The position numbers and the translations under genes were made by a program. Positions 1 to 64,000 of a stretch of 64,000 nt of DNA are shown in pieces. Below the pieces are notes generated by a model. That model saw only the letters and a list, made by a program, of their open reading frames with translations, was not told where the DNA came from and did no database searches. Positions within the stretch are counted from its first letter, which is position 1; every line of letters begins with the position of its first letter. Source of the DNA: an uncultured Nitrospirota bacterium (GTDB lineage Bacteria > Nitrospirota > Nitrospiria > Nitrospirales > UBA8639); assembly GCA_937139405.1 (NCBI GenBank), contig CAKZPV010000008.1, positions 62,001 through 126,000 of the forward strand, in the 5' to 3' direction.

Positions 1-274
1 AGTCTCAGGAGGCTCAATACGTGTTACTTTTCCCTTTGGTTCAAGAAATTATCCAAACGTTAGTATGAATATTGTCCTTTCTCTGCTTCGGGCAAAAGCA
101 CTGCCACTGCGTAACATTAATGTATCCTATAAGCCTGGCAATTATTCCAAATTGAAGGACGCGCCATTCTTGACTACAAGATCAAGAACAAAAATGAGAA
201 GACCGATACTACCACTAAGAGCATAGTACGCATGATGCGTTAACAAACTTGCATTCTTCCCAGATTCACCCACT

Positions 275-1558
275 ATGGCAAAAAAGCGCATTCCCATTGC
301 ATTCGTAAAAGTAGGCATGTATCTCTGTGGGATCGATCGCTCTTGGCTAGACACACCATTCCTCAGACATCGATTTCTGATTGGTTCGCCTGCGGACCTT
401 GCTAAATTACAACAAGCTGGCATCCAAGAAATCACAATAGATACAGACCGTGGAATTGATGACGTATCGACGGCGCAAGCCGAGAGCCAAGAAGACTCAC
501 CCACTTCCGAAGCTGAGACACTAGCCCAAGTCAAAGCCAAGAAGACAATCCCTCCCGAAGTCGAACGGATCCAACAACTTCCTGATACCCTCAAAGGGAA
601 ATCCTTGGGAGGAGAGCTCACCGCGATTACCCAAACGCGGCAATATATTCTGGAAGGCGTGCAAGATATTCTGGAGACGTTATCAAAGACCGGTGGGCTT
701 GCCATTGAACAAGTCAATGATGTCACGCGATCAATCATGGCTGAGACGCTAGACCATGAAGAAGCCTATATCGCACTTATTCGTACAAGAGACTTTTCTC
801 CTGCACTATACGATCACGCGTTAGCTGTGAGCACATTATCCGTGCTGCTTGCGCGCTCTATCGGTCTGGAAGACTCGGTGTGCCAAAACTTAGCCACGGC
901 TGGTCTCCTTCATGATGCCGGCCATGCAAAAATTCCAGAAGCGAAACAGAAACCACTTCATGAATTATCTCAATCAGAATTAAAAATCTATCAATCTCAC
1001 CCCAAACGCGGTCTGGATTTCTTGATGGAGCAGGCCACATTGCCCGAACAGGTCCAAACATATATTCGGGAGCATCATGTCGCCTTGGATGGATCTGGGT
1101 ATCCAACAGATATTGATCCGGCCACAATTGAACCAGCTAGCCGTATCCTACGCCTCGTAGATGAATATGATGAGCTGTTAAGTGGTCATCAAAGTGGAAA
1201 GCCTGAAACGGTCCGTGTAGCCCTTCAAACCTTATATCAACGAGGAAAGAAAGGGGCGTTGGATGGAGCGTTGGTCGGCAAATTCATTAACCTCATCGGG
1301 ATCTATCCAACGTACAGCTTAGTCGAACTCAGCACGGGTGAACGTGGTATTGTCACGGCCAACTCTCGAGAAAATCTACTTCATCCCACAATATTGCTCA
1401 TTCAAGATGCAGCTCATCAACCGCTACCCGAACCAATCCCGTTTAATTTCTCCATATTGGAAACGGATACTTCAAGCCCCAAGATTGTCAAAATTTTAGT
1501 CCCGGACGAAGTAGGCATTCACCTCGATACCGCTTTAGAGGATTGGGTGACCTTGTAG
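275..1558 (+). CDS. HD-GYP domain protein (putative c-di-GMP phosphodiesterase)
   Basis: A 427-residue cytoplasmic protein. The N-terminal ~60 residues (KKRI, GMYLCGIDRSW) resemble the DUF3391 region often found before HD-GYP domains, followed by a variable linker (about 65-95). The C-terminal HD-GYP domain has HD at 213-214, His242, the HH pair at 267-268 and DGSGYP ending at 277. HD-GYP enzymes hydrolyse c-di-GMP to pGpG or GMP at a di- or tri-metal site. The usual HDxGK motif reads HDAGH here, so the conserved Lys is missing and activity is uncertain. It is a paralogue of the gene at 7408-8628. No clear ribosome site precedes the ATG, which was chosen because the start MAKKRI aligns with the paralogue start MKKRI. 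The family call is firm; catalytic competence is not. Confidence 0.9.
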   Translation: MAKKRIPIAFVKVGMYLCGIDRSWLDTPFLRHRFLIGSPADLAKLQQAGIQEITIDTDRGIDDVSTAQAESQEDSPTSEAETLAQVKAKKTIPPEVERIQQLPDTLKGKSLGGELTAITQTRQYILEGVQDILETLSKTGGLAIEQVNDVTRSIMAETLDHEEAYIALIRTRDFSPALYDHALAVSTLSVLLARSIGLEDSVCQNLATAGLLHDAGHAKIPEAKQKPLHELSQSELKIYQSHPKRGLDFLMEQATLPEQVQTYIREHHVALDGSGYPTDIDPATIEPASRILRLVDEYDELLSGHQSGKPETVRVALQTLYQRGKKGALDGALVGKFINLIGIYPTYSLVELSTGERGIVTANSRENLLHPTILLIQDAAHQPLPEPIPFNFSILETDTSSPKIVKILVPDEVGIHLDTALEDWVTL

Positions 1559-1820
1559 AAATCGGCTCCGCCAAGCCGCAAGATTGCCTCACCATTCTTG
1601 CTCTGATGCATCACGCTACTTCCTAAAACCATCTATAGCGTCCGTATCCCTAGAGTCGAGAGCAGACACAGGTTTCGGCGTTCGAATCCGAATTTTACTT
1701 GTCGTTTAAAGAAAGGCTTCGATTAGCCTCGAGTTCATACAGACCTTCGAGATGCCTACAGATCTGGTAGTCCAACCTATCACGTCTTCGAAAGAATTGA
1801 AGAAGATCAGCGAAACGTAT

Positions 1821-2789
1821 CTAGCGTACTGATGGAGAAGATGACGACGGGTTACTGGAAGTTGAGAGATGGATAGGAGCCATACATTCCAATGCTACCA
1901 ACAAGGCTTGCGTTCCTGAGCGCCCATGGCCTTGGGCTTGGACTGCTTGATATAACTTATGAACCATCGAAAGACCCGGGAGCAGCAAACCCATCCGATT
2001 GGCTGAAACTAATGTCAATCCCATATCCTTAATAAAATGTTCCACAAAAAATCCTGGAGAAAAATCTTGTTGCAACATTTTTGGTGCGAGATGATCCAAC
2101 GTCCAGCACCCAGCCGCCCCCTGGCGAATAGACTCTAAAAGCTTCTCGCCATTCAATCCGGCCTGATGTGCATACAGCAAGGCCTCACACACCCCAATCA
2201 TCGTCCCGGCAATGGTGACTTGGTTACACAATTTGGCATGCTGGCCGCAACCGGCTGGTCCATGATGCACTAAGACCTTTCCAAAGGTACGAAGTATGGG
2301 TAGGAGGGCTTCAAACACAGAAACATTACCACCAACCATGATCGATAAGGTTCCCTGTTTCGCACCCACATCCCCTCCTGAGACAGGAGCATCTAGCGCA
2401 AAGACTTGTCGTTCCTGAGCACATTCTGCAATTTCAACTGCTAGGTCTGGGTCCGAGGTTGTGAAATCCACAAATACTTGACCAGGACGAGACTTTGCTA
2501 CTAACCCATCGTTGCCCAAATAGATATGTCGCACATCATTGGGAAATCCTACCATGGTACACACAACATCGGCCTCGGCAATAACATCAGTAGTCGTGTT
2601 AACCCACTGAGCCTCTTGTTGAAGAAGCCTTTCAGCCTTGACTTTTGTTCGACTATGAATCGTGAGCGGAAAGTTCGCTTGGAGTAGGTGCTCACACATG
2701 GGCGCACCCATGACCCCAATGCCAATCCATCCTATTCTGGTGGGAGAAGGCAGATGCACAGACTTAGAGAGAGGTAATGCGGTAGCCAT
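1821..2789 (-). CDS. NAD(P)-dependent beta-hydroxyacid dehydrogenase (glyoxylate/succinic semialdehyde reductase type)
   Basis: A 322-residue oxidoreductase of the 3-hydroxyisobutyrate dehydrogenase family. The Rossmann motif GIGVMG lies near 23-28, the substrate motif APVSGG near 134-139, and the likely catalytic Lys186 is in GCGQHAKLCNQ. After the second beta strand the sequence is HSRT; an Arg here is typical of NADPH-using members such as the glyoxylate/succinic semialdehyde reductases, so NADPH preference is inferred. The frame extends upstream to 2858, but that start would overlap the agmatine deiminase gene by 46 bases. The ATG at 2789 leaves a 22-base gap and begins MATALPL, which is the better choice. 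It follows the agmatine deiminase gene on the same strand and may be cotranscribed. The physiological substrate cannot be told from sequence. Confidence 0.85.
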   Translation of the reverse strand: MATALPLSKSVHLPSPTRIGWIGIGVMGAPMCEHLLQANFPLTIHSRTKVKAERLLQQEAQWVNTTTDVIAEADVVCTMVGFPNDVRHIYLGNDGLVAKSRPGQVFVDFTTSDPDLAVEIAECAQERQVFALDAPVSGGDVGAKQGTLSIMVGGNVSVFEALLPILRTFGKVLVHHGPAGCGQHAKLCNQVTIAGTMIGVCEALLYAHQAGLNGEKLLESIRQGAAGCWTLDHLAPKMLQQDFSPGFFVEHFIKDMGLTLVSANRMGLLLPGLSMVHKLYQAVQAQGHGRSGTQALLVALECMAPIHLSTSSNPSSSSPSVR

Positions 2790-2811
2790 GAAAATTCGTA
2801 GAAATCTATGT

Positions 2812-3879
2812 TTAATTGGAAGCCGGTTGTTGTTGCGTGAGACAATGAATGGTCCCAAACCCCCAGACTAAATCTACAGCATGAATCCCGACGACTGCAC
2901 GATCAGGAAAAAGTTCAGAAAAAATACCCAAGGCCACACGATCATTCGGATCGTTAAAGGTCGGGACGAGCACCACTGAATTGCCAATATAAAAATTCGC
3001 ATAGCTCGCTGGAAGCCGTTGCCCATCAAAATATAGCGGAGCAGGCATGGGTAATGAGACAATACCGATTTTCCGGCCGTCTTCACAGCGCAGCCCGTCA
3101 AGCCGCTCACGATTTTCGGCAAGAGGGCGGTAATTCTCGTCTGAGGAATTCGTTTCCTGACATAAAACTACGGTATAGGGATCCACAAATCGACAAAGAT
3201 CGTCGATATGCCCATGCGTATCATCACCAGCGATACCTTTGCCTAACCATAAGACTTGGGTAACCCCTAAGCATTCCCGAAAGACCTCTTCATAATCTTG
3301 GCGTGTAAATCCAGGATTCCTTACCTGAATGTGTTCATCCAACAAACATTCCTCAGTGGTCAAGAGTGTTCCCTGCCCATTCACATCAATACTCCCACCT
3401 TCTAACACCACATCACGATTTTGTTGAATCACGGGAAACAGAGGAATCTTAAGTTTCGCAGCTATACGCTCGGGAGCCCGATTATCCTTTTGCCAATTAG
3501 GATACCGCGCCCAAGCATTAAATTGAAATTTCGCGATTTTTACTAGTGATTGAGAATCTTCTTGCTTTAAAAAAATTGGCCCAAAGTCACGGGTCCAGCC
3601 ACGATTAGTCGGGATTCGAAAAAAATCCGCTTTTGAAATATCTATCCCCACATGCTCTAACGTCCGACGAGCTTTCAATTCATGCGCTTTGTTATTGACC
3701 AAAATCCTCACTCGCTCACCTTCTGACAATTTCCGAACTATTTCCCCATATACCCATTGAATTGTTGTCATCTTTGCTGGCCAGTCCGTCGTATTATGCG
3801 GCCACCCAATCCAAGTCGCCTCATGCTGTTCCCACTCTGCGGGCATACGGAAAACGTCATGTGAAGAATGAGACTTCAT
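2812..3879 (-). CDS. aguA: Agmatine deiminase
   Basis: A 355-residue member of the peptidyl-arginine deiminase-like family (guanidine-modifying fold). It hydrolyses agmatine to N-carbamoylputrescine and ammonia, the first step of the agmatine route to putrescine. Typical features visible are the N-terminal PAEWEQHEATWIGWPH, the GWTRDFGPIF segment, GDDTHGHIDD with the catalytic Asp/His, and the C-terminal nucleophile Cys346 in GTIHCLTQQQP. Length is normal for the family. The next step, N-carbamoylputrescine amidase, is encoded 164 bases upstream in the same direction, which strongly supports the specific assignment over other deiminases. The ATG start places the conserved PAEWEQHEA near residue 13, as expected. 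Confidence 0.93.
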   Translation of the reverse strand: MKSHSSHDVFRMPAEWEQHEATWIGWPHNTTDWPAKMTTIQWVYGEIVRKLSEGERVRILVNNKAHELKARRTLEHVGIDISKADFFRIPTNRGWTRDFGPIFLKQEDSQSLVKIAKFQFNAWARYPNWQKDNRAPERIAAKLKIPLFPVIQQNRDVVLEGGSIDVNGQGTLLTTEECLLDEHIQVRNPGFTRQDYEEVFRECLGVTQVLWLGKGIAGDDTHGHIDDLCRFVDPYTVVLCQETNSSDENYRPLAENRERLDGLRCEDGRKIGIVSLPMPAPLYFDGQRLPASYANFYIGNSVVLVPTFNDPNDRVALGIFSELFPDRAVVGIHAVDLVWGFGTIHCLTQQQPASN

Positions 3880-4043
3880 ATTGAAAATGAGAGAATAGTG
3901 TTGAAAACCATTGACTGGACGAAAGGTAGAAACTTACGCTGTCATGTTCACAAAAACGGGCTATAAAAAATCGTTGGCTAGCCTAGATTTTCAAACCCAC
4001 AGAATGTCAAAGAAGAGATCGTGCTAACATCAAAAGAACAGCC

Positions 4044-4922
4044 TTACTTTCTATCATCTAAGAACCGTTTAGTCAGGCCATCATAGGCATCGATACGACG
4101 ATCACGGAGAAATGGCCAATTTCGGCGCACTTCTTCAATTCGTTGCAAGTCAATATCCACCACCATGATTTCTTCTTGATCAACTGACGCCTGCGCCTGC
4201 ACAACACCAAAGGGATCACAGACAAACGAACTCCCCCAAAACTCCAGCCCGTCGCCTCCGGCAGGCGTCTCATCCCCGACCCGATTTACTGCTACTACGA
4301 AGACTCCATTCGCAATCGCATGACTACGCTGAATCGTGATCCATGCATCACGTTGAGTCTGACCTTCGTCAGCTTTTTCTTTGGGATGCCACCCAATCGC
4401 TGTGGGATAGAATAAAACCTCAGCACCTTGCAACGCTGTCATTCGAGCAGCTTCAGGATACCATTGATCCCAACAAATCAGAGGGCCGACAATCGCGTGA
4501 GTCGTCTTAATAGTCTGAAACCCGCGATCCCCAGGAGTGAAATAGAATTTCTCGTAATAGGCTGGATCATCAGGGATATGCATCTTGCGATAGAGACCGA
4601 CTATTTCTCCCTGCTCATTAATCACGGCAATGGAATTGTGGTAGATGCCGGCTGTTCGCCGCTCAAAGACAGGCACTAAAATAACGACATGGTATGTCTT
4701 GGCAACGTTGGAGAAAGTCTCAGTAGAAGAACCAGGTATCGATTCAGCTAAATCGAATAGTGCAGCATCTTCTTGTTGGCAAAAATATTGTGATCGAAAT
4801 AATTCAGGCAAACAAATGACTTGGGCACCATGATCAGCTGCCTCTTCAACTTTCCCTACGGCCCGTAGAAGGTTATCTTCGGAATTGACCGAACAGGCCA
4901 TTTGAATCATGCCGATTTTCAC
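4044..4922 (-). CDS. aguB: N-carbamoylputrescine amidase
   Basis: A 292-residue nitrilase-superfamily amidohydrolase. The catalytic triad is visible: Glu40 in CLPELF, Lys113 in YRKMHIPD and the nucleophile Cys150 in LICWDQWYPEAAR. It converts N-carbamoylputrescine to putrescine, CO2 and ammonia. The motif WDQWYPEAAR and the neighbouring agmatine deiminase gene point to this member of the family. The start codon is GTG at 4922, with AAGG about eight bases upstream; the protein begins MKIGMIQMAC as in homologues. Together with the next gene it forms a complete two-step agmatine-to-putrescine module; no arginine decarboxylase is in the window. Confidence 0.93.
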   Translation of the reverse strand: MKIGMIQMACSVNSEDNLLRAVGKVEEAADHGAQVICLPELFRSQYFCQQEDAALFDLAESIPGSSTETFSNVAKTYHVVILVPVFERRTAGIYHNSIAVINEQGEIVGLYRKMHIPDDPAYYEKFYFTPGDRGFQTIKTTHAIVGPLICWDQWYPEAARMTALQGAEVLFYPTAIGWHPKEKADEGQTQRDAWITIQRSHAIANGVFVVAVNRVGDETPAGGDGLEFWGSSFVCDPFGVVQAQASVDQEEIMVVDIDLQRIEEVRRNWPFLRDRRIDAYDGLTKRFLDDRK

Positions 4923-4973
4923 TTTTGTCGCCTTGGGAAATTCCCCATCATGGGATTATCGTCATACAAAAAA

Positions 4974-6446
4974 TTAGGAGGAAGGCCATTTTTCTACAGA
5001 TGGAAAATTTGAAGTCGACTGACTTGAGTATGTGCTAGGGTTATGCGCAATGCCACGAATTGGTTCATTTGTTTTTGGAGGATGATGGTCCGCCTCGGAT
5101 ACGCTCTCCCATTCTTCATCAGAAACCGAATCAATTGGTTGATCTCTCACAAGATACAGAAGCGTGATACCCGCTAAAGCTCCCTGCACAGCCGAATCTC
5201 GCCGCATCAATAATTGACTAATTTTATCTGTTCCAACTGTGAACCCTTGGGGGCCATTATGCAATTGATGTTGGACGACCTTCAAGACATCCACTACTGC
5301 GATGGATTCCGGAGGCCGTGCCAATGCTACACCTTTAGGTCTCTCAGTGCGCATAAGCATGTGAGCTTGGATAAGATCACTCACTAATGATTCCACGAAA
5401 GTGAGAGGCACGCGTTGGACGCGAGCTAATTGCTCAACTTTTAATGGGGGTTTGCCGGCTAAGAAGCGCCGAGTGATATGTCCAAGTAGAGCCAGAGTTA
5501 AATATTCGCGAAATAACGGTGTTTGATGCTTTCGGCGCAAATGCAACAAATACGCCGAAGGATGTTGATGATAATAGGCCACCTGCGCACCAGCCAGAAC
5601 AATCAACCAACCAACATACAACCAGATGAGAAAGAGAATAAGGACAGCAAAGCTAGAGTAGATCGCACTATACCGGCCTGAACTGGCCACAAACGCCGCA
5701 AAACCCATTCCCGCTACCTGCCAGCAAATCCCTGACGTCAGACCTCCAACAAACGCCGAGCTGATATTGACAGGCGTATTCGGAACAAACTTATATAAAA
5801 ACGTGAACAGCATACACATAAACAAGAACGGAAGAAGATTTGTCAGTGCCACCATAAGGTAGCCAAATGGTTGAACTTCCATCACCCGTTGAACCAACCA
5901 ATGACTTTGGGAAGAGGCCATCAAACCAAGCGCCGTAAAGACGAACACCGGGCCAACAAGAACGACACTTAAATAATCAGTGATTCGCCTCGCCAGGGGC
6001 CGACCGATTTCTATCCGCCAAATGGAATTGAGGGCCTCTTCAATTTTTTCAATGAGAGAATACGTCGTATAAAAAAGGCCAGCCACCCCCACCGCTCCTA
6101 AGACCCCAACTTTCAAATTATCGACAAACTGGATAATATTCGTGGTAATCTCTGCACCCTTTTCTCCTAGAGGGTCAAAGACTTGAGAAAGAATAGGTTC
6201 GATTTGCTGGTGAACGCCAAAGGCTTTGAGTACGGAAAATGTCACAGCCAGAAAGGGAACGAGCGAGAGCAGAGTGGTATAGACCAAACTTGTCGCACGT
6301 ATACTGAGGAAACTTTCCCGAAACTCTGAAACTGCCACTAATCCTAAACGTAAAAGCTTGACTGCAATCTGACGGATGCCCGTCAATTCGTGCACCTTTA
6401 CAGTCCATACATCATGCTGGCAAAAGCGTATAATTCGATCAATCAT
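4974..6446 (-). CDS. YihY/BrkB-family inner membrane protein
   Basis: A 490-residue membrane protein of the YihY (formerly RNase BN / BrkB) family. About six hydrophobic segments lie between residues 35 and 290, with typical motifs such as RATSLVYTTLLSLVPFLAV, the acidic IEEALNSIWRIE and the last segment VLILFLIWLYVGWLIVLAGA. The ~200-residue cytoplasmic tail is longer than in Escherichia coli YihY and includes a part (about 300-420) that reads like a winged-helix-like region, followed by a polar end. Function in the family is unsettled; older ribonuclease and virulence labels are not reliable. It is divergent from the gene at 6601 and sits 51 bases upstream of aguB on the same strand. The ATG at 6444-6446 is the first in frame. 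Confidence 0.85.
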   Translation of the reverse strand: MIDRIIRFCQHDVWTVKVHELTGIRQIAVKLLRLGLVAVSEFRESFLSIRATSLVYTTLLSLVPFLAVTFSVLKAFGVHQQIEPILSQVFDPLGEKGAEITTNIIQFVDNLKVGVLGAVGVAGLFYTTYSLIEKIEEALNSIWRIEIGRPLARRITDYLSVVLVGPVFVFTALGLMASSQSHWLVQRVMEVQPFGYLMVALTNLLPFLFMCMLFTFLYKFVPNTPVNISSAFVGGLTSGICWQVAGMGFAAFVASSGRYSAIYSSFAVLILFLIWLYVGWLIVLAGAQVAYYHQHPSAYLLHLRRKHQTPLFREYLTLALLGHITRRFLAGKPPLKVEQLARVQRVPLTFVESLVSDLIQAHMLMRTERPKGVALARPPESIAVVDVLKVVQHQLHNGPQGFTVGTDKISQLLMRRDSAVQGALAGITLLYLVRDQPIDSVSDEEWESVSEADHHPPKTNEPIRGIAHNPSTYSSQSTSNFPSVEKWPSS

Positions 6447-6600
6447 TCAATACGATATCCCTTGAATGCTACACTACAAAGAGCCACCAAAATCTGTCTA
6501 GACAGATTCCAATTTCCTCACCTTGTAAGGTTAGCATTCAATCTCAATCCATAAATACCCACATATCAGAAAATTTTCACTTCTTACTATCTTAAATGAC

Positions 6601-7155
6601 ATGCGTTTTCCTTGGGCTTGGCTTTCTATTCTCTTGCTGTCCTTCCTGATTGGATGTCCCACTTCTTCTGAATGGGATCAACAGTGGCAAGAATTGCAAA
6701 AAATACTCGAAGCCGGTCGTCTCCAAGAAGCCAAAGAACGCCTACACAACATCTTACCATCAGTTCGCGATAATGACCCAACTGACGAACGATATGGACA
6801 GGTCATTTTTCAACTAGCGGATATTGCCCGTCTCGAAGGGAACTCGAAGCAAGCCGAATCTTATTATTGGAAAGCCTTGCCCCTTATCGCGGAATCTCTC
6901 GGCCCTGAGCATCTGCACATGGCTGATCCCTTATCGGAGTTAGCCACCATTTATGAGCACAGAGATCGACCAAAAGTCGCCTTACCGCTGCTCAAACGAG
7001 CCCTAGCCATTCGAGAAAAAACATGGGGAACCTCTAGCCGACAATTGCTCCCAACTCTCAAGCATTATCATCTCTTACTTATGCTCAGCGACCGCCACAA
7101 AGAAGCCATACGGACTCTCACTCGCATTTCCCGTCTTGAACAGACCCCGTCTTGA
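6601..7155 (+). CDS. TPR-containing lipoprotein
   Basis: A 184-residue exported protein. The signal peptide (residues 1-18) ends in a lipobox FLIGC with Cys19 as lipidation site. The rest is helical with about three tetratricopeptide-like repeats of the longer kinesin-light-chain/NB-ARC style: AEPSYYWKAL-like segments near 85-100 and LLKRALAIREKTWG near 130-145. Likely a periplasm-facing scaffold anchored in a membrane; partner unknown. It is the first of three co-directional genes (this, HD-GYP at 7408, hybrid kinase at 8669), but the 252-base gap to the next gene makes a shared transcript uncertain. No clear ribosome site before the ATG. Confidence 0.75.
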   Translation: MRFPWAWLSILLLSFLIGCPTSSEWDQQWQELQKILEAGRLQEAKERLHNILPSVRDNDPTDERYGQVIFQLADIARLEGNSKQAESYYWKALPLIAESLGPEHLHMADPLSELATIYEHRDRPKVALPLLKRALAIREKTWGTSSRQLLPTLKHYHLLLMLSDRHKEAIRTLTRISRLEQTPS

Positions 7156-7407
7156 TGGCTTCCCTTCACATGCTCTCCTGCAGAAAGACTATCCAAAAAT
7201 TCAAAAAACCTGTGAACTAAGATGTTTTTTACAGTATCCAAAACCTATTTTCACCTATGTTCTATTGCTCTTTTCCTATAATTACCTTACGATATTTACA
7301 GTTTTCTCATTAAGCCAGTGGCTGTTATTATTTCTAGTTTTTTCTGTATCTGATTCTAATAGTAGTCTTGCGTGCGGTTTTCATCTCCTCTTGCCACCCC
7401 CATTGCA

Positions 7408-8628
7408 ATGAAAAAACGCATTGCCATTCAACATTTGCGACCCGGTATGTATATCGCAGGAATGGATCAGTCTTGGTTTCAAACGCCCTTTCTTCGTCAC
7501 AAATGGCTGGTAAAACGAGAGGACGAAATCACTCTTTTACGAAGCTATGGAATTCAAGACGTCTTCATCGATACAGAAAAAGGGTGTGATGTGATTTCGG
7601 CTCCTGTTAATCTGGAATCTACGAATACTCAGACGACCCATGATGTCTCTCTGACATCTCTCCATCCCGATTTTGGGCCTAACCCCGAAGACATCGAATC
7701 AGCTCGCTTGCTTCGTGCAGAGGCCATCTCAACTTTGGATGTATTTTTTCGGCAAATGGAAGCCCCTTCTTCTCAGCATCTTATAGAAGTTCGAGGAGTG
7801 GTGAGCACATTACTGGATGGTCTGTTGGAACATCAGGCGGCTATGGTGTCACTCATTCAAATGCGTCGTTTCGATGCTAGCCTTGCCACTCATGGAGTGG
7901 ATACGGGTGTTCTTGCGATGGCCATCGGACAAGAATATGGTTGTGATCCGTCTCACCTGAAACATCTGGGATTGGCTGCCATGGTTCACGATATAGGACA
8001 ACTGCGCTTACCGCTCAATCTCTTACGAAAAGTGCAACCCTATTCGACACAAGACCACAAATTGATTCAAGCTCATTGTGACATGGGAGAAGCCATCCTG
8101 AATCAATTCCCTGATTTCCCCGAAGAGTCAAAACAGATGGTTCTCCGACATCATGAACGACTGGATGGATCTGGTTATCCTCATGGCTTAAAAGGCAAGG
8201 AAATTTCTGAACCGACGCAAATTCTCAGTATTGCTGACACCTATGATGCCCAAATCAGTGGTCGATGCAGCCAACCGCCCGTTCCTCCTGCGCGAGCCTT
8301 ATCAGAATTATATCGGGCAGCCGTAGCAGGTCAGTATGCCATCGGTTTGGTTCAAAGACTGATTCATCTCTTAGGTGTGTACCCTATTGGCTCCCTTGTT
8401 CTGCTCAATACAGGAGAGCAAGCGGTCGTCGTCTGGGTCCATAGCCATTCCCGAATGACACCAACCATTAAATTACTCAAAAATGCGTTAGGACAACCCT
8501 TTGAAGAACAAGAAATTATTGATCTGTCCTCGCAAGCAGCTAATGGAACATCACGATCGATCCAAGAATCGATCGATCCCCATGAAGCAGGTTGGGATAT
8601 GACCAAAATCCTGGACTCATTATGGTAA
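7408..8628 (+). CDS. HD-GYP domain protein (second paralogue)
   Basis: A 406-residue paralogue of the protein at 275-1558, sharing the N-terminal KKRI...GMY.AGMDQSWFQTPFLRH block and domain order. The HD-GYP domain has HD at 194-195, His223, HH at 248-249 and DGSGYP ending at 258. As in the first paralogue the HDxGK Lys is replaced, here by Gln (HDIGQ). The reading frame is open from 7372, but the ATG at 7408 gives the N terminus MKKRIAIQ that matches the paralogue. It lies 40 bases upstream of a PAS hybrid histidine kinase, so the two may be cotranscribed and the kinase may signal to this HD-GYP protein (inference). Confidence 0.9.
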   Translation: MKKRIAIQHLRPGMYIAGMDQSWFQTPFLRHKWLVKREDEITLLRSYGIQDVFIDTEKGCDVISAPVNLESTNTQTTHDVSLTSLHPDFGPNPEDIESARLLRAEAISTLDVFFRQMEAPSSQHLIEVRGVVSTLLDGLLEHQAAMVSLIQMRRFDASLATHGVDTGVLAMAIGQEYGCDPSHLKHLGLAAMVHDIGQLRLPLNLLRKVQPYSTQDHKLIQAHCDMGEAILNQFPDFPEESKQMVLRHHERLDGSGYPHGLKGKEISEPTQILSIADTYDAQISGRCSQPPVPPARALSELYRAAVAGQYAIGLVQRLIHLLGVYPIGSLVLLNTGEQAVVVWVHSHSRMTPTIKLLKNALGQPFEEQEIIDLSSQAANGTSRSIQESIDPHEAGWDMTKILDSLW

Positions 8629-8668
8629 GCATTCAGAACCATTTTTTTTCTTTCGCTACATTCGATCA

Positions 8669-11365
8669 ATGAATCCACATCATTCAGCTCAAGATCTCCA
8701 GCACATGGATCTTCCGAGCCTCAATCAAGCTCTGCGCTCGGCTCAAACATTTGTACATACTCTCTTAGATTCTATTCATATTGGCATTTGTCAGGTAAAC
8801 ATGCAGGGGCGCATTCTTGCTCTGAATTTAGAAGGTGCGCGTATTCTTCATCGAACTGAACAATCATGTCTGGGGCAGAATTTCCATGAACATTCCGGCT
8901 GCCTATCTGTTGACCCCATCACGCAAGTAGAAAGTTGCCCCATTACACAAGTCCTAAAAACCGGGAAAGCTATCTGGACACCAAAATTGTTGATTCGGCG
9001 ACCCAGCGGAGAAACACGTTGGGTGGAATTCCAATGCACCCAACTCAGTGATCCCCATAACTCTGGAGGGTTGTTAATCTTCCGCGACTTAAGCCAGCAA
9101 CTCCAACAGCATGAGGAACACCAACACCTGGCTTCCATGCCGGAGGAAAGCCCGAACCCCATTGTAGAGGTAGACCCACAAGGACGCTTAGCGTATGCCA
9201 ACCCAGCCATGATCGGGTTATTGGATACCTACGGCTTCAGAGAGAATGGCATTCCACAGGTCTTGCCTCCCGCCCTCACACACATTGCGATGGAATGCCT
9301 GAAATCGATGATTCCGCAAAGAAGATTGACGATTATTATTGATACGCATCATTTTGATTGGACATTTTCTCCTATACAAGAAAAAGGGTTAGTCCGAGGA
9401 TATGGTTTGGATATTACGAACCATGTCCGTGTCAATAATAGTTTGACGGAACTCCAATCCCAATATTCCTCCCTAGTCGACTCCGCTCATGAGGGAATTA
9501 TTTCAGCTGATCTCCACGGCACCATTGTCTCATGGAATCCAGCAGCTGAGGCCATGTTTGGATTTCAGCAGAAAGAGATCATTGGTCAATCTATCCTGAT
9601 GCTTTTAGAAGAAGGGTATCGAGACATCTATCGAAAAGGATTGGAAGATATCAGCTACGGAGCCCCTGTGGTCCATCCAATTCAACAGCCGTTAGAGTTG
9701 ACCGGCCTCCGTCAATCCGGTGAAGCCTTTCCCCTAGAAATTTCATTGACAAGTTGGAAAGTCGGTCTCGATACACATTACGGCTTTATCTTGCGAGATA
9801 TTTCGGATCGGAAACATCTTGAGCAGTCTCTCGTTGCAGAGAAAGACCGCTTGGTCACCACGCTACAATCCCTCAACGAGGGAATCATTACCACAGACCG
9901 AGAAGGCCGTATTACCTTTCTCAATCCCCTGGCAGAACAGATCACGGAATGGGCGCATCAGGACGCGGTCTCCCGCCCCCTTCAAGACGTGTTTCGTTTA
10001 ATAAACGAACATTCTCCCACAGAAAATGATACGACGTTGACAATTTCTGCGGCGTCACCCACTCTCAATGAACCTGATGCACCTCGGCAAATCATCACGA
10101 AACATGGCATTCAACGAACAATCTCCATGCGTGAAACACCTATCCGCGACCGCAACTCCCATCTGCTTGGAACCGTGATCGTCTTTCACGATATGACTGA
10201 TCAGCGGCGACACTATGATGAACAACAACGGATCAGTAAATTAAACTCCCTAGGAGTGTTGGCTGGAGGTCTTGCCCATGATTTCAACAATTTGCTGACG
10301 ACAATTCTCGGGAATGTATTCGTCGCAAAATTGAGGATGATTCCCCAAGACCCGCTCACTCAAAATCTTGAACAAGCTGAGCATGCCTGTCTTCGAGCGA
10401 AAGAACTGACCCAACAGCTCCTGACGTTTGCTAAAGGCGGAGCACCGATTAAGACATCTATTGCTCTAGGGGACCTTATTCGAAAAAGTGCCATTTTTGC
10501 CTTATCAGGTTCATCAATTAGCTGTCATTTTGACATCCCCAATGATCTCTGGCCATTGGATGCCGACGCCAGTCAACTTCGCCAAGTCATTCAAAACATG
10601 ACAATCAATGCCCGACAAGCTATGTCCCCAGGCAGCCACTTTTCGATTCGAGTTGAAAATGCGGCACTTTCGAACGCTGCAACTCTGCCTTCACCTGCCC
10701 TTCCCCTCGGAAACTATGTGAAAATCCTATTTGAAGATCAGGGCGCCGGGATACAAGAACATGACCTACCCAATATTTTTGATCCATACTTCACGACGAA
10801 ACCCGGCGCTTCCGGCTTAGGCCTAGCCACAGCACATAGCATTATTCAGCAACATCAAGGACATATAAGCGTGGATTCTGAAGTGGGGAAAGGCACCACC
10901 GTTACAGTCTATTTACCATCGTCATATTCAACAGTAGACATTGATGACCGAATCATTATCAAAGGACGGGGACGAATTTTGGTAATGGACGATGAACAAA
11001 GCATCCGCCGAATGGTCGATGATGCTCTGACCCAATTTGGGTATGAGGTCATAAGTGTAGAACATGGGCAGGCCGCCATTGATGTATTCTCGGAGACCTT
11101 AGAGAGCGGAAATTTCTTTGATGCAATACTCCTTGATCTCACAATTCCGGGTGGGATGGGTGGCAAGGAAGCAATCCAACACCTCCGAAAGTTAGATCCT
11201 CATGTCAAAGCCATTGTGACTAGCGGGTATTCCGATGACCCAATCATGTCAGATTTCCAAACCTATGGCTTTCAAGGTATTTTGGTCAAACCCTATAAAA
11301 TTGTCGATCTGGCCAAGACTCTTGAATCGCTGTGTGCTCAACCAATTGACAACACGATACGCTGA
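8669..11365 (+). CDS. PAS-domain hybrid sensor histidine kinase with C-terminal receiver
   Basis: An 898-residue soluble signalling protein with no membrane segments. Several PAS-like domains are seen (about 25-140, 155-250, 262-390 and 392-515; clearest are SAHEGIISADLHGTIVSWNP and LNEGIITTDREGRITFLNP). Then comes a kinase core with phospho-acceptor His537 in LAGGLAHDFNNLL, an N box near 643-651 (QNMTINARQAM) and G boxes around 690-745. A receiver domain follows from about 770, with the acidic pair DDE at 774-776 and phospho-acceptor Asp823 in LLDLTIPG, and a conserved Lys in VKPY. The HDFNNLL H box places it with NtrB-like/HPK4 kinases. The HD-GYP gene lies immediately upstream. The signal sensed is unknown. 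Confidence 0.92.
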   Translation: MNPHHSAQDLQHMDLPSLNQALRSAQTFVHTLLDSIHIGICQVNMQGRILALNLEGARILHRTEQSCLGQNFHEHSGCLSVDPITQVESCPITQVLKTGKAIWTPKLLIRRPSGETRWVEFQCTQLSDPHNSGGLLIFRDLSQQLQQHEEHQHLASMPEESPNPIVEVDPQGRLAYANPAMIGLLDTYGFRENGIPQVLPPALTHIAMECLKSMIPQRRLTIIIDTHHFDWTFSPIQEKGLVRGYGLDITNHVRVNNSLTELQSQYSSLVDSAHEGIISADLHGTIVSWNPAAEAMFGFQQKEIIGQSILMLLEEGYRDIYRKGLEDISYGAPVVHPIQQPLELTGLRQSGEAFPLEISLTSWKVGLDTHYGFILRDISDRKHLEQSLVAEKDRLVTTLQSLNEGIITTDREGRITFLNPLAEQITEWAHQDAVSRPLQDVFRLINEHSPTENDTTLTISAASPTLNEPDAPRQIITKHGIQRTISMRETPIRDRNSHLLGTVIVFHDMTDQRRHYDEQQRISKLNSLGVLAGGLAHDFNNLLTTILGNVFVAKLRMIPQDPLTQNLEQAEHACLRAKELTQQLLTFAKGGAPIKTSIALGDLIRKSAIFALSGSSISCHFDIPNDLWPLDADASQLRQVIQNMTINARQAMSPGSHFSIRVENAALSNAATLPSPALPLGNYVKILFEDQGAGIQEHDLPNIFDPYFTTKPGASGLGLATAHSIIQQHQGHISVDSEVGKGTTVTVYLPSSYSTVDIDDRIIIKGRGRILVMDDEQSIRRMVDDALTQFGYEVISVEHGQAAIDVFSETLESGNFFDAILLDLTIPGGMGGKEAIQHLRKLDPHVKAIVTSGYSDDPIMSDFQTYGFQGILVKPYKIVDLAKTLESLCAQPIDNTIR

Positions 11366-11611
11366 TCAACGCAATGCTACATTGAAGGCCGATAGAATTC
11401 GGCAACCGCTTCTACTGTCTACACTCTACAATTAAAATCTGAAGATACGGTTGGTAGATACGTATAAAGAAAGGGTAAAATACTCTGAGGCGAAGGGAGA
11501 GAAGTATCCATGGAACGAAACGCAATCGCTCCAAGAAACTTCTTCCCATTAGCCTTCAGTATTCTCGGGTCATCGTAGTCCGTTCACCTTGATGTATGTA
11601 TGTCTATTCAC

Positions 11612-12598
11612 TTATAAACATGCGGGCTCGTGACGAATCAATACTTGCTGTTGAATCATGGGAAGTTTTTGAAGCATCCGGTTACTTAAGGACAAGTTTT
11701 CTTGAGCTTTTTCATAAAACGTGGGTTGCGTTTCAATGGCTTTTTCAAAGCATCTCGATGCTCGCGCATACTGCCCTTTGTCAAGGAATGCTACGCCTAT
11801 ATTATTATAGGCTTTAGCAGGACCCATACCACGAGTATACGCATCATAGGCTAAATCATAGTGCCCTAATTTAGCCATGGCCAAACCCAGATTGTTAGCA
11901 ATTTTCCCATTATTTCCACCAGATTGAAGAGCCTGTTGAAATGTTCGTACGGCCTTTTCATATTGTTTATCAAGATAATAGGCCATGCCCAAATTGTTTA
12001 AAATCGCAGGGTTATTTGCCTTTTTTTCTAATGCGACTTCATAGATTTGAATCGCGTCTTTATGCGCATGTCGACGATCAGCAACTATTCCTAAATAATT
12101 TGTAGAAGTCCACAGCTCTGAATCATAGAGGAGGGCCGCCTGGAATTCTCGTTCAGCTTCGATATCTTTTTCCATCTTCAATAATGCTCGTCCCATCCCT
12201 TCATAGGCAGGAGCAAAGTTCAAATCATAGTCCAAAATTTTATGGAATTGGTCATACGCTTCTTGAGAAACCCCTTGACCCAAATAAATCACAGCTAATT
12301 TATAACGCGCGGAGATACGCTCCGGTTCCATGTTCAGAATTTTTTCGTATTGTTTCTTAGCCATTTCAAGATTTTCTTGCTGGAAATGAGCATCCCCTAA
12401 CTTTTCGTAGTCACCCTGTGTCATTTCTGCCGTTAGGTCAACTTGAGGTTGAGTCTTAGCATCGATTCCAGCCTTTTGCCGTTCCAACATTTGTTGATAA
12501 TGCTCATCTTGCACAGCAAACTTCGACTTCTCTTTTGAACTACAGGCATTGGATACTAATAATAGACCAATGAGACTGAACATCCATATTTTCTTCAT
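11612..12598 (-). CDS. tadD: TPR lipoprotein of the tad locus (TadD-like)
   Basis: A 328-residue lipoprotein: signal peptide 1-18, lipobox SNAC with Cys19, then at least six tetratricopeptide repeats between about 65 and 310 (for example YEKLGDAHFQQENLEMAKKQY, NPAILNNLGMAYYLDKQYEKA). TadD proteins are outer-membrane TPR lipoproteins needed for Flp pilus assembly, acting like a pilotin for the secretin. Position as the last gene of the minus-strand tad locus, 154 bases after tadC, supports this. A good ribosome site (GGGAG) precedes the ATG. TPR lipoproteins are diverse, so the TadD name rests largely on context. Confidence 0.8.
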   Translation of the reverse strand: MKKIWMFSLIGLLLVSNACSSKEKSKFAVQDEHYQQMLERQKAGIDAKTQPQVDLTAEMTQGDYEKLGDAHFQQENLEMAKKQYEKILNMEPERISARYKLAVIYLGQGVSQEAYDQFHKILDYDLNFAPAYEGMGRALLKMEKDIEAEREFQAALLYDSELWTSTNYLGIVADRRHAHKDAIQIYEVALEKKANNPAILNNLGMAYYLDKQYEKAVRTFQQALQSGGNNGKIANNLGLAMAKLGHYDLAYDAYTRGMGPAKAYNNIGVAFLDKGQYARASRCFEKAIETQPTFYEKAQENLSLSNRMLQKLPMIQQQVLIRHEPACL

Positions 12599-12752
12599 GA
12601 TCCCTACTCCCTCAAAATGGTTAACGACTTCTCTAACGGTCTTCCCTTATGACCTAGATTCTTTTGCAGAATATTTTTTCATAATTAGCCTTGGCGAAAC
12701 TGAAAACTTCTCACGACGAATTCACACCCACATATGAAGCCAAAATCATTCA

Positions 12753-13706
12753 TTAAAACTGTGAAAAATTATGCATCAAACGAATAGCACCAGGCCCTGC
12801 AATAACCACCATGAGACTTGGGAATATAAACAAAATAAGAGGGACCATGAGCTTCACAGCCAACTGAGCAGCCTTTTCTTCGGCCTTCATACGCCGATTC
12901 AATCTCATACTGTCTGAATGGACACGTAGCGCCTGACCTATGCTTGTTCCAAATCGGTCAGTTTGAATCAGTAACGCCACGAGACTCCTAATGTCTTCCA
13001 AATCGGTTCGTTGAACCAGATTGCGAAGAGCCTGTTCTCGTGAAAGCCCAGCTCGTAACTCGAGATTAAGCAGACCAAATTCTTCCCCAAGATCTTTATG
13101 CCCCATGATGATCTCTTGCCCAACTTTATTCATGGCTTGGTCCAACCCTAACCCAGCCTCAACGCAAACCACTAATAGATCAAGAGCATCAGGGAATCCA
13201 TCAACCAATAATTCTTTTCGCTTATTGATAGCAGATTGAAGCCACAGCTGGGGTGCATAAAACCCAACAACCATGCACAGCACCAAAATGCCAGGAAAAG
13301 CATAAGGAGAAGACATGCCTTTGGTTGCCTCAGTACCGAAAATGAGAAAACCCAACCCTAGCAATACCGCAAGTAATATCCGGGATCCTAGAAAATTGAT
13401 TGGAGCACGAGAACTTCGATAACCAGCAGACACGAGTTTCTCACGAATGCGGGATACTTGTGCCTGATCTTTTGGCTTGCTCACCTGACCTAGACGCTCT
13501 AGCACATACTCAACAGTCTGTTGAGCGGTACTCGTCTTTTTTTCAACTGTTTTCCCAGGAGAAGTCTTTGCGGATGCTGATTCTCCTTTAACTCGAGCGC
13601 CCCATTCTGATTTTTTTTGTTGGGATTGATAGAAGGCATACACACCCCAACCGAGCAGCAACATGAGAAAAAACACTAAAATACTAATTAGAAGAAGAGG
13701 TTCCAT
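12753..13706 (-). CDS. tadC: Tad inner-membrane platform protein TadC (T2SS F family)
   Basis: A 317-residue type II secretion F-domain protein. One N-terminal membrane segment (4-27), a cytoplasmic linker, two segments near 115-165 and the F domain (about 180-285) with FPDALDLLVVCVEAGLGLDQA and a C-terminal segment (LMVPLILFIFPSLMVVIAGPG). TadB and TadC form the inner-membrane base that couples the TadA ATPase to pilin extrusion. It starts 6 bases after tadB ends, so the two are translationally coupled. The FPDALDLL...EAGL motif is typical of TadC. Confidence 0.92.
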   Translation of the reverse strand: MEPLLLISILVFFLMLLLGWGVYAFYQSQQKKSEWGARVKGESASAKTSPGKTVEKKTSTAQQTVEYVLERLGQVSKPKDQAQVSRIREKLVSAGYRSSRAPINFLGSRILLAVLLGLGFLIFGTEATKGMSSPYAFPGILVLCMVVGFYAPQLWLQSAINKRKELLVDGFPDALDLLVVCVEAGLGLDQAMNKVGQEIIMGHKDLGEEFGLLNLELRAGLSREQALRNLVQRTDLEDIRSLVALLIQTDRFGTSIGQALRVHSDSMRLNRRMKAEEKAAQLAVKLMVPLILFIFPSLMVVIAGPGAIRLMHNFSQF

Positions 13707-13712
13707 TTGATC

Positions 13713-14687
13713 TTATACCTTTATTTGACACATATTTCTCATCACGTATGCACCAATACACATCATGAGACCCGCACCACCAATCATCATGTGACCTATT
13801 GGATCTTCAAACAGCAAAGACATATACTCTTCGTTTAAATAGAATAAAACTCCTGCCATCACAAACGGCAAGGCGAACAGAATATAACCCGACAACCGTC
13901 CTTCAGCAGAGAGCGATTTAATTCGCCCAAACAATTCGTACCGCTGACGAATGAGTCGACTAATGGCTTCAATGATTTCGGCCAAATTTCCCCCAGTTTC
14001 ACGTTGAACGGTCAAGGCCGTAACAAAAAACTTCAAATCAACACAATCAACGCGTCCGGTTAAATTCTTCAAAGCCTCAGGCACATCAATACCAAAGGAT
14101 ATCTCTTCAACTGTACGGGAAAATTCTGGACCAATGGGATCAGGAAATTCATCCCCTACCATTTTCATTCCTACAGAGAACGCATGACCTGCTCGAAGAG
14201 CACGAGCCATCAAATCAAGTGCATCAGGCAATTGTCGTTGAAATTCACCAAAGCGCCTTTTCCGTTTCATCTTGATAAACATCCATGGCAACACACAACC
14301 CACAAGTCCCAACCCCAGTGATATGGGCAATCCCCAATCTTTGAATGCACCAACTAAACAGCCAACCATTCCCAAGCAACCGCTTAATAGGAAAAATACC
14401 CCAATCGGCATTTTGCTATTGGCCTGCTGCAATAATTGCTCTAATCCGCCAAGATTACTGACAGAAGATAACAAGGCCTGCATCCAGGGAACTTCACTGA
14501 GTTTGCGTTTACGTAAAATTTCTTGTTCAGGATTTTTCTCTTTTTCTTGGACACGTTTTCCTGATCCGCGCAGACGCCGCTTCATATTCCGCTGCTGCGG
14601 ACTGACAAATTGGTGGTAGAAGTAGTACCCACCTTCGATCAGTAAAATCAACGACAGAAAAATTCCAAGACTAATGACGATCGTCAT
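13713..14687 (-). CDS. tadB: Tad inner-membrane platform protein TadB (T2SS F family)
   Basis: A 324-residue F-domain protein. Membrane segments lie at the N terminus (4-25), around 95-140 and at the C terminus (about 255-275 and 298-318). The F domain carries LPDALDLMARALRAGHAFSVG and RETGGNLAEIIEAIS, both typical of TadB. It is the partner of TadC in the Flp pilus assembly platform and sits between tadA and tadC, 75 bases downstream of tadA. Length is normal. Confidence 0.92.
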   Translation of the reverse strand: MTIVISLGIFLSLILLIEGGYYFYHQFVSPQQRNMKRRLRGSGKRVQEKEKNPEQEILRKRKLSEVPWMQALLSSVSNLGGLEQLLQQANSKMPIGVFFLLSGCLGMVGCLVGAFKDWGLPISLGLGLVGCVLPWMFIKMKRKRRFGEFQRQLPDALDLMARALRAGHAFSVGMKMVGDEFPDPIGPEFSRTVEEISFGIDVPEALKNLTGRVDCVDLKFFVTALTVQRETGGNLAEIIEAISRLIRQRYELFGRIKSLSAEGRLSGYILFALPFVMAGVLFYLNEEYMSLLFEDPIGHMMIGGAGLMMCIGAYVMRNMCQIKV

Positions 14688-14762
14688 GCCAATTCTCCTA
14701 CAACACGAAATAGTCGTCCTAGTAAAACAGTAGAAGGTTCGAATGATACGCTTTTCATCTTC

Positions 14763-16088
14763 TTACACTTCATAAATCTTATCTGGATCAAAGATACTTA
14801 AATCACATTCAATACCTAAGGCCTTAAAACGTTCAACAAATTTCGGGCGAACTCCCGTTGCTCGAAATATCCCATGAACTTTTCGTTCCGAATCAAGACC
14901 TGTTTGTTGAAAACTAAAAATTTCCTGTATGGTAATGGTTTCACCTTCCATACCTACGATTTCGGATAGACTAGTCGTTTTTCGTGAACCATCTGATAAG
15001 CGAGTTTGTTGCAACACCACATCAATGGCCGAACTAATATAATGACGCAACGCTTTTGTGGCTAAGTTGAGCCCGGCCATTGCCACTAGGGTTTCCACAC
15101 GAGTTAAGCAATCCCGAGGAGTATTCGCGTGAATGGTCGTTAATGATCCGTCGTGACCAGTATTCATAGCCTGAAGCATGTCTAAACATTCCCCACTCCT
15201 AACCTCACCCATGACGATCCGGTCAGGCCGCATCCGCAAACAGTTTTTGACGAGCTCTCGTTGGGTCACTTCCCCTTTTCCTTCTACATTGGGAGGTCGA
15301 GTCTCCAAACGGACAACATGATCCTGTCGTAGCTGCAATTCCGCTGAATCCTCAATAGTGACAATGCGTTCATCATCGGGGATAAATCCTGACAAAATAT
15401 TCAGAATAGTCGTTTTTCCACAACCCGTACCGCCGGAAATGATGATATTAAGCCGAGCCTCTACAATTCCTCGAAGTAATTCAGCAATCTCTGGAGTCAA
15501 AGATTTATACTTAACAAGATCATCAATAACCAGCTTATCTTTAGAAAACTTCCGAATCGAAATTGATGACCCATCCAACGCCAATGGTGGGATGATGGCA
15601 TTCACACGAGACCCATCCAATAAACGCGCATCACACATTGGGGCTGATTCATCAATTCGACGCCCAACAGCTGACACAATTTTTTCGATAATTTTTCGCA
15701 GATGGCTTTCATCTCGAAATTTCACATCAGTTAACACAAGCTTCCCTGCTCGTTCTACATAAATTTGGTCAGCTCGGTTCACTAAGATATCGTTCACGCT
15801 TTGATCTTGAACTAACGGTTCCAACGGTCCAAGGCCCATCACTTCATGTTGAATATCAGAAATGAGAGCTTCCCGCTCCTTCATACTGAGGGGAATAGAT
15901 TCTGTCTCCAATAACTCGGTGACAAGTTTATTCAATTCTACTTTCAGCAGATCACTATCCATCGTCGCAATAATTGATAGATCTAGCGCATCAATGACTT
16001 GCCGATGTAGACGCTCCTTCAAGGGACTGAGATCCATAGTATCTGCTCCAGGACCTTGCCCTACATCACTCCATTCAGATTGAAACAT
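14763..16088 (-). CDS. tadA: Tad/Flp pilus assembly ATPase TadA (CpaF)
   Basis: A 441-residue VirB11/PulE-type hexameric ATPase that powers Flp pilus assembly. The N-terminal domain contains EVMGLGPLEPLV...DILVN, typical of CpaF. The Walker A motif is SGGTGCGKTT at about 218-227, followed by the Asp box TIEDSAELQL, the Walker B region RIVMGEVRSGE and the His box GHDGSLTTIHAN. All catalytic motifs are intact. It is encoded between tadZ (45 bases upstream) and tadB. It acts on the cytoplasmic side of the inner membrane with TadB/TadC. Confidence 0.95.
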   Translation of the reverse strand: MFQSEWSDVGQGPGADTMDLSPLKERLHRQVIDALDLSIIATMDSDLLKVELNKLVTELLETESIPLSMKEREALISDIQHEVMGLGPLEPLVQDQSVNDILVNRADQIYVERAGKLVLTDVKFRDESHLRKIIEKIVSAVGRRIDESAPMCDARLLDGSRVNAIIPPLALDGSSISIRKFSKDKLVIDDLVKYKSLTPEIAELLRGIVEARLNIIISGGTGCGKTTILNILSGFIPDDERIVTIEDSAELQLRQDHVVRLETRPPNVEGKGEVTQRELVKNCLRMRPDRIVMGEVRSGECLDMLQAMNTGHDGSLTTIHANTPRDCLTRVETLVAMAGLNLATKALRHYISSAIDVVLQQTRLSDGSRKTTSLSEIVGMEGETITIQEIFSFQQTGLDSERKVHGIFRATGVRPKFVERFKALGIECDLSIFDPDKIYEV

Positions 16089-16132
16089 GACGTCGTCTTC
16101 CCCTCACATCTTTTTGTTGATTCACACCACGT

Positions 16133-17374
16133 TTACGCAGGCTGAGTTTTCTTGGACTTGAAAGGGCTCAACCAACCAAGAACAGACGATTTGCTTTTCG
16201 ACTTGTCTGATTGCTCATCAAAAGAATGCGCAAAATCCATATAGGACTTACCCACTGCTGTTTTTGGAGCCGTTTCAATCAAAGGCTTCCCGCTATTGAC
16301 TGAATGACTGACTGAAGGATAATCGTTAGGAACGAGCCAATGGGCTTTTTGCTTCAGAATTTCTTCGGTTTCCGCCAGCACATCTTTTTCCCCTGACAAG
16401 AATCGATTCATGATTAACCGTAATTTACTTTGAGGAAACCCAGAACCACGAAGGAGCTCCAAAATTCTCTTTGTACGATGAACAACAGGTACCATCAAGG
16501 TCGAGGTGACCATGATCAGTGAGGCCAACTCCAATGCCTTCTTAGTGGTCAAATCCAATACATGCCCACAATCCATTACCACATAATCAAAATTGACTTG
16601 GAGCATTCGCAATGTGGCTTCAACACAATCTGGACTGAGGCGCCCGGTACTCAAATCATCGTAACCTGAGGCGAGAACCTGTAAGCCCGACTCATACTTA
16701 GTCAAGATTCGAAATAGGAACGCCTGATCCACCCTGGAGGGATCGGCAGCGATATCACGAAAACTATGAGAAGGTTGAATATCAAGATACAATGGGAGAT
16801 CTCCCCCATGTTGATTAACATCAACCAAGGCAACTCTAGGCTTACTTGGCAAACTCATCAAGGCTGCTGCCGTATTCACCGCAATACATGTCGTCCCCAC
16901 GCCGCCTTTTCCTCCAAAGAAAGCCAGCACTTTTCCTTCTTTTTTGATATCCTCACCTTTTCCTGGTGTGGCTACAGCACGTTCCTGAAAACGAGATAAG
17001 GCATCTTCGACTTCCTTTTCCTGAATCGGTTGAGCAAGAAACTCTTTAGCTCCAGCTCGCATGGCTTCCAGTAAAATGGCTGAATCTAGCTTCGGGGCTG
17101 TGAGAAAAATTTCCGTTCCGCGTGCCACTTTGACTAAATCTCGAATGACGGAAAACGTCTCTTCAGGGTTTTCTTGTAATTCTAAAATGAGTAGCGACGG
17201 AGACGCGGCATCATTACTATCTTTGAGTTGAAAATTCTCGTTTTGTGAAACCAGCTCTTCTAACGCCTTCTTCGCTTCTGAACTTTGAATGGACAATTCA
17301 ACTTTGAAGGCGGACGTATTGGAGTCCACAGTTCCACCAGATACACGTTTGGGTTTCCAACTTGAATCCGCCAT
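16133..17374 (-). CDS. tadZ: Tad localisation ATPase TadZ (CpaE)
   Basis: A 413-residue protein with a receiver-like N-terminal domain (about 22-130, with the AMRAGAKEFLAQPI segment typical of CpaE) and a MinD/ParA-like ATPase domain from about 147. The deviant Walker A motif KGGVGTT is at 156-162. TadZ/CpaE positions the Tad machine at the pole or other site. Its ATG overlaps the stop codon of the upstream lipoprotein gene by one base (TAATG), suggesting translational coupling. In the ParA motif GKGGVGTT the second signature Lys is present; whether the ATPase is active cannot be judged. Confidence 0.92.
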   Translation of the reverse strand: MADSSWKPKRVSGGTVDSNTSAFKVELSIQSSEAKKALEELVSQNENFQLKDSNDAASPSLLILELQENPEETFSVIRDLVKVARGTEIFLTAPKLDSAILLEAMRAGAKEFLAQPIQEKEVEDALSRFQERAVATPGKGEDIKKEGKVLAFFGGKGGVGTTCIAVNTAAALMSLPSKPRVALVDVNQHGGDLPLYLDIQPSHSFRDIAADPSRVDQAFLFRILTKYESGLQVLASGYDDLSTGRLSPDCVEATLRMLQVNFDYVVMDCGHVLDLTTKKALELASLIMVTSTLMVPVVHRTKRILELLRGSGFPQSKLRLIMNRFLSGEKDVLAETEEILKQKAHWLVPNDYPSVSHSVNSGKPLIETAPKTAVGKSYMDFAHSFDEQSDKSKSKSSVLGWLSPFKSKKTQPA

Positions 17375-17757
17375 TATGATCCCCCTCCACTACTAAACGT
17401 GATTCTGCCGCCCCCTCCAGATTTTGGTTTAAAAGGTGGCTTTTCAAACATTTTATAATAGCGTTGCATGCTCAATTGAGTATCCACTGGACCTCTCCCT
17501 TCAGGCGGCTCCAAGGAATTTCCCGCTTGAGGATTCAGAATCTGGCTCTCTAAGGCGTACCGATAGGAATTCCCGAAATCTTCATTTAAATGGATCGGTT
17601 GGGGTGCCCAAGGGGAGAACACCTGATCCGCTTTTCCCATCGCAAACGGGCGCCGGCCATTGTCTTCAGTCATGACTGGCCATACACCACACCCTGTTAT
17701 TCCCAACAGCATAAGGCTCGTTAATCCAATAGAAATTCTTAAAAATTGGCGTCGCAT
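17374..17757 (-). CDS. Small lipoprotein in the tad locus
   Basis: A 127-residue predicted lipoprotein with a basic N terminus (MRRQ), hydrophobic core and lipobox GITGC giving Cys23. The mature part is polar, ends in a Gly-rich stretch (SGGGGRITFSSGGGS) and shows no domain I recognise. The frame is open from 17814, but the ATG at 17757 is preceded by a strong ribosome site (AAGGAG) and a proper signal peptide. It lies between the secretin gene (31 bases away) and tadZ (one-base overlap), the place where cpaD-type lipoproteins sit in other tad loci. I see no sequence likeness to CpaD, so a role as secretin accessory is inference. Confidence 0.8.
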   Translation of the reverse strand: MRRQFLRISIGLTSLMLLGITGCGVWPVMTEDNGRRPFAMGKADQVFSPWAPQPIHLNEDFGNSYRYALESQILNPQAGNSLEPPEGRGPVDTQLSMQRYYKMFEKPPFKPKSGGGGRITFSSGGGS

Positions 17758-17788
17758 GATATTCTCCTTTTTTCCTCGTAATGACTCA

Positions 17789-19249
17789 TCAGGGTGCAAG
17801 ATGACCGAATACACCTTCTACTCCGCCTTTTTGATAAGGCATACGCGTAGCCATGCGAGGTTCTCCGATCTGATAGGCTTCAGAAGGTCGAGGAACATCT
17901 TTTTCAGGATACACGCCTTCCAAATAGCCCATGAGCATAGATTCAAAACCATTTGGCTCTAAATAATGGTCAGTCGGCAACGTCTGGTCCACCACATTGA
18001 GCGGCTTCACCAGATGTGGTGTCACAATCACAATCAGTTCGGTTTCTTCCTTGTCAAATGACGAACTTCGGAATAGCGCACCAAGAATTGGGATCTCTCC
18101 GAGCACTGGATACTTGGCAACCGTTTCACGAATATTGTCTTGGAGCATTCCGGCAATGGCAAAGCTTTGTCCGTCCCCTAACTCCACAACTGTCTTCACA
18201 CGACGCGTGATCAACGCTGGGATTTGAAACCCTGCTAATTGAATCCCGTTGGCAAAATCCAATTCTGACACCTCGGGATTCACCACGATAGAAATCCGAT
18301 TTTCCGACAGAACCGTTGGAGTAAATTGCAAGCCAACGCCAAATTCCTTATATTCAATACCAACCGTACCAAAGTCTTGAGGTACCGGAACGGGAAACTC
18401 CCCTCCCGCCAGGAATGCTGCCGGCTGACCGCTCTCAGTAATCAACGTCGGTTCGGCTAAAGACTTCGACAATCCATGTTCTTTCAACATATCAAGAGTC
18501 ACTGTCCATGCATCCTGTCCGATATTAAACCCTAAAAAGGCACTCGCGGCCTCGGAAGCAAATACCGTAAGGCCACCTGCACCTTGGGGGTCAGCTTCGA
18601 AGGTACTTAAGTCCCCTAATCTTCCAATGGAAAAATCACGATGCCCTAGTTGCCGACGAGTAAAATTGACCCCAAGTCTTTTCAATATTCCTCGTTGCAT
18701 CTCGGCAATTTTGACTTCCATCATCACCTGTTGAACACCGCCAACTTGCATTAAATTGACGATTTTCTCCGGGGCGAATGGTTCGGCTAAGATCAATGCT
18801 TGGCTCAACGCTGCAGCATTGGTCACATTTCCTCCAAGCGTAATGCTTTCGTTAGCGGCCATAACCTGAATTTCCGGTTCGTCGGGCAGCAAAGCATGAA
18901 GTTGTTCTTTCAATCGTGTTACATCAGGAGTGACTCTAACTTCGAGGACATTTGAAACCTTTCCATCTTGAGCCCAAAGAGTCAGAGTGGTGGTCCCAAT
19001 TTTTTTGGCAGTGACATAGACTTGTTTCGTCGAGAGCACAATCGTATCGGCAATCTCAGGTTCGGCCAGCGAAGCTCGCTTAAACTTCTCGGAGGTTTCA
19101 ACAATTTTGGATGTTCCCACTGTCAGGTCCAAAGATTGGGGAACCTCAATTTGAGAAGTCTGATACGTCAAACCTTCTCCCCAGACCGGACTACTGAACA
19201 GTACACTTAACCCAATTATGATCAATTTTTGTTGTAACAAACGTGGCAT
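17789..19249 (-). CDS. rcpA: Flp pilus secretin (RcpA/CpaC)
   Basis: A 486-residue outer-membrane secretin. A signal peptide (about 1-24, ending PVWG) precedes an N-terminal pilus-secretin region (QSLDLTVGTSKIVETSEKF), a BON-like/N1 domain (about 105-165) and the secretin C domain with FLAGGEFPVPVP, IVVNPEVSELDF, FAIAGMLQDNIRETVAKYP and the closing ELIVIVTPHLVKP. This last set is the standard secretin signature. It forms the channel through which the Flp pilus leaves. It lies 78 bases downstream of cpaB/rcpC in the usual order. Confidence 0.94.
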   Translation of the reverse strand: MPRLLQQKLIIIGLSVLFSSPVWGEGLTYQTSQIEVPQSLDLTVGTSKIVETSEKFKRASLAEPEIADTIVLSTKQVYVTAKKIGTTTLTLWAQDGKVSNVLEVRVTPDVTRLKEQLHALLPDEPEIQVMAANESITLGGNVTNAAALSQALILAEPFAPEKIVNLMQVGGVQQVMMEVKIAEMQRGILKRLGVNFTRRQLGHRDFSIGRLGDLSTFEADPQGAGGLTVFASEAASAFLGFNIGQDAWTVTLDMLKEHGLSKSLAEPTLITESGQPAAFLAGGEFPVPVPQDFGTVGIEYKEFGVGLQFTPTVLSENRISIVVNPEVSELDFANGIQLAGFQIPALITRRVKTVVELGDGQSFAIAGMLQDNIRETVAKYPVLGEIPILGALFRSSSFDKEETELIVIVTPHLVKPLNVVDQTLPTDHYLEPNGFESMLMGYLEGVYPEKDVPRPSEAYQIGEPRMATRMPYQKGGVEGVFGHLAP

Positions 19250-19326
19250 AATAGTCCCTACTTAGTGGTTAACATTGGTGAATCCAAGCAATGTCCTGCT
19301 GGTCATTCTTAGCGGATACCATCCAT

Positions 19327-20142
19327 TTAAAATCGTCGCACTGATTTATCTTTCCCCTTAATCACTTCTACCTTCACACGCTTACTTGCTTTGGGAGCTA
19401 ATTGATACGACCTCATAAGGTCTGTCAATTTCGCACCTCTGGTCTTTTTAATATCAGGATTCAATGGACTTCGAAGAGCAAGTCGTATTTTCCCTTCATT
19501 GGTCGCCATCGCCAGTTTTTCTGCTTCTTCTAGGGTCACCTCAAGGGTAATTACTTTCACTGCTTTCGGCTCCTCTTCATCCACTCGTTCCATTTGTGTC
19601 CCTGTGGCAAGGACTAGGGAATTTTCCAACACAACTTTCGTGATTTTCTTATCGGTTTTACTCGCTCCTTGACGCTCAAACGTCACCATCACATCCACGT
19701 GATCTCCTGGTTTAATAAAGCCAGGCAGCCCGACAACTTCATTGACTTTTACGGCCATCGCACGTTTATTTGGATTCATCACCGCACTCACCCCTCCAGT
19801 TGTGACATCAATTGGAGCAAGCTTTGATTCCATGAAGGGTTCGTTCTTTTTTAAATTCGCCAAGACGACTCGGCCTTTAAGATCGTCGACCGTTTTAAAG
19901 TGTCCAACAGGTAATATCTCCTCAGGATAGGAGACCACCCGAATAAATTCATCTGTTAATGGCGTCCCCCATGGAACATCAGAACTCGCCACCGCAATTT
20001 CGGCTCCCGCAATTTCCACGACTGGTTGGGCCTCGGGTTCGCTTCCCTGCTGTCCTGCAAGCCATTGATAAATCAGCACTGTTGTTACTAAGGCGATTCC
20101 GATCGCAGCACCTAAAAATAGCAGTGGACGTTTTTGCCCCAT
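19327..20142 (-). CDS. cpaB: Flp pilus assembly protein CpaB (RcpC)
   Basis: A 271-residue protein with a single N-terminal membrane anchor (about 8-28) and an SAF domain (about 45-110: EIAVASSDVPWGTPLTDEF), followed by the RcpC/CpaB domain (VDVMVTF, LEVTLEEAEKLAMATNEG, IRLALRSP). CpaB is a periplasmic partner of the secretin in Tad systems. A GTG at 20145 and an ATG at 20142 are adjacent; the ATG lies seven bases after AGGAGG and is preferred. It is encoded directly upstream of the secretin gene. Confidence 0.93.
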   Translation of the reverse strand: MGQKRPLLFLGAAIGIALVTTVLIYQWLAGQQGSEPEAQPVVEIAGAEIAVASSDVPWGTPLTDEFIRVVSYPEEILPVGHFKTVDDLKGRVVLANLKKNEPFMESKLAPIDVTTGGVSAVMNPNKRAMAVKVNEVVGLPGFIKPGDHVDVMVTFERQGASKTDKKITKVVLENSLVLATGTQMERVDEEEPKAVKVITLEVTLEEAEKLAMATNEGKIRLALRSPLNPDIKKTRGAKLTDLMRSYQLAPKASKRVKVEVIKGKDKSVRRF

Positions 20143-20313
20143 CACCGTGCCTCCTCGTTATTCATGCTCTTGCGCTTAACATTCATTTTTTTACTTTACT
20201 TCGTGGTTGACGACAAACCTACCTGAATATAGGTATTTTCAGGTCTTACATGCGAATATCGGATTCCATGCCTACTTTCTTTAATCTTTTTCTCGTCTTC
20301 GAAACGAACAAAA

Positions 20314-20850
20314 TCAAATTGTCTGAAACCATTGATACCCTTGACCAATGAGAGTCCCCAGACCAAGAACAAGTGCATACCGCAGCTTTGGAAGAGCAGT
20401 TTGCTCTAAAGAGGCGGTGACATTCACCTTCATAAACACCATACTGACCAAAATAACCTTTATCCTTTCAGCCGTTTGCGCTAAACCGAGATGCCAAACC
20501 ATCATCGCCACGGCATATAATCCGCCTAGTAAGGAAGCAAAAAGAAATCCAACAAAAACATTAAATGGACCAACCACAGCACCGACGGCGGCCAGTAACT
20601 TCACATCACCAGCGCCCATTCCCCCATACACATAAAAACCAATGAGCAGGCTGAAACCCAAACCCAAACCCTCCACACTGAAGAGAAGCCCATTCCCAGA
20701 GTCTGAAATTGAATGAAATCCAAGGCCAACAAGTACCAAGGAAAACGTGATGAAATTGGGAACTCGGCTAGATCGAACGTCTGTTATGCCTGCAGCGATA
20801 AGGCCTATGAGCAAAACACCATGTATAACGAACTCTGTAGCGATCATCAT
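20314..20850 (-). CDS. cpaA: Flp prepilin peptidase (TadV/CpaA, family A24)
   Basis: A 178-residue polytopic aspartic peptidase of family A24A with about five to six membrane segments and no N-methylase domain, as usual for TadV/CpaA. The two catalytic aspartates are visible: Asp24 in GITDVRSSRVPN and Asp82 in GGMGAGDVKLL. It cleaves Flp prepilins and TadE/F pseudopilins at the Gly in G/xxxxEY sites, which are present in the three pilins encoded at 23971-24729. The gene is 171 bases upstream of cpaB. Confidence 0.92.
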   Translation of the reverse strand: MMIATEFVIHGVLLIGLIAAGITDVRSSRVPNFITFSLVLVGLGFHSISDSGNGLLFSVEGLGLGFSLLIGFYVYGGMGAGDVKLLAAVGAVVGPFNVFVGFLFASLLGGLYAVAMMVWHLGLAQTAERIKVILVSMVFMKVNVTASLEQTALPKLRYALVLGLGTLIGQGYQWFQTI

Positions 20851-21298
20851 TAAAGAATTTGAACGAGTTTCATGTTAAGTATTGCCTAAGGCGTTAATTA
20901 GCATTGGCAATCATATTCCTGTAACAAGATAATAATCGGCGTTTTTTTTGCCGATCTGTAGCTATGAAGAGTGAAAAAACTGATGCGAATAAATCAGGTG
21001 AGACACACCCACAATTAAAGAGAGTCGGTTGGGGAAAATCTCACCAATCGCATGCGTGATATTGAAGAACTCTTGGAGAATTATAGAAAGAGGAACACTG
21101 CAACTGGCAAACTACACCGCGAAGAAAAGGGAAGAGAAAATATATGCTTCTCAGATGACAAACTCATTCAGAAAAATCAAAAACCCAAAGATCAGAGCAA
21201 TGAACAATTTGTCCATCGCATTCCTTACCTCAGATAGAATTGAGTGACAACGAAGCAACAGATTGCATCCTTGCCAGACGAATCCGTCTATTCGTTCT
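20851..21298. other. Intergenic region between tadE and cpaA
   Basis: A 448-base stretch with no convincing gene. It holds a hairpin with stem ATCGGC/GCCGAT (20935-20955) and a loop of eight T, and an inverted repeat ATTGCC/GGCAAT around 20881-20911. A plus-strand frame at 21052-21237 (61 codons, very hydrophilic, starting MRDIEELLENYRKR) is open but runs against the surrounding operon and has no ribosome site, so I do not call it a gene. The gap suggests the downstream tad genes may have their own promoter. Confidence 0.5.
20935..20955 (-). terminator. Hairpin upstream of cpaA, possible terminator of the tadE transcript
   Basis: Perfect six-base stem (ATCGGC/GCCGAT) with a nine-base loop. 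On the minus strand the loop is A-rich and the stem is followed by TATTATC, only weakly U-rich. It might end transcripts from the pilin/tadG/tadE group before cpaA. The weak tail makes this uncertain. Confidence 0.3.
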
Positions 21299-21880
21299 CT
21301 AAAAAATTGCTCGACTCGCCAAAAGAAGACTCGTATTCTGATGTCCGGGACCACCCAAAAACGGAGTCATCCCGCCAACCGGAGTCAATGGGTTATGTTG
21401 GTAATAGACTTTCAGGACCGTGAATTGATTCACTGCCGCGGCTCCTAATGCCGCATCCCATTCAAGATAATCATATAAATTCTGAGGCAGATCACAATTG
21501 GTAGCTGGTGCGGGAATGTGAATATCCGGGTGCGATAAGGTACCTGCTGACGTTACATTACAGACTGGTGGATTCCCAGCAGCCACAGCTCCATTGACCT
21601 GCGCCAAATGAATGGAATACTTTTCTGGATGACCATTGAGGTCTAAAGTCCCTCCTGTGGATTCCAACATGTTCATCATGTTGGCGTTGGTCGTAAGATT
21701 CCGGGAAGCAAGACTGGCCCCTTCTCGAGCCAATTGAGTGACCGCAAGGCGTTCGCTATACAATACGCCATATTCTACGGTCGCAAATGCTAAAAACATA
21801 AACAAGATTGAAGACACTGCGAACTCAATCGTCGCACTCCCCCGCTCAGACCCTAGTTGATTCTTTGAAGACCAATTCAT
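21299..21880 (-). CDS. tadE: TadE-family pseudopilin
   Basis: A 193-residue protein with the TadE signature near the N terminus: a basic/polar leader, then ERGSATIEFAVSSILFMFL (about 13-31), a site resembling the G/xxxxEF prepilin cleavage motif followed by a hydrophobic helix, and ARSEGASLASR-like LAREGASLASR at about 55-65. The remainder is a periplasmic domain with two Cys residues (CNVTS and NCDLP) that could form a disulfide. TadE/TadF pseudopilins are processed by TadV and needed for Flp pilus formation. Next gene of the same type lies 48 bases upstream. Confidence 0.88.
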   Translation of the reverse strand: MNWSSKNQLGSERGSATIEFAVSSILFMFLAFATVEYGVLYSERLAVTQLAREGASLASRNLTTNANMMNMLESTGGTLDLNGHPEKYSIHLAQVNGAVAAGNPPVCNVTSAGTLSHPDIHIPAPATNCDLPQNLYDYLEWDAALGAAAVNQFTVLKVYYQHNPLTPVGGMTPFLGGPGHQNTSLLLASRAIF

Positions 21881-21928
21881 GATTCAGCCCCCCACAAGAC
21901 AATAAGATACGTGTTGTCCTATCATTTT

Positions 21929-22447
21929 CTATAAAATAAAGTTTTCATTCCTGTAAGTCCCTTCCGAAGTTATTTGCTTCGTGGCCCCACCCATAAAACC
22001 CCCAACCAAATCTGTAAACCATTGATGAGTATAGAGCACACGCACACGCATGAAGGCCCCCGTCCCACCAGCTGCGGCCGTATTGACCACTGCAGGATCA
22101 TCAGGATCTGTCCAATCGGCATCAACTGGAAATATTTTAATATTCGCCGGATCAATCACCATCACCCCAGCAACTTTATCGTGAATAGCTTTTTTAATGG
22201 AGTCTTCTCGAGACAAAGTATTGCCCATTCCATCATCCAAGGTCTGTCCAGTCGCACCGATGCGAATGCCTTCACTGACAGCCGTATTCATCGTATGATT
22301 ATGCAGAAAGTACCAACCAAATTCTGCCGTGCCAAATACTACTAACAAAAATGGAAGCAGGGTGATCCCCATTTCCACTGCGGAAACCCCAGAGTCGTTT
22401 CGGCAGAGTCTTCGGATTCTTTTTGGGATTGCTTGCCAACTACTCAT
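21929..22447 (-). CDS. TadE/TadF-like pseudopilin
   Basis: A 172-residue protein with a basic leader, the segment NDSGVSAVEMGITLLPFLLV (about 18-37) that matches the TadE-like cleavage and membrane region, and NTAVSEGIRIGA shortly after. The C-terminal part is a periplasmic domain without Cys. It is encoded between tadG and the other tadE gene, on the same strand, with a good ribosome site (GGAGG) before the ATG. TadE and TadF are hard to tell apart by sequence alone, so I leave the symbol empty. Confidence 0.86.
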   Translation of the reverse strand: MSSWQAIPKRIRRLCRNDSGVSAVEMGITLLPFLLVVFGTAEFGWYFLHNHTMNTAVSEGIRIGATGQTLDDGMGNTLSREDSIKKAIHDKVAGVMVIDPANIKIFPVDADWTDPDDPAVVNTAAAGGTGAFMRVRVLYTHQWFTDLVGGFMGGATKQITSEGTYRNENFIL

Positions 22448-22527
22448 GATACTTCCCTCCTAATATTGACAATCGGGAAATTTTTGTCGATCCCTATGCC
22501 ACAGCGGCTTAAAAAACAGGACCTCTT

Positions 22528-23829
22528 TTAGCTCACGAGAATGAGTTTGAGCTCATTAGCAATGGCTTGGAAAATTCCCTCCAGATCTGCAGGGTCATTT
22601 GCAAAGTACGCATGACCAGCATCGGTCGCAAGAGTGCTCAGGAAGGCTTGATCGATAGCGCCAAGCCCTATGGTATATACATCAATCCCCATGGCTTTCA
22701 ATTGGGCGGCATGGTCTATCGCCATTTCCTTAACAAGCCAAGCTTGGTAATCTTTGAAATTAGCGTCCGGTTGTGACACAAAACAATATGGGGCGCTATA
22801 GGTCCCAGCAATAGGACTATCGGGCGCGTTTACCCCATAGACAGGATCATCCATGATGTACCATTTTGTTGTTTGTTGAGCTCCACCACAAGCGGAACCA
22901 GAAGTTTTTCCATCACCAGAAAATTTAGCATTACTTCCAAAATACGTCGCTTGATCATACGTGTCGCCTATTAGGTTATATACATTTCCATCAGTGCTAT
23001 TCAGACCCACGGCAGTAACATCTGAGCCTCCCATTTTAAATTGCCCCTTAAAACCACTGGGATTACCATCAGAAAATAGAATCACGACTTGTCGGGTTCG
23101 TTCATTCGCTGGAAGAGCTAATTGCCCTGGCTCCCACGGCAGGTTCACCGCTGTGCCGAGAGCATCTTCAGTGTTGGTTCCCCCAACAGCGTTTAAATTG
23201 GCAATTTCATTGGTCATGTCAAACACAAAATCGTGATCTAGAGCAACAGGTGTTTGAACTCCTGTCGCAAAAGAGATCAGGGCAAACTTGTGATCCTTTT
23301 GAAAACTTTGAAAATTATTCACAAAGGTGTCGGCCCCGGTTTGGAGATCACCTATTGGACCTCCTGCCATAGATCCAGACACGTCCAAAACTAAGGCTAT
23401 TTCAGCCTTACGAAGCTTGGCAGCCCCAACCGCCCCTAAATTGGTCATTTGTTGTCCTGTGTCAAAGACCGTCGTCATATGGTTGATCGAATGGACATTT
23501 CCATTGACGGTCACTTTACCTTGGGCATCTACGTTGCCAACAAATACAGGTGTGTCCGTATCTAGGAGTCCACCAGGGAAATTCGCTTGCGCCACTTCAA
23601 CGACAAACGCTTCTAACGCCGCGTCATTTGGAAATTTAGGGTTAGAGACATTTTTAGCACCTGCGAAGGCAGCGCCGTCAATAGATTTACTGATTTCCGC
23701 TTGAATGCCATACCATCGTCCGATTTCAACGCCCAAAGCTGCAAACCCCACCATGGTACCGAGAACAATTGCAGACATCAGAAAATAAGCACCTTTCTGA
23801 TCAGCTAGAATTTGGCGAATAGGTTTCAT
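22528..23829 (-). CDS. tadG: TadG-like von Willebrand A domain protein
   Basis: A 433-residue protein with an N-terminal TadE/G-type segment (DQKGAYFLMSAIVLGTMVGF, about 10-30), a periplasmic region and a von Willebrand factor A domain with intact MIDAS motif DVSGSMAG followed by TNTEDALG and VILFSDGNPSG. This matches TadG, a Flp pilus-associated protein anchored in the envelope. The frame begins at 23865, but the ATG at 23829 is preceded by AAGGAG and gives MKPIRQILADQKG, the usual short N terminus. The Cys pair around 290-320 may form a disulfide. It lies between the pilins and the tadE genes. Confidence 0.88.
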   Translation of the reverse strand: MKPIRQILADQKGAYFLMSAIVLGTMVGFAALGVEIGRWYGIQAEISKSIDGAAFAGAKNVSNPKFPNDAALEAFVVEVAQANFPGGLLDTDTPVFVGNVDAQGKVTVNGNVHSINHMTTVFDTGQQMTNLGAVGAAKLRKAEIALVLDVSGSMAGGPIGDLQTGADTFVNNFQSFQKDHKFALISFATGVQTPVALDHDFVFDMTNEIANLNAVGGTNTEDALGTAVNLPWEPGQLALPANERTRQVVILFSDGNPSGFKGQFKMGGSDVTAVGLNSTDGNVYNLIGDTYDQATYFGSNAKFSGDGKTSGSACGGAQQTTKWYIMDDPVYGVNAPDSPIAGTYSAPYCFVSQPDANFKDYQAWLVKEMAIDHAAQLKAMGIDVYTIGLGAIDQAFLSTLATDAGHAYFANDPADLEGIFQAIANELKLILVS

Positions 23830-23970
23830 TGAAAATATTCTCCTTCTTGCAGATTGCCTTCTCACAACAACTCCTGGCTTACGATTTTCAGAAGGGCCGC
23901 TTCAATAGGTTTGGTGAGTCTTGATGCATGATGGTGCCGTATCCGTATTTCGATTCAGCAGAGAATATTA

Positions 23971-24144
23971 TTAAGGTAAGTTTGTGTTCACTGTGGTATA
24001 GAGTCCTGCGACTTTAGTCCCCAATGTACTCACCGTTGTAATAATGACTCCAGCAATAAGTGCCGCCAATAATCCATATTCAATCGCAGTGGCACCTTCT
24101 TCATCAGCCACCCAGGCTCCAATATATTGCATGGTTTTTTTCAT
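23971..24144 (-). CDS. flp: Flp major pilin (copy 1, promoter-distal)
   Basis: A 57-residue type IVb Flp prepilin. MKKTMQYIGAWVADEEG leader, then the signature G/ATAIEYGLLAALIAGV, cleaved by TadV after Gly. The mature pilin is about 40 residues and ends TTVNTNLP. The ATG at 24144 follows TAGGAG with eight-base spacing; the frame is open further upstream but that part is not pilin-like. It differs from the two other copies in the helix (IITTVSTLGTKVAGLY). Confidence 0.93.
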   Translation of the reverse strand: MKKTMQYIGAWVADEEGATAIEYGLLAALIAGVIITTVSTLGTKVAGLYTTVNTNLP

Positions 24145-24216
24145 ATTGTGACAACTCCTACACAAACAATACAGAAGCAACATCCCATATTTCGTTCTCT
24201 ACACTGCAAGAGATCC

Positions 24217-24245
24217 CGAGGGCCCTCACATCAGAAGGCCCCTCG
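24217..24245 (-). other. Hairpin between flp copies 2 and 1
   Basis: An inverted repeat, CGAGGGCC paired with GGCCCCTCG around a 12-base loop, lies just after flp copy 2 in the direction of transcription. No U-run follows on the minus strand, so it is better seen as an RNA-stability or attenuation hairpin than as a strict terminator. A similar structure follows copy 3. Confidence 0.45.
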
Positions 24246-24273
24246 AAAGTCTCTATGGTGAAGTCTCAAGCAA

Positions 24274-24447
24274 TTAAGGAAGATTGGTGTTTACCGTGGT
24301 AAACGCCGTGTTCAACTTCACGCCGATCTGACCAACGACAACAATGATGACCGCCGCGATTAACGCAGCCAACAAACCATATTCAATTGCAGTCGCGCCT
24401 TCTTCGTCCGCGATAAAAGCTCCAATATGTTCTATAGCGTTTTTCAT
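24274..24447 (-). CDS. flp: Flp major pilin (copy 2)
   Basis: A 57-residue Flp prepilin, read directly from the minus strand: leader MKNAIEHIGAFIADEEG, processing motif G/ATAIEYGLLAALIAAV, and C-terminal TAFTTVNTNLP. Its mature part is almost identical to that of copy 3 (one Val/Ile change seen), so the two are recent duplicates. A ribosome site (TTAGGAGA) precedes the ATG at 24447. Flp pilins polymerise to thin adhesive pili. Confidence 0.92.
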   Translation of the reverse strand: MKNAIEHIGAFIADEEGATAIEYGLLAALIAAVIIVVVGQIGVKLNTAFTTVNTNLP

Positions 24448-24495
24448 ATGATGCTATCTCCTAACTCAATCAATAATGTGTACTAAATAAGATCT

Positions 24496-24536
24496 CGGGA
24501 GCCCTCACTGACAATTAGAATCAGAGAGGACCCCCG
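24496..24536 (-). other. Hairpin between flp copies 3 and 2
   Basis: A long imperfect inverted repeat, CGGGAGCCCTC against GAGGACCCCCG with further pairing toward the loop (CTGA/TCAG). It follows flp copy 3 and precedes copy 2, and its flanks are similar to those of the hairpin at 24217-24245, so the gene plus its downstream hairpin was probably duplicated as a unit. The minus-strand sequence after the stem (ATCTTATTTAG) is partly U-rich, so partial termination is possible. Confidence 0.45.
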
Positions 24537-24564
24537 AAAGTCTCTACGGTGAGGTTTCGGACGA

Positions 24565-24729
24565 TTAGGGAAGATTGGTGTTTACCGTAGTAAACGCCGT
24601 GTTCAATTTAATCCCAATCTGACCAACCACAACAATGATCACTGCTGCGATTAAGGCGGCCAACAACCCATACTCAATTGCGGTCGCTCCCTCTTCGTCA
24701 TTGAGAAAATTCATGACTTGATTCACCAT
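24565..24729 (-). CDS. flp: Flp major pilin (copy 3, promoter-proximal)
   Basis: A 54-residue Flp prepilin: leader MVNQVMNFLNDEEG, processing motif G/ATAIEYGLLAALIAAV and C terminus TAFTTVNTNLP. The ATG at 24729 lies seven bases after AAGGAG; the frame continues open to 24840 but that segment overlaps the riboswitch and is not pilin-like. It is the first gene of the tad locus and the one directly behind the c-di-GMP-I riboswitch-like leader. Confidence 0.93.
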   Translation of the reverse strand: MVNQVMNFLNDEEGATAIEYGLLAALIAAVIIVVVGQIGIKLNTAFTTVNTNLP

Positions 24730-24804
24730 AGCGTATCTCCTTGTCGGGCGAAAAAAGTGAAGTCGCGTAAGGTCAAAATGCCCGAACGTCCTGACACATA
24801 CGCT
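24730..24804 (-). promoter_or_regulatory. Possible expression platform of the flp riboswitch
   Basis: Between the aptamer and the flp start the leader can fold so that AGCGTAT (24804-24798) pairs perfectly with ATACGCT (24736-24730), the bases between the Shine-Dalgarno AAGGAG and the ATG. Inside it TCGGGC (24785-24780) pairs with GCCCGA (24749-24744). The ribosome site would then sit in a bulge flanked by two helices, which suggests control of translation. This is read by eye; no folding energies were computed. Confidence 0.4.
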
Positions 24805-24822
24805 GTCTCTTAAAGGTTTGTT

Positions 24823-24903
24823 CCTTCGGCAGCCCGGCAATCAAGGCCCAGCCTTGACCCGTAGCTTTGCGCCCACGCCTTCCAACGCGTTCGCCTTTAT
24901 CGG
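24823..24903 (-). ncRNA. Cyclic-di-GMP-I (GEMM-I) riboswitch aptamer
   Basis: The minus strand shows the conserved elements of GEMM-I in order: 5' GATAAAGGCGAAC, a P2 helix capped by the GNRA loop GGAA (24883-24880), the core GGGCGCAAAGC (24874-24864), ACGGG (24862-24858), a P3 hairpin with perfect seven-base stem TCAAGGC/GCCTTGA (24857-24841), and the closing GCCGGGCTGCCG (about 24838-24827) that pairs back to the 5' GGC. Such RNAs bind c-di-GMP and switch downstream gene expression. It sits about 95 bases upstream of the first flp pilin. The match was made by eye to the known consensus. Confidence 0.85.
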
Positions 24904-24924
24904 GAAGAGACACCCGACTGAAGC

Positions 24925-24953
24925 TATATACATTCGTTATTTGCAAATGTTCA
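24925..24953 (-). promoter_or_regulatory. Candidate sigma-70-type promoter of the flp/tad operon
   Basis: On the minus strand a TGAACA box (24953-24948), a 17-base spacer and TATATA (24930-24925) resemble -35 and -10 elements. Transcription would begin near 24918, about 15 bases before the riboswitch aptamer, which is the expected arrangement. The -35 box matches only four of six consensus positions. Confidence 0.4.
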
Positions 24954-25849
24954 TCTACCCATCTCAAGCGACCCCTCGATTCTCGACAATCCCTTCGAGA
25001 AAGGGCTGGCTTAAGATTTCTCTGATTTTTGTCGTCTTTTTGATTCATCACAATCAAATTTTCCATCTTGCCAATGAATTGAATTGATCCATTATCGACA
25101 AGCATTCGAAAACCTTGACAAAGAATTTCATTCCTTCTGTATCTCAAAAAACAAGGAACAATCGTCAAGAAAGAATTCTACATTCCGACAACATGGCATC
25201 AAATTACTTTTCAGAGATTTTCATCCCGTTCAGCTATTAATTTTTCTTCTAACATCTTCCAATTGCACTCCCTTTCTCTGAACCAATCGAATTCATCCAA
25301 AATTCTCATGAAACATTCCCTTGTTTCATGCAACACGTAGAAAAGAGCATATTATTGAAGGTTCTCCTTTCCATAAGATAAAACTCATGAGGCGCATTCT
25401 TGGAACTCGCATTAAGATCGCAAATCTTGCCTCTCAAGATTTGTGATCGATGATTTAATAGATTTTCATAAAATACAGCGGGAATCCCGTGTGCCTGCAA
25501 TCAAATTCTTCATGAAGAGCTACATTCACGCTCAAATTCTCCGATACAAGCCAATAGAACATTGCAAACTCAATTCTTATCCTTGTAAAGATAGAATTGG
25601 AGGCCGACGGCTAGCTAATACTTGCTTGTTCCGCCAATCCGAGGAAGCACGTCTTTGAAACACGAATTCTGATTTAGACTAAGAACAGAATCGTGGCAGC
25701 GAGGATAAGGAATTGAATACAAGATTGAAGATCAGGAGAGGAATTAACCATCGATTGATTCAGCACCAGTTATCTATCTTGCACGATATATTTGAATGTC
25801 TTTTGATCAAGTACGAGACGTCGATACCAAATAGGCCCAACATCACTTT
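24954..25849. other. Intergenic region between the flp leader and the glycosyltransferase gene
   Basis: About 900 AT-rich bases with no convincing gene; the open frames are short, lack ribosome sites and do not look like protein. A perfect nine-base hairpin CAAATCTTG/CAAGATTTG with loop CCTCT sits at 25421-25443, and a smaller repeat TTCTCGA/TCGAGAA lies near 24976-24996. This divergent region presumably carries the promoters of the tad operon (left) and the glycan genes (right). Confidence 0.5.
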
Positions 25850-25915
25850 ATGGATTTCTCGATTAATGCAGACTTTCATGAACAGCACCATGGTTTTTTC
25901 AGCGGCAGGAAATCC

Positions 25916-26923
25916 ATGACACACATCTCAGGCTCTCGGACATCAGTCGAACAGAGTCTCGGGGAAAGTTCTTTGCCCATGGGAGGGGAACTTTCTATTT
26001 CCCTATTGATTCCCGCATACAACGAAGAAATAGGCATTGGAAACGTTATCTCAAGCTTCCGGCAGGCCTTACCAACGGCCGAGATCTATGTCTACGATAA
26101 TAATTCCACGGATAGCACAGCTGAAGTAGCCATCCAGCTTGGTGCCATTGTTCGACAAGAACCTCGGCAAGGAAAAGGCTATGTGGTAAGACGAATGTTC
26201 GCAGATATCGATGCTGACATCTATATTTTAGTAGATGGGGACAACACATATGATGCCCGATTAGCCCCTACCCTGGTGGAGCTCTTACTACACCAGGGGC
26301 TAGACATGATCAATTGTGCCCGTGTGCCTACTTCAGCGACAGCCCATCGGCCGGGACATCAATTGGGCAACCATTCGCTTTCTGGTATTGTCAGAATGAT
26401 CTTCGGTGACAATTTCAAGGATATGCTCTCAGGCTATCGAGTCTTTTCGCGTCGTTTTGTCAAGTCATTTCCGGCCATGACCAGAGGATTTGAAATTGAA
26501 ACAGAACTGACTATTCATGCACTTGCTCTTGAAATGCCCTCAATGGAACTACCTTGTAATTTTCAAAATCGACAAGAGGGTTCCGAAAGTAAATTACATA
26601 CGTTTTCGGATGGGTTTCGCATTCTGATTACAATTGGGAATCTCTTGCGGCAAGAAAAGCCTCTGGCCGTTTTCTCGGCATCTAGCTTGATCCTCTTTCT
26701 GTCATCTCTCATTCTTGGTTACCCTATCCTCAACACTTACATTGAGACAGGCCTCGTGCCGCGTTTGCCTACCGCGGTTCTCGCAATGGGGCTTGCCTTA
26801 GGAGGCGTATCAAGCATCGCTTGTGGTCTTATTTTGGATACCGTCACCAGGGGACGTCAGGAGGCAAAACGACTCGCCTACCTTTCTATTCCTGGAATTC
26901 TTGAACAATCGAAACGATACTGA
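25916..26923 (+). CDS. Family 2 glycosyltransferase with C-terminal membrane segments
   Basis: A 335-residue protein with a GT-A fold: ISLLIPAYNEEIGIGNVI near the start, VYDNNSTDSTAEVA, then RQGKGYVVRRMFADIDADIYILVDGDNTYD with the metal-binding DGD motif. Two hydrophobic segments follow (about 255-285 and 290-315). The layout resembles dolichyl- or undecaprenyl-phosphate hexosyltransferases (DPM1-like) that make lipid-linked sugars at the inner membrane. The frame is open from 25850, but the ATG at 25916 follows CAGGAAA at good spacing and was chosen. It is the first gene of a surface-glycan region; the convergent gene on the other strand begins its 3' end 49 bases away. The sugar is unknown. 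Confidence 0.85.
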   Translation: MTHISGSRTSVEQSLGESSLPMGGELSISLLIPAYNEEIGIGNVISSFRQALPTAEIYVYDNNSTDSTAEVAIQLGAIVRQEPRQGKGYVVRRMFADIDADIYILVDGDNTYDARLAPTLVELLLHQGLDMINCARVPTSATAHRPGHQLGNHSLSGIVRMIFGDNFKDMLSGYRVFSRRFVKSFPAMTRGFEIETELTIHALALEMPSMELPCNFQNRQEGSESKLHTFSDGFRILITIGNLLRQEKPLAVFSASSLILFLSSLILGYPILNTYIETGLVPRLPTAVLAMGLALGGVSSIACGLILDTVTRGRQEAKRLAYLSIPGILEQSKRY

Positions 26924-26972
26924 TCGTTTTAAGAGAGACAGAACGATACAGAAAGGGACTGCACCCTAGTTC

Positions 26973-28856
26973 CTACAGCACAGACTCTCTCAAGTCCAAG
27001 GTGCGATTTTTGTGCACCTCAAAAAGTCGGAAAGACTGCTTTAATTGCTCTTGGAGCGGAACCTCTTTCAACCATTTTGGCGGTACAGCTTTCAGAAGGG
27101 TCTCATAAAAGGTGGGTTTTCCAGAATCCTCCAGATAGATTGTTGACTCTAAACTGAGATTCGTACAGATACCAATGAAGTCAATGTCTCGAAGATGAAT
27201 AAGGGCTTCGGCTTCGCTCATCTCTGTTGCCTTCATAATCGCTAGCATATCCTTTAAGCCTTCAACGTTTCGATGCATTGGGGTACCAATGACTCGGTAA
27301 GAAGTACGATAGAGTAATTCGGGGCCAAAGTCCTTAAAGGCTAAGATCGTTTTAGGAGCCTGATCGTGTGGAGTTAGAACCGTCAAATAATCTGCGAGAG
27401 GCTTGACCGGACATTTTCCTCCTATGGTTATTGGCGTTCGTGTGGGTTCATCAATCGCCATAACGGTCCCTACGGTGACAGGCCAAAACAACAAAAACAA
27501 TCCAAACACTAATGACGCCATCTCTCCTCTCCTATCTGTCCAACGTGTTTCAACCCATCCCAATGTTCTCCGAACATATTCCACATAAGGAATGAGCAAG
27601 ACAAGACCGGCATAGGGAGCCCAGCGCGATTCATACAGGGCTAGTGGGATAAATATCCCGGCTCCGATGAACAAAAGAACGGTTTGCCACTTCTTCCATT
27701 GAATGTCTTCTTGTCTTAGCCTAAATGCCAGAAATGGAAGAGCCAAGATACCGATTCCCAAGCTCACGACAACATCTCCACCAACTAATGGTTGCGTTTC
27801 AGCCACATGGTCCCATACTAACTGTCGAATGGCCGGATCCATATCGACAAGAGGCCCATGAAAAAATCCAGGAAATAGATACCACTGCACCGAAGTGGCC
27901 AGGAGGCTCCCAATTCCTATAGCCCCGATTCTTCCCCATAAAGTTGAAAGCCAGGTCGTTTTCCGTCCTATTAGAAAAATGCCATTCCATACAAGAAAAA
28001 TTAATCCAAGCACCATTTCATGGGGAAGAGAAATTCGGTCATACTCAATGAGCAGCCAATCCTCCCCAAGTCGTTCGACAAAGAAAAATAGAACAGAAAA
28101 CAAAAACATGCTCCCCATTATGGTTCGAATAGCGTTGATCTTCGCCTTTCCCTCCCAGATCCACACAAGGGTGTAGGCAGCAAGAAAAAAGCCTATGATG
28201 ACTAAGAATTCTACACTCACCCATAAACCTAAGGCTCCCAAAAACCCAGTGAGAATGAAACGATGCAAATTTCGTTGATTTTCAAGACCCCAGTTCAATC
28301 CCACTAAAAACCAGACAAAAATAGCAAGAATTAAGCTATGGTGATCGGGACGGCCAACCATAAAATATCCCGTAAGGATGGGTTGTAACTGGAAAAGAAT
28401 GGCCAGCAATATCATCCCGAGTCGATCCATCCTGTCCCGCATGAGACAAAAGAGCCCCAGGAAAGCAACAAGATGCAACAACGGGCTAATGATGACACCC
28501 CACAAATGTAGCCCGGTTGAAAATGGCAGAAACATCGAGAACACTCCAGCCCCAATCAACAGCAAAAAATCCATTGGTTTTGTCCAATGAATACTTTCCC
28601 CATAAGGAGCATTGCTTCGCGGATAAATGGAATTGTTCCATGTCCCATGTTCATAAATAAACTGAACACGGTTGAGCCGAGTATAGCCATCCGTTCCTAA
28701 CAACTCCCCTTCCATGATATTCATGGGACCCCAAAATGCATAGAGAAGATGAATAATGAAAAAAAGACCCAATATGATCAAGCTGAGAGATTTAATTTCT
28801 CCTCCCTGCAATTGCGCTTGAGATAATGTGTCCTCTCGAACCAGGTTTGTATTCAC
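26973..28856 (-). CDS. Large polytopic membrane glycosyltransferase-like protein (GT-C fold)
   Basis: A 627-residue protein with about twelve membrane segments. The first periplasmic loop has DGYTRLNRVQFIYEHGTWN followed by PRSNAPYGESIHWTKPMD, and a later loop has GRPDHHSL; these resemble the STT3/PMT-like GT-C proteins, where an acidic motif in the first loop binds metal and lipid-phosphate sugar donor. The soluble C-terminal ~120 residues lie in the periplasm. The start is GTG at 28856, preceded by AGGA. It could use the lipid-linked sugar made by the GT2 protein encoded next to it, though the genes are convergent. Substrate unknown. Confidence 0.7.
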   Translation of the reverse strand: MNTNLVREDTLSQAQLQGGEIKSLSLIILGLFFIIHLLYAFWGPMNIMEGELLGTDGYTRLNRVQFIYEHGTWNNSIYPRSNAPYGESIHWTKPMDFLLLIGAGVFSMFLPFSTGLHLWGVIISPLLHLVAFLGLFCLMRDRMDRLGMILLAILFQLQPILTGYFMVGRPDHHSLILAIFVWFLVGLNWGLENQRNLHRFILTGFLGALGLWVSVEFLVIIGFFLAAYTLVWIWEGKAKINAIRTIMGSMFLFSVLFFFVERLGEDWLLIEYDRISLPHEMVLGLIFLVWNGIFLIGRKTTWLSTLWGRIGAIGIGSLLATSVQWYLFPGFFHGPLVDMDPAIRQLVWDHVAETQPLVGGDVVVSLGIGILALPFLAFRLRQEDIQWKKWQTVLLFIGAGIFIPLALYESRWAPYAGLVLLIPYVEYVRRTLGWVETRWTDRRGEMASLVFGLFLLFWPVTVGTVMAIDEPTRTPITIGGKCPVKPLADYLTVLTPHDQAPKTILAFKDFGPELLYRTSYRVIGTPMHRNVEGLKDMLAIMKATEMSEAEALIHLRDIDFIGICTNLSLESTIYLEDSGKPTFYETLLKAVPPKWLKEVPLQEQLKQSFRLFEVHKNRTLDLRESVL

Positions 28857-29460
28857 CTTTTCGTAATCCTAGATAGAGATAACTCACTAAATGAAGGACG
28901 CATACATTGAACTCCAATACATGATGTCTAATTGTTCGATATCAAAGGAATTTTCTGAATTCCCAACCCACTAATGTATCGATAATTCCTCTTGATTTTT
29001 TTCTATGTATCTTTCCTGTCGGAAATCTTTCTACCCGTATTAACTTCATTATCGGTTGAAGATGCCTTCTGAGGCCAACCCTTTCAATCAGCAGCCTCAT
29101 GTTTCTTCAAATCAGTAACTTCCCTATGAAAATAGAACCCTCAAGAATGCACCAAAATTCTTCCGATAAGAGTACCCTGAGGTCTTTCGTGAGAGACGCG
29201 TCGTGTCCACTCACATTTTTTAAGTTGCAAGGTCATGTTAACGCGACCTGAAAATATTTTTGAGGAAAGAGCGATAGTCCAACAGAATAGTCTCATTTTC
29301 ATCGTCAATTTAAAGATTAATCGGACCCTGACCTTCATCTGGCCGGACGTCTCTTGAATCAAATTGACGATGAGTTCATTTCGCAGCTAACAGTTAACCA
29401 ATTATTCGCAGGGACAATGGAACATTTGCTCAAACCCGTGTCCTCTCCAGAAACCGTTCA
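28857..29460. other. Divergent intergenic region with a perfect inverted repeat
   Basis: About 600 bases between two divergent GT-C genes. No convincing gene: a minus-strand frame at 29141-29362 has no ribosome site and no recognisable domain. The notable feature is a perfect 12-base inverted repeat, CATCGTCAATTT (29300-29311) and AAATTGACGATG (29361-29372), separated by 49 bases. Confidence 0.5.
29300..29372. repeat. 12-base inverted repeat with 49-base spacer
   Basis: CATCGTCAATTT at 29300-29311 and its exact reverse complement at 29361-29372. It lies about 90 bases upstream of the GT-C gene at 29461. It could be a structured leader, a paired operator or a relic of a small mobile element; nothing else identifies it. 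Confidence 0.5.
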
Positions 29461-31257
29461 ATGTTGACACAAAATTTTCGAGTACAATCGCTCCCATGGA
29501 TTGCCATATTGATTACCGTCATGATGCTCAATGCAGGACTCCTCTGGTGGTATCACGACCGCACCTGGTGGGAGCGGGATGAGGGACAGCTCGCACATGT
29601 CGCAGAACGCATCTTGGAAGGCGAGGTGCTCCATCGAGATGTACAGGACGTTCGTCCGGGGTATGTGAACTTTATCAACGCAATGGCGCTTTATCTCTTT
29701 GGGCCAACTCTGCTCAGCTTGCGCTACCCCTTGACGCTCATCGCCCTTGCACAATCAGGTCTGTTGTTCTTTCTCTTCCGATCTCACGGAGCCATTCTGG
29801 CTGGAACCCTCTCCTTAAGTTCTGTGGCGCTGGGTGTACTCCACTTCATGAATCCCAATCACCACTGGTATGCCCTATTCTTTACTATTCTGCTCATCTG
29901 TCATTTGATATGGACGCCACGAACGAGCCGCTGGTATTTACCTCTCGCAGGCTTACTTATTGTCACTGTTGGAATGACGCGGCACCTTACGGGCGCATTT
30001 GTGGGTATGGGCACTCTCTCCTTTCTTCTCTTTGCCGAGGCTCAAGAGAGCGGAAAATCCATGCCATTCCGCCAGGAGTGGATAGGGCGACTACTCTGTG
30101 CTTCAATGCTTGTTCTGCTCTCCCTGTACCTCTTGCGATCAACGGATTTCATAGCTTTTCTCATGTTTGGCCTCTGGCCAGTAGGGTTTTTGACCTGGCA
30201 GCTCATGACAGTCACAGTGTCCAACAACAGAACCATTCACATCTTTAGAGGACTCTGTCTTGGCATGGTTATCGGCGCATTACCGCTTCTTGGCTACCAC
30301 GCGATGAATGGGTCCCTCGCCGCTATGATCGACGACAACATCCTTCGTGCTTTTGATGTACTCAATTGGGACTTGGGCAAAAAAGTAAAGTATTGGATGC
30401 TGCCATTAGGCGGAGTCACGCAATTCCGCAATAGCCCGGGATTATTCAATTTCCTTAATGCCATGTACTTTCTGACCGTACCGTTCTTCGCAGCACTCAA
30501 CGGGTTTGTCTTGTTTCTTGCTATTCGTCGAAGAACATCAAATATCTCGTTAGCATTGCCTATTCTCGCGGCATTCTACGGCTTAGTATCGCTCTTCATT
30601 CAAATTCCCATCTATCTATATTGGACATCCATACTATCAATTGCGGGATCGTTATGGGTCCTTATAGCAGTGAGGCCTAAGTGGAAGGTACCTATAAGCG
30701 CGATGCTCATCGTACTGTCAGGGATCAGTATCGTTTTCCAGGCTGGTGTGCCTATCCGTAGTTCTATTATGGAACTCATTAGCACCGAAAAGCCTGAACT
30801 CTTCGACAGTCGAAACCAATTACCAAAGGTGGATCTATGGATCAGAGGAGACTCGCTGGAAGCTTACAAGAGGGTTGTTCGCATCATTAAGCAGGAGACA
30901 GACCAAGATGATTACGTCTTCGCAGTTCCGAACAATGCTGAGCTCTATTTTATGACGGAGAGGCGTAATCCCTTTCGATTCGCTAGTACGGACCACGGTG
31001 TCCTGAATGAAACAGAAGTACAACACGTCATCAAAACCTTGGAGAGACTTCGTCCTCGCATCATAACCTTTTCCCCAAGTTCTCAAAGAAATACCACCCA
31101 CTCATTGGCCATCATGCAACACGTCCGCCAGCACTCACAATTGCTCTTGCAAGACGCGTTTTTCGAGGTATACCGCTATGGTGAGAAAAACCCAACGACG
31201 AAGAAAAACGAGAGGGCTCAGGTGAGTGTGACCAAGAATTGGCGAACAGCAGGATAA
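29461..31257 (+). CDS. Polytopic membrane glycosyltransferase-like protein (ArnT/PMT-type GT-C)
   Basis: A 598-residue integral membrane protein with a first segment at about 12-32, then the periplasmic motif WWERDEGQLAHVAERILEGE with the acidic ERDEG typical of the GT-C (PMT/ArnT) superfamily, followed by HRDVQDVRPGYVNF. About ten to eleven hydrophobic segments follow to residue ~430, and a soluble C-terminal domain of ~150 residues. Such enzymes transfer a sugar from a polyprenyl-phosphate carrier to a periplasmic acceptor. It begins a plus-strand set continued by the methyltransferase-GT2 fusion only 15 bases downstream. No ribosome site is obvious at the ATG. Confidence 0.72.
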   Translation: MLTQNFRVQSLPWIAILITVMMLNAGLLWWYHDRTWWERDEGQLAHVAERILEGEVLHRDVQDVRPGYVNFINAMALYLFGPTLLSLRYPLTLIALAQSGLLFFLFRSHGAILAGTLSLSSVALGVLHFMNPNHHWYALFFTILLICHLIWTPRTSRWYLPLAGLLIVTVGMTRHLTGAFVGMGTLSFLLFAEAQESGKSMPFRQEWIGRLLCASMLVLLSLYLLRSTDFIAFLMFGLWPVGFLTWQLMTVTVSNNRTIHIFRGLCLGMVIGALPLLGYHAMNGSLAAMIDDNILRAFDVLNWDLGKKVKYWMLPLGGVTQFRNSPGLFNFLNAMYFLTVPFFAALNGFVLFLAIRRRTSNISLALPILAAFYGLVSLFIQIPIYLYWTSILSIAGSLWVLIAVRPKWKVPISAMLIVLSGISIVFQAGVPIRSSIMELISTEKPELFDSRNQLPKVDLWIRGDSLEAYKRVVRIIKQETDQDDYVFAVPNNAELYFMTERRNPFRFASTDHGVLNETEVQHVIKTLERLRPRIITFSPSSQRNTTHSLAIMQHVRQHSQLLLQDAFFEVYRYGEKNPTTKKNERAQVSVTKNWRTAG

Positions 31258-31272
31258 ACAAAGCAAACAACC

Positions 31273-32760
31273 ATGTTAAACGTTCTTAAACCTCGCTGGA
31301 AAACTGACAAAATTCTAACCCAGGTTGGTGTAACAACCGATCGCTGCAAAGAAATGATCCGAAATCTTTATGACAGCCTAGCCGAAAGTCGTCATGATTG
31401 GATTGAGAAAAACAAGTACTACTATCATGAAGATTGGACGTATATGTCGTTCTTAATACCGGCAGGAAAAACAATCATAGAACTCGGCTGCGGCACGGGT
31501 GAACTACTCTCTCATTTGCGTCCGAGCTGGGGCGTGGGAATCGATTTGTCACCGAAGACCATTGAGCAGGCTCGGCGAAAATACCCTAATTTAGATTTTA
31601 GATTGGGCAATGTCGAAGATCAGGACTTTATAGTAAATGTTGATGCGCAGTTTGATGTCATAGTGCTATCGGATACTGTCGGCATGCTAGAAGATTGCGA
31701 AGAAACTTTTCGTAGCATACATGGATTGTGTCATCAAGATACACGTATCGTTATCTCCTACTACTCGCGAATGTGGGCACCCATATTATCGTTATTAGAG
31801 AAATTCGGCATGAAAATGCCTTCACCAAAAAACAACTGGCTGTCAGCCGAGGATATAACAGAACTATTGAAGCTTGCTGGCTTTGATATCGTGAAAAAAG
31901 AATGGCGTATTCTTTCGCCAAAGAGACTGTGTGGGTTGGGACGCTTCATCAACAAATACCTTCCTAGTATACCGGGCATTCGTCATCTTTCATTGCGCAA
32001 CTATGTTGTCGCCCGACCGATAGCAAATGCGCCGAAGGAAAAACTCTCAGCATCCGTCATTATTCCTGCTCGCAATGAACGAGGGAATATCCGCAATGCA
32101 CTCTTACGATTGCCTAATTTTTGTGAGGATCTTGAAATCATCTTCGTAGAAGGGCACAGCAGTGATAAGACATTAGAAGAGATCTGCACAGTGATTGCCG
32201 AGAACCCTTCTCAAGACATTAAAGTGCTTGTGCAAGATGGCAAAGGGAAAGGGGATGCTGTACGAAAGGGTTTCAATCATGCACGGGGTGATGTGTTATT
32301 TATTCTTGATGCCGACCTTACCACGCCACCTGAAAGTATGCCGAAGTTTTATCGCGCAATATGTTCAGGACAAGGGGAATTCATCAACGGCACACGATTG
32401 GTTTACCCTATGGAAGATGAAGCTATGCGGTTTCTCAACCTTGTCGCTAACTATGCATTCTCCGTTATTTTCTCGTGGTTATTAAATCAGAGAATTACCG
32501 ATACGCTTTGTGGAACGAAAGTATTACTAAGAAGGCATTATGAAGAAATATCCCGTAATCGTGATTATTTTGGTGAATTCGATCCTTTTGGTGATTTTGA
32601 TTTGCTATTTGGCGCGTCAAAGCAAAACCTGAAGTTTGTCGAAATTCCCGTTCGCTATGAGAGTCGCCGGTACGGAGAGACTCAAATTTCACGCTTTCAA
32701 AACGGTTTGTCATTATTACAGATGGTCGTCTTTGCGTTCCGTCGATTAAAGGCCATATGA
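31273..32760 (+). CDS. Fused SAM-dependent methyltransferase and family 2 glycosyltransferase
   Basis: A 495-residue two-domain protein. The N-terminal half (about 30-250) is a class I methyltransferase with motif I IELGCGTGELLSHL, GIDLSP and an acidic DVIVLSDTVGMLED. The C-terminal half (about 258-495) is a GT2 domain: ASVIIPARNERGNIRNAL, DGKGKGDAVRKGF, DADLTTPPESM with the DAD metal motif, and CGTKVLLRRHY, like polyprenyl-phosphate mannosyl/glucosyl transferases. There is no C-terminal membrane segment pair as in the GT2 at 25916. Both domains look catalytically intact. Its stop overlaps the next start (ATGA), so the downstream methyltransferase is coupled. Role in glycan or lipid modification is inferred. 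Confidence 0.85.
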   Translation: MLNVLKPRWKTDKILTQVGVTTDRCKEMIRNLYDSLAESRHDWIEKNKYYYHEDWTYMSFLIPAGKTIIELGCGTGELLSHLRPSWGVGIDLSPKTIEQARRKYPNLDFRLGNVEDQDFIVNVDAQFDVIVLSDTVGMLEDCEETFRSIHGLCHQDTRIVISYYSRMWAPILSLLEKFGMKMPSPKNNWLSAEDITELLKLAGFDIVKKEWRILSPKRLCGLGRFINKYLPSIPGIRHLSLRNYVVARPIANAPKEKLSASVIIPARNERGNIRNALLRLPNFCEDLEIIFVEGHSSDKTLEEICTVIAENPSQDIKVLVQDGKGKGDAVRKGFNHARGDVLFILDADLTTPPESMPKFYRAICSGQGEFINGTRLVYPMEDEAMRFLNLVANYAFSVIFSWLLNQRITDTLCGTKVLLRRHYEEISRNRDYFGEFDPFGDFDLLFGASKQNLKFVEIPVRYESRRYGETQISRFQNGLSLLQMVVFAFRRLKAI

Positions 32761-33500
32761 ACGCTTCATCAACAACCCTCGATCGTGTTCCACAATTGAA
32801 AGAAGCCTGGGAAGAAAAAGCAGTGCTGAGAGAGATTTATTGTGACTACTATCAGCGTATAAAGGCCGAATTGATACCAGGACTCACACTTGAGGTGGGG
32901 AGTGGATGTGGTAGCTTCAAACAAGAGTTGGGTGATGTCATTACTACGGACATTGTTCGCTCTTCATGGATTGATAGCGTTGCCGATGCGCAAGCGTTGC
33001 CGTTTAAAGCAGGTACAATTTTTAACATTATTATGGTTGACGTGCTCCATCATTTGGGTAACCCACTTGCTTTTCTTAAAGAGGCATCACGGGTCTTAAC
33101 AATAGGCGGAAAATTGATACTCTTGGAGCCCGCGATTACGCCCATCAGTTTGTTTTTCTATCATTTTTTTCATCCAGAACGAGTTGATTTTTCCTACCAG
33201 CCTCATCATGACTTTCGCCCTGCGAAAAGTGATAACCCTTTTGATGGTAATCAGGCGATACCCACCCTATTGTTTGGCAAATATGAATCGTTTCTATCTA
33301 GTTCGTTACCTGAGTTTCAGTTAACGAAGAAAGAACGCTTGAGTTTTGTTGCCTATCCCTTATCTGGAGGATACCGACATTGGAGTCTGGTTCCGGCAAA
33401 GCTGGTGAAATCCATATTGCATGTCGAACGTAAACTCGAGAAAGTGCTGGGCCCATTGTCTGCGTTCAGAATCCTTGTAGTATTATCACGATCAGAATAG
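32757..33500 (+). CDS. Class I SAM-dependent methyltransferase
   Basis: A 247-residue methyltransferase with motif I as LEVGSGCGSFKQEL (residues ~41-54), TTDIVRS for the ribose-binding acidic position, the loop DAQALPFKAGTIFNIIMVDVLHHLGNP typical of UbiE/Methyltransf_11, and a C-terminal extension. The ATG overlaps the TGA of the preceding fusion gene. It very likely acts on the same glycan or carrier lipid as its neighbours. The substrate cannot be told from sequence. Confidence 0.82.
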   Translation: MNASSTTLDRVPQLKEAWEEKAVLREIYCDYYQRIKAELIPGLTLEVGSGCGSFKQELGDVITTDIVRSSWIDSVADAQALPFKAGTIFNIIMVDVLHHLGNPLAFLKEASRVLTIGGKLILLEPAITPISLFFYHFFHPERVDFSYQPHHDFRPAKSDNPFDGNQAIPTLLFGKYESFLSSSLPEFQLTKKERLSFVAYPLSGGYRHWSLVPAKLVKSILHVERKLEKVLGPLSAFRILVVLSRSE

Positions 33501-34050
33501 GTTTCTACCAAGGCTGTGAAAAAGAGTTCTCATACTCTTTCTTCCACCTGATGTTTCCATTGGCTCATTCGTGAGGAAGGATGGGACATCCACACCCATT
33601 GACCCTCTACCCTCGTTTAAGGCTTAGGGGACCACTTTGGCCTACAACGCTGCATTGTGCCTAACACGCTTTCCTAATCGGCTTCCCCTTTCAATCAGCC
33701 TCAGAATCCTACGACACCGATGATGTGAATTGTATGGTCGCATCTCTCATCCTTGTACAATTTATTCTGTTTCTCATATTCTTCAATCCGGATTTATCTT
33801 CTACCTTAAGAAACATTCCCTTCGGGCCGAGATAGCCTTTATTAACCTTACATCCATCCAGATAAATTCAATCTGAAAAAAAATTCGCATTACCACTTCA
33901 ATTTTCTAGAAACCCTTTTCTACCAATATTCTTTATGGACGAACAACTGTTTGCCATTCCCACTATTATCCATTGAATGACTCATTCCTGCGAAGCAAAG
34001 ATGGTTATGACAATATCGTGGAAATTGGAGCACCAAGGAAAAAATTAAGA
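33501..34050. other. Intergenic region after the methyltransferase gene
   Basis: About 550 bases without a gene I can support. The sequence turns AT-rich toward 33800-33960, as expected for a promoter ahead of the membrane protein gene. A TTG-initiated extension of that gene back to 33973 is possible but has no ribosome site. Confidence 0.4.
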
Positions 34051-35208
34051 ATGCTAACTAAGACAGTTGAAACAAATACGGTCACTATCACCCAGCAAGC
34101 GAAGATACAGACAGAAAAGAAGTATCTGTTTCACCCAATCGTGGATTTTCTCTGTCTCGGCGGTGGATCGCTCCTTCTATTCTTGCTACTGGCAATTTTT
34201 ATTCCATTAGAAGCCGCAACGCCCGCCGCTTCAGTTATTACTCTAGGCCTCGCGAATTTGATTAACCACCCACATTTTGCTCATTCCTATCAAATTTTCT
34301 ATCAGAATTATCGGCAAAAAATTAACTCCGTGAACCCATCAAAGAGTTTACGCATGCGCTATATCATTGCAGGCCTGATTGTGCCAATGGCGTTAGTAAG
34401 CTTTTTCAGCATCAGCATTCTGACAAATGATGCTAAAATGCTTAGCTATGGAGCAAATATCATGCTCTTTTTTGTTGGCTGGCATTACGTCAAACAAGGG
34501 TATGGGATGTTAATTGTCGACTCAGTCTTAAAACGGAAATTCTTTATCAATTCTGAAAAGAAGATCTTATTGCTCAATGCCTATTCATCCTGGATATTTT
34601 TCTGGCTTCTCACAAACTGGACAATTTCCGAGCAAAACATTTGGGGATTAAAATCCGTTACATTCTTTATTCCTATATGGATGTTGTACACAAGTGGCCT
34701 GATCGCCACAGTCACTACGGGGCTTACTTTTTCCATGTTGAGTAAGAAACGTTTTGTCGACAAAAGTCTGTTGCCCTTCAATGGCCTTGTCGCGTATTTC
34801 ACCTCACTATACATTTGGATGGCCCTGAGACTTGATCCATTCTTTTTGTTTTTTGTGCCCGTATTTCATTCTTTACAATATCTCGTGGTTGTTTGGCGCT
34901 ACCAATACAACAAAACCAGTTATGCACCTATAATTCCAACAGAGGAAACTATCCAGGACTTATCTTCGACACCACTTTGGAAATTTGTAAGATTTGTGGC
35001 TGTAGGAATAGGCTTAGGATACTTAGGCTTTTGGGCTGTGCCTCAACTCTTTGACTCTACGGTTCCCTATAATCAAACCGTTTTTGGTGGCACGATGTTT
35101 ATGTTTGTTTTTTGGATCTTCATCAATATCCATCATTATTTCATTGATAACGTCATATGGAGACGAGAAAATCCCGACACAAAACAATATCTATTTGGCT
35201 CTCCCTAA
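34051..35208 (+). CDS. Conserved polytopic membrane protein of unknown function
   Basis: A 385-residue protein with about nine membrane segments. His-containing motifs are notable: LANLINHPHFAHSYQIFY near the first segments, VGWHYVKQGYGM in the middle, VFHSLQYLVVVWRYQYNK later, and NIHHYFIDNVIWRRENPD close to the C terminus. This spread of membrane-adjacent histidines recalls metal-dependent membrane enzymes such as desaturases, but I cannot assign a family. The ATG at 34051 follows AAGGA; a longer frame from a TTG at 33973 has no ribosome site. It stands alone between the glycan genes and the convergent cpoB gene. Confidence 0.72.
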   Translation: MLTKTVETNTVTITQQAKIQTEKKYLFHPIVDFLCLGGGSLLLFLLLAIFIPLEAATPAASVITLGLANLINHPHFAHSYQIFYQNYRQKINSVNPSKSLRMRYIIAGLIVPMALVSFFSISILTNDAKMLSYGANIMLFFVGWHYVKQGYGMLIVDSVLKRKFFINSEKKILLLNAYSSWIFFWLLTNWTISEQNIWGLKSVTFFIPIWMLYTSGLIATVTTGLTFSMLSKKRFVDKSLLPFNGLVAYFTSLYIWMALRLDPFFLFFVPVFHSLQYLVVVWRYQYNKTSYAPIIPTEETIQDLSSTPLWKFVRFVAVGIGLGYLGFWAVPQLFDSTVPYNQTVFGGTMFMFVFWIFINIHHYFIDNVIWRRENPDTKQYLFGSP

Positions 35209-35362
35209 CCACATTTTCTTCTTGCCTCTCACGCCGACAAATCTGTTATTTGGCTTTCAAATATTCGAAAAATTATCTATTAGAGCATTGCCGATTAGGA
35301 CTAGACCAACCGTCTCGTGTAAAACCGGACTGCTGCTTTTTAAAGAAAAGATGGTGAGAAAT

Positions 35363-36814
35363 TTAAGAAGGGTTCTGGAGACGAGCGTTGACTTCTTGTA
35401 GCCGACCGTGAGCTTTGATGGCTGCTTGGCTTTGGGGATAGGTACGGACGAGTTGTTGGAAGACCGAACGAGCCATGGAGGGCTGTTGGAGTTCGAGATG
35501 AGAATATCCTATTTTGAGGAGCGAGGCTGGCACTTTGTTACTGGTAGAATAAAAGGTAAACACTCGCTCAAATTCATCAATTGCTTCTTGAAACCGGCGT
35601 TGACCATAAAAGCATTCACCCAACCAATATTGGCTATTCGCCGCTAAAGGCGAGTCAGGATGAATACGAAGAAATCCTGAAAATTCCTTGGCAGCTCCTC
35701 GATAATTTTTTGCGCGCAACATACTGAATGCCTTTTGATAAACCGTTCGTTCATCCTGAGCAATTTTCTGAACACGAGTACTGGATGAGCTAGGGGGCAA
35801 AGAGGTCAATCGGGCTTGAGATGAAGAGTCATAGGCGACAGCTGAACCAGAAACAGCATCTTGCGAAATACGATTTGCTTGAATAGATAGCTCTTGTTTT
35901 TTGTTCAAAGAAGCATGGGGATTGGTAGGAACGACAGACGTCGTACGCTCTTGGATTGAACGTGATAACGAAGGTCCCTGAATATACGAAGAATCCTGAG
36001 AAGTGTTCGATTGGTGACTAGCTTGAGAATGTGTCTGCTCGTAGGCATCTAACCGTCCACTGAACGTTGTGCTAATCTGTTCAAATGTTCCAATAACAGA
36101 TTGAATCTGCTGTTGAACGCCTTTAAAGTCCGCCTGAACTTGTCGATGTTGAGTTCCTTGTTGTTGAGCTAACTGATCCGTTTGTCGTTGCAAAGCTGTA
36201 ACTTGTTGCTCCTGTCGAGTAACATTTTGGCGAAGCGTCGTTAAGACTTCTTGATAATCGACCAACGATGTGCGGAACTCTCCGAGTTTTCCACCTTGCT
36301 CGGCTCGCAGTTGTTCTTCTGCCGTTAATTGAGTGCGCAGTTCTTGTATAAGAGGCTGCATCGCCTCGTTGGATTCCTGAATGTTTGATTCCACCGTTTG
36401 CACTTTCGTATCGAGCATAGCGAATTTCTTCCCAAGCTCTCCCACAAGATGTTGATTCTGCTCGATACCTCCTCGCACTTGCGATAGATCTGTATCCTTC
36501 AAGGTGGCGACTTGATCCATAACCTCCGCTCGAGCATGCAACAATTCTTGGATTTCCGTCCGCTGTCGAGCAATGAGGATATTGGCTTTTTCTAACGCGG
36601 TATTGGCATCGGCGACAGCTTGCTGGAGTGAGGTCTTACTTTTGTCGAGCTGGGTGATCTTGGCATCTAATTCCCGTTTTATACGCACGACATCTGCCTG
36701 CTGCGCAACACAACCCACAACGAGCGTTCCAAGAATGACAATAACGAATCCAGCACACCAACGATTGAGAACCGGCCAGGCCTCTCTGATGACCATATTA
36801 TCTGGCATTTTCAT
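35363..36814 (-). CDS. cpoB: CpoB/YbgF-like TPR lipoprotein (Tol-Pal associated)
   Basis: A 483-residue protein with an N-terminal signal and lipobox LVVGC (Cys35), a very long coiled coil (about 38-255, rich in Gln and heptads), a Ser/Gln-rich linker and three TPR-like repeats in the last ~120 residues (YQKAFSMLRAKNYRGAAKEF, NSQYWLGECFYGQRRFQEAI, PASLLKIGYSHLELQQPSMA). The C-terminal repeats match the YbgF/CpoB domain that links peptidoglycan synthesis with Tol-Pal during constriction. E. coli CpoB is soluble in the periplasm and shorter; the lipobox and extended coil here are differences. It follows pal by 51 bases in the same direction. tolQRAB are not in the window. Confidence 0.87.
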   Translation of the reverse strand: MKMPDNMVIREAWPVLNRWCAGFVIVILGTLVVGCVAQQADVVRIKRELDAKITQLDKSKTSLQQAVADANTALEKANILIARQRTEIQELLHARAEVMDQVATLKDTDLSQVRGGIEQNQHLVGELGKKFAMLDTKVQTVESNIQESNEAMQPLIQELRTQLTAEEQLRAEQGGKLGEFRTSLVDYQEVLTTLRQNVTRQEQQVTALQRQTDQLAQQQGTQHRQVQADFKGVQQQIQSVIGTFEQISTTFSGRLDAYEQTHSQASHQSNTSQDSSYIQGPSLSRSIQERTTSVVPTNPHASLNKKQELSIQANRISQDAVSGSAVAYDSSSQARLTSLPPSSSSTRVQKIAQDERTVYQKAFSMLRAKNYRGAAKEFSGFLRIHPDSPLAANSQYWLGECFYGQRRFQEAIDEFERVFTFYSTSNKVPASLLKIGYSHLELQQPSMARSVFQQLVRTYPQSQAAIKAHGRLQEVNARLQNPS

Positions 36815-36865
36815 AATCCCTTATAATTTGGAAAAACGCACAGGGCATGAACAGAAAACTTATTT

Positions 36866-37588
36866 CTACCGCATGGCCGTTGATGCCACCGCAATACCCA
36901 GCACCAGGTGTGCTCGTCGATTTTTTTGATAACAGGGTTCGGTCGGATCCCAACAGGCTGGATTGTCTTTTCCGAAAGACATGACTTTCAGCCGTTCACT
37001 TGAGACGCCTAAACGAGCGAGGTAGTTTTTTGTTCGCTGTGCACGCTTCTCACCTAATACATAGTTATACGAGGAGGTGCCTCGATCATCACAATGTCCT
37101 TCAATCGTCACTTCGGCATCGGGATGCGCTTTCAACCATTCAGCATTGGCCGTCAAAATGGATTTGGCACGTTCGTTCAGTTGAATACTATTAAAATCAA
37201 AATGAACATCTTCTAAACCGCTCTGCGCGGTAAACTGCTCGGCACGCGTACGATTGAGCCAGTAATCATTCGGAGACCCTCCGCCTGAACCATTGTTGCC
37301 AAACTGCGGGTCTTCTTGAATCAACGCCTCTTCTTCCAGCAAATCAGTAAATGTGCCAGATTCATCGCCGAAATACCCTTCACCTTGCCCAATCTTCCCA
37401 GGTAGACCGTTCCCAGGAGAAAGTTCTGAGCCAGCCGATTGGTGTGCCACCATGCGAGCTTTGTTATTTTTTTTCGAATGTGCCTGGCTTCCATGCGAGG
37501 AGCGATGCGCGCAGCCCATTGCCAACAGGACCATAACAACAACGATACTCCATGCCAGTATTTTCATAGGTTGCAGGTGAACGATCAT
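36866..37588 (-). CDS. pal: Peptidoglycan-associated lipoprotein Pal
   Basis: A 240-residue lipoprotein: signal peptide with lipobox LAMGC (Cys26), a ~90-residue Gly/Ser-rich linker, and a C-terminal OmpA-like domain (about 128-240) with VHFDFNSIQL, the peptidoglycan-binding VTIEGHCDDRGTSSYN and GEKRAQRTKNYLARLGV. It ties the outer membrane to the cell wall. The frame extends to 37612 but the ATG at 37588 is ten bases after AAGGAG; the ATG at 37567 is a further possibility. It is the first gene of the pal-cpoB pair. Confidence 0.93.
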   Translation of the reverse strand: MIVHLQPMKILAWSIVVVMVLLAMGCAHRSSHGSQAHSKKNNKARMVAHQSAGSELSPGNGLPGKIGQGEGYFGDESGTFTDLLEEEALIQEDPQFGNNGSGGGSPNDYWLNRTRAEQFTAQSGLEDVHFDFNSIQLNERAKSILTANAEWLKAHPDAEVTIEGHCDDRGTSSYNYVLGEKRAQRTKNYLARLGVSSERLKVMSFGKDNPACWDPTEPCYQKNRRAHLVLGIAVASTAMR

Positions 37589-38075
37589 GGCTCCATACTC
37601 CTTTTCTCGCACAAGAAGATTGTCTTGATAATCTCAGCGCACAACATCCCTAGCTCTGTAAAAAGCAAGAACAAGGCCAAAAAATACTACGAGTCGATCT
37701 TGGCAATACAAAATCATCTCAGCATAAACATCAGAGCCCATTCATATCTGCAAGCTGATGAAAGGTTTTTGAGATAAAATCACAAAAATTCTCGAGTTGT
37801 CTCGGGCAGTTACGAAGGGGGTTCTCTGAAAACACCATGAGAGAGAGGACGAAGGAGTTTAACCTCGAAACCAAATCTATAAAGGTAGATTGGAGGGAAC
37901 AGCCTACAGATCGCATGCCATATAGAAAGGAACACAGATTCGACCACGAAGCTTTTTCTCAACAATCGTGGGTTTTCTTCAACGAAGGGCAGGCTCCGCT
38001 AACAAAACAAGAAAGCTGATATTGAGATGAGGAAAATCGTCGCGAAGGCAGAATACAGAAAGAGAGATAGACGCC
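37589..38075. other. Intergenic region between the GGDEF gene and pal
   Basis: Nearly 490 bases with no convincing gene. Open frames are short and hydrophilic without ribosome sites. It presumably carries the pal promoter on the minus strand; I could not pick clear -35 and -10 boxes. Confidence 0.4.
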
Positions 38076-40085
38076 TTAGTCTGTGTTCCACTCTGGGGTC
38101 GCAAAAAACCAACATTGCCCACCAATGTCTTTTGCCCGATACATGGCTTGATCGGCAATAGCGAGTAAACGATAGGGGTCCGTTGAATCGTTTGGAGAAA
38201 CGGCAATACCGATGCTTGTCTGTACTGGAATATCTTGCCCACTCAAGCGAATAGGTGCAATCAGACAAGCCAAAATTTTCTGAGCTACTTGACGGATGTC
38301 TTGAATTCGATCCAGCCCTTGCAATATAACTGTGAACTCATCGCCGCTTAAGCGAGAAACCGTATCCGTAGTTCGAACACACGTCACCAACCGTTTAGCA
38401 ATCACGCGCAACAAGCGATCTCCCATTTGATGCCCATGCTGATCATTGATGGACTTAAAATTATCTAAGTCCAAAAAGAATAGCGCCAACAAATTGCCAT
38501 CTCGCCTGGCTTGGGCCAACCCCATTAGCAAATGGTCTTCAAACATAACTCGATTCGGCAAATCCGTTAAAGCATCATGGTAAACTTGATGCTTGATTTG
38601 CATTTCTGCCACAGCCCGAGCTGTCACATCATGTAAAAGGATCACAAAATGGGTGATCTTCCCTTGAGTATTTACAAGTGGGGTCAATACTTGTTCAAGA
38701 ACAAGTGATTCTCCATTGCTTCCTTTTTCCATGATCTCGGTTTTCACACACCCAAGCGACGTAGATGGGGAATCGAAAGACCCAATCTCTTGTAATTGAG
38801 AATGAGGGAATGAACGCAAATTCACTCCCAACACCTGCCGAGGGGTCATGCCCAACAACGTCGTAAAGGCCTGATTCACCCATTCTACATACCCATGTGG
38901 ATCAGTCACACATACGGCATCGTGAACAGACCCAAGGGCGGCACTATGGAGGCGAAACTGTTCCATCTCCATTCCACGTGCTATCACTCTCTGAACTTGA
39001 TGCGCCAGAGTTTCCAACCATCCTCGTACAGACACATCGAATTCCTTAGTTTTTCTCGAGCACACGACCATAAGACCGGAAAGATCCTCTTGAATATTGA
39101 AGGGAACACAATAAGATTCTTCTAAATGAAAGCCTGAGGGAAACCACCCAAATTCACCGGTATGTGAGGTCTCACTTGAATTCAATGAACCTTCACAGGC
39201 CACACAGGCTTGTGCCAAGACTTCTTGCCGGGAAATCGATGACCACCAGAGCGGACCCTGTGCATCCCAATCTAAATCAGAGGTCACCGCATGTGCACGT
39301 AATTGAATACGTTGACCATGGCGCACGGTGGCAATCCACACAAACGGGTTGCCAAATGTCTCCACAAACGCATCACATATTCGCTGCAAACAACTATCAA
39401 GACTTTCGCCATGCAAAAGCTCTGTCTCGAGACCTTGCACTAATTTAACAAAAGGATAAGTACTGGAAGAATCACGATGTGGGCGCAATTCCCAATGCCA
39501 CGTCGTCACATTCCGCGATTGGTCCAAGAGAGGTGTGACGATACACTTCATCTTTTCCAACCCCCCCCCGGACAGTCGCATATTCAAAACCCACGACATA
39601 GACTCTTGAAGCTGGTGAACGGCGTTCAGTTGCTCACGAATCAATCGCCATTCCTCATAAGAAATCCACTCAGCTAGCGACATAGTCCCAATGTTGGTCA
39701 GATCAAAACCCAACATATCAACAGCCGCATCATTAGCCATGAGGACCACACCATCACGGGTGGTCATTAAATGGATAGAACCCTGAGTGGGAAAAGAAGC
39801 AGTGGGGGTCGAAACCGGAAGAGAGGAATTTGAAACCACTCGCTCAGACGAAAATCTGGAGTCAGTCGCCTCACTAAGAATAGCGTTCAATCGGCCTGAT
39901 AATCGCTGAAGAGCCTGACTTAATTCTCGTTCATCGACAGATTCCAATCTGCCGGATTCAACATGTAAGTCCTGTAAAGATTGTTGAAGTAATTGTTGGA
40001 GTTGCTGAAAGGTCGCCACAGGTCGCGTCACCTTGGAATGTGGAGTAAAAAGCTTATCTGTTGGGCTTAAGATTTGAAAAGCCAC
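38076..40085 (-). CDS. PAS/GAF-GGDEF diguanylate cyclase
   Basis: A 669-residue soluble protein. After a coiled region (25-70) come a PAS-like domain (about 103-205), a GAF-like domain (about 220-370), a clear PAS (about 378-490: LGSVHDAVCVTDPHGYVEWVN) and a GGDEF domain (about 500-660) starting YHDALTDLPNR. The active-site loop is SGDEF (580-584), a variant seen in active cyclases, and an RxxD inhibitory site (RTTD, 571-574) lies five residues before it, so product feedback is likely. It makes c-di-GMP from two GTP. The start codon is GTG. A run of nine G (39561-39569) codes Gly-Gly-Gly around residue 173. No EAL domain is attached. Confidence 0.92.
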   Translation of the reverse strand: MAFQILSPTDKLFTPHSKVTRPVATFQQLQQLLQQSLQDLHVESGRLESVDERELSQALQRLSGRLNAILSEATDSRFSSERVVSNSSLPVSTPTASFPTQGSIHLMTTRDGVVLMANDAAVDMLGFDLTNIGTMSLAEWISYEEWRLIREQLNAVHQLQESMSWVLNMRLSGGGLEKMKCIVTPLLDQSRNVTTWHWELRPHRDSSSTYPFVKLVQGLETELLHGESLDSCLQRICDAFVETFGNPFVWIATVRHGQRIQLRAHAVTSDLDWDAQGPLWWSSISRQEVLAQACVACEGSLNSSETSHTGEFGWFPSGFHLEESYCVPFNIQEDLSGLMVVCSRKTKEFDVSVRGWLETLAHQVQRVIARGMEMEQFRLHSAALGSVHDAVCVTDPHGYVEWVNQAFTTLLGMTPRQVLGVNLRSFPHSQLQEIGSFDSPSTSLGCVKTEIMEKGSNGESLVLEQVLTPLVNTQGKITHFVILLHDVTARAVAEMQIKHQVYHDALTDLPNRVMFEDHLLMGLAQARRDGNLLALFFLDLDNFKSINDQHGHQMGDRLLRVIAKRLVTCVRTTDTVSRLSGDEFTVILQGLDRIQDIRQVAQKILACLIAPIRLSGQDIPVQTSIGIAVSPNDSTDPYRLLAIADQAMYRAKDIGGQCWFFATPEWNTD
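39561..39569 (-). repeat. Nine-base G homopolymer inside the diguanylate cyclase gene
   Basis: Nine consecutive C on the plus strand, read as GGG GGG GGG (three Gly) on the coding strand. A slip of one base would truncate the protein before the GGDEF domain. Such tracts are known as phase-variable sites in other bacteria; here it is only a possibility. Confidence 0.7.
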
Positions 40086-40219
40086 ACGACAATATCCTTT
40101 ATAAAAGCATGTAAACCGTCAATCCACCAAAAGAGGGAGACCTGTACAAAATGCCTCAAACACAATGACATGCGTAAAAGATTTCACGCCAACCATTGTG
40201 GCCTGTATCAAGTTAATAA

Positions 40220-40954
40220 TCAATGAGGTAGAGTCATCAATCCTAGTTCTACATCAGCTTGCGCGTGGGTATAGCGCTCCGCCGTCCCAATATCTGACCA
40301 ATAACCATCATGAACAAAACCCAACAACCGAGAACCCTCAGTAAGTGCACGAGTATAGGAATCAATAATCGAAAAAGGCTTTCCCTTTGAGTCATCGCTC
40401 AAAATAGACGGATCAAGAATATGCACTCCCGCAAACATTCGCGTTTGAGCCACCGTTGGAGAACTAATCGAATCGCGGCCACGACCATTGATACGAAGAA
40501 TCCGTTCCTGGTCATCTGATTCCACCGCGCCCCACTGTGCAGCATGTGGATCATCTCGAAGCACGAGTGTAGCAGCCCCTCCATGGCCACCATGAAAATC
40601 AACTAACGTTGAGACCTCCAAATCAATCAATGTATCCCCATTCATCACCAGAAACGGCTTTCCCTCAAAAAAGTCTTCAACAGCCTTCAAGCCACCCCCG
40701 GTGCCCAACAACTCCGTTTCCTTCGAATAAGAAATCTGCATATCCCAATCGGACCCATCTCCCAACGTCTCTTTAATCATCGACCCTAAATAATGCAGAT
40801 TGATCATGATCTCACAAATTCCTCCGGCTCGTAACAACAACAGATTCCAGACAATCAATGGCCTACCACAGACCGGCAACAACGGTTTGGGAATCGTGTT
40901 TGTTAACGGCCTGAGGCGCGTCCCCAACCCTGCAGCGAGAATCATCGCTTTCAT
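40220..40954 (-). CDS. murU: Sugar-1-phosphate nucleotidyltransferase (MurU-like)
   Basis: A 244-residue nucleotidyltransferase with the signature MILAAGLGTRLRPLTNTIPKPLLPV cut here to its key parts: GLGTRL at 9-14 and the Lys of PKPL near 24. Further motifs are LLGTGGGLK, MNGDTLIDL (metal-binding Asp) and DIGTAERY. Length and the adjacent AmgK-like kinase gene (10 bases upstream) suggest MurU, which makes UDP-MurNAc from MurNAc-1-phosphate in the cell-wall recycling route described in Pseudomonas. Related mannose-1-phosphate guanylyltransferases look similar, so the sugar is inferred from context. Confidence 0.82.
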   Translation of the reverse strand: MKAMILAAGLGTRLRPLTNTIPKPLLPVCGRPLIVWNLLLLRAGGICEIMINLHYLGSMIKETLGDGSDWDMQISYSKETELLGTGGGLKAVEDFFEGKPFLVMNGDTLIDLEVSTLVDFHGGHGGAATLVLRDDPHAAQWGAVESDDQERILRINGRGRDSISSPTVAQTRMFAGVHILDPSILSDDSKGKPFSIIDSYTRALTEGSRLLGFVHDGYWSDIGTAERYTHAQADVELGLMTLPH

Positions 40955-40964
40955 GATGAAAACC

Positions 40965-42077
40965 TTATTGCCATTCAGGAACGTAGGGGGAGAGGTGTCG
41001 GAGCAAACGATGGAATTGAGGGTACTTGGTCAAATTCGTATGGACATTTTGTAAAGTTCGTGGAATCGAATCCAAGAAATTCGGATTCCCCTTTACTCGA
41101 TCGATATAGATAAAACGCCCGACAGCCTTCAGATTGCGTTGAATACTGCTGAAATCAAACAATCGCCGAAAGGTTGAGACGTCATGTAAATGCATTGCAG
41201 CATGTTGAGAGGGAGGAAGAGCTTGACACATTTTTTCTTGATAGTAGCCCAACAACGAATCAATCAACGATTCATCTAACGCGATGTATGAATCACGAAG
41301 AAGTGAGGCCAAATCATAAGAGACTGGCCCCATTAGGGCATCTTGAAAATCAATCACCCCCAATCGATGCCTATCTACCATCAGATTTCGGGAATGATAA
41401 TCCCGATGCGTAAATACCATCAGTTGCTCAGCCAACCATTTGGCGATGTTTTCAAATTCTTCTCGAACGGGCAACCAATCGTCGGTGCACATAGGTTTGC
41501 CCTGACGGGCCACTATCCCATATTCCACGAAATGCTCGAATTCCCATAAATACAATGGCACATCAAATGAGCGCGAAAAGGCCAGACAAGGAACCTTTGA
41601 GGGAAGAGAGGCTTGCACATGCAACTGCACCAACACATCAATAGCCTGTCTATACAACTGTTCAATAATTTCTGCAGAAGAACCTTGGCAGGCCTGTGCC
41701 AATGTTACATCACCAAAATCCTCCAAGAACAAAAAACCGGAAGGTTCATCAAAAAAATAGAGCCGAGGAACTGACACGTCCACCGCCTGAAGATGTTTCA
41801 AGACATTCACAAATGGCAGCTCATTAATATCTTCACCCGACCCACTCACCGCTTCTTCTGAGACCTTAAACCCTTCGGGATCGGCCAACTGCATGAGGAT
41901 TAACGACCGAACAGGCCCACCCGACAGGTGTAGCCGATAATACCGCCGGTTGGAAGCATCACCAGCCAACGGCAGACATTGCTCAAGCCGAGCTGAAAAC
42001 GGAAGAAACTCGTGAAGCGTGGAAGACAGGAGAGAAAGGTCTAGAGAAGGAGTAGGCAATAGAGGTTGAGAAGCCAT
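40965..42077 (-). CDS. amgK: Aminoglycoside phosphotransferase-like sugar kinase (AmgK-like)
   Basis: A 370-residue APH-fold kinase. The catalytic loop FTHRDYHSRNLMVD and the metal-binding GVIDFQDALMGPVSYDLASLL are intact; the N-terminal half has the ASNRRYYRL nucleotide loop and FLFLEDFGDVTL hinge. AmgK proteins phosphorylate the anomeric hydroxyl of MurNAc and GlcNAc, feeding MurU. The partner gene directly downstream supports this over antibiotic resistance. Length fits AmgK (about 340-370). Confidence 0.85.
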   Translation of the reverse strand: MASQPLLPTPSLDLSLLSSTLHEFLPFSARLEQCLPLAGDASNRRYYRLHLSGGPVRSLILMQLADPEGFKVSEEAVSGSGEDINELPFVNVLKHLQAVDVSVPRLYFFDEPSGFLFLEDFGDVTLAQACQGSSAEIIEQLYRQAIDVLVQLHVQASLPSKVPCLAFSRSFDVPLYLWEFEHFVEYGIVARQGKPMCTDDWLPVREEFENIAKWLAEQLMVFTHRDYHSRNLMVDRHRLGVIDFQDALMGPVSYDLASLLRDSYIALDESLIDSLLGYYQEKMCQALPPSQHAAMHLHDVSTFRRLFDFSSIQRNLKAVGRFIYIDRVKGNPNFLDSIPRTLQNVHTNLTKYPQFHRLLRHLSPYVPEWQ

Positions 42078-42401
42078 TCTGAACGATTATACGATCACCT
42101 CTACTTCTTGTCATTCATCATTTAGGACTCATTTGTCATAAAACCTATACAAGAGTAACGATGAAAGGATTGTGTTCATTCGCGTACTTTTCCTATTTTT
42201 TACGGTAAAACCCCATGACTCTCGTATGACTTCTCAAGCTGCCCTCCGCTCAAATCAGCTTCAGACCGCATGCAAAGACATTTTTGCCTACGCACAAAAT
42301 AGCCCAAAAATTAAAGATTTTTGGAATTTCGACGAAAAGTAATAAGAAGAGCGAAAAAAGGCGGAAACGCCTGACAATCACCCCAAACTCGCAGGTGTTC
42401 T
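42078..42401. other. Intergenic region upstream of amgK and of a small gene
   Basis: A 324-base divergent gap that should carry the promoter of amgK-murU on the minus strand. I see no gene, tRNA or clear riboswitch in it. Confidence 0.4.
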
Positions 42402-42602
42402 ATGGAGATCAATCACCTTCCACCTCCCTCGACAGTCGCCTCAATTCGAGCGCCTTCAGCTGTCAATGACGGCGATGCAGGATCCAATAGTCCTTATTAC
42501 CGTCGGCAACAGAAAAAACACAAAGGTTCTCAGGAAGAACAGGCCAAAGATCGGGCGCCTCGATTAGACGACTCAACTTTGCACATCGATATCCGTGTCT
42601 AG
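42402..42602 (+). CDS. Small hydrophilic protein of unknown function
   Basis: A 66-residue frame: a Pro/Ser/Ala-rich N-terminal half (NHLPPPSTVASIRAP), a basic middle (YYRRQQKKHKGSQEE) and an acidic end closing with STLHIDIRV. The composition (low-complexity linker, charged middle, hydrophobic beta-like C terminus) looks like a real small protein rather than noise, and AGGTG lies five bases before the ATG. It has no neighbours close enough to suggest an operon, and I recognise no family. Confidence 0.45.
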   Translation: MEINHLPPPSTVASIRAPSAVNDGDAGSNSPYYRRQQKKHKGSQEEQAKDRAPRLDDSTLHIDIRV

Positions 42603-42982
42603 TCTGCGTGACTAAATGTGACATGGGAAAAGTGAGAAGTCCGGAAAGAAACAATTGGACATCTCTCGTTTCACAACTCCCCTTTTTCTCCGATTCCCTG
42701 ACATCATGATTCTTCTCTTTTCTTATTACTATTCGCTGTTTGCCTTTGAACTTCCTATACAGCCAATGATTCTTGATTCCGATAAACGAATTGCAAGAAC
42801 CGTAGAATCCTATGCATCCAGACAAGAGAATTTTTGAAATAGTTCAGTGGAAGGTTACAAACGACATTTCTCTAGATCTTGATGGACATGAATAAATTTA
42901 ACGCTACATATAGTATTTCTAGTATATCTTGGGTATATTGAAGCTTTCACCCTCCCAACAATTTTACTGACATAGGAGTTTC
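42603..42982. other. Intergenic region upstream of the GH15 gene
   Basis: About 380 bases, AT-rich toward the GH15 gene, with several TATA-like words (42906-42945) that could form a promoter. A ribosome site ATAGGAG lies six bases before the GH15 start. No other feature is supported. Confidence 0.4.
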
Positions 42983-44845
42983 ATGAGTTACACCAATATT
43001 GGCGATTACGGGATTATTGGAGATTTGCATACGATAGCCCTAGTGAGCATCGAGGGATCCATTGACTGGTGCTGCCTCCCTCGGTTTGATTCCCCCAGCA
43101 TTTTCGGTTCCATCCTTGACGAAAAAATTGGTGGGCACTTTAAAATTGCACCTGTACAAAAAGGCAATACTCGGCAAATGTATTTGCCTGAAACCAATAT
43201 TCTTCTCACGCGTTTTTTGCAACATGATGGGGTGGGTGAACTCACCGATTTTATGCCGGTAGAATCTGATGAAGCCGGATACAGGCCACGACGTCACCAA
43301 ATCATTCGCATGTTGTCTGTCGTCCGTGGGACGGTGACATTTCGATTGGAATGTTCGCCAGGATTTAATTTTGGACGTGATGCGCATGAAATGGACGTCC
43401 AGCCAAAGGGTGTCATTTTTCAATCCGGGGACCAATCTGTCGGGTTGGTCAGTCCGATTCCACTCCAAACGCGAGAAGGGATGACCTTTCAGGAATTCAC
43501 ACTCCAACAAGGCGAAAACCTCACATTCTTTTTAGAATATCTGGAAACTAGGAATGGCACGCCTTTACTTTCCACCCCGGAATCTGGCGAAGAAGCCTTT
43601 CGCAATACCTCGGCATTTTGGCAGCGATGGCTTTCACAATGCCAGTACGATGGCCGCTGGCGAGAAGTGGTCCACCGTTCGGCCCTCACCCTCAAACTCC
43701 TGACCTACGCACCCACGGGCGCTATTGTCGCTGCCCCCACCGCCAGTTTACCGGAACACATTGGTGGCCCGCGTAATTGGGATTATCGCTATACTTGGAT
43801 TCGTGATTCGGCCTTTGCGCTCTATGGTTTATTGCGTTTGGGCTTTACCGTCGAAGCTGGTCGATTCATGGAATGGATCAACGCCCGCTGCCATGAATTA
43901 AACCCGGATGGGTCGATTCAACTCATGTACGGCATCGATGGCCGCCGCGATCTTACAGAGGAAGAACTCTCACATCTTGATGGACACCGGGGGTCACGTC
44001 CAGTTCGCATCGGCAATGGCGCGGCCTCACAATTACAAATGGATATGTATGGCGCCCTGATGGACGCCGTCTATCTGTATAATAAGCATGGCGCCTCAAT
44101 TTCTTATGATCTGTGGGTCAATCTCTGTCGGCTATTAGATTTTGTCTGCGATAACTGGGAACAGCCGGACGAAGGTATTTGGGAAGTCCGCGGAGGACGC
44201 CAGCATTTTGTCTATTCCAAAGTTATGTGTTGGGTCGCATTGGATCGAGGAATTCGCTTGGCGGACAAACGTGGTTTTCCCGGCAACCGTGCGCGATGGA
44301 TGACCGAACGGGACCGAATCTACCGAGAAATTATGGATCGTGGCTGGAACCCCAAAATCGGGGCCTTCGTTCAATCCTATGATTCAGAAGCCTTAGATGC
44401 GGCTAATCTGATTATGCCACTGGTCTTCTTTGTTTCCCCAACTGACCCTCGTATGCTCTCAACACTGGACCGCACGTTGGAGCAACTGGCGTTGGGTAGC
44501 TTAGTCTATCGCTACGATACCAACACAGCCGCTGCCGATGGTTTAGATAGCGAGGAAGGCACATTCAGCATGTGTACCTTTTGGTTAGTCGAGGCGCTCA
44601 CCAAAGCCGGACGTTTGACTGAGGCACGACTGATCTTCGAAAAGATGTTAAGCTATGCGAATCATCTCCGTTTATATGCCGAGGAGGTTTCACATTCTGG
44701 TGAGCAGTTGGGCAATTTTCCACAGGCCTTCACGCATTTCGGGCTTATCACGGCCGCTTGTAACTTAGATGTCGCCCTCAATACAAAGCGCGCAGCCCAT
44801 ACGGTTGCCCGCCGAAATCGACCGTCTTCTCATACATCGCTCTAA
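42983..44845 (+). CDS. Glycoside hydrolase family 15 protein (glucoamylase/trehalase-like)
   Basis: A 620-residue cytoplasmic protein (no signal peptide) of the bacterial GH15 type. The N-terminal beta-sandwich (about 1-215) starts IGDYGIIGDLHTIALVS...GSIDWCCLPRFDSPS; the (alpha/alpha)6 domain follows with NWDYRYTWIRDSAFALYGLL and the general-acid region EGIWEVRGGRQHFVYSK. A late Glu region (FSMCTFWLVEAL) and EEVSHSGEQLGNFPQAFTH complete the family pattern. Members act as glucoamylase, glucodextranase or trehalase. It is followed by gnd and zwf, so the glucose released could feed the oxidative pentose-phosphate pathway. Substrate unknown. Confidence 0.9.
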   Translation: MSYTNIGDYGIIGDLHTIALVSIEGSIDWCCLPRFDSPSIFGSILDEKIGGHFKIAPVQKGNTRQMYLPETNILLTRFLQHDGVGELTDFMPVESDEAGYRPRRHQIIRMLSVVRGTVTFRLECSPGFNFGRDAHEMDVQPKGVIFQSGDQSVGLVSPIPLQTREGMTFQEFTLQQGENLTFFLEYLETRNGTPLLSTPESGEEAFRNTSAFWQRWLSQCQYDGRWREVVHRSALTLKLLTYAPTGAIVAAPTASLPEHIGGPRNWDYRYTWIRDSAFALYGLLRLGFTVEAGRFMEWINARCHELNPDGSIQLMYGIDGRRDLTEEELSHLDGHRGSRPVRIGNGAASQLQMDMYGALMDAVYLYNKHGASISYDLWVNLCRLLDFVCDNWEQPDEGIWEVRGGRQHFVYSKVMCWVALDRGIRLADKRGFPGNRARWMTERDRIYREIMDRGWNPKIGAFVQSYDSEALDAANLIMPLVFFVSPTDPRMLSTLDRTLEQLALGSLVYRYDTNTAAADGLDSEEGTFSMCTFWLVEALTKAGRLTEARLIFEKMLSYANHLRLYAEEVSHSGEQLGNFPQAFTHFGLITAACNLDVALNTKRAAHTVARRNRPSSHTSL

Positions 44846-44904
44846 TTTTTTGCTGTTCGTGAACCGACAAGATAGTTAACAGCTCTAACCCAAGGAGGGG
44901 CGCG

Positions 44905-45798
44905 ATGGATATTGGATTTATTGGACTCGGTAAAATGGGCATGAATATGGTGACGCGCCTGACCCAAGGCGGACACAAAGTCGTCGCCTATGACCGCACT
45001 GCTGACCTCATTACACAAGCTGAAGCAAAAGGCGCCACCGGCGCCACCTCACTCGAAGATCTCGTTTCGAAACTCCCTCAACCCCGAGCCGTTTGGGTCA
45101 TGGTGCCATCCGGAGATCCGACAGAAGAAACAATCCGGCACCTCCGAATAATTCTGGAAAAAGATGATATCGTAATTGACGGGGGCAATACCAAATTTCA
45201 CGATGATGTCCGTCGCGCAGCCGATCTCCAAAAACACAGCATCCATTATGTTGACGCCGGAACCAGTGGCGGCATTTGGGGTTTGCAAATTGGCTATTGC
45301 TTAATGGTCGGTGGCGAGAAAGGACCCGTCAAGCAACTTGCTCCCATCTTCACGACCCTGGCTCCCGAAAAAGGATGGGCGCATGTGGGAGGCCATGGCG
45401 CCGGGCATTACGTCAAAATGGTTCATAATGGCATCGAGTACAGCATGATGCAAGGCTACGCGGAAGGCTTTGAACTCATGTCTAAAAGCGAATATAACTT
45501 GGACTTGGGCAATATTGCCGATCTCTGGATGCATGGCAGCGTCGTGCGTTCCTGGCTCTTGGAATTAGCAGCTGGAGCACTAAAAGACGATCCTAAATTA
45601 GAGTCATTAAAGGGCTATGTGCAAGATTCAGGAGAAGGACGATGGATGTTGATGGATGCCTTAGATAAGGACGTACCTGTTCCGACTCTCTCAACCGCAT
45701 TGTTCACACGATTCCGTTCGCGGCAAGAAGAATCTTTTTCGGAAAAAATGCTGGCCGCCCTCCGCAATGCTTTTGGCGGGCATAGCGTTCGACGATAA
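44905..45798 (+). CDS. gnd: 6-phosphogluconate dehydrogenase (decarboxylating, short type)
   Basis: A 297-residue enzyme of the short YqeC/Gnd type, versus ~470 residues for E. coli Gnd. The Rossmann motif GLGKMGMNM starts at residue 7; substrate motifs DAGTSGGIWGLQIGY and the catalytic KMVHNGIEYSMMQGYAEG are present. After the second strand there is an Asp (VVAYDRT), where NADP-dependent Gnd has a neutral or basic residue, so NAD use is suggested. It oxidises and decarboxylates 6-phosphogluconate to ribulose-5-phosphate. A strong ribosome site (AAGGAGG) precedes the ATG. zwf follows 22 bases downstream. Confidence 0.93.
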   Translation: MDIGFIGLGKMGMNMVTRLTQGGHKVVAYDRTADLITQAEAKGATGATSLEDLVSKLPQPRAVWVMVPSGDPTEETIRHLRIILEKDDIVIDGGNTKFHDDVRRAADLQKHSIHYVDAGTSGGIWGLQIGYCLMVGGEKGPVKQLAPIFTTLAPEKGWAHVGGHGAGHYVKMVHNGIEYSMMQGYAEGFELMSKSEYNLDLGNIADLWMHGSVVRSWLLELAAGALKDDPKLESLKGYVQDSGEGRWMLMDALDKDVPVPTLSTALFTRFRSRQEESFSEKMLAALRNAFGGHSVRR

Positions 45799-45820
45799 TA
45801 ATTTTTGAACTGAAATACCA

Positions 45821-47371
45821 ATGTCATCTACTTCTCCACCATCGACTACCACTACTTCGGGTACTACCATTCGTACGGTTGTCACCCATCCTTGTACGAT
45901 CGTCATCTTTGGGGCTTCAGGCGACCTCACGCGCCGCAAGCTGCTTCCCGCCTTGTACAACTTGTTGTTGGATGGGTTGCTACCCGAGAACTTTGCAGTC
46001 TTAGGATTAGGACGTAAGGATCTTTCTGATGAAGATTTTCGTGCTATCGCGCGTGATGGCATCGAACAATTTTCCCGACAAACGCTCCAATCGGACAAAT
46101 GGGAAAACTTCCACAACCGTCTATTTTATTGTGCCGGAGACATCAAAGCATCGGAATATTACGACAACATCCGCGATCGTCTTTCGTCGATCGAAACACA
46201 GTTCAAACTTCATGGTAATCGCATGTTTTATCTGGCGATTCCTCCCAGTTCCTTTGCTCCAGCCTGCGAAGGCCTTCATCAAGTTGGGTTGGTGTCTCAC
46301 GTTGATGAATCGAAAATCTATTCGCGAGTGATTGTCGAAAAACCCATCGGTCATGATTTGGCTTCTGCACAAACGATCAATACCGCCATTGGCAATGTCT
46401 TTGATGAATCACAAATTTATCGCATCGACCATTATCTGGGGAAAGAAACCGTCCAAAATATCATGGTCATGCGGTTTGCGAATTCCATCTTTGAGCCCAT
46501 CTGGAACCATAAATATATTGATCATGTGCAACTTACTGTCAGCGAAGCCGTCACGTTAGGCAGCCGAGCAGCGTATTACGAAGGTGCCGGCGCCCTTCGA
46601 GACATGGTACAAAACCATATTTTACAATTGCTGTGTCTCATCGCCATGGAGCCACCTTATTCGCTTGATCCCGATGTCGTGCGAAATGCTCGCATGGATG
46701 TTTTGCGAGGCTTACGTCCCATCCGGGAAAAGGAAGTTGAAGAAATGACGGTCCGAGCGCAATATGCCCATGGCATGATCAATGGAGAAGAAGTTCCAGG
46801 ATACCGACGAGAAGAAGGAGTGCAACCCGATTCCACGACGGAAACCTATGTCGCGTTAAAAATATTTGTGGAAAATTGGCGGTGGGCCGGTGTACCTTTT
46901 TATGTGCGCACGGGAAAAGCCATGACCAAACGGGCATCTGAGATCGCAGTGCAGTTCAAAGACATTCCGCAAATTTTATTTAATGCCAATCCTGATATTC
47001 CTCAAGCTCCGAATGTTTTAAAATTACGCATTCAGCCGGAGGAAGGATTGTCCTTGCGGATTATTTCAAAAGTCCCCGGCTCCAAAGCCAATACCCACCC
47101 AGTGGAAATGGATTTTCAATATGGTGACGCATTCGACGCCCCTTCTCCAGAGGCCTATGAACGTCTCTTATTGGATGTGATGACCGGCGACACTTCCCTC
47201 TTTATGCGCCGAGATGCCGTAGAAGCCTCATGGTCTTGGGTCACGGATATTCTAGAAGGTTGGGCTACACATGGGAGTAAATGGTTACCTGAGTATCAAG
47301 CTGGAACCTGGGGACCTGTCGAAGCTGACCGCCTTATCCAAACCGACGGCCATCACTGGCGGGAAGTCTAA
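45821..47371 (+). CDS. zwf: Glucose-6-phosphate 1-dehydrogenase
   Basis: A 516-residue enzyme with the coenzyme motif IFGASGDLTRRKLLPALYNL near residues 29-48, the active-site motif RIDHYLGKETVQN around 203-215 and EKPIGHD before it. Length is normal apart from a ~25-residue Ser/Thr-rich N-terminal extension. It makes 6-phosphoglucono-lactone and NAD(P)H from glucose-6-phosphate. Together with gnd upstream it gives the oxidative branch; a lactonase gene (pgl) is not seen nearby. The first ATG is used; no clear ribosome site. Confidence 0.95.
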   Translation: MSSTSPPSTTTTSGTTIRTVVTHPCTIVIFGASGDLTRRKLLPALYNLLLDGLLPENFAVLGLGRKDLSDEDFRAIARDGIEQFSRQTLQSDKWENFHNRLFYCAGDIKASEYYDNIRDRLSSIETQFKLHGNRMFYLAIPPSSFAPACEGLHQVGLVSHVDESKIYSRVIVEKPIGHDLASAQTINTAIGNVFDESQIYRIDHYLGKETVQNIMVMRFANSIFEPIWNHKYIDHVQLTVSEAVTLGSRAAYYEGAGALRDMVQNHILQLLCLIAMEPPYSLDPDVVRNARMDVLRGLRPIREKEVEEMTVRAQYAHGMINGEEVPGYRREEGVQPDSTTETYVALKIFVENWRWAGVPFYVRTGKAMTKRASEIAVQFKDIPQILFNANPDIPQAPNVLKLRIQPEEGLSLRIISKVPGSKANTHPVEMDFQYGDAFDAPSPEAYERLLLDVMTGDTSLFMRRDAVEASWSWVTDILEGWATHGSKWLPEYQAGTWGPVEADRLIQTDGHHWREV

Positions 47372-47545
47372 TCCTTTCTCTCTTTCCCAAATTCTCGTTG
47401 TTTTCAAAACATTACTGATGAGCGTGAAGTAATAGGCGTAGAGCGAGACCTCATCCCGTTATTTGCCTCCTTCCGCTTTGCGTTCTTTGTCTTTTTCATA
47501 ACTCCTTATTTTGCACTTCGCACTTTTTTTTCACTTCTCACCCTT

Positions 47546-50407
47546 TTAGGTTTTGCCCACGCAAAGCGCTGCTTCAATGGCTTGCTCAAGACGCGTCAGA
47601 CCTTTGATGACGTCAGAGCCAACATGCACTCGAATCACACGCCGACCTTTGCTTGTTAAGCTTTGCAAATCCCCCAAGGCCTGGGCGGCTTTGAGAACAC
47701 TAAATGAATAGGATTCATCCGGGATTGCCAGATCTTCAGCATCATCACAAGTAATTTGAATAAAGAGGCCGGAATTCGGCCCGCCTTTATGCAATTGACC
47801 AGTAGAATGCAGAAAGCGTGGTCCATAGCCTATTGTGGTGGCAACCTGTTTGGTCTCACGAATTTTTGTTCGGATGTTGGTAAGGACCTCATGTACAGCA
47901 TCAGTTCGCTCCACATACACATTCATAGCAAAATAATCTCCAGCTTGAAGCCGTGCAACATGCGAAGCGACGAGATCATCTAATGTGGAACAACCTTTGA
48001 GCGCCTGTCCATTCACCTCATCAGCAAAGATTCGAACATCCCCATCAACCAGTAGCGGTGAGGACTCGGAAAGCTTCCCATTTTTTTGATATATCTCAAG
48101 ATGGGCTTTGGTATGATCTTTACTTTCTTGTACATTGGGTTGATCAAACGCATTGATGCCCAACATGGCTCCGGCTACTGCCGTTGCCATCTCCCACAAG
48201 AAAAATTCTTGTCCCAGATTCCGTAAATCAGCCACATCAATACGAATGACGGGATGGCCAGCTTGTTCCAATGCCATCACTGCGGAATCTTGCTTGGGGT
48301 CAGTTCCTCGTTCATAGCGAATATAGGCAAACATGCGATCTTGGGCATAAACATCTGGGGCATCAACAGATTCACCTTCAACAGGAATAATCCCCTTGCC
48401 TTCCTTTCCTGTGCTTTCTGCTACTAATTGTTCTAGCCAAGCACCGAGATCCCATAACGCGGGTGAGGTCACAAAGGTCAATTTGTCTCGTCCAGATTTC
48501 GCTAACATTCCCAACGTGGTACCCAACACGGCTCCAGGATTCTCCTGAGCCGGCACCGACGCCTCACACGAATGTCGCATACGTTCTGCTTGATGAAGAA
48601 AATGCTCAATATTCAATCCCATCAAGGCTGCTGGGACAATGCCAAAATTGGAGAGGGCAGAATAGCGTCCACCGATTTCTGGTACACCAGGCAGGATATG
48701 CCTAAATTTCAACTGCGTGGCGACCCCTTCCAACAATGATCCCGGATCGGTAATAGCCACAAAATGTTTTCCGGCCTTCTCCCCAACTACCTGGCGCATA
48801 CGCTCAAAGAAATATTTCTGAAACACGAGAGGTTCTGTCGTTGAACCAGATTTACTCGCAACAATACAGAGGGTTTTCGACAAATCCACATTCTGCTCAA
48901 AAGACAGAACCTGTGATGGCACCGTGCTATCCAACACATGTAATTCGGGATATCCATCAATAACGCCATAGGTCATACGCAGCACTTCTGGACAGAGACT
49001 ACTCCCGCCCATTCCCAATAGCAGGACATGCTCGAAGCCTGCCTCCTTAATATCTTTGACCACAGCTTGGAGACGTGCAGTTTGAGGTAACTGCTCTTGA
49101 GAAATGGTCAACCACCCCAAAGCATTGCGGATGATCTTTTGATGCTCTGGATTCTGATGCCACACGGTCGGATCTTTGGCCCAAATTCGGCGAACGAGAT
49201 TCTTCTCTTGCATCTCCTGCAGGGCTTCATCAACCTGACTCTGCATCGCACCAAGTGAATAAGTCACACGATCCAATTTTGTGCCAAGCACCTCCGCTCT
49301 TTTACGACTGATCACACTCATTAATTGATCAAAAGCATCCACAAATAATTTAGCCCCGTCCCTCAAGAGTGTCTCAGTTACTTCCTCAATAGAAATTCCG
49401 ACGTCAGCTAACTGTTGCATGGTCGCCTTGGCCTCTTCGACACCTTCCTGAATCATATTCTTCACCGTCCCATGGTCGCGAAACGCTGAGAACGTTGCTT
49501 CAGGCATCGTATTAACCGTGTCAGGCCCGACAAGTTGATCAACATACAATGTGTCAGGATATTTCGGATTTTTTGTCCCAGTACTAGCCCACAAGACCCG
49601 CTGCACTCTCGCACCTTTGGCTTTCAATGCTTGGAAATCCTTACTTTCAAAAATTTCCTCAAATTTCTGATAAGCCAATTTGGCGTTCGCAATGGCCACC
49701 TTGCCAAGAAGCCCATCCAATATGACGCGCTTACTCGGATTGGATTCATTTTTGATTTTTTGATCTAACAGCGTATCGATAAGATTATCGATACGACTCA
49801 CAAAAAAACTGGCGACCGAGGCTACCTGTCCGACATTTCCTCCATTCGCGGCTAATCGCTCCAGCCCACGGACATAACGCCAGGCCACTTGTTCATACAT
49901 CGCAACGCTAAACAATAGGGTGACATTGATATTAATGCCTCGTGATAACAGTTCCTCAATAGCAGGAAGACCCTCAGGAGTTCCTGGTACTTTAATCATG
50001 ACATTCTTTCGTGCCACTGCTTCATGAAGACGAATCGCTTCTTCAATGGTCCCTTTCGTGTCATACGCCAAATCAGGTGACACTTCTAAGCTGACATATC
50101 CATCACGACCTTGTGACAATTCATACACAGGCTGCATAACATCTGCAGCGTCTTGAATATCTTTAATGGCCACTTGCTCATAAATCTGTTTGACGCCGAT
50201 TAACTCAGAGGCAGCCTGTCGCAGCGCGTCATCATAATCCGTGCTTCCAGCAATGGCTTTTTCAAAAATGGCGGGATTAGAGGTCATCCCCATCAGGCCA
50301 TCTTGGTCGATTAAGGTTTGTAACTGACCCGAGGTAATCATTCCACGACGAATATAGTCATACCAAGGACTTTGGCCACTTTCACGAAGTTGCACAAGAG
50401 GATTCAT
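47546..50407 (-). CDS. tal-pgi: Bifunctional transaldolase / glucose-6-phosphate isomerase
   Basis: A 953-residue natural fusion. The N-terminal ~370 residues are transaldolase (SPWYDYIRRGMI, GMTSNPAIFEKAI, MIKVPGTPEGLPAIEELL with the Schiff-base Lys, LWASTGTKNPKYPDTLYVDQLV). The C-terminal part from about 420 is a phosphoglucose isomerase with two SIS-like halves (LLLGMGGSSLCPEV, VASKSGSTTEPL, GGRYSALSNFG). It links fructose-6-phosphate, sedoheptulose-7-phosphate and glucose-6-phosphate pools. This fusion is a known protein family. The frame also has GTG at 50413, but the ATG at 50407 lies eight bases after AGGAG. It follows tkt by 32 bases and is probably cotranscribed. Confidence 0.94.
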   Translation of the reverse strand: MNPLVQLRESGQSPWYDYIRRGMITSGQLQTLIDQDGLMGMTSNPAIFEKAIAGSTDYDDALRQAASELIGVKQIYEQVAIKDIQDAADVMQPVYELSQGRDGYVSLEVSPDLAYDTKGTIEEAIRLHEAVARKNVMIKVPGTPEGLPAIEELLSRGININVTLLFSVAMYEQVAWRYVRGLERLAANGGNVGQVASVASFFVSRIDNLIDTLLDQKIKNESNPSKRVILDGLLGKVAIANAKLAYQKFEEIFESKDFQALKAKGARVQRVLWASTGTKNPKYPDTLYVDQLVGPDTVNTMPEATFSAFRDHGTVKNMIQEGVEEAKATMQQLADVGISIEEVTETLLRDGAKLFVDAFDQLMSVISRKRAEVLGTKLDRVTYSLGAMQSQVDEALQEMQEKNLVRRIWAKDPTVWHQNPEHQKIIRNALGWLTISQEQLPQTARLQAVVKDIKEAGFEHVLLLGMGGSSLCPEVLRMTYGVIDGYPELHVLDSTVPSQVLSFEQNVDLSKTLCIVASKSGSTTEPLVFQKYFFERMRQVVGEKAGKHFVAITDPGSLLEGVATQLKFRHILPGVPEIGGRYSALSNFGIVPAALMGLNIEHFLHQAERMRHSCEASVPAQENPGAVLGTTLGMLAKSGRDKLTFVTSPALWDLGAWLEQLVAESTGKEGKGIIPVEGESVDAPDVYAQDRMFAYIRYERGTDPKQDSAVMALEQAGHPVIRIDVADLRNLGQEFFLWEMATAVAGAMLGINAFDQPNVQESKDHTKAHLEIYQKNGKLSESSPLLVDGDVRIFADEVNGQALKGCSTLDDLVASHVARLQAGDYFAMNVYVERTDAVHEVLTNIRTKIRETKQVATTIGYGPRFLHSTGQLHKGGPNSGLFIQITCDDAEDLAIPDESYSFSVLKAAQALGDLQSLTSKGRRVIRVHVGSDVIKGLTRLEQAIEAALCVGKT

Positions 50408-50439
50408 GAGCACATCTCCTTTTCAATAACTGTTGGGAC

Positions 50440-52524
50440 TCACAAAGCTGCCATCTGATGCTGAGCACGATCAATCTGAGCTTTGGCTTCGGCCACAACA
50501 TGATCCACGGTAAATCCAAATTTCTTCGCCAATTCTTTGAGAGGAGCAGACGCTCCAAAGGAATCCATGCCTATCGACTGCCCTTGAGTCCCGACATACC
50601 GCGCCCACCCAAACGTGGAAGCAAGTTCCACTGATACACGCGCCGTCACATCAGAGGGAATAACTGATTGTTGATACTCCTCAGATTGCTGTTCAAATAA
50701 TTCCCATGATGGCATGCTTACCACTCGACTTTTAATGCCTTCTACTACCAGCTGTTCATGCGCTTGAATACACAACGAAACTTCACTCCCAGTAGCAAGT
50801 AGCAACACTTCAGGCCGACCATCAGGAGCATCGGCTAAAACATAGGCGCCCTTGGATACCTCTGATGCAGATGCGTACTTTGTCCGATCCAATGTCGGCA
50901 TGGCTTGCCGTGTTAAAATGAGCACTACCGGCTCATGCCGCAACTGCATAATCACTTTCCAAGCTTCAACAATTTCGTTGGCATCACCAGGGCGCAACAC
51001 AACCAAACCAGGAATGGCCCGGAGTGATGGAAGCTGTTCAATAGGCTGATGAGTTGGACCATCCTCTCCCACCCCTATCGAGTCATGGGTAAACACATGT
51101 AACACTGGGATTTCCATCAACGCTGAAAGTCGAATCGCTGGTCTGGCATAGTCACTGAAAATAAAAAATCCCGAACCATAGGGCCGGACCTTAGATAAGG
51201 ATAACCCATTCAGAATAGCCCCCATAGCATGTTCCCGCACACCAAAATGCACGTTTCGTCCAGATGGATTGTCGCTCGTAAAGTCCCCTGTCCCCTCGAA
51301 CGTTAATCGAGTTTTGGTTGATGGAGCCAAATCAGCAGCACCACCCATCAACCAGGGCACATTCTTCGCGACCGCATTGAGGACAATTCCGGACGTTTCT
51401 CGACCAGCTAAACCTTTTTCATCGGGTGGGAATGTCGGCAGAGTTGTATCCCAGCCATCTGGTAATTGCCGATGTTGCATTTTGTACAGATGGTCGGCAA
51501 GCTCCGGATACTGCGCTTGATACTCGGCAAACCGACCCATCCAGGCCGTCCGTAATTCCGCCCCACGTGCACCAATCCCTTGATTGAAATGGTCTGGCAC
51601 CTCCTCAGGCACTAAAAACTTGGCCTCTTCCGGCCACCCATAATTGCGCTTGGTCAGACGAATTTCTTCATCGCCCAATGGCTCCCCATGGGCCGCATGG
51701 GTGTCCTGTTTGTTGGGGGCACCATAGGCAATATGACTATCCACAATGATGAGTGTGGGACGCTCGACTTCATTGCGAAAGGTGCCAAAGGCTCGATCCA
51801 ACATTTCGAGATCGTTCGCATCACCAACCCGCGTCACATTCCACCCATACGCGATAAAACGAGTGGCCACATCCTCGGTGAATGCCCAATTAGTATGACC
51901 TTCAATCGTAATTTTATTATTGTCATAAATCCAACAGAGGTTCGAAAGTTTCAAATGCCCGGCCAAGGAGGCGGCTTCCGCAGAAACCCCTTCCATCAAA
52001 CACCCATCGCCACAGACAGCATAGACATTATAGGAGAACATCTCAAAATCAGGACGGTTGAAATAACTCGCCATCCAACGTTGAGCCATGGCCATGCCTA
52101 CACTCGTCGCCACGCCTTGCCCAAGCGGACCGGTGGTCGTTTCAATTCCAGATGTCCAACGATATTCCGGATGACCCGGACATTTACTCTCTAATTGGCG
52201 AAAGCGCTTGATATCGTCTAACGTCACCGCCGGTTGTCCCAATTGTTCATATTCACTATTAACGGCTTTTACTCCACATAAATGCAACAACGAATACAGC
52301 AACATCGAAGCATGGCCAGCCGATAAGACAAATCGATCACGGTTCGGCCAAATAGGGTCAGCCGGGTCAAAACGCAACAGACGATTCCACAACCAATAGG
52401 CCACAGGAGCCAGAGCCATCGGAGTCCCAGGATGCCCTGAATTGGCGGCCTGTACGGCATCCATAGCTAAGGTTCGAATGGTGTTAATACAAAGCTGATC
52501 TTGTAAATCGGTTGAAGGCTTCAT
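50440..52524 (-). CDS. tkt: Transketolase
   Basis: A 694-residue thiamine-diphosphate enzyme. N-terminal AANSGHPGTPMALAP, the ThDP motif GDGCLMEGVSAEAASLAGH...NNK, a central pyrimidine-binding domain (GVREHAMGAILNG) and the C-terminal domain are all present, with normal length. It moves two-carbon units in the non-oxidative pentose-phosphate pathway. Two ATG codons are adjacent at 52527 and 52524; GGAG lies six bases before the second, which is preferred. It is the first gene of the tkt/tal-pgi pair, convergent with gnd-zwf. Confidence 0.95.
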   Translation of the reverse strand: MKPSTDLQDQLCINTIRTLAMDAVQAANSGHPGTPMALAPVAYWLWNRLLRFDPADPIWPNRDRFVLSAGHASMLLYSLLHLCGVKAVNSEYEQLGQPAVTLDDIKRFRQLESKCPGHPEYRWTSGIETTTGPLGQGVATSVGMAMAQRWMASYFNRPDFEMFSYNVYAVCGDGCLMEGVSAEAASLAGHLKLSNLCWIYDNNKITIEGHTNWAFTEDVATRFIAYGWNVTRVGDANDLEMLDRAFGTFRNEVERPTLIIVDSHIAYGAPNKQDTHAAHGEPLGDEEIRLTKRNYGWPEEAKFLVPEEVPDHFNQGIGARGAELRTAWMGRFAEYQAQYPELADHLYKMQHRQLPDGWDTTLPTFPPDEKGLAGRETSGIVLNAVAKNVPWLMGGAADLAPSTKTRLTFEGTGDFTSDNPSGRNVHFGVREHAMGAILNGLSLSKVRPYGSGFFIFSDYARPAIRLSALMEIPVLHVFTHDSIGVGEDGPTHQPIEQLPSLRAIPGLVVLRPGDANEIVEAWKVIMQLRHEPVVLILTRQAMPTLDRTKYASASEVSKGAYVLADAPDGRPEVLLLATGSEVSLCIQAHEQLVVEGIKSRVVSMPSWELFEQQSEEYQQSVIPSDVTARVSVELASTFGWARYVGTQGQSIGMDSFGASAPLKELAKKFGFTVDHVVAEAKAQIDRAQHQMAAL

Positions 52525-52776
52525 CATTCACTCCTCTCATCATCCATCAATAATGGTGATGTCTAGTCTTTCAAGGTTCTATTACATGCTAAAGTTTGAT
52601 TTCTGTCTAGCAGGATATGAAATCATACCACTTAACATGGTATCCCAATAGATTATTCGGTTCTTCAAGTTTCCGACTTAATAGAAGAAACAGGGGGGTC
52701 TCCTCCCTCACGTGGCATACAGTGCCTAGCCACTCAAGTTGCCAATTCCATAAACGGATCATTATGATTCGACCAT

Positions 52777-52971
52777 ATGAACATTCACCTCAGCCATCCC
52801 ACGCGAGACATCAAACTTCAAGGGCCAAAGCGGGTTGCAGACATCTTCAAAGAACTGCAGTTGATTCCTGAAGCTTTTTTGATCATTCGGGGTCAAGACC
52901 TCATGACCGAAGACGAAATCGTGGACGATGGCGATAGCATTGAAGTCCGTCCGGTTATTTCTGGAGGATAG
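52777..52971 (+). CDS. ttuB: ThiS/MoaD-like sulfur carrier (TtuB-like)
   Basis: A 64-residue ubiquitin-fold protein ending in the Gly-Gly pair (PVISGG) needed for C-terminal thiocarboxylation. The pattern VADIFKELQLIPEAFLIIRG...EDEIVDDGDSIEVRPV is typical of the ThiS/MoaD/TtuB family. It is immediately upstream (3 bases) of a TtuA-like thiolase gene, and the GGAGG that serves as ribosome site for that gene lies in the codons of its Gly-Gly end. By analogy with Thermus TtuB it would donate sulfur for tRNA thiolation. No thiamine or molybdopterin genes are nearby, which argues against ThiS or MoaD. Confidence 0.85.
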   Translation: MNIHLSHPTRDIKLQGPKRVADIFKELQLIPEAFLIIRGQDLMTEDEIVDDGDSIEVRPVISGG

Positions 52972-52974
52972 TCC

Positions 52975-53910
52975 ATGCGCTGTCGAAAATGTCCACAACG
53001 AGCCGTGTTAGGAATGCCACGCCACAATACGGCTTTCTGCGGACCTTGCTTGACCGAATTCGTCCGCACACAAGTCCAAAAAGCCATCAAAGCTCAATCA
53101 ATGTTTGCCCCAGAAGATCGAATTCTGGTCGCCGTCTCTGGTGGAAAAGATAGTTTGACGCTCTGGGAGATTTTACTCAAATTGGGTTATCGTGCTGATG
53201 CTCTCTATGTGGATTTAGGCATTCCAGGGTATTCAGATCGCTCTCACGAAAAAGTGGAACGCTTTGCTCGTGATGTCGCCGAAGCCTGTGGATCGAAACT
53301 CATGATTCATACCGTGGAAGAAGATGCTGGAGCCGGCATTAAAGAATTAGCGAATCTCATCAAACGACCCACCTGTTCGGCCTGCGGCACGATCAAACGC
53401 TATCAATTCAATCGAGTGGCATGGGAAAACAAGTATGATGTGATGGCCACGGGCCATAATCTCGATGATGAAGCCGCACGGCTTCTCGGGAATGTCTTGC
53501 AATGGCAGGAAGAATATCTCCAAAAGCAATCCCCCACTCTCCCAGCTTCTGTTGAGGGTTTTGCCAAAAAAGTCAAACCACTCTATCGCATGACCGAACG
53601 AGAGATTGCCGCCTATGCTGTCGTGAACCGAATTGATTATTTAGTTGAAGAATGCCCGATGGCCAAAGGTGCCAAGATGTTGGTATACAAAGACGCCCTC
53701 AATCGACTAGAAGCGGAATCTCCCGGAACCAAACATCGCTTTTATTGGGGATTTTTAGAGAAACAAAAGAAAGTAGGCGAATCATCAGTATCTATGACCG
53801 ATACGGACCAAACGATGCTGCTACCCTGTGAGACATGTGGTCAACCTACAACCGCAGGCACCTGCTCGTTCTGTCGCATGATGGCCCGCGCGAAAACTTC
53901 TACCCGCTAA
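52975..53910 (+). CDS. ttuA: TtuA-like tRNA 2-thiolation enzyme
   Basis: A 311-residue ATP-pyrophosphatase of the TtcA/TtuA family. Visible features: N-terminal zinc-finger cysteines C3, C6, C22, C25; PP-loop SGGKDS at 55-60; Fe-S cysteines C134, C137 and C227; and a C-terminal zinc finger with C285, C288, C297, C300. The two zinc fingers and this spacing are those of TtuA, which thiolates ribothymidine 54 of tRNA in thermophiles, rather than TtcA or CTU1 alone. The TtuB-like sulfur carrier is encoded directly upstream. The exact tRNA position modified in this organism is not proven. Confidence 0.9.
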   Translation: MRCRKCPQRAVLGMPRHNTAFCGPCLTEFVRTQVQKAIKAQSMFAPEDRILVAVSGGKDSLTLWEILLKLGYRADALYVDLGIPGYSDRSHEKVERFARDVAEACGSKLMIHTVEEDAGAGIKELANLIKRPTCSACGTIKRYQFNRVAWENKYDVMATGHNLDDEAARLLGNVLQWQEEYLQKQSPTLPASVEGFAKKVKPLYRMTEREIAAYAVVNRIDYLVEECPMAKGAKMLVYKDALNRLEAESPGTKHRFYWGFLEKQKKVGESSVSMTDTDQTMLLPCETCGQPTTAGTCSFCRMMARAKTSTR

Positions 53911-54017
53911 ACACCCCTTCTCTTGTTCTCAACATAGGTTTTGAAATCCTTTATCGTACTACCCTCTGATATTTGACAACCAGACAGGATGGTCTTCAGA
54001 TTTCGTGAGCCACGAGA

Positions 54018-55778
54018 CTATTCTCGATGGAACCGAACTTTGACTTTCTTCCCCTTAATTCTTGTCCGGCCTAGTACTTTCATGATTCCCTGAGCCAGTT
54101 CTTCTGGGACCTTTACCAGGGAAAAATCATCCGAAATTTTGATAGGTCCGATCATATTCGAGTTCAGTCCAGCTTCATTGGCAATGGCACCCACGAAATC
54201 TCCCGGCCGAATGTTTGCACTTTTGCCCGCGTTAAAATGCAAGGTGGCCATGCTTACCGATTGTTCAGATCGGCTCGCACGTTGGCGCTTGCCTGCTGGA
54301 CGGCCTTCCCTTCCTCCTGTCTTGCCGCCCTGAGCCCACCCAGGAGGCTCCCGTCTCGGACGCCGTGATGTTGGAGCTCTCTCCTGTGAACGATCCTGTA
54401 TAGTGGGAATCTCTTGCTCCGTTGAGGTACCGTCTTTGGCCCCAGAGGCCAGTTGTATGGCCGCCGCTGCCACATCAGCTGGATCAAACTTCTCAGTCAA
54501 TGTATCCACCACGTTCCGGAATCGATCAAATTTGTTGGCCTTAAGGATTTCCTGAATCGAAGTACCAATTCGTTCTAGTCGTTTGGCTTGAAGGTCGGCC
54601 ACAGTCGGAAGTGTTGCCATCTCGATGGTCGATTTTGTGAGACGCTCAATGTTCTTCAACAGCCAGCGTTCTCGGGGTTCGACCAGACTGACCGCTTCCC
54701 CTCCCCGTCCGGCACGTCCTGTCCGTCCGATACGATGGACGTAGGCTTCAGGAGACGACGGAACATCGTAGTTCATGACATGCGAAACATGAGAGATATC
54801 CAAACCTCGTGCAGCCACATCCGTGGCAACAAGTAGTTCGGTCTGTCCAGAACGAAACGACTGCATCACACGATCACGCTGAGCCTGGTTCATCCCACCA
54901 TGAAGACCTTCACCTCGATATCCTCGGCTGTTGAGCATAGAGATCAACTCATCAACTTCCAGACGAGTCCGACAAAAAACCAATGTGGATTTCGGGCTAG
55001 CCATATCCAGGATACGGGCCAGAGCCGCCACTTTATGTGGTCTCCCAACAAGGTAAGCCGTCTGTCGCACACGAGGAGCCACTCCGGATTTGACGGGTTC
55101 TTTCACAATTTGAATCTCAACTGGATCCTGTAGATGACGGCGCGCAATGGACGCAATACGGGAGGGCATCGTTGCCGAGAATAATGCCGTTTGCCGTGTT
55201 TGGGGAGTTTGTTGAAGAATGGCATCTAGATCTTCCGCAAACCCCATATTGAGCATTTCATCTGCCTCGTCCAACACGACCACCTGCAAATCCTTGAGTT
55301 GAAGACTTTTGCGGCGGATATGATCCAATGCTCGCCCTGGCGTTGCCACGATGACATCGACCCCGCGTTTGAGGGCTAAGAGCTGAGGTCTAATCGCTGC
55401 ACCTCCATAAACTGCGAGTATGGCCACCCGGTTCTCTTTGCCATAGCGTTCGACCGCTTCACACACTTGCATGGCCAATTCACGGGTGGGTACAAGAATC
55501 AAGGCAGACGGATGTGGCTGGCGGTCCGAATGCGCAAGTCGCTGAAGAAGAGGCAAGGTGAAGGCTGCCGTCTTCCCAGTTCCCGTTGCAGCACGACCCA
55601 AAAGATCACGCCCAGCCAAAAGCGGAGGGATCGCCTCCTGTTGAATAGGCGTGGGCTCCTCATATCCCAATGTCTCAAGCGTTGTGAGAAGAGCAGCTTC
55701 AAGACCGAGAGAAGCAAAACCGGGAGAGAACCCTTTCATGGTTGGAGTCGCTGATAAATCTTTTTTACTGTGTTTCAT
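54018..55778 (-). CDS. deaD: DEAD-box RNA helicase with DbpA-type RNA-binding domain
   Basis: A 586-residue helicase. Q motif GYEEPTPIQQEAIP, motif I ATGTGKT, PTRELA, motif II DEAD, SAT, and HRIGRTGRAGR in the second RecA domain are intact. A basic, Gly/Arg-rich linker leads to a C-terminal DbpA-type RNA-binding domain (about 510-586: ATLHFNAGKSANIRPGDFVGAIANEAG). This layout matches DeaD/CsdA, which helps ribosome assembly and mRNA turnover, often in the cold. The frame is open to 55841; ATG codons at 55778 and 55739 are the best starts and neither has a strong ribosome site, so the exact start is open. Confidence 0.9.
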   Translation of the reverse strand: MKHSKKDLSATPTMKGFSPGFASLGLEAALLTTLETLGYEEPTPIQQEAIPPLLAGRDLLGRAATGTGKTAAFTLPLLQRLAHSDRQPHPSALILVPTRELAMQVCEAVERYGKENRVAILAVYGGAAIRPQLLALKRGVDVIVATPGRALDHIRRKSLQLKDLQVVVLDEADEMLNMGFAEDLDAILQQTPQTRQTALFSATMPSRIASIARRHLQDPVEIQIVKEPVKSGVAPRVRQTAYLVGRPHKVAALARILDMASPKSTLVFCRTRLEVDELISMLNSRGYRGEGLHGGMNQAQRDRVMQSFRSGQTELLVATDVAARGLDISHVSHVMNYDVPSSPEAYVHRIGRTGRAGRGGEAVSLVEPRERWLLKNIERLTKSTIEMATLPTVADLQAKRLERIGTSIQEILKANKFDRFRNVVDTLTEKFDPADVAAAAIQLASGAKDGTSTEQEIPTIQDRSQERAPTSRRPRREPPGWAQGGKTGGREGRPAGKRQRASRSEQSVSMATLHFNAGKSANIRPGDFVGAIANEAGLNSNMIGPIKISDDFSLVKVPEELAQGIMKVLGRTRIKGKKVKVRFHRE

Positions 55779-56165
55779 AGACTGTCTTGCAAACCTTTCT
55801 GAATGAGGATCTAAATGTAACTCACACCTAATCCTACTCATCTATTGGGAATTATGTAGTCGAATACAAGAAGGAAGGCATACGCCTCATTGATCGAAAA
55901 CACACCATGCCATATTTGACATCAAGATAACACTGGTCTTTAGCACCATTTGAGCGGGTATTAGGCAAAGGCAACTTGGCTGAATTTCAAGAACACAAGT
56001 TCGTTGGCCCCCGTTATTCGATACGATATGGCTAGTTGTTCTTGCCGTTTATGTCATATTCTATTCCTAATCCCCACCTCGTCCTGGGTTCCTCCAGTTA
56101 GTTTATTGCCAACCCCTCATTTTGATGAATAGTCAAATTTCATTATTCGTAGTGAAATAGAGTCT
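55779..56165. other. Divergent region between the helicase and a small secreted protein
   Basis: Nearly 390 bases with no gene I can support. As the leader of a DEAD-box gene it may hold a long structured 5' untranslated region, but I see no specific motif. A short inverted repeat ATTTCA/TGAAAT lies at about 56135-56157. Confidence 0.4.
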
Positions 56166-56609
56166 ATGGTTCATACCTTGCTCACAAAACTTACACGAAT
56201 CCCCTACCTTGTGCCCCTGACATTTGCGTCCACGTTTCTCATCCTATTCCCATTCATGGCCGAAGCTGATAGCCAATCTTGTACAGACGTTCAAAAACAA
56301 ATTGAGCAAATCCAAAATACTCTTCGACCACTAGAACAACACCAGCAGCAACTCCAACAACATGTCCGTACCATCTACCAAAATCTATTTGTTTGCCAAG
56401 CTGGAGGAGAATTATCGCTAGCTGAGCAACAGAGTTGCACTCAACTTCAAGAAGAAGGTCCCAAACAATTCCAAGCCATGATCGAAGCCATAACTGTTAG
56501 CCATCAAATGTCTCAACAATTGGCTAGCCAAACTCACCAAGTTCAACTCGCCTGTCCAGCAATTGCTGAGGATAGATCCTCAATAGTTTCCAGTCTGGAA
56601 CATTCCTAA
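56166..56609 (+). CDS. Small secreted coiled-coil protein of unknown function
   Basis: A 147-residue protein with a long N-terminal signal sequence (hydrophobic about 14-31, likely cleaved after AEA at ~35). The mature part is Gln-rich and helical, with four Cys (near 39, 77, 91 and 129) that could form two disulfides, and heptad patterns (QKQIEQIQNTLRPLEQHQQQ). It looks periplasmic. I recognise no family. It is divergent from the helicase gene. Confidence 0.65.
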   Translation: MVHTLLTKLTRIPYLVPLTFASTFLILFPFMAEADSQSCTDVQKQIEQIQNTLRPLEQHQQQLQQHVRTIYQNLFVCQAGGELSLAEQQSCTQLQEEGPKQFQAMIEAITVSHQMSQQLASQTHQVQLACPAIAEDRSSIVSSLEHS

Positions 56610-56763
56610 AACCGTTTTACTTTTTCAGGTCTTTTGAGAATGGTGTTTCGTCATCATTGACGAAAGATAGACAGGTGAAGTGATGACCTAAATTATGCGT
56701 TTCCCCGGAAATGACTGGAAAGGATATTCATGGCTCTATGGAAAGCGAGTACGATGAACCTGA

Positions 56764-57195
56764 TTATTCAGGGAGTTCAATCCCGCCGCCTTCAAGGTCG
56801 GTGTCGATACCAGTCAGCTCCATTTTGTTGCCGACTCGCCACCATTCGGCGGACACTTCGGAAAGCGTTCCTTTAGATGTGTAGAATTTGGCGGCAGGAA
56901 TATTGACATTTTGGTTCTCGGCTTTATGCACTTCCATGACCGTCGTTTTTAAGGTGGTATCTTCGACCTTGATCATTTCTGGTGTAGTCGTGAGCAAGAA
57001 ACGATCATTCGGGTTGATTTCCCAAGCATTCTGTTTGAGGGTCGCCACCTCGGTTCCTGTTGGCATGAAGACTCCCATGGTCAAGGCCAACTTCTGGTTG
57101 TCTTCCACCCATTCAATGCGGAGCTGTTCTTTGCCATGAGCTAGAATTACTCCATTGGTATTTCGCAGGGTGTTTGTACCTAATTGAATATCCAC
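56764..57195 (-). CDS. Cytoplasmic protein of unknown function, probably beta-rich
   Basis: A 143-residue protein without signal peptide or Cys. It alternates hydrophobic and polar residues as in beta strands (GVILAHGKEQLRIEWVEDN, LTMGVFMPTGTEVATL) and ends acidic. I recognise no family. The start is GTG at 57195 with a strong ribosome site AAGGAG nine bases upstream, which supports a real gene. It is downstream of the phosphonate-type operon on the same strand but separated by 127 bases and a hairpin. Confidence 0.7.
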   Translation of the reverse strand: MDIQLGTNTLRNTNGVILAHGKEQLRIEWVEDNQKLALTMGVFMPTGTEVATLKQNAWEINPNDRFLLTTTPEMIKVEDTTLKTTVMEVHKAENQNVNIPAAKFYTSKGTLSEVSAEWWRVGNKMELTGIDTDLEGGGIELPE

Positions 57196-57261
57196 GATCC
57201 TGTTCTCCTTAAGCTCAAAAAAATATATTCGTAATTATTCCTTAGAATTATCACACAATTC

Positions 57262-57285
57262 AAGCTTTTTTGACACAAAAAGCTT
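57262..57285 (-). terminator. Hairpin after the flippase-like gene
   Basis: A perfect nine-base stem AAGCTTTTT/AAAAAGCTT with loop TGACAC, followed by T/A-rich sequence, lies 37 bases beyond the end of the flippase-like gene. It may end the phosphonate operon transcript; with T runs in the stem itself it could work on either strand. Confidence 0.5.
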
Positions 57286-57322
57286 CAGATCCAATCCCTC
57301 AATGAAGAGCAACCTACATTGA

Positions 57323-58312
57323 TTAAGTTGGCTCCGTTACTGTTGGCAAGTCCTTGCCTTTTAACAACATCAAGCACCCTAACCCGATCAATATCCAGAG
57401 GATTTCTCGTAATCGCCGAATTAACGCAAAGGTAATTCCAGTCACTTCGGTGTACCCGAAGCTCATGAGTAACAAGGTATAACCACCTTCTTGGGCACCC
57501 AAGCTCCCAGGGATAAAAAACGTGCCCCCTTTGATAAAGACGGTAAGGGCGGCAATAGACATAGACGTCCATACATCAACACTCACATCGAGATAATACA
57601 AAATTGCATAGACTTCTAACGTCTCACAGAGCCACGCGAGAAAAAAAGTTCCCAAAGCCACATAAAATGTTCGACGATTTTCTGAATAAAATTTCAGAAT
57701 GGTGGCATCCATTTCTCGTAATTGCCCTTCTCGTTTTTCAAGAAAAGCTAATCGAATCCTGCAGGTTCGCAAGAGGGTTAAACACCCCATCCCAAGCCCA
57801 TAACGTTGAAATATGACAAACAAGCCCACGCCAAATGCCAGTAGCCCTAGACTGACCAACATCGCCATCCAGTGGTGACTTGCCACTTCCATAATCCAAA
57901 ACGCCAGGCCCAACCCAAGTAAGATAAACAGCACTTGAGCCAAGGTCATGGTCGTCTTCGCGGTAATGACTGAGGCGAGGCCCTCAACCATAGGCACCCC
58001 ATAACGTTTAAGTAAATAGGCTTTCAAAGGTTCACCCCCCACATAGGCTGCAGGCGTCGTGACATTGACAGTTTCCCCGGCCATTCGGATGGCAAACAAA
58101 CGCAGAAACCCAATCTTTTCCGCATACGCACCTAAAGTCAGGCGCCAACCCCAGGCTTCAAGTCCATAGACGAGAATCATAGGGAGTAGGATGATAATCA
58201 GGGGAAGGGGGCCAAGTTTGGACGCCGCATGAAGGATCGATTCAAAACCGATGTGCCACACGATCCCGACCAGGGCGGTGAGCCCAATGATCAGGAAGAG
58301 GAATTTAATCAC
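57323..58312 (-). CDS. Flippase-like integral membrane protein (UPF0104/LPG-synthase TM family)
   Basis: A 329-residue protein with about eight membrane segments, matching the family of lysylphosphatidylglycerol-synthase-type transmembrane domains (UPF0104, YbhN-like). Typical motifs are GGEPLKAYLLKRYG after a conserved Asn/Thr-rich loop (AGETVNVTTPAAYVG) and GSLGAQEGGYTLLLMSFGY. In the family these domains are thought to move lipids or lipid-linked compounds. Upstream frame extends with a TTG at 58372, but a GTG at 58312 overlaps the stop codon of the CDP-alcohol transferase gene (GTGATTAA), so coupling is likely and this start is chosen. In this operon it may translocate the phosphonolipid product (inference). 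Confidence 0.82.
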   Translation of the reverse strand: MIKFLFLIIGLTALVGIVWHIGFESILHAASKLGPLPLIIILLPMILVYGLEAWGWRLTLGAYAEKIGFLRLFAIRMAGETVNVTTPAAYVGGEPLKAYLLKRYGVPMVEGLASVITAKTTMTLAQVLFILLGLGLAFWIMEVASHHWMAMLVSLGLLAFGVGLFVIFQRYGLGMGCLTLLRTCRIRLAFLEKREGQLREMDATILKFYSENRRTFYVALGTFFLAWLCETLEVYAILYYLDVSVDVWTSMSIAALTVFIKGGTFFIPGSLGAQEGGYTLLLMSFGYTEVTGITFALIRRLREILWILIGLGCLMLLKGKDLPTVTEPT

Positions 58313-59771
58313 GAGAGATGAGATTTCGACGGAGGAGCCAACCCATTGACATGACAAAGAACCAGGAACCAATTGCAGCGAGTGCTAAGAACCAATGTAA
58401 GAAACCCAAACCAGCACAGATGAGAACGATGACAGAAAAGTCTCGATTGGCAACATTACCTAACATAAAATCAATTTTCTGACGTTCGCGTTCCGATAAC
58501 TTTCGCCAATCTCGTTGACGAGTCCGCAATTGCCGAGCCGCATTCACTAATAATAACGACACAACATTTGCTAATACGGCCGAAGCACCTAAGATAAGCG
58601 GAAGAGGCGTCTGCTCCCATGGTCCTTGAAGATACGCCCCACAGGCAAGACCCGCAAAGATCGCAAGATGCACCACATTGTCTGCCCAAATATCTAATTC
58701 TTGGCCAAACTTGGATTCAGAAAACGTCAGTCTAGCGACTTCACCATCACAACAATCAATGATCACCGACAACTGAAAGAGCAAGGCGCCAATCAGTGCA
58801 AATCCCCAAGAACCAGAAACGAAAAACCCTGCGGCCACCAACCCAATGACCATGGAGACCATCGTTATCGCATTGGGTGTCCATCTCAGTTTCAAGAAAA
58901 GTCTCGTAAACAGCGCAGAACACTTGCGATTGAAATAACGATCCACGAATCCGTCAAGTCCGCCTTTGGAGGTTTGGAGAGAACGAACCAACGTTTGTTC
59001 CGCTAATTTCGGCCCTTTGGGTCCCCGAACATCTCGAAACCAATGCGTTTCTCCCGGAATGGCCTCAACGGTTCCTTCTACTGCGGCCTGCTCCAATGCC
59101 AAGCGCAACGGGTTTGTCCCACTGGCATGCAGCACACCAGATATCCCCAATAGACGTCCAGGCAATACCATCAAATCACCAACAATAGGCAATGGGGAAC
59201 CTGCATGATTTTCCATTTGAGTAGGCGAGACGGGCGGATCTCGAAACATTACGGAAGAAGAGGTATGGCCATCAACATCTTTAGATTTGACGACAACGCC
59301 GGGATTACCTATATGATACCCCTCCTCAGAATGGCCAACGATCACAACCGCATTCCCTTGTGCCCCTTCATGCCGTAATCGCTGAATGAGGGAAAGAGAA
59401 AACACAGTATGACAGCCGACGACCATACAAGCACCGCTAATTTCATCGGCTAGTGTCTCCCACGTTTGGGGATCATGCGGAGGGAATTCTCGCACCGGCA
59501 ACCAACGGACAGCAGCTTGCAAACGACTATCTTCACGTAATAATTCTCGCAATGCCGGCTCTTCCCTGCCAGCTAAAACCCAAATTTGAGAGATCCCCCC
59601 GCGTTGTAACGTCAACACGGCTCGTTGAAAGAGTGTCATGCCGCCAACTTGAACCAGCGGACTCGGCATGGCTTGTCCCAAATCCATGCCCCCTGAGAAA
59701 ACTCCGGATGAAGTCAGTAGAATGGCTGTATCAACAGCATCTGTCGTTTCTTGTTTGAGAATCCCATCCAT
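58305..59771 (-). CDS. CDP-alcohol phosphatidyltransferase fused to a degenerate nucleotidyltransferase domain
   Basis: A 488-residue two-domain protein. The C-terminal membrane domain (about 270-488, some six segments) has the complete CDP-alcohol transferase motif DxxDGxxARx8Gx3Dx3D at residues 339-364 (DCCDGEVAR...GQELDIWAD). The N-terminal ~260 residues follow the fold of sugar nucleotidyltransferases (LVQVGGMTLFQRAVLTLQRG), but the GxGxR loop reads SSGVFSG and the PKPL lysine is replaced (PSPL), so this domain seems inactive. Architecture resembles the archaeal inositol-phosphate cytidylyltransferase/DIPP synthase. It likely joins a CMP-activated head group to a lipid or alditol. The ATG at 59771 is used; the frame extends upstream into the preceding gene. 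Confidence 0.87.
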   Translation of the reverse strand: MDGILKQETTDAVDTAILLTSSGVFSGGMDLGQAMPSPLVQVGGMTLFQRAVLTLQRGGISQIWVLAGREEPALRELLREDSRLQAAVRWLPVREFPPHDPQTWETLADEISGACMVVGCHTVFSLSLIQRLRHEGAQGNAVVIVGHSEEGYHIGNPGVVVKSKDVDGHTSSSVMFRDPPVSPTQMENHAGSPLPIVGDLMVLPGRLLGISGVLHASGTNPLRLALEQAAVEGTVEAIPGETHWFRDVRGPKGPKLAEQTLVRSLQTSKGGLDGFVDRYFNRKCSALFTRLFLKLRWTPNAITMVSMVIGLVAAGFFVSGSWGFALIGALLFQLSVIIDCCDGEVARLTFSESKFGQELDIWADNVVHLAIFAGLACGAYLQGPWEQTPLPLILGASAVLANVVSLLLVNAARQLRTRQRDWRKLSERERQKIDFMLGNVANRDFSVIVLICAGLGFLHWFLALAAIGSWFFVMSMGWLLRRNLISRD

Positions 59772-59805
59772 AATTACAGCATTTGTATGTTCAACAATCG
59801 ATATT

Positions 59806-60555
59806 CTAAATGACTGAAGGAGTATTCCCCATGGTTTCAATGGCTGGGAGAACCTTCGACGTCGCTCGCTGAATATCTTCAGGAAAATCAATTTCGATCC
59901 AAGGCAATCCTCCAATTTTTTCATAGCCAACAGGAGCACCAAGGAAAAAACCTGTCAGAGCATCTTCATATTCCATATCCAGTCTACCAGCCTCAATGCA
60001 CGTCTGGACAGAACGGAGTAACAGAGGAATATCCCTTTTCTGGACCTTCAAAAAACCCACGCCTTCTCCAGTTTCTTCATAATCGGAAGGAAGTGTCTTG
60101 CTCAACGACACGACCCGTCGGTCTTGAGCCGCAACCATACATTCTTCAGATTCTTGTTTCACGGTCTCGTCCATCAACAAGGCCGACGCTTCTGAAGATC
60201 GCACCAAACGAGCCAAAATTTCTGGAGCATACAACACATCCGCATCCATAAGGATGACGTCATCATCCATTTCTTCCCTTGCAGCCCATAACGATGTAAT
60301 GCTCCCTCGCACAAACTGCTCATTGACCACCCATCGAATGTCACATGCAGGAAACTCGACAGCCATGGCTTCACGAATAGCCTCGTGCGCGTAACCCACA
60401 ACCAACACAATGGGAGCCACACCTAATTGACTCAAGCATGCCACATGACGCGACAAGAGCGTCCGCCCACCAATACTCACTAAACATTTAGGCTTGCCTT
60501 GCGTCACAGCCTGTAGACGTTTACCAACACCCGCTGCGAAAATGATAGCCTTCAT
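59806..60555 (-). CDS. Nucleotidyltransferase, LicC/PntC-like (phosphonate cytidylyltransferase candidate)
   Basis: A 249-residue enzyme. Intact signature FAAGVGKRL at 6-14 and Lys23 in GKPKCL; further motifs are GSITSLWAARE, LMDADVLYAPE (metal Asp), DMEYEDAL and EIDFPEDIQRA, which recall phosphocholine cytidylyltransferase LicC and the phosphonate cytidylyltransferase PntC. In this setting the best guess is CTP + 2-aminoethylphosphonate to CMP-aminoethylphosphonate. Its ATG overlaps the TGA of the aminotransferase gene (ATGA), so the two are coupled. Phosphocholine or another phospho-head group is the alternative substrate. Confidence 0.82.
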   Translation of the reverse strand: MKAIIFAAGVGKRLQAVTQGKPKCLVSIGGRTLLSRHVACLSQLGVAPIVLVVGYAHEAIREAMAVEFPACDIRWVVNEQFVRGSITSLWAAREEMDDDVILMDADVLYAPEILARLVRSSEASALLMDETVKQESEECMVAAQDRRVVSLSKTLPSDYEETGEGVGFLKVQKRDIPLLLRSVQTCIEAGRLDMEYEDALTGFFLGAPVGYEKIGGLPWIEIDFPEDIQRATSKVLPAIETMGNTPSVI

Positions 60556-61640
60556 GCTCGAGTTTGCTCCAACGTTGCCTGAAACGCTGCCAAAAACCCC
60601 TCAATATTCTTCTGGGTCAATGCTCCGATATTGGCCACCCGAAATATTTTCTTCTCTAACTGCCCCTGCCCGGCATAAATGACATATCCCATTTCTTTCA
60701 ACTTATCATGGAGCTGAGCATAGGACACACCATCAGGCAAATTGAATGCGGTCAGGGTATTCCCTTGTACTTCAGGGGATAAGACTGCTTGAATTCCAAA
60801 TTGTTGCATGCCGGCTCGGATCGTCGCTGCATAGCCTTTGAAACGTTGAATGCGATTCTCCACGCCTTCTTCCAGCAACTCATCAAGGGCTTCACGAAAG
60901 GCGTAATACACCTGGACAGCAGGAGTAAACGGAATCGAGCCACGTTCTTGTTCTTCATAATAATTAGCCAGATTCAAATACCACGAGCGCTTGGGGTATT
61001 TCATCACTTGCTCCATAAACCCCTTTCGCACGAGCACAAACGCCAGACCTGGAAACCCTTGAATACATTTCTGCGAAGCCCCAGCCACCAAATATATCTT
61101 ACTCCCACTGATATCCAAGGCCTCCCCGCCTAAGCCACTCACAGAATCCAGCATAAAGACTCGATTTTTACTATCTACCAGATCTGCAATTTCCTTGACG
61201 GGGTTGATAAAGCCCAACGTCGTTTCATGATGCACCATGGCTACCGTATGCACCTCTGGATGTTGGATCATGGCCTTCTCAATCATCTCAATGTTCGGGG
61301 TCACACCCCACTCATATTTCATATCAGGAACCCCTAATCGATGCATTTTAATCATCGATGAGAGTCGTTCCCCATACACACCATTATTGATAACCATGGC
61401 GCGCTTGCCCAAAGGCAGACTAGACAGCAGCGCCGCTTCGACCGCTGCCGTCCCAGAACCCGTCAGGATAATTGCGGTATACTCGTCTTCAGCCCCAGGA
61501 ACAAACGCCTTGAGCAATTTCTGGCGAATATCGTTGAGCAATTCCGAACATTCTGACTCCCGATGACAAATATCCGGTTGAAGCAACGCCTGTCGTACAC
61601 GATCAGACACATTCACCGGACCGGGGTTTAATAAAATCAT
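60552..61640 (-). CDS. phnW: 2-aminoethylphosphonate-pyruvate aminotransferase-like PLP enzyme
   Basis: A 362-residue class V aminotransferase. It starts ILLNPGPVNVSDRVRQALL followed by CHRE, as in 2-aminoethylphosphonate transaminases; TGSGTAAVEAALLSS binds PLP phosphate, MLDSVSGLGGEALD holds the PLP-binding Asp, and GASQKCIQGFPGL has the Schiff-base Lys. In the reverse direction such enzymes make 2-aminoethylphosphonate from phosphonoacetaldehyde. Adjacent decarboxylase genes would supply the aldehyde, which supports a biosynthetic role. No phnX phosphonatase, the usual partner in degradation, is nearby. Confidence 0.88.
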   Translation of the reverse strand: MILLNPGPVNVSDRVRQALLQPDICHRESECSELLNDIRQKLLKAFVPGAEDEYTAIILTGSGTAAVEAALLSSLPLGKRAMVINNGVYGERLSSMIKMHRLGVPDMKYEWGVTPNIEMIEKAMIQHPEVHTVAMVHHETTLGFINPVKEIADLVDSKNRVFMLDSVSGLGGEALDISGSKIYLVAGASQKCIQGFPGLAFVLVRKGFMEQVMKYPKRSWYLNLANYYEEQERGSIPFTPAVQVYYAFREALDELLEEGVENRIQRFKGYAATIRAGMQQFGIQAVLSPEVQGNTLTAFNLPDGVSYAQLHDKLKEMGYVIYAGQGQLEKKIFRVANIGALTQKNIEGFLAAFQATLEQTRA

Positions 61641-61691
61641 CTATGGAATTCCTTTATGGTAATGAATTCAGTCAAACACATTGGTTCTCTG

Positions 61692-62273
61692 CTAGGACAC
61701 GTTCTGCTTAAACCGCTGCGTCATCTCTTGTGGCGCTAATGCTATACGATCAGCCTCTTCTAATTGTTCATTCACTTTGATTAACAGAAAACTCGGCCCG
61801 TGATCCTCCAACATCGTCTTAAACTCATACACAATATCTTCTTTTTCCCAGACCCGCTCAACATTCATATAACCCGCCGCTTTGGCCATTTTATCCAAGC
61901 CAACCATCCTGGAATACGTAGGTTGATTGCCCGTGGTCCCATAGACCTCGTTATCAAACACCACATGAATCAAGTTTTTCGGCTTGAGGGCGCCAATGGT
62001 CGCTAATGTCCCCAACCCCATCAACACATTGCCATCGCCATCAAAGACCACTATGGTTTTTTGTGGCTGCGCGAGTGCCAAGCCTAAACCTATACTGGCT
62101 GTCACACCCATCGATCCGATCATATAAAAATTCTGATCGCGGTCACGAAGCTTGCAGGCCTCACGAGAAGGAAACCCATTACAGACGATGAGAGGCTGAT
62201 CAGTCAGCAGTTCAAAAATGGCCGCCATCGCCTGCGCGCGGCTTTGCATGACGCCTTCTTCAGGACCGATCAT
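61692..62273 (-). CDS. Phosphonopyruvate decarboxylase, ThDP-binding (C-terminal) subunit
   Basis: A 193-residue protein covering the pyrophosphate-binding half of a thiamine-diphosphate decarboxylase: MIGSMGVTASIGLGLALAQP, the ThDP motif GDGNVLMGLGTLATI, and VFDNEVYGTTGNQPTY. It pairs with the product of the gene at 62305, which has the other half. Phosphonopyruvate decarboxylase (Ppd) is usually one chain of ~380 residues; a split form is typical of the related sulfopyruvate decarboxylase ComDE. The aminotransferase and cytidylyltransferase next door favour phosphonopyruvate as substrate. The ATG at 62273 follows the partner stop by 31 bases. Confidence 0.85.
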   Translation of the reverse strand: MIGPEEGVMQSRAQAMAAIFELLTDQPLIVCNGFPSREACKLRDRDQNFYMIGSMGVTASIGLGLALAQPQKTIVVFDGDGNVLMGLGTLATIGALKPKNLIHVVFDNEVYGTTGNQPTYSRMVGLDKMAKAAGYMNVERVWEKEDIVYEFKTMLEDHGPSFLLIKVNEQLEEADRIALAPQEMTQRFKQNVS

Positions 62274-62304
62274 GATTGAAGTACCTCGATATAGATCATG
62301 GCGT

Positions 62305-62808
62305 TTATGGCTGCACCGTTTTGACGATGCCCTTTTTCAAAAGCAAGGCCACAGGAATACGCTTTTCCATGAAGGTTTTTGCAGTCCATTGAAGATCATC
62401 CGTAATAGTCTCTGCCGACAGCGTCCGGTGAGGTATGCGGATGGTATCTAAAAGAGTGGTCATCGTTTCACCCATGACCAAATGCTCAGGCGCGTCTTTC
62501 CCTTCAAACCCGCGCCACGAGACCAGCAACAGACACGGAATTTGGTAGATCAAATTGAGCGATTCCAAGACATTCAATGCATTCCCTAATCCAGAATTCT
62601 GCATCAACACCGCAGGAATTTTCCCGCCGAAATAAGCACCGGCCGCCATCGCCACTGCCTCATCTTCACGAACAGCCGGGGTATACAGTCGTTCTTCGGT
62701 TAAATGCGCAATGATGCCACCAAGAATGGTGTCCGGAACTCCCGTAAAGAAATCGAATCCAATTCCCTGGAGCCCTTTCACAAAATCATCCGCTTCTAAC
62801 ATGGCCAT
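62305..62808 (-). CDS. Phosphonopyruvate decarboxylase, N-terminal (pyrimidine-binding) subunit
   Basis: A 167-residue protein with the N-terminal half of the enzyme: DFFTGVPDTILGGIIAHL, the catalytic Glu region VREDEAVAMAAGAYFGG, QNSGLGNALNVLESLNLIYQ and the hallmark LLLVSWRGFEGKDAPEHLVMG. Together with the downstream subunit it would convert phosphonopyruvate to phosphonoacetaldehyde, the step that makes phosphonate synthesis irreversible. It is the first gene of the 57.3-62.8 kb operon. PEP mutase, which would make phosphonopyruvate, is not found upstream in this window. Sulfopyruvate decarboxylase is the main alternative. Confidence 0.85.
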   Translation of the reverse strand: MAMLEADDFVKGLQGIGFDFFTGVPDTILGGIIAHLTEERLYTPAVREDEAVAMAAGAYFGGKIPAVLMQNSGLGNALNVLESLNLIYQIPCLLLVSWRGFEGKDAPEHLVMGETMTTLLDTIRIPHRTLSAETITDDLQWTAKTFMEKRIPVALLLKKGIVKTVQP

Positions 62809-62845
62809 ATATTTAGAAAATTACACAATCCTATTATGCGTCCAC

Positions 62846-63034
62846 ATGAAAATCAGGCGCCAGCTCTACAGAAGTCTTCCAGTTAAATCGACTCAGGGGA
62901 ATGATGCGATTGATAACAGCGGCACACCTAGAAAGAGGAAATATGCCGAACAAGACAGGGATTATAGCCCTCACTTGAGGCATTCTCAAGAAAACCAGCT
63001 GAGTAAGTTGCGAGAAAAAATCAGAAAAGAGTAG
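62846..63034 (+). CDS. Possible small basic protein
   Basis: A 62-residue frame, very hydrophilic and basic (MKIRRQLYRSLPVKS..., ending LSKLREKIRKE). It lies in the gap between the divergent decarboxylase and queF genes and is followed directly by a hairpin (63039-63060). There is no ribosome site and no recognised family. It could equally be a chance frame. Confidence 0.25.
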   Translation: MKIRRQLYRSLPVKSTQGNDAIDNSGTPRKRKYAEQDRDYSPHLRHSQENQLSKLREKIRKE

Positions 63035-63038
63035 ACTA

Positions 63039-63060
63039 GCCTTTTTGCTGGAAAATAGGC
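63039..63060 (+). terminator. Hairpin upstream of queF
   Basis: GCCTTTTT and AAAATAGGC pair around loop GCTGG with one bulged base, followed by TTCACTTTACTC. It could end a transcript of the small frame before it. It does not match a preQ1 riboswitch. Confidence 0.35.
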
Positions 63061-63094
63061 TTCACTTTACTCTACTTAGAGACTTGACATTAAG

Positions 63095-63496
63095 ATGAAA
63101 CCCACAAAGCGGCCATCAAAATCGACCTATACTGAAGCACATGCCAAAAGTGGCCTGACAGCCAAACTTCCTCGATTGGATACCTGGCCGAACCAATACT
63201 CAGGATACGTGATCTCCATTGAAATTCCTGAATACACAGCGATTTGTCCCAAAACCGGCTTGCCTGATTTCGGCACGATTCACCTGACCTATATGCCAGA
63301 CAAACATTGTCTCGAGCTCAAATCGCTTAAAGTCTATATGCATGGCTATCGAAACCTTGGCATCTTCTACGAAAATGCCGTCAACAAAATTTTGGCGGAT
63401 ATTGTCAAAGCCTGCAAACCCATTTCAGCAACGGTCATTGGGGAATTTACTGCTCGCGGCGGCCTCAGCAGCACCATCGAAGCCTCCTACCCTTAA
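63095..63496 (+). CDS. queF: NADPH-dependent 7-cyano-7-deazaguanine reductase QueF
   Basis: A 133-residue enzyme of the unimodular (short) QueF type. The substrate-binding Cys is in YTAICPKTGLPDFG, followed by the family motif ELKSLKVYMHGYRNLGIFYE and the closing FTARGGLSSTIEA. It reduces preQ0 to preQ1 in queuosine synthesis. Other queuosine genes are not in the window. The ATG lacks a clear ribosome site; the first in-frame ATG gives normal length. Confidence 0.93.
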   Translation: MKPTKRPSKSTYTEAHAKSGLTAKLPRLDTWPNQYSGYVISIEIPEYTAICPKTGLPDFGTIHLTYMPDKHCLELKSLKVYMHGYRNLGIFYENAVNKILADIVKACKPISATVIGEFTARGGLSSTIEASYP

Positions 63497-63574
63497 TACA
63501 GATTAATTATAGGTTCCTGACACCTTTTATAAGGCACAGTGTCTCGATCTTCCTAGCAGAGTCCTATGGCCGAA

Positions 63575-64000
63575 TTACGACAGACACACGTAATCCCAAG
63601 AAGCTTCATCGGTATTGGCTAAAATCGCCTCTTCCTCCTGTTCCCCAGGCCCGGCCTTGCCTTTTAAAACCAGATACCATCGAACAGGTTGATCCATGAC
63701 GAGTTCAGATCGAAGAATACTTCCGCTGAAGAAAAGCACTTGTCCGGATGGAAGATCGGTGCGTTCCTCTCCCAACAAAACCCTGGTCCCATCAGTCTTC
63801 TCATAATATAAAAAACCGGTTCGGTCTCCAAAATTCAAGTTTGAAGGGATGGTAAACCTTACATCAAGAGAGCCGGAATCCGATCCAGGGTCGGGAACCA
63901 TTGTACACCCAGTTCCGTCGAAGGTGCCCAGAACTTGAAATTCATGACTCGAAGGCTCCAAGGGAAATTGGGGGCGGAAGAAGTAGTCCAGGACGGCGGC
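63575..64000 (-). CDS. Partial protein of unknown function
   Basis: The frame runs in from the right edge of the window: the codons before the TTG at 63961 are open to 64000 and read like protein (DYFFRPQFPLEPSSHEF), so the gene probably starts outside. The visible 141 residues contain beta-like segments (VLLGEERTDLPSGQVLFF, VRWYLVLKGKAG) and two Cys (GCTMV and the C-terminal YVCLS). I recognise no family. Convergent with queF, 78 bases apart. Confidence 0.55.
   Translation of the reverse strand, partial: AAVLDYFFRPQFPLEPSSHEFQVLGTFDGTGCTMVPDPGSDSGSLDVRFTIPSNLNFGDRTGFLYYEKTDGTRVLLGEERTDLPSGQVLFFSGSILRSELVMDQPVRWYLVLKGKAGPGEQEEEAILANTDEASWDYVCLS

Follow-up and report, generated by a model that had tools for sequence, protein, structure and literature searches.

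The locus analysed here raises the question of whether the synthesis of Flp pilins in an uncultured member of the Nitrospirales is controlled directly by c-di-GMP through an RNA element in the flp leader, and of which other features of the leader would take part in such control. The window, which is the whole stretch of 64,000 nucleotides that was analysed, had been given a first-pass annotation in which a c-di-GMP-I riboswitch was placed in front of three pilin genes and a tad/Flp locus. The features of the riboswitch and of the genes behind it are as follows.

24824–24905, minus strand: c-di-GMP-I (GEMM-I) riboswitch aptamer
24737–24742, minus strand: Shine-Dalgarno sequence AAGGAG of flp1, found by sequence, with AGGAG invariant in the orthologues
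24565–24729, minus strand: flp1 pilin, 54 aa (Pfam Flp_Fap PF04964, E 4.5e-19)
24274–24447, minus strand: flp2 pilin, 57 aa, 83% identity to flp1
23971–24183, minus strand: flp3 pilin, 70 aa, 73% identity to flp1 over the match
13713–23865, minus strand: tad locus with VWA, two TadE-like, prepilin peptidase, RcpC/CpaB, secretin, AAA (CpaE-like), T2SSE (CpaF) and T2SSF proteins (Pfam)

The aptamer is complete and was recognised by two covariance models, RF01051 with 61.9 bits (cut-off 35; E 1.7e-11 for the genome) and RF03167, c-di-GMP-I-GGC, with 60.5 bits over the full model, positions 1–80 (cut-off 59, a margin of 1.5 bits; E 8.5e-12), so that the search proposed as a check on the annotation gave scores over threshold. 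An Rfam cmscan of the whole 64-kb window returned this aptamer, at 24824-24904 on the minus strand, as the sole match at the gathering threshold, with RF03167 as the best model of the clan, and 7 RF01051 elements over the cut-off were present in the window's genome. The GEMM-I landmarks (GGAA loop, GGGCGCAAAGC, ACGGG, P3 hairpin, GCCGGGCTGCCG) were located as annotated. The equivalents of the ligand contacts G20, A47 and C92, presumed from the model structure and the usual Vc2 numbering, are G, A and C, and are invariant in 16 of 16 orthologues (alignment columns 26, 53 and 92). Helices P1, P2 and P3 are kept across the orthologues, a single cell of the aptamer being unpaired in the per-pair counts, and changes on both sides preserve pairing (34-45 from CG to UA and 67-77 from GC to AU, for example). 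The element is almost certainly a real riboswitch.

Its position before the pilins was upheld by strict orthology as well as by the covariance model. Elements of the c-di-GMP-I class were found in all 21 genomes of the genus and one stands before flp in 16 of them, at a near-constant distance of 93–96 nt from the flp start codon. The three pilins and the full tad locus predicted downstream were recovered, and the Tad/Flp set (flp pilins, prepilin peptidase, CpaB, secretin, CpaF ATPase and TadB/C, by Pfam) is complete. Across 236 genomes of the order, the leader motif was found in 20, which belong to five genera of one family; none of 187 sampled genomes from other families in the order and none of the viral contigs searched had a match. 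Named records with the motif are Nitrospirales metagenome-assembled genomes such as NPIRA03, NPIRA06 and OFTM76. Within the same family, the 14 genomes of genus g2 (G021–G034) contained no c-di-GMP-I match at all. One genome carries an extra c-di-GMP-I element (L057, G014:C35:39930-40007), located downstream of the flp element by about 1.2 kb; the proteins after it resemble TadE/TadG in sequence. A search of the open-access literature, in which absence is weak evidence, returned no study of a c-di-GMP riboswitch in Nitrospira and nothing on GEMM-I before flp, its one match being a Bacillus collagen-binding protein.

From the edges of the aptamer to the Shine-Dalgarno sequence, the orthologue comparison revealed an extension of P1 (P1b), a hairpin (P4) and, more weakly, a pseudoknot, which together form a candidate expression platform.

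24905–24911, minus strand: P1b 5' strand (GYCYCUU in the orthologues)
24805–24811, minus strand: P1b 3' strand (AAGRGRC)
24772–24795, minus strand: P4 hairpin, 24795-24791 pairing with 24776-24772, loop CGGGC at 24784-24780
24745–24749, minus strand: GCCCG, complementary to the P4 loop and ending two bases before the Shine-Dalgarno sequence

The P1b strands pair in 16 of 16 orthologues with two pairs changed on both sides, P4 is 100% paired with one pair changed on both sides, and the pseudoknot pairs in 16 of 16 with one compensatory change in the genus (CGAGC/GCUCG in G015). For the three combined, 100% of cells are paired and four pairs are changed on both sides, and neither the pairing nor the covariation score was reached by any of 500 shuffles. 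In other genera the sequence of the P4 stem differs, and the pseudoknot of the sister genus takes the forms GGGCACA/UGUGCCC and GGGCAUA/UAUGCCC. Because the pseudoknot is rarely significant in single sequences (p<0.05 in 5 of 26), the case for it rests on comparison.

P4 and the pseudoknot also occur before flp in genomes without an adjacent aptamer (G036, G041, G042, G043 and G044), so they may represent an earlier means of flp control that acquired the aptamer later. An Rfam search of such leaders among those scanned returned GEMM-I and chance matches only. As a separate observation, flp leaders of genus g9 and G036 (L162, L165, L172, L180 and L156) carry a GGGCACA-type loop that pairs with UGUGCCC just before the flp Shine-Dalgarno sequence, again with no adjacent aptamer.

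A different switch helix, AGCGTAT with ATACGCT, had been put forward in the annotation. Its complementarity exists in the window (24804-24798 with 24736-24730); as a conserved helix it failed, since only 71.8% of cells are paired across the 16 orthologues, there is no covariation support and 488 of 500 shuffles pair as well. Within the clade of the window itself the helix could nonetheless play a part.

Pseudoknot-free folding with the aptamer enforced or blocked gave no difference in Shine-Dalgarno access for flp and therefore predicted neither an ON nor an OFF switch. The same folding applied to sister GEMM-I elements leaned ON for most of those before FnIII-type genes and for some before the small gene described below as gene X. 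Because the ribosome site of the FnIII-type elements is mostly freed once P1b is closed, we lean, by analogy and only modestly, towards flp being ON with c-di-GMP.

The candidate promoter annotated just before the aptamer was not conserved in the orthologue alignment. A conserved sigma28-type promoter was found instead about 190 nt upstream of the aptamer.

25092–25118, minus strand: predicted sigma28/FliA-type promoter TCAAGGTT-N11-GTCGATAA, at a conserved position before GEMM-I and similar to the flagellin promoter

Its boxes resemble TAAAGTTT-N11-GCCGATAA, which we take to be the pattern of a sigma28 (FliA) promoter; those of the flagellin gene in the window's genome are TCAAGTTT-N11-GACGATAA. 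Motifs of this type lie upstream of 49 of 144 GEMM-I elements, nearly all flp loci among them, and in 357 kb of downstream sequence used as a control the main sigma28 pattern matched the same strand once. A relaxed pattern showed no enrichment across the window's genome (16 matches, and 16 for the reversed pattern), so the case for the promoter rests on its position and conservation. In 13 of the 16 genus genomes the -10 box lies at -112; for the window and G003 the promoter position is -194, and G011 has a degenerate motif.

The aptamer is itself contained in a reading frame.

24773–25066, minus strand: conserved frame spanning the whole aptamer, a short form of gene X, open in 16 of 16 genus genomes

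Downstream of the predicted transcription start, ATG first occurs in frame at 25066 (an alternative, P0001, is at 25048), and the frame ends with UGA at 24775-24773. Each of the 16 genomes keeps it open over a long upstream part and the entire aptamer, until a stop 52–58 nt past the aptamer. Where the -10 box lies at -112, the ATG starts exactly 7 nt after the box, and the frame would for this reason be leaderless in those 13 genomes. Upstream of the aptamer (-62 to -14) pN/pS is 0.38 in this frame versus 0.98 and 1.63 in the other two, and within the aptamer it is 0.30–0.35 versus 0.84 and 1.29, and all 16 sequences are free of stops. Ratios as low were obtained in 0 of 1000 column permutations for the upstream part and in 17 of 1000 for the aptamer, figures that are not strict probabilities since the sequences are related. 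Control GEMM-I aptamers in the same genomes and register, before FnIII-type genes and the sigma gene, gave 1.03, 0.84 and 1.88 and contained stops. At some P3 pairs the compensatory changes are silent on both sides, CAA/CAG (Gln) facing TTG/CTG (Leu). Downstream of the aptamer no coding signal was detected (pN/pS 0.74, with 384 of 1000 permutations as low). From these substitution patterns, the frame through the aptamer is likely to be coding and selected.

The probable origin of the frame was traced through sister genera. G037 and G048, which represent two of them, have the order upstream region, GEMM-I number 1, gene X (159–167 codons) and flp; the upstream region of G037 carries a sigma28-type promoter, and the last codons of gene X form a second GEMM-I aptamer in both. 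In G040 (genus g8) one extra base stops the frame at the start of the aptamer and the RNA element is intact, and genus g9 has a gene X homologue preceded by GEMM-I number 1 and followed by flp, with no second aptamer. By profile comparison, the short frame matched gene X of genera g5, g8 and g10 with P 1e-6 and that of g9, the genus without that second aptamer, with P 3.7e-5; the motif shared behind these matches is W-x2-E-H-x2-[ILM]-T-x-K-H. These matches indicate that the frame was probably already coding before it was truncated in the window's genus. Gene X matched no family in Pfam or NCBIfam. At L154, L150 and L158 (G037, G048 and G040), one small gene before flp is flanked by a pair of c-di-GMP-I aptamers spaced about 550 nt from each other.

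The frame around the aptamer, the upstream sigma28-type promoter and the hairpin and pseudoknot platform beside the Shine-Dalgarno sequence are features that the first-pass annotation overlooked. A further c-di-GMP-I riboswitch, at G000:C34:208134-208223 on the minus strand (L004/L200), precedes a sigma gene of FliA/WhiG type, the second in the window's genome. This second FliA-type copy scores about 205–206 bits against a cut-off of 189.6; the first, on the flagellin contig, scores 263 bits. GEMM-I was found before a FliA/WhiG-family sigma gene in 30 genomes, and a terminator-like GC-rich hairpin with a U-run between aptamer and second sigma gene suggests that this riboswitch may act by transcription attenuation. 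The arrangement suggests a possible feed-forward loop in which c-di-GMP would act on flp through the sigma factor and also through the flp leader.

Other c-di-GMP-I elements of the genome were recorded in passing. Those at G000:C31:158071-158149 and G000:C8:137192-137269, with their homologues (48 matches), precede secreted proteins, one scanned member of which has FnIII and InlB-type repeat domains; many have a TAAAG...CCGATAA promoter about 125 nt upstream, and G002 has two tandem copies. A weak match of 23.7 bits, below the cut-off and possibly decayed, lies near the element of an FnIII-type gene (G000:C8:135268-135348, minus strand, L015). The element at G000:C32:206704-206790 (L005/L201) precedes a response regulator and a response-regulator/histidine-kinase-like gene, assigned by sequence only, in a cluster present in 15 genomes.

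Taken as a whole, we consider the following explanation reasonably probable. Transcription from the sigma28-type promoter would give an mRNA that begins with the coding sequence of a short protein, the truncated Nitrospirales gene X; the 3' part of this frame would double as the c-di-GMP-I aptamer, and the flp1–3 pilins would follow. Binding of c-di-GMP would close P1 and P1b and thereby influence the P4 hairpin and pseudoknot beside them, and these would in turn set pilin translation. In this way pilin synthesis would come under direct c-di-GMP control, as the annotation had proposed, and since the second FliA-type sigma gene has a c-di-GMP-I riboswitch of its own, c-di-GMP may act on flp twice, once by way of the supply of sigma factor and once by way of the leader. 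More tentative is the strongest form of the overlap, in which the same 81 nt work as a c-di-GMP aptamer and encode the C-terminal part of a translated protein under purifying selection, with ribosomes and ligand competing for it and jointly setting Flp output; an effect of translation of the frame on flp is possible to the same degree.

One alternative is a plain leader riboswitch, with flp regulated by aptamer and platform and with the overlapping frame left behind by gene X as a relic, untranslated or of little weight. It would account for a GEMM-I aptamer that is fully canonical, for G040, which has kept the RNA without the frame, for the lack of coding signal past the aptamer and for the loss of most of gene X in the window's genus. 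A relic would not, however, be expected to show a third-position bias and no stops genus-wide after truncation, an aptamer of exactly 81 nt in 20 of 20 flp elements of this kind (other GEMM-I elements range from 76 to 104), or, in G039 and the majority of genus genomes, an ATG exactly 7 nt past the -10 box, and we regard this reading as rather unlikely. Far less probable is the converse, that the aptamer is now mainly coding and senses no ligand, flp being run by the sigma28 promoter and P4/pseudoknot only. The occurrence of P4/pseudoknot before flp without an aptamer there, in most of genus g9 and in G036, fits such a reading, but the aptamer helices keep pairing through two-sided changes, the ligand-contact positions are invariant, and G040, despite its broken frame, has retained TCGGG and P1b.

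A third alternative retains a sensing aptamer and changes what is sensed, the candidates being 3',3'-cGAMP, some other dinucleotide or whatever altered ligand may belong to the RF03167 variant 'GGC', a name which we take to refer to positions 20, 47 and 92. The best clan match in cmscan does bear this name, but at model position 37, the A47 equivalent, the RF03167 consensus is G and the window has A, as in canonical c-di-GMP-I. Sensors of cGAMP (GEMM-Ib) have A at the position-20 equivalent, which is G in 16 of 16 orthologues, and Hypr enzymes are expected to have S or T in the GGDEF motif, whereas all 7 complete GGDEF domains with a recognised motif are canonical GH..GD and none has a Hypr-type substitution. 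On both counts cGAMP is unsupported, although GEMM-I elements of Geobacter do sense it (PMC6456294), and a ligand other than c-di-GMP is improbable. With canonical contacts and ordinary-looking GGDEF domains, c-di-GMP is very likely the ligand despite the Rfam name.

If the frame is coding, one sequence serves both a riboswitch aptamer and a protein here, which would be an unusual double use. The comparison has built-in controls in the sister genera with and without the overlap and in the other GEMM-I elements of the same genomes, and the logic of ribosome traffic against ligand binding is open to direct test. The locus also connects the Tad pilus with c-di-GMP and with a FliA-type sigma factor in Nitrospirales of the nitrite-oxidizer type.

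Compared with known systems, the element resembles RF01051 c-di-GMP-I riboswitches in its full aptamer over the cut-off, its canonical ligand contacts and the surface-structure gene downstream, and differs in that the aptamer overlaps a conserved protein-coding frame and is then followed by a hairpin and pseudoknot platform. RF03167 is passed by the narrow margin given above but without the consensus G at position 37. The pilM riboswitch of Geobacter, described as a transcriptional ON switch with cGAMP (PMC9262584), likewise places GEMM-I ahead of pilus genes; pilM is not Tad/Flp, the ligand is cGAMP, and an overlapping frame is not reported in the portion of that account consulted. In Bdellovibrio, FliA controls many non-flagellar genes through TTAAG-N16-CCGATA promoters, cell-surface genes included, and a c-di-GMP riboswitch RNA, merRNA, is made in massive amounts (PMC3627812). 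No gene follows merRNA, and no FliA promoter is listed for it, whereas here promoter and riboswitch both stand before flp and a FliA-type sigma gene has a riboswitch as well. The nearest parallel to the frame is provided by the B12 riboswitches of Mycobacterium tuberculosis metE and ppe2, in whose leaders short translated frames modulate the downstream gene, one of them lying within the metE aptamer (PMC11260477). Short frames in a riboswitch leader are common to both cases, as a prediction in the present one; ligand and phylum differ, and the frame in the window spans the whole aptamer, shows signs of purifying selection and probably derives from a longer gene.
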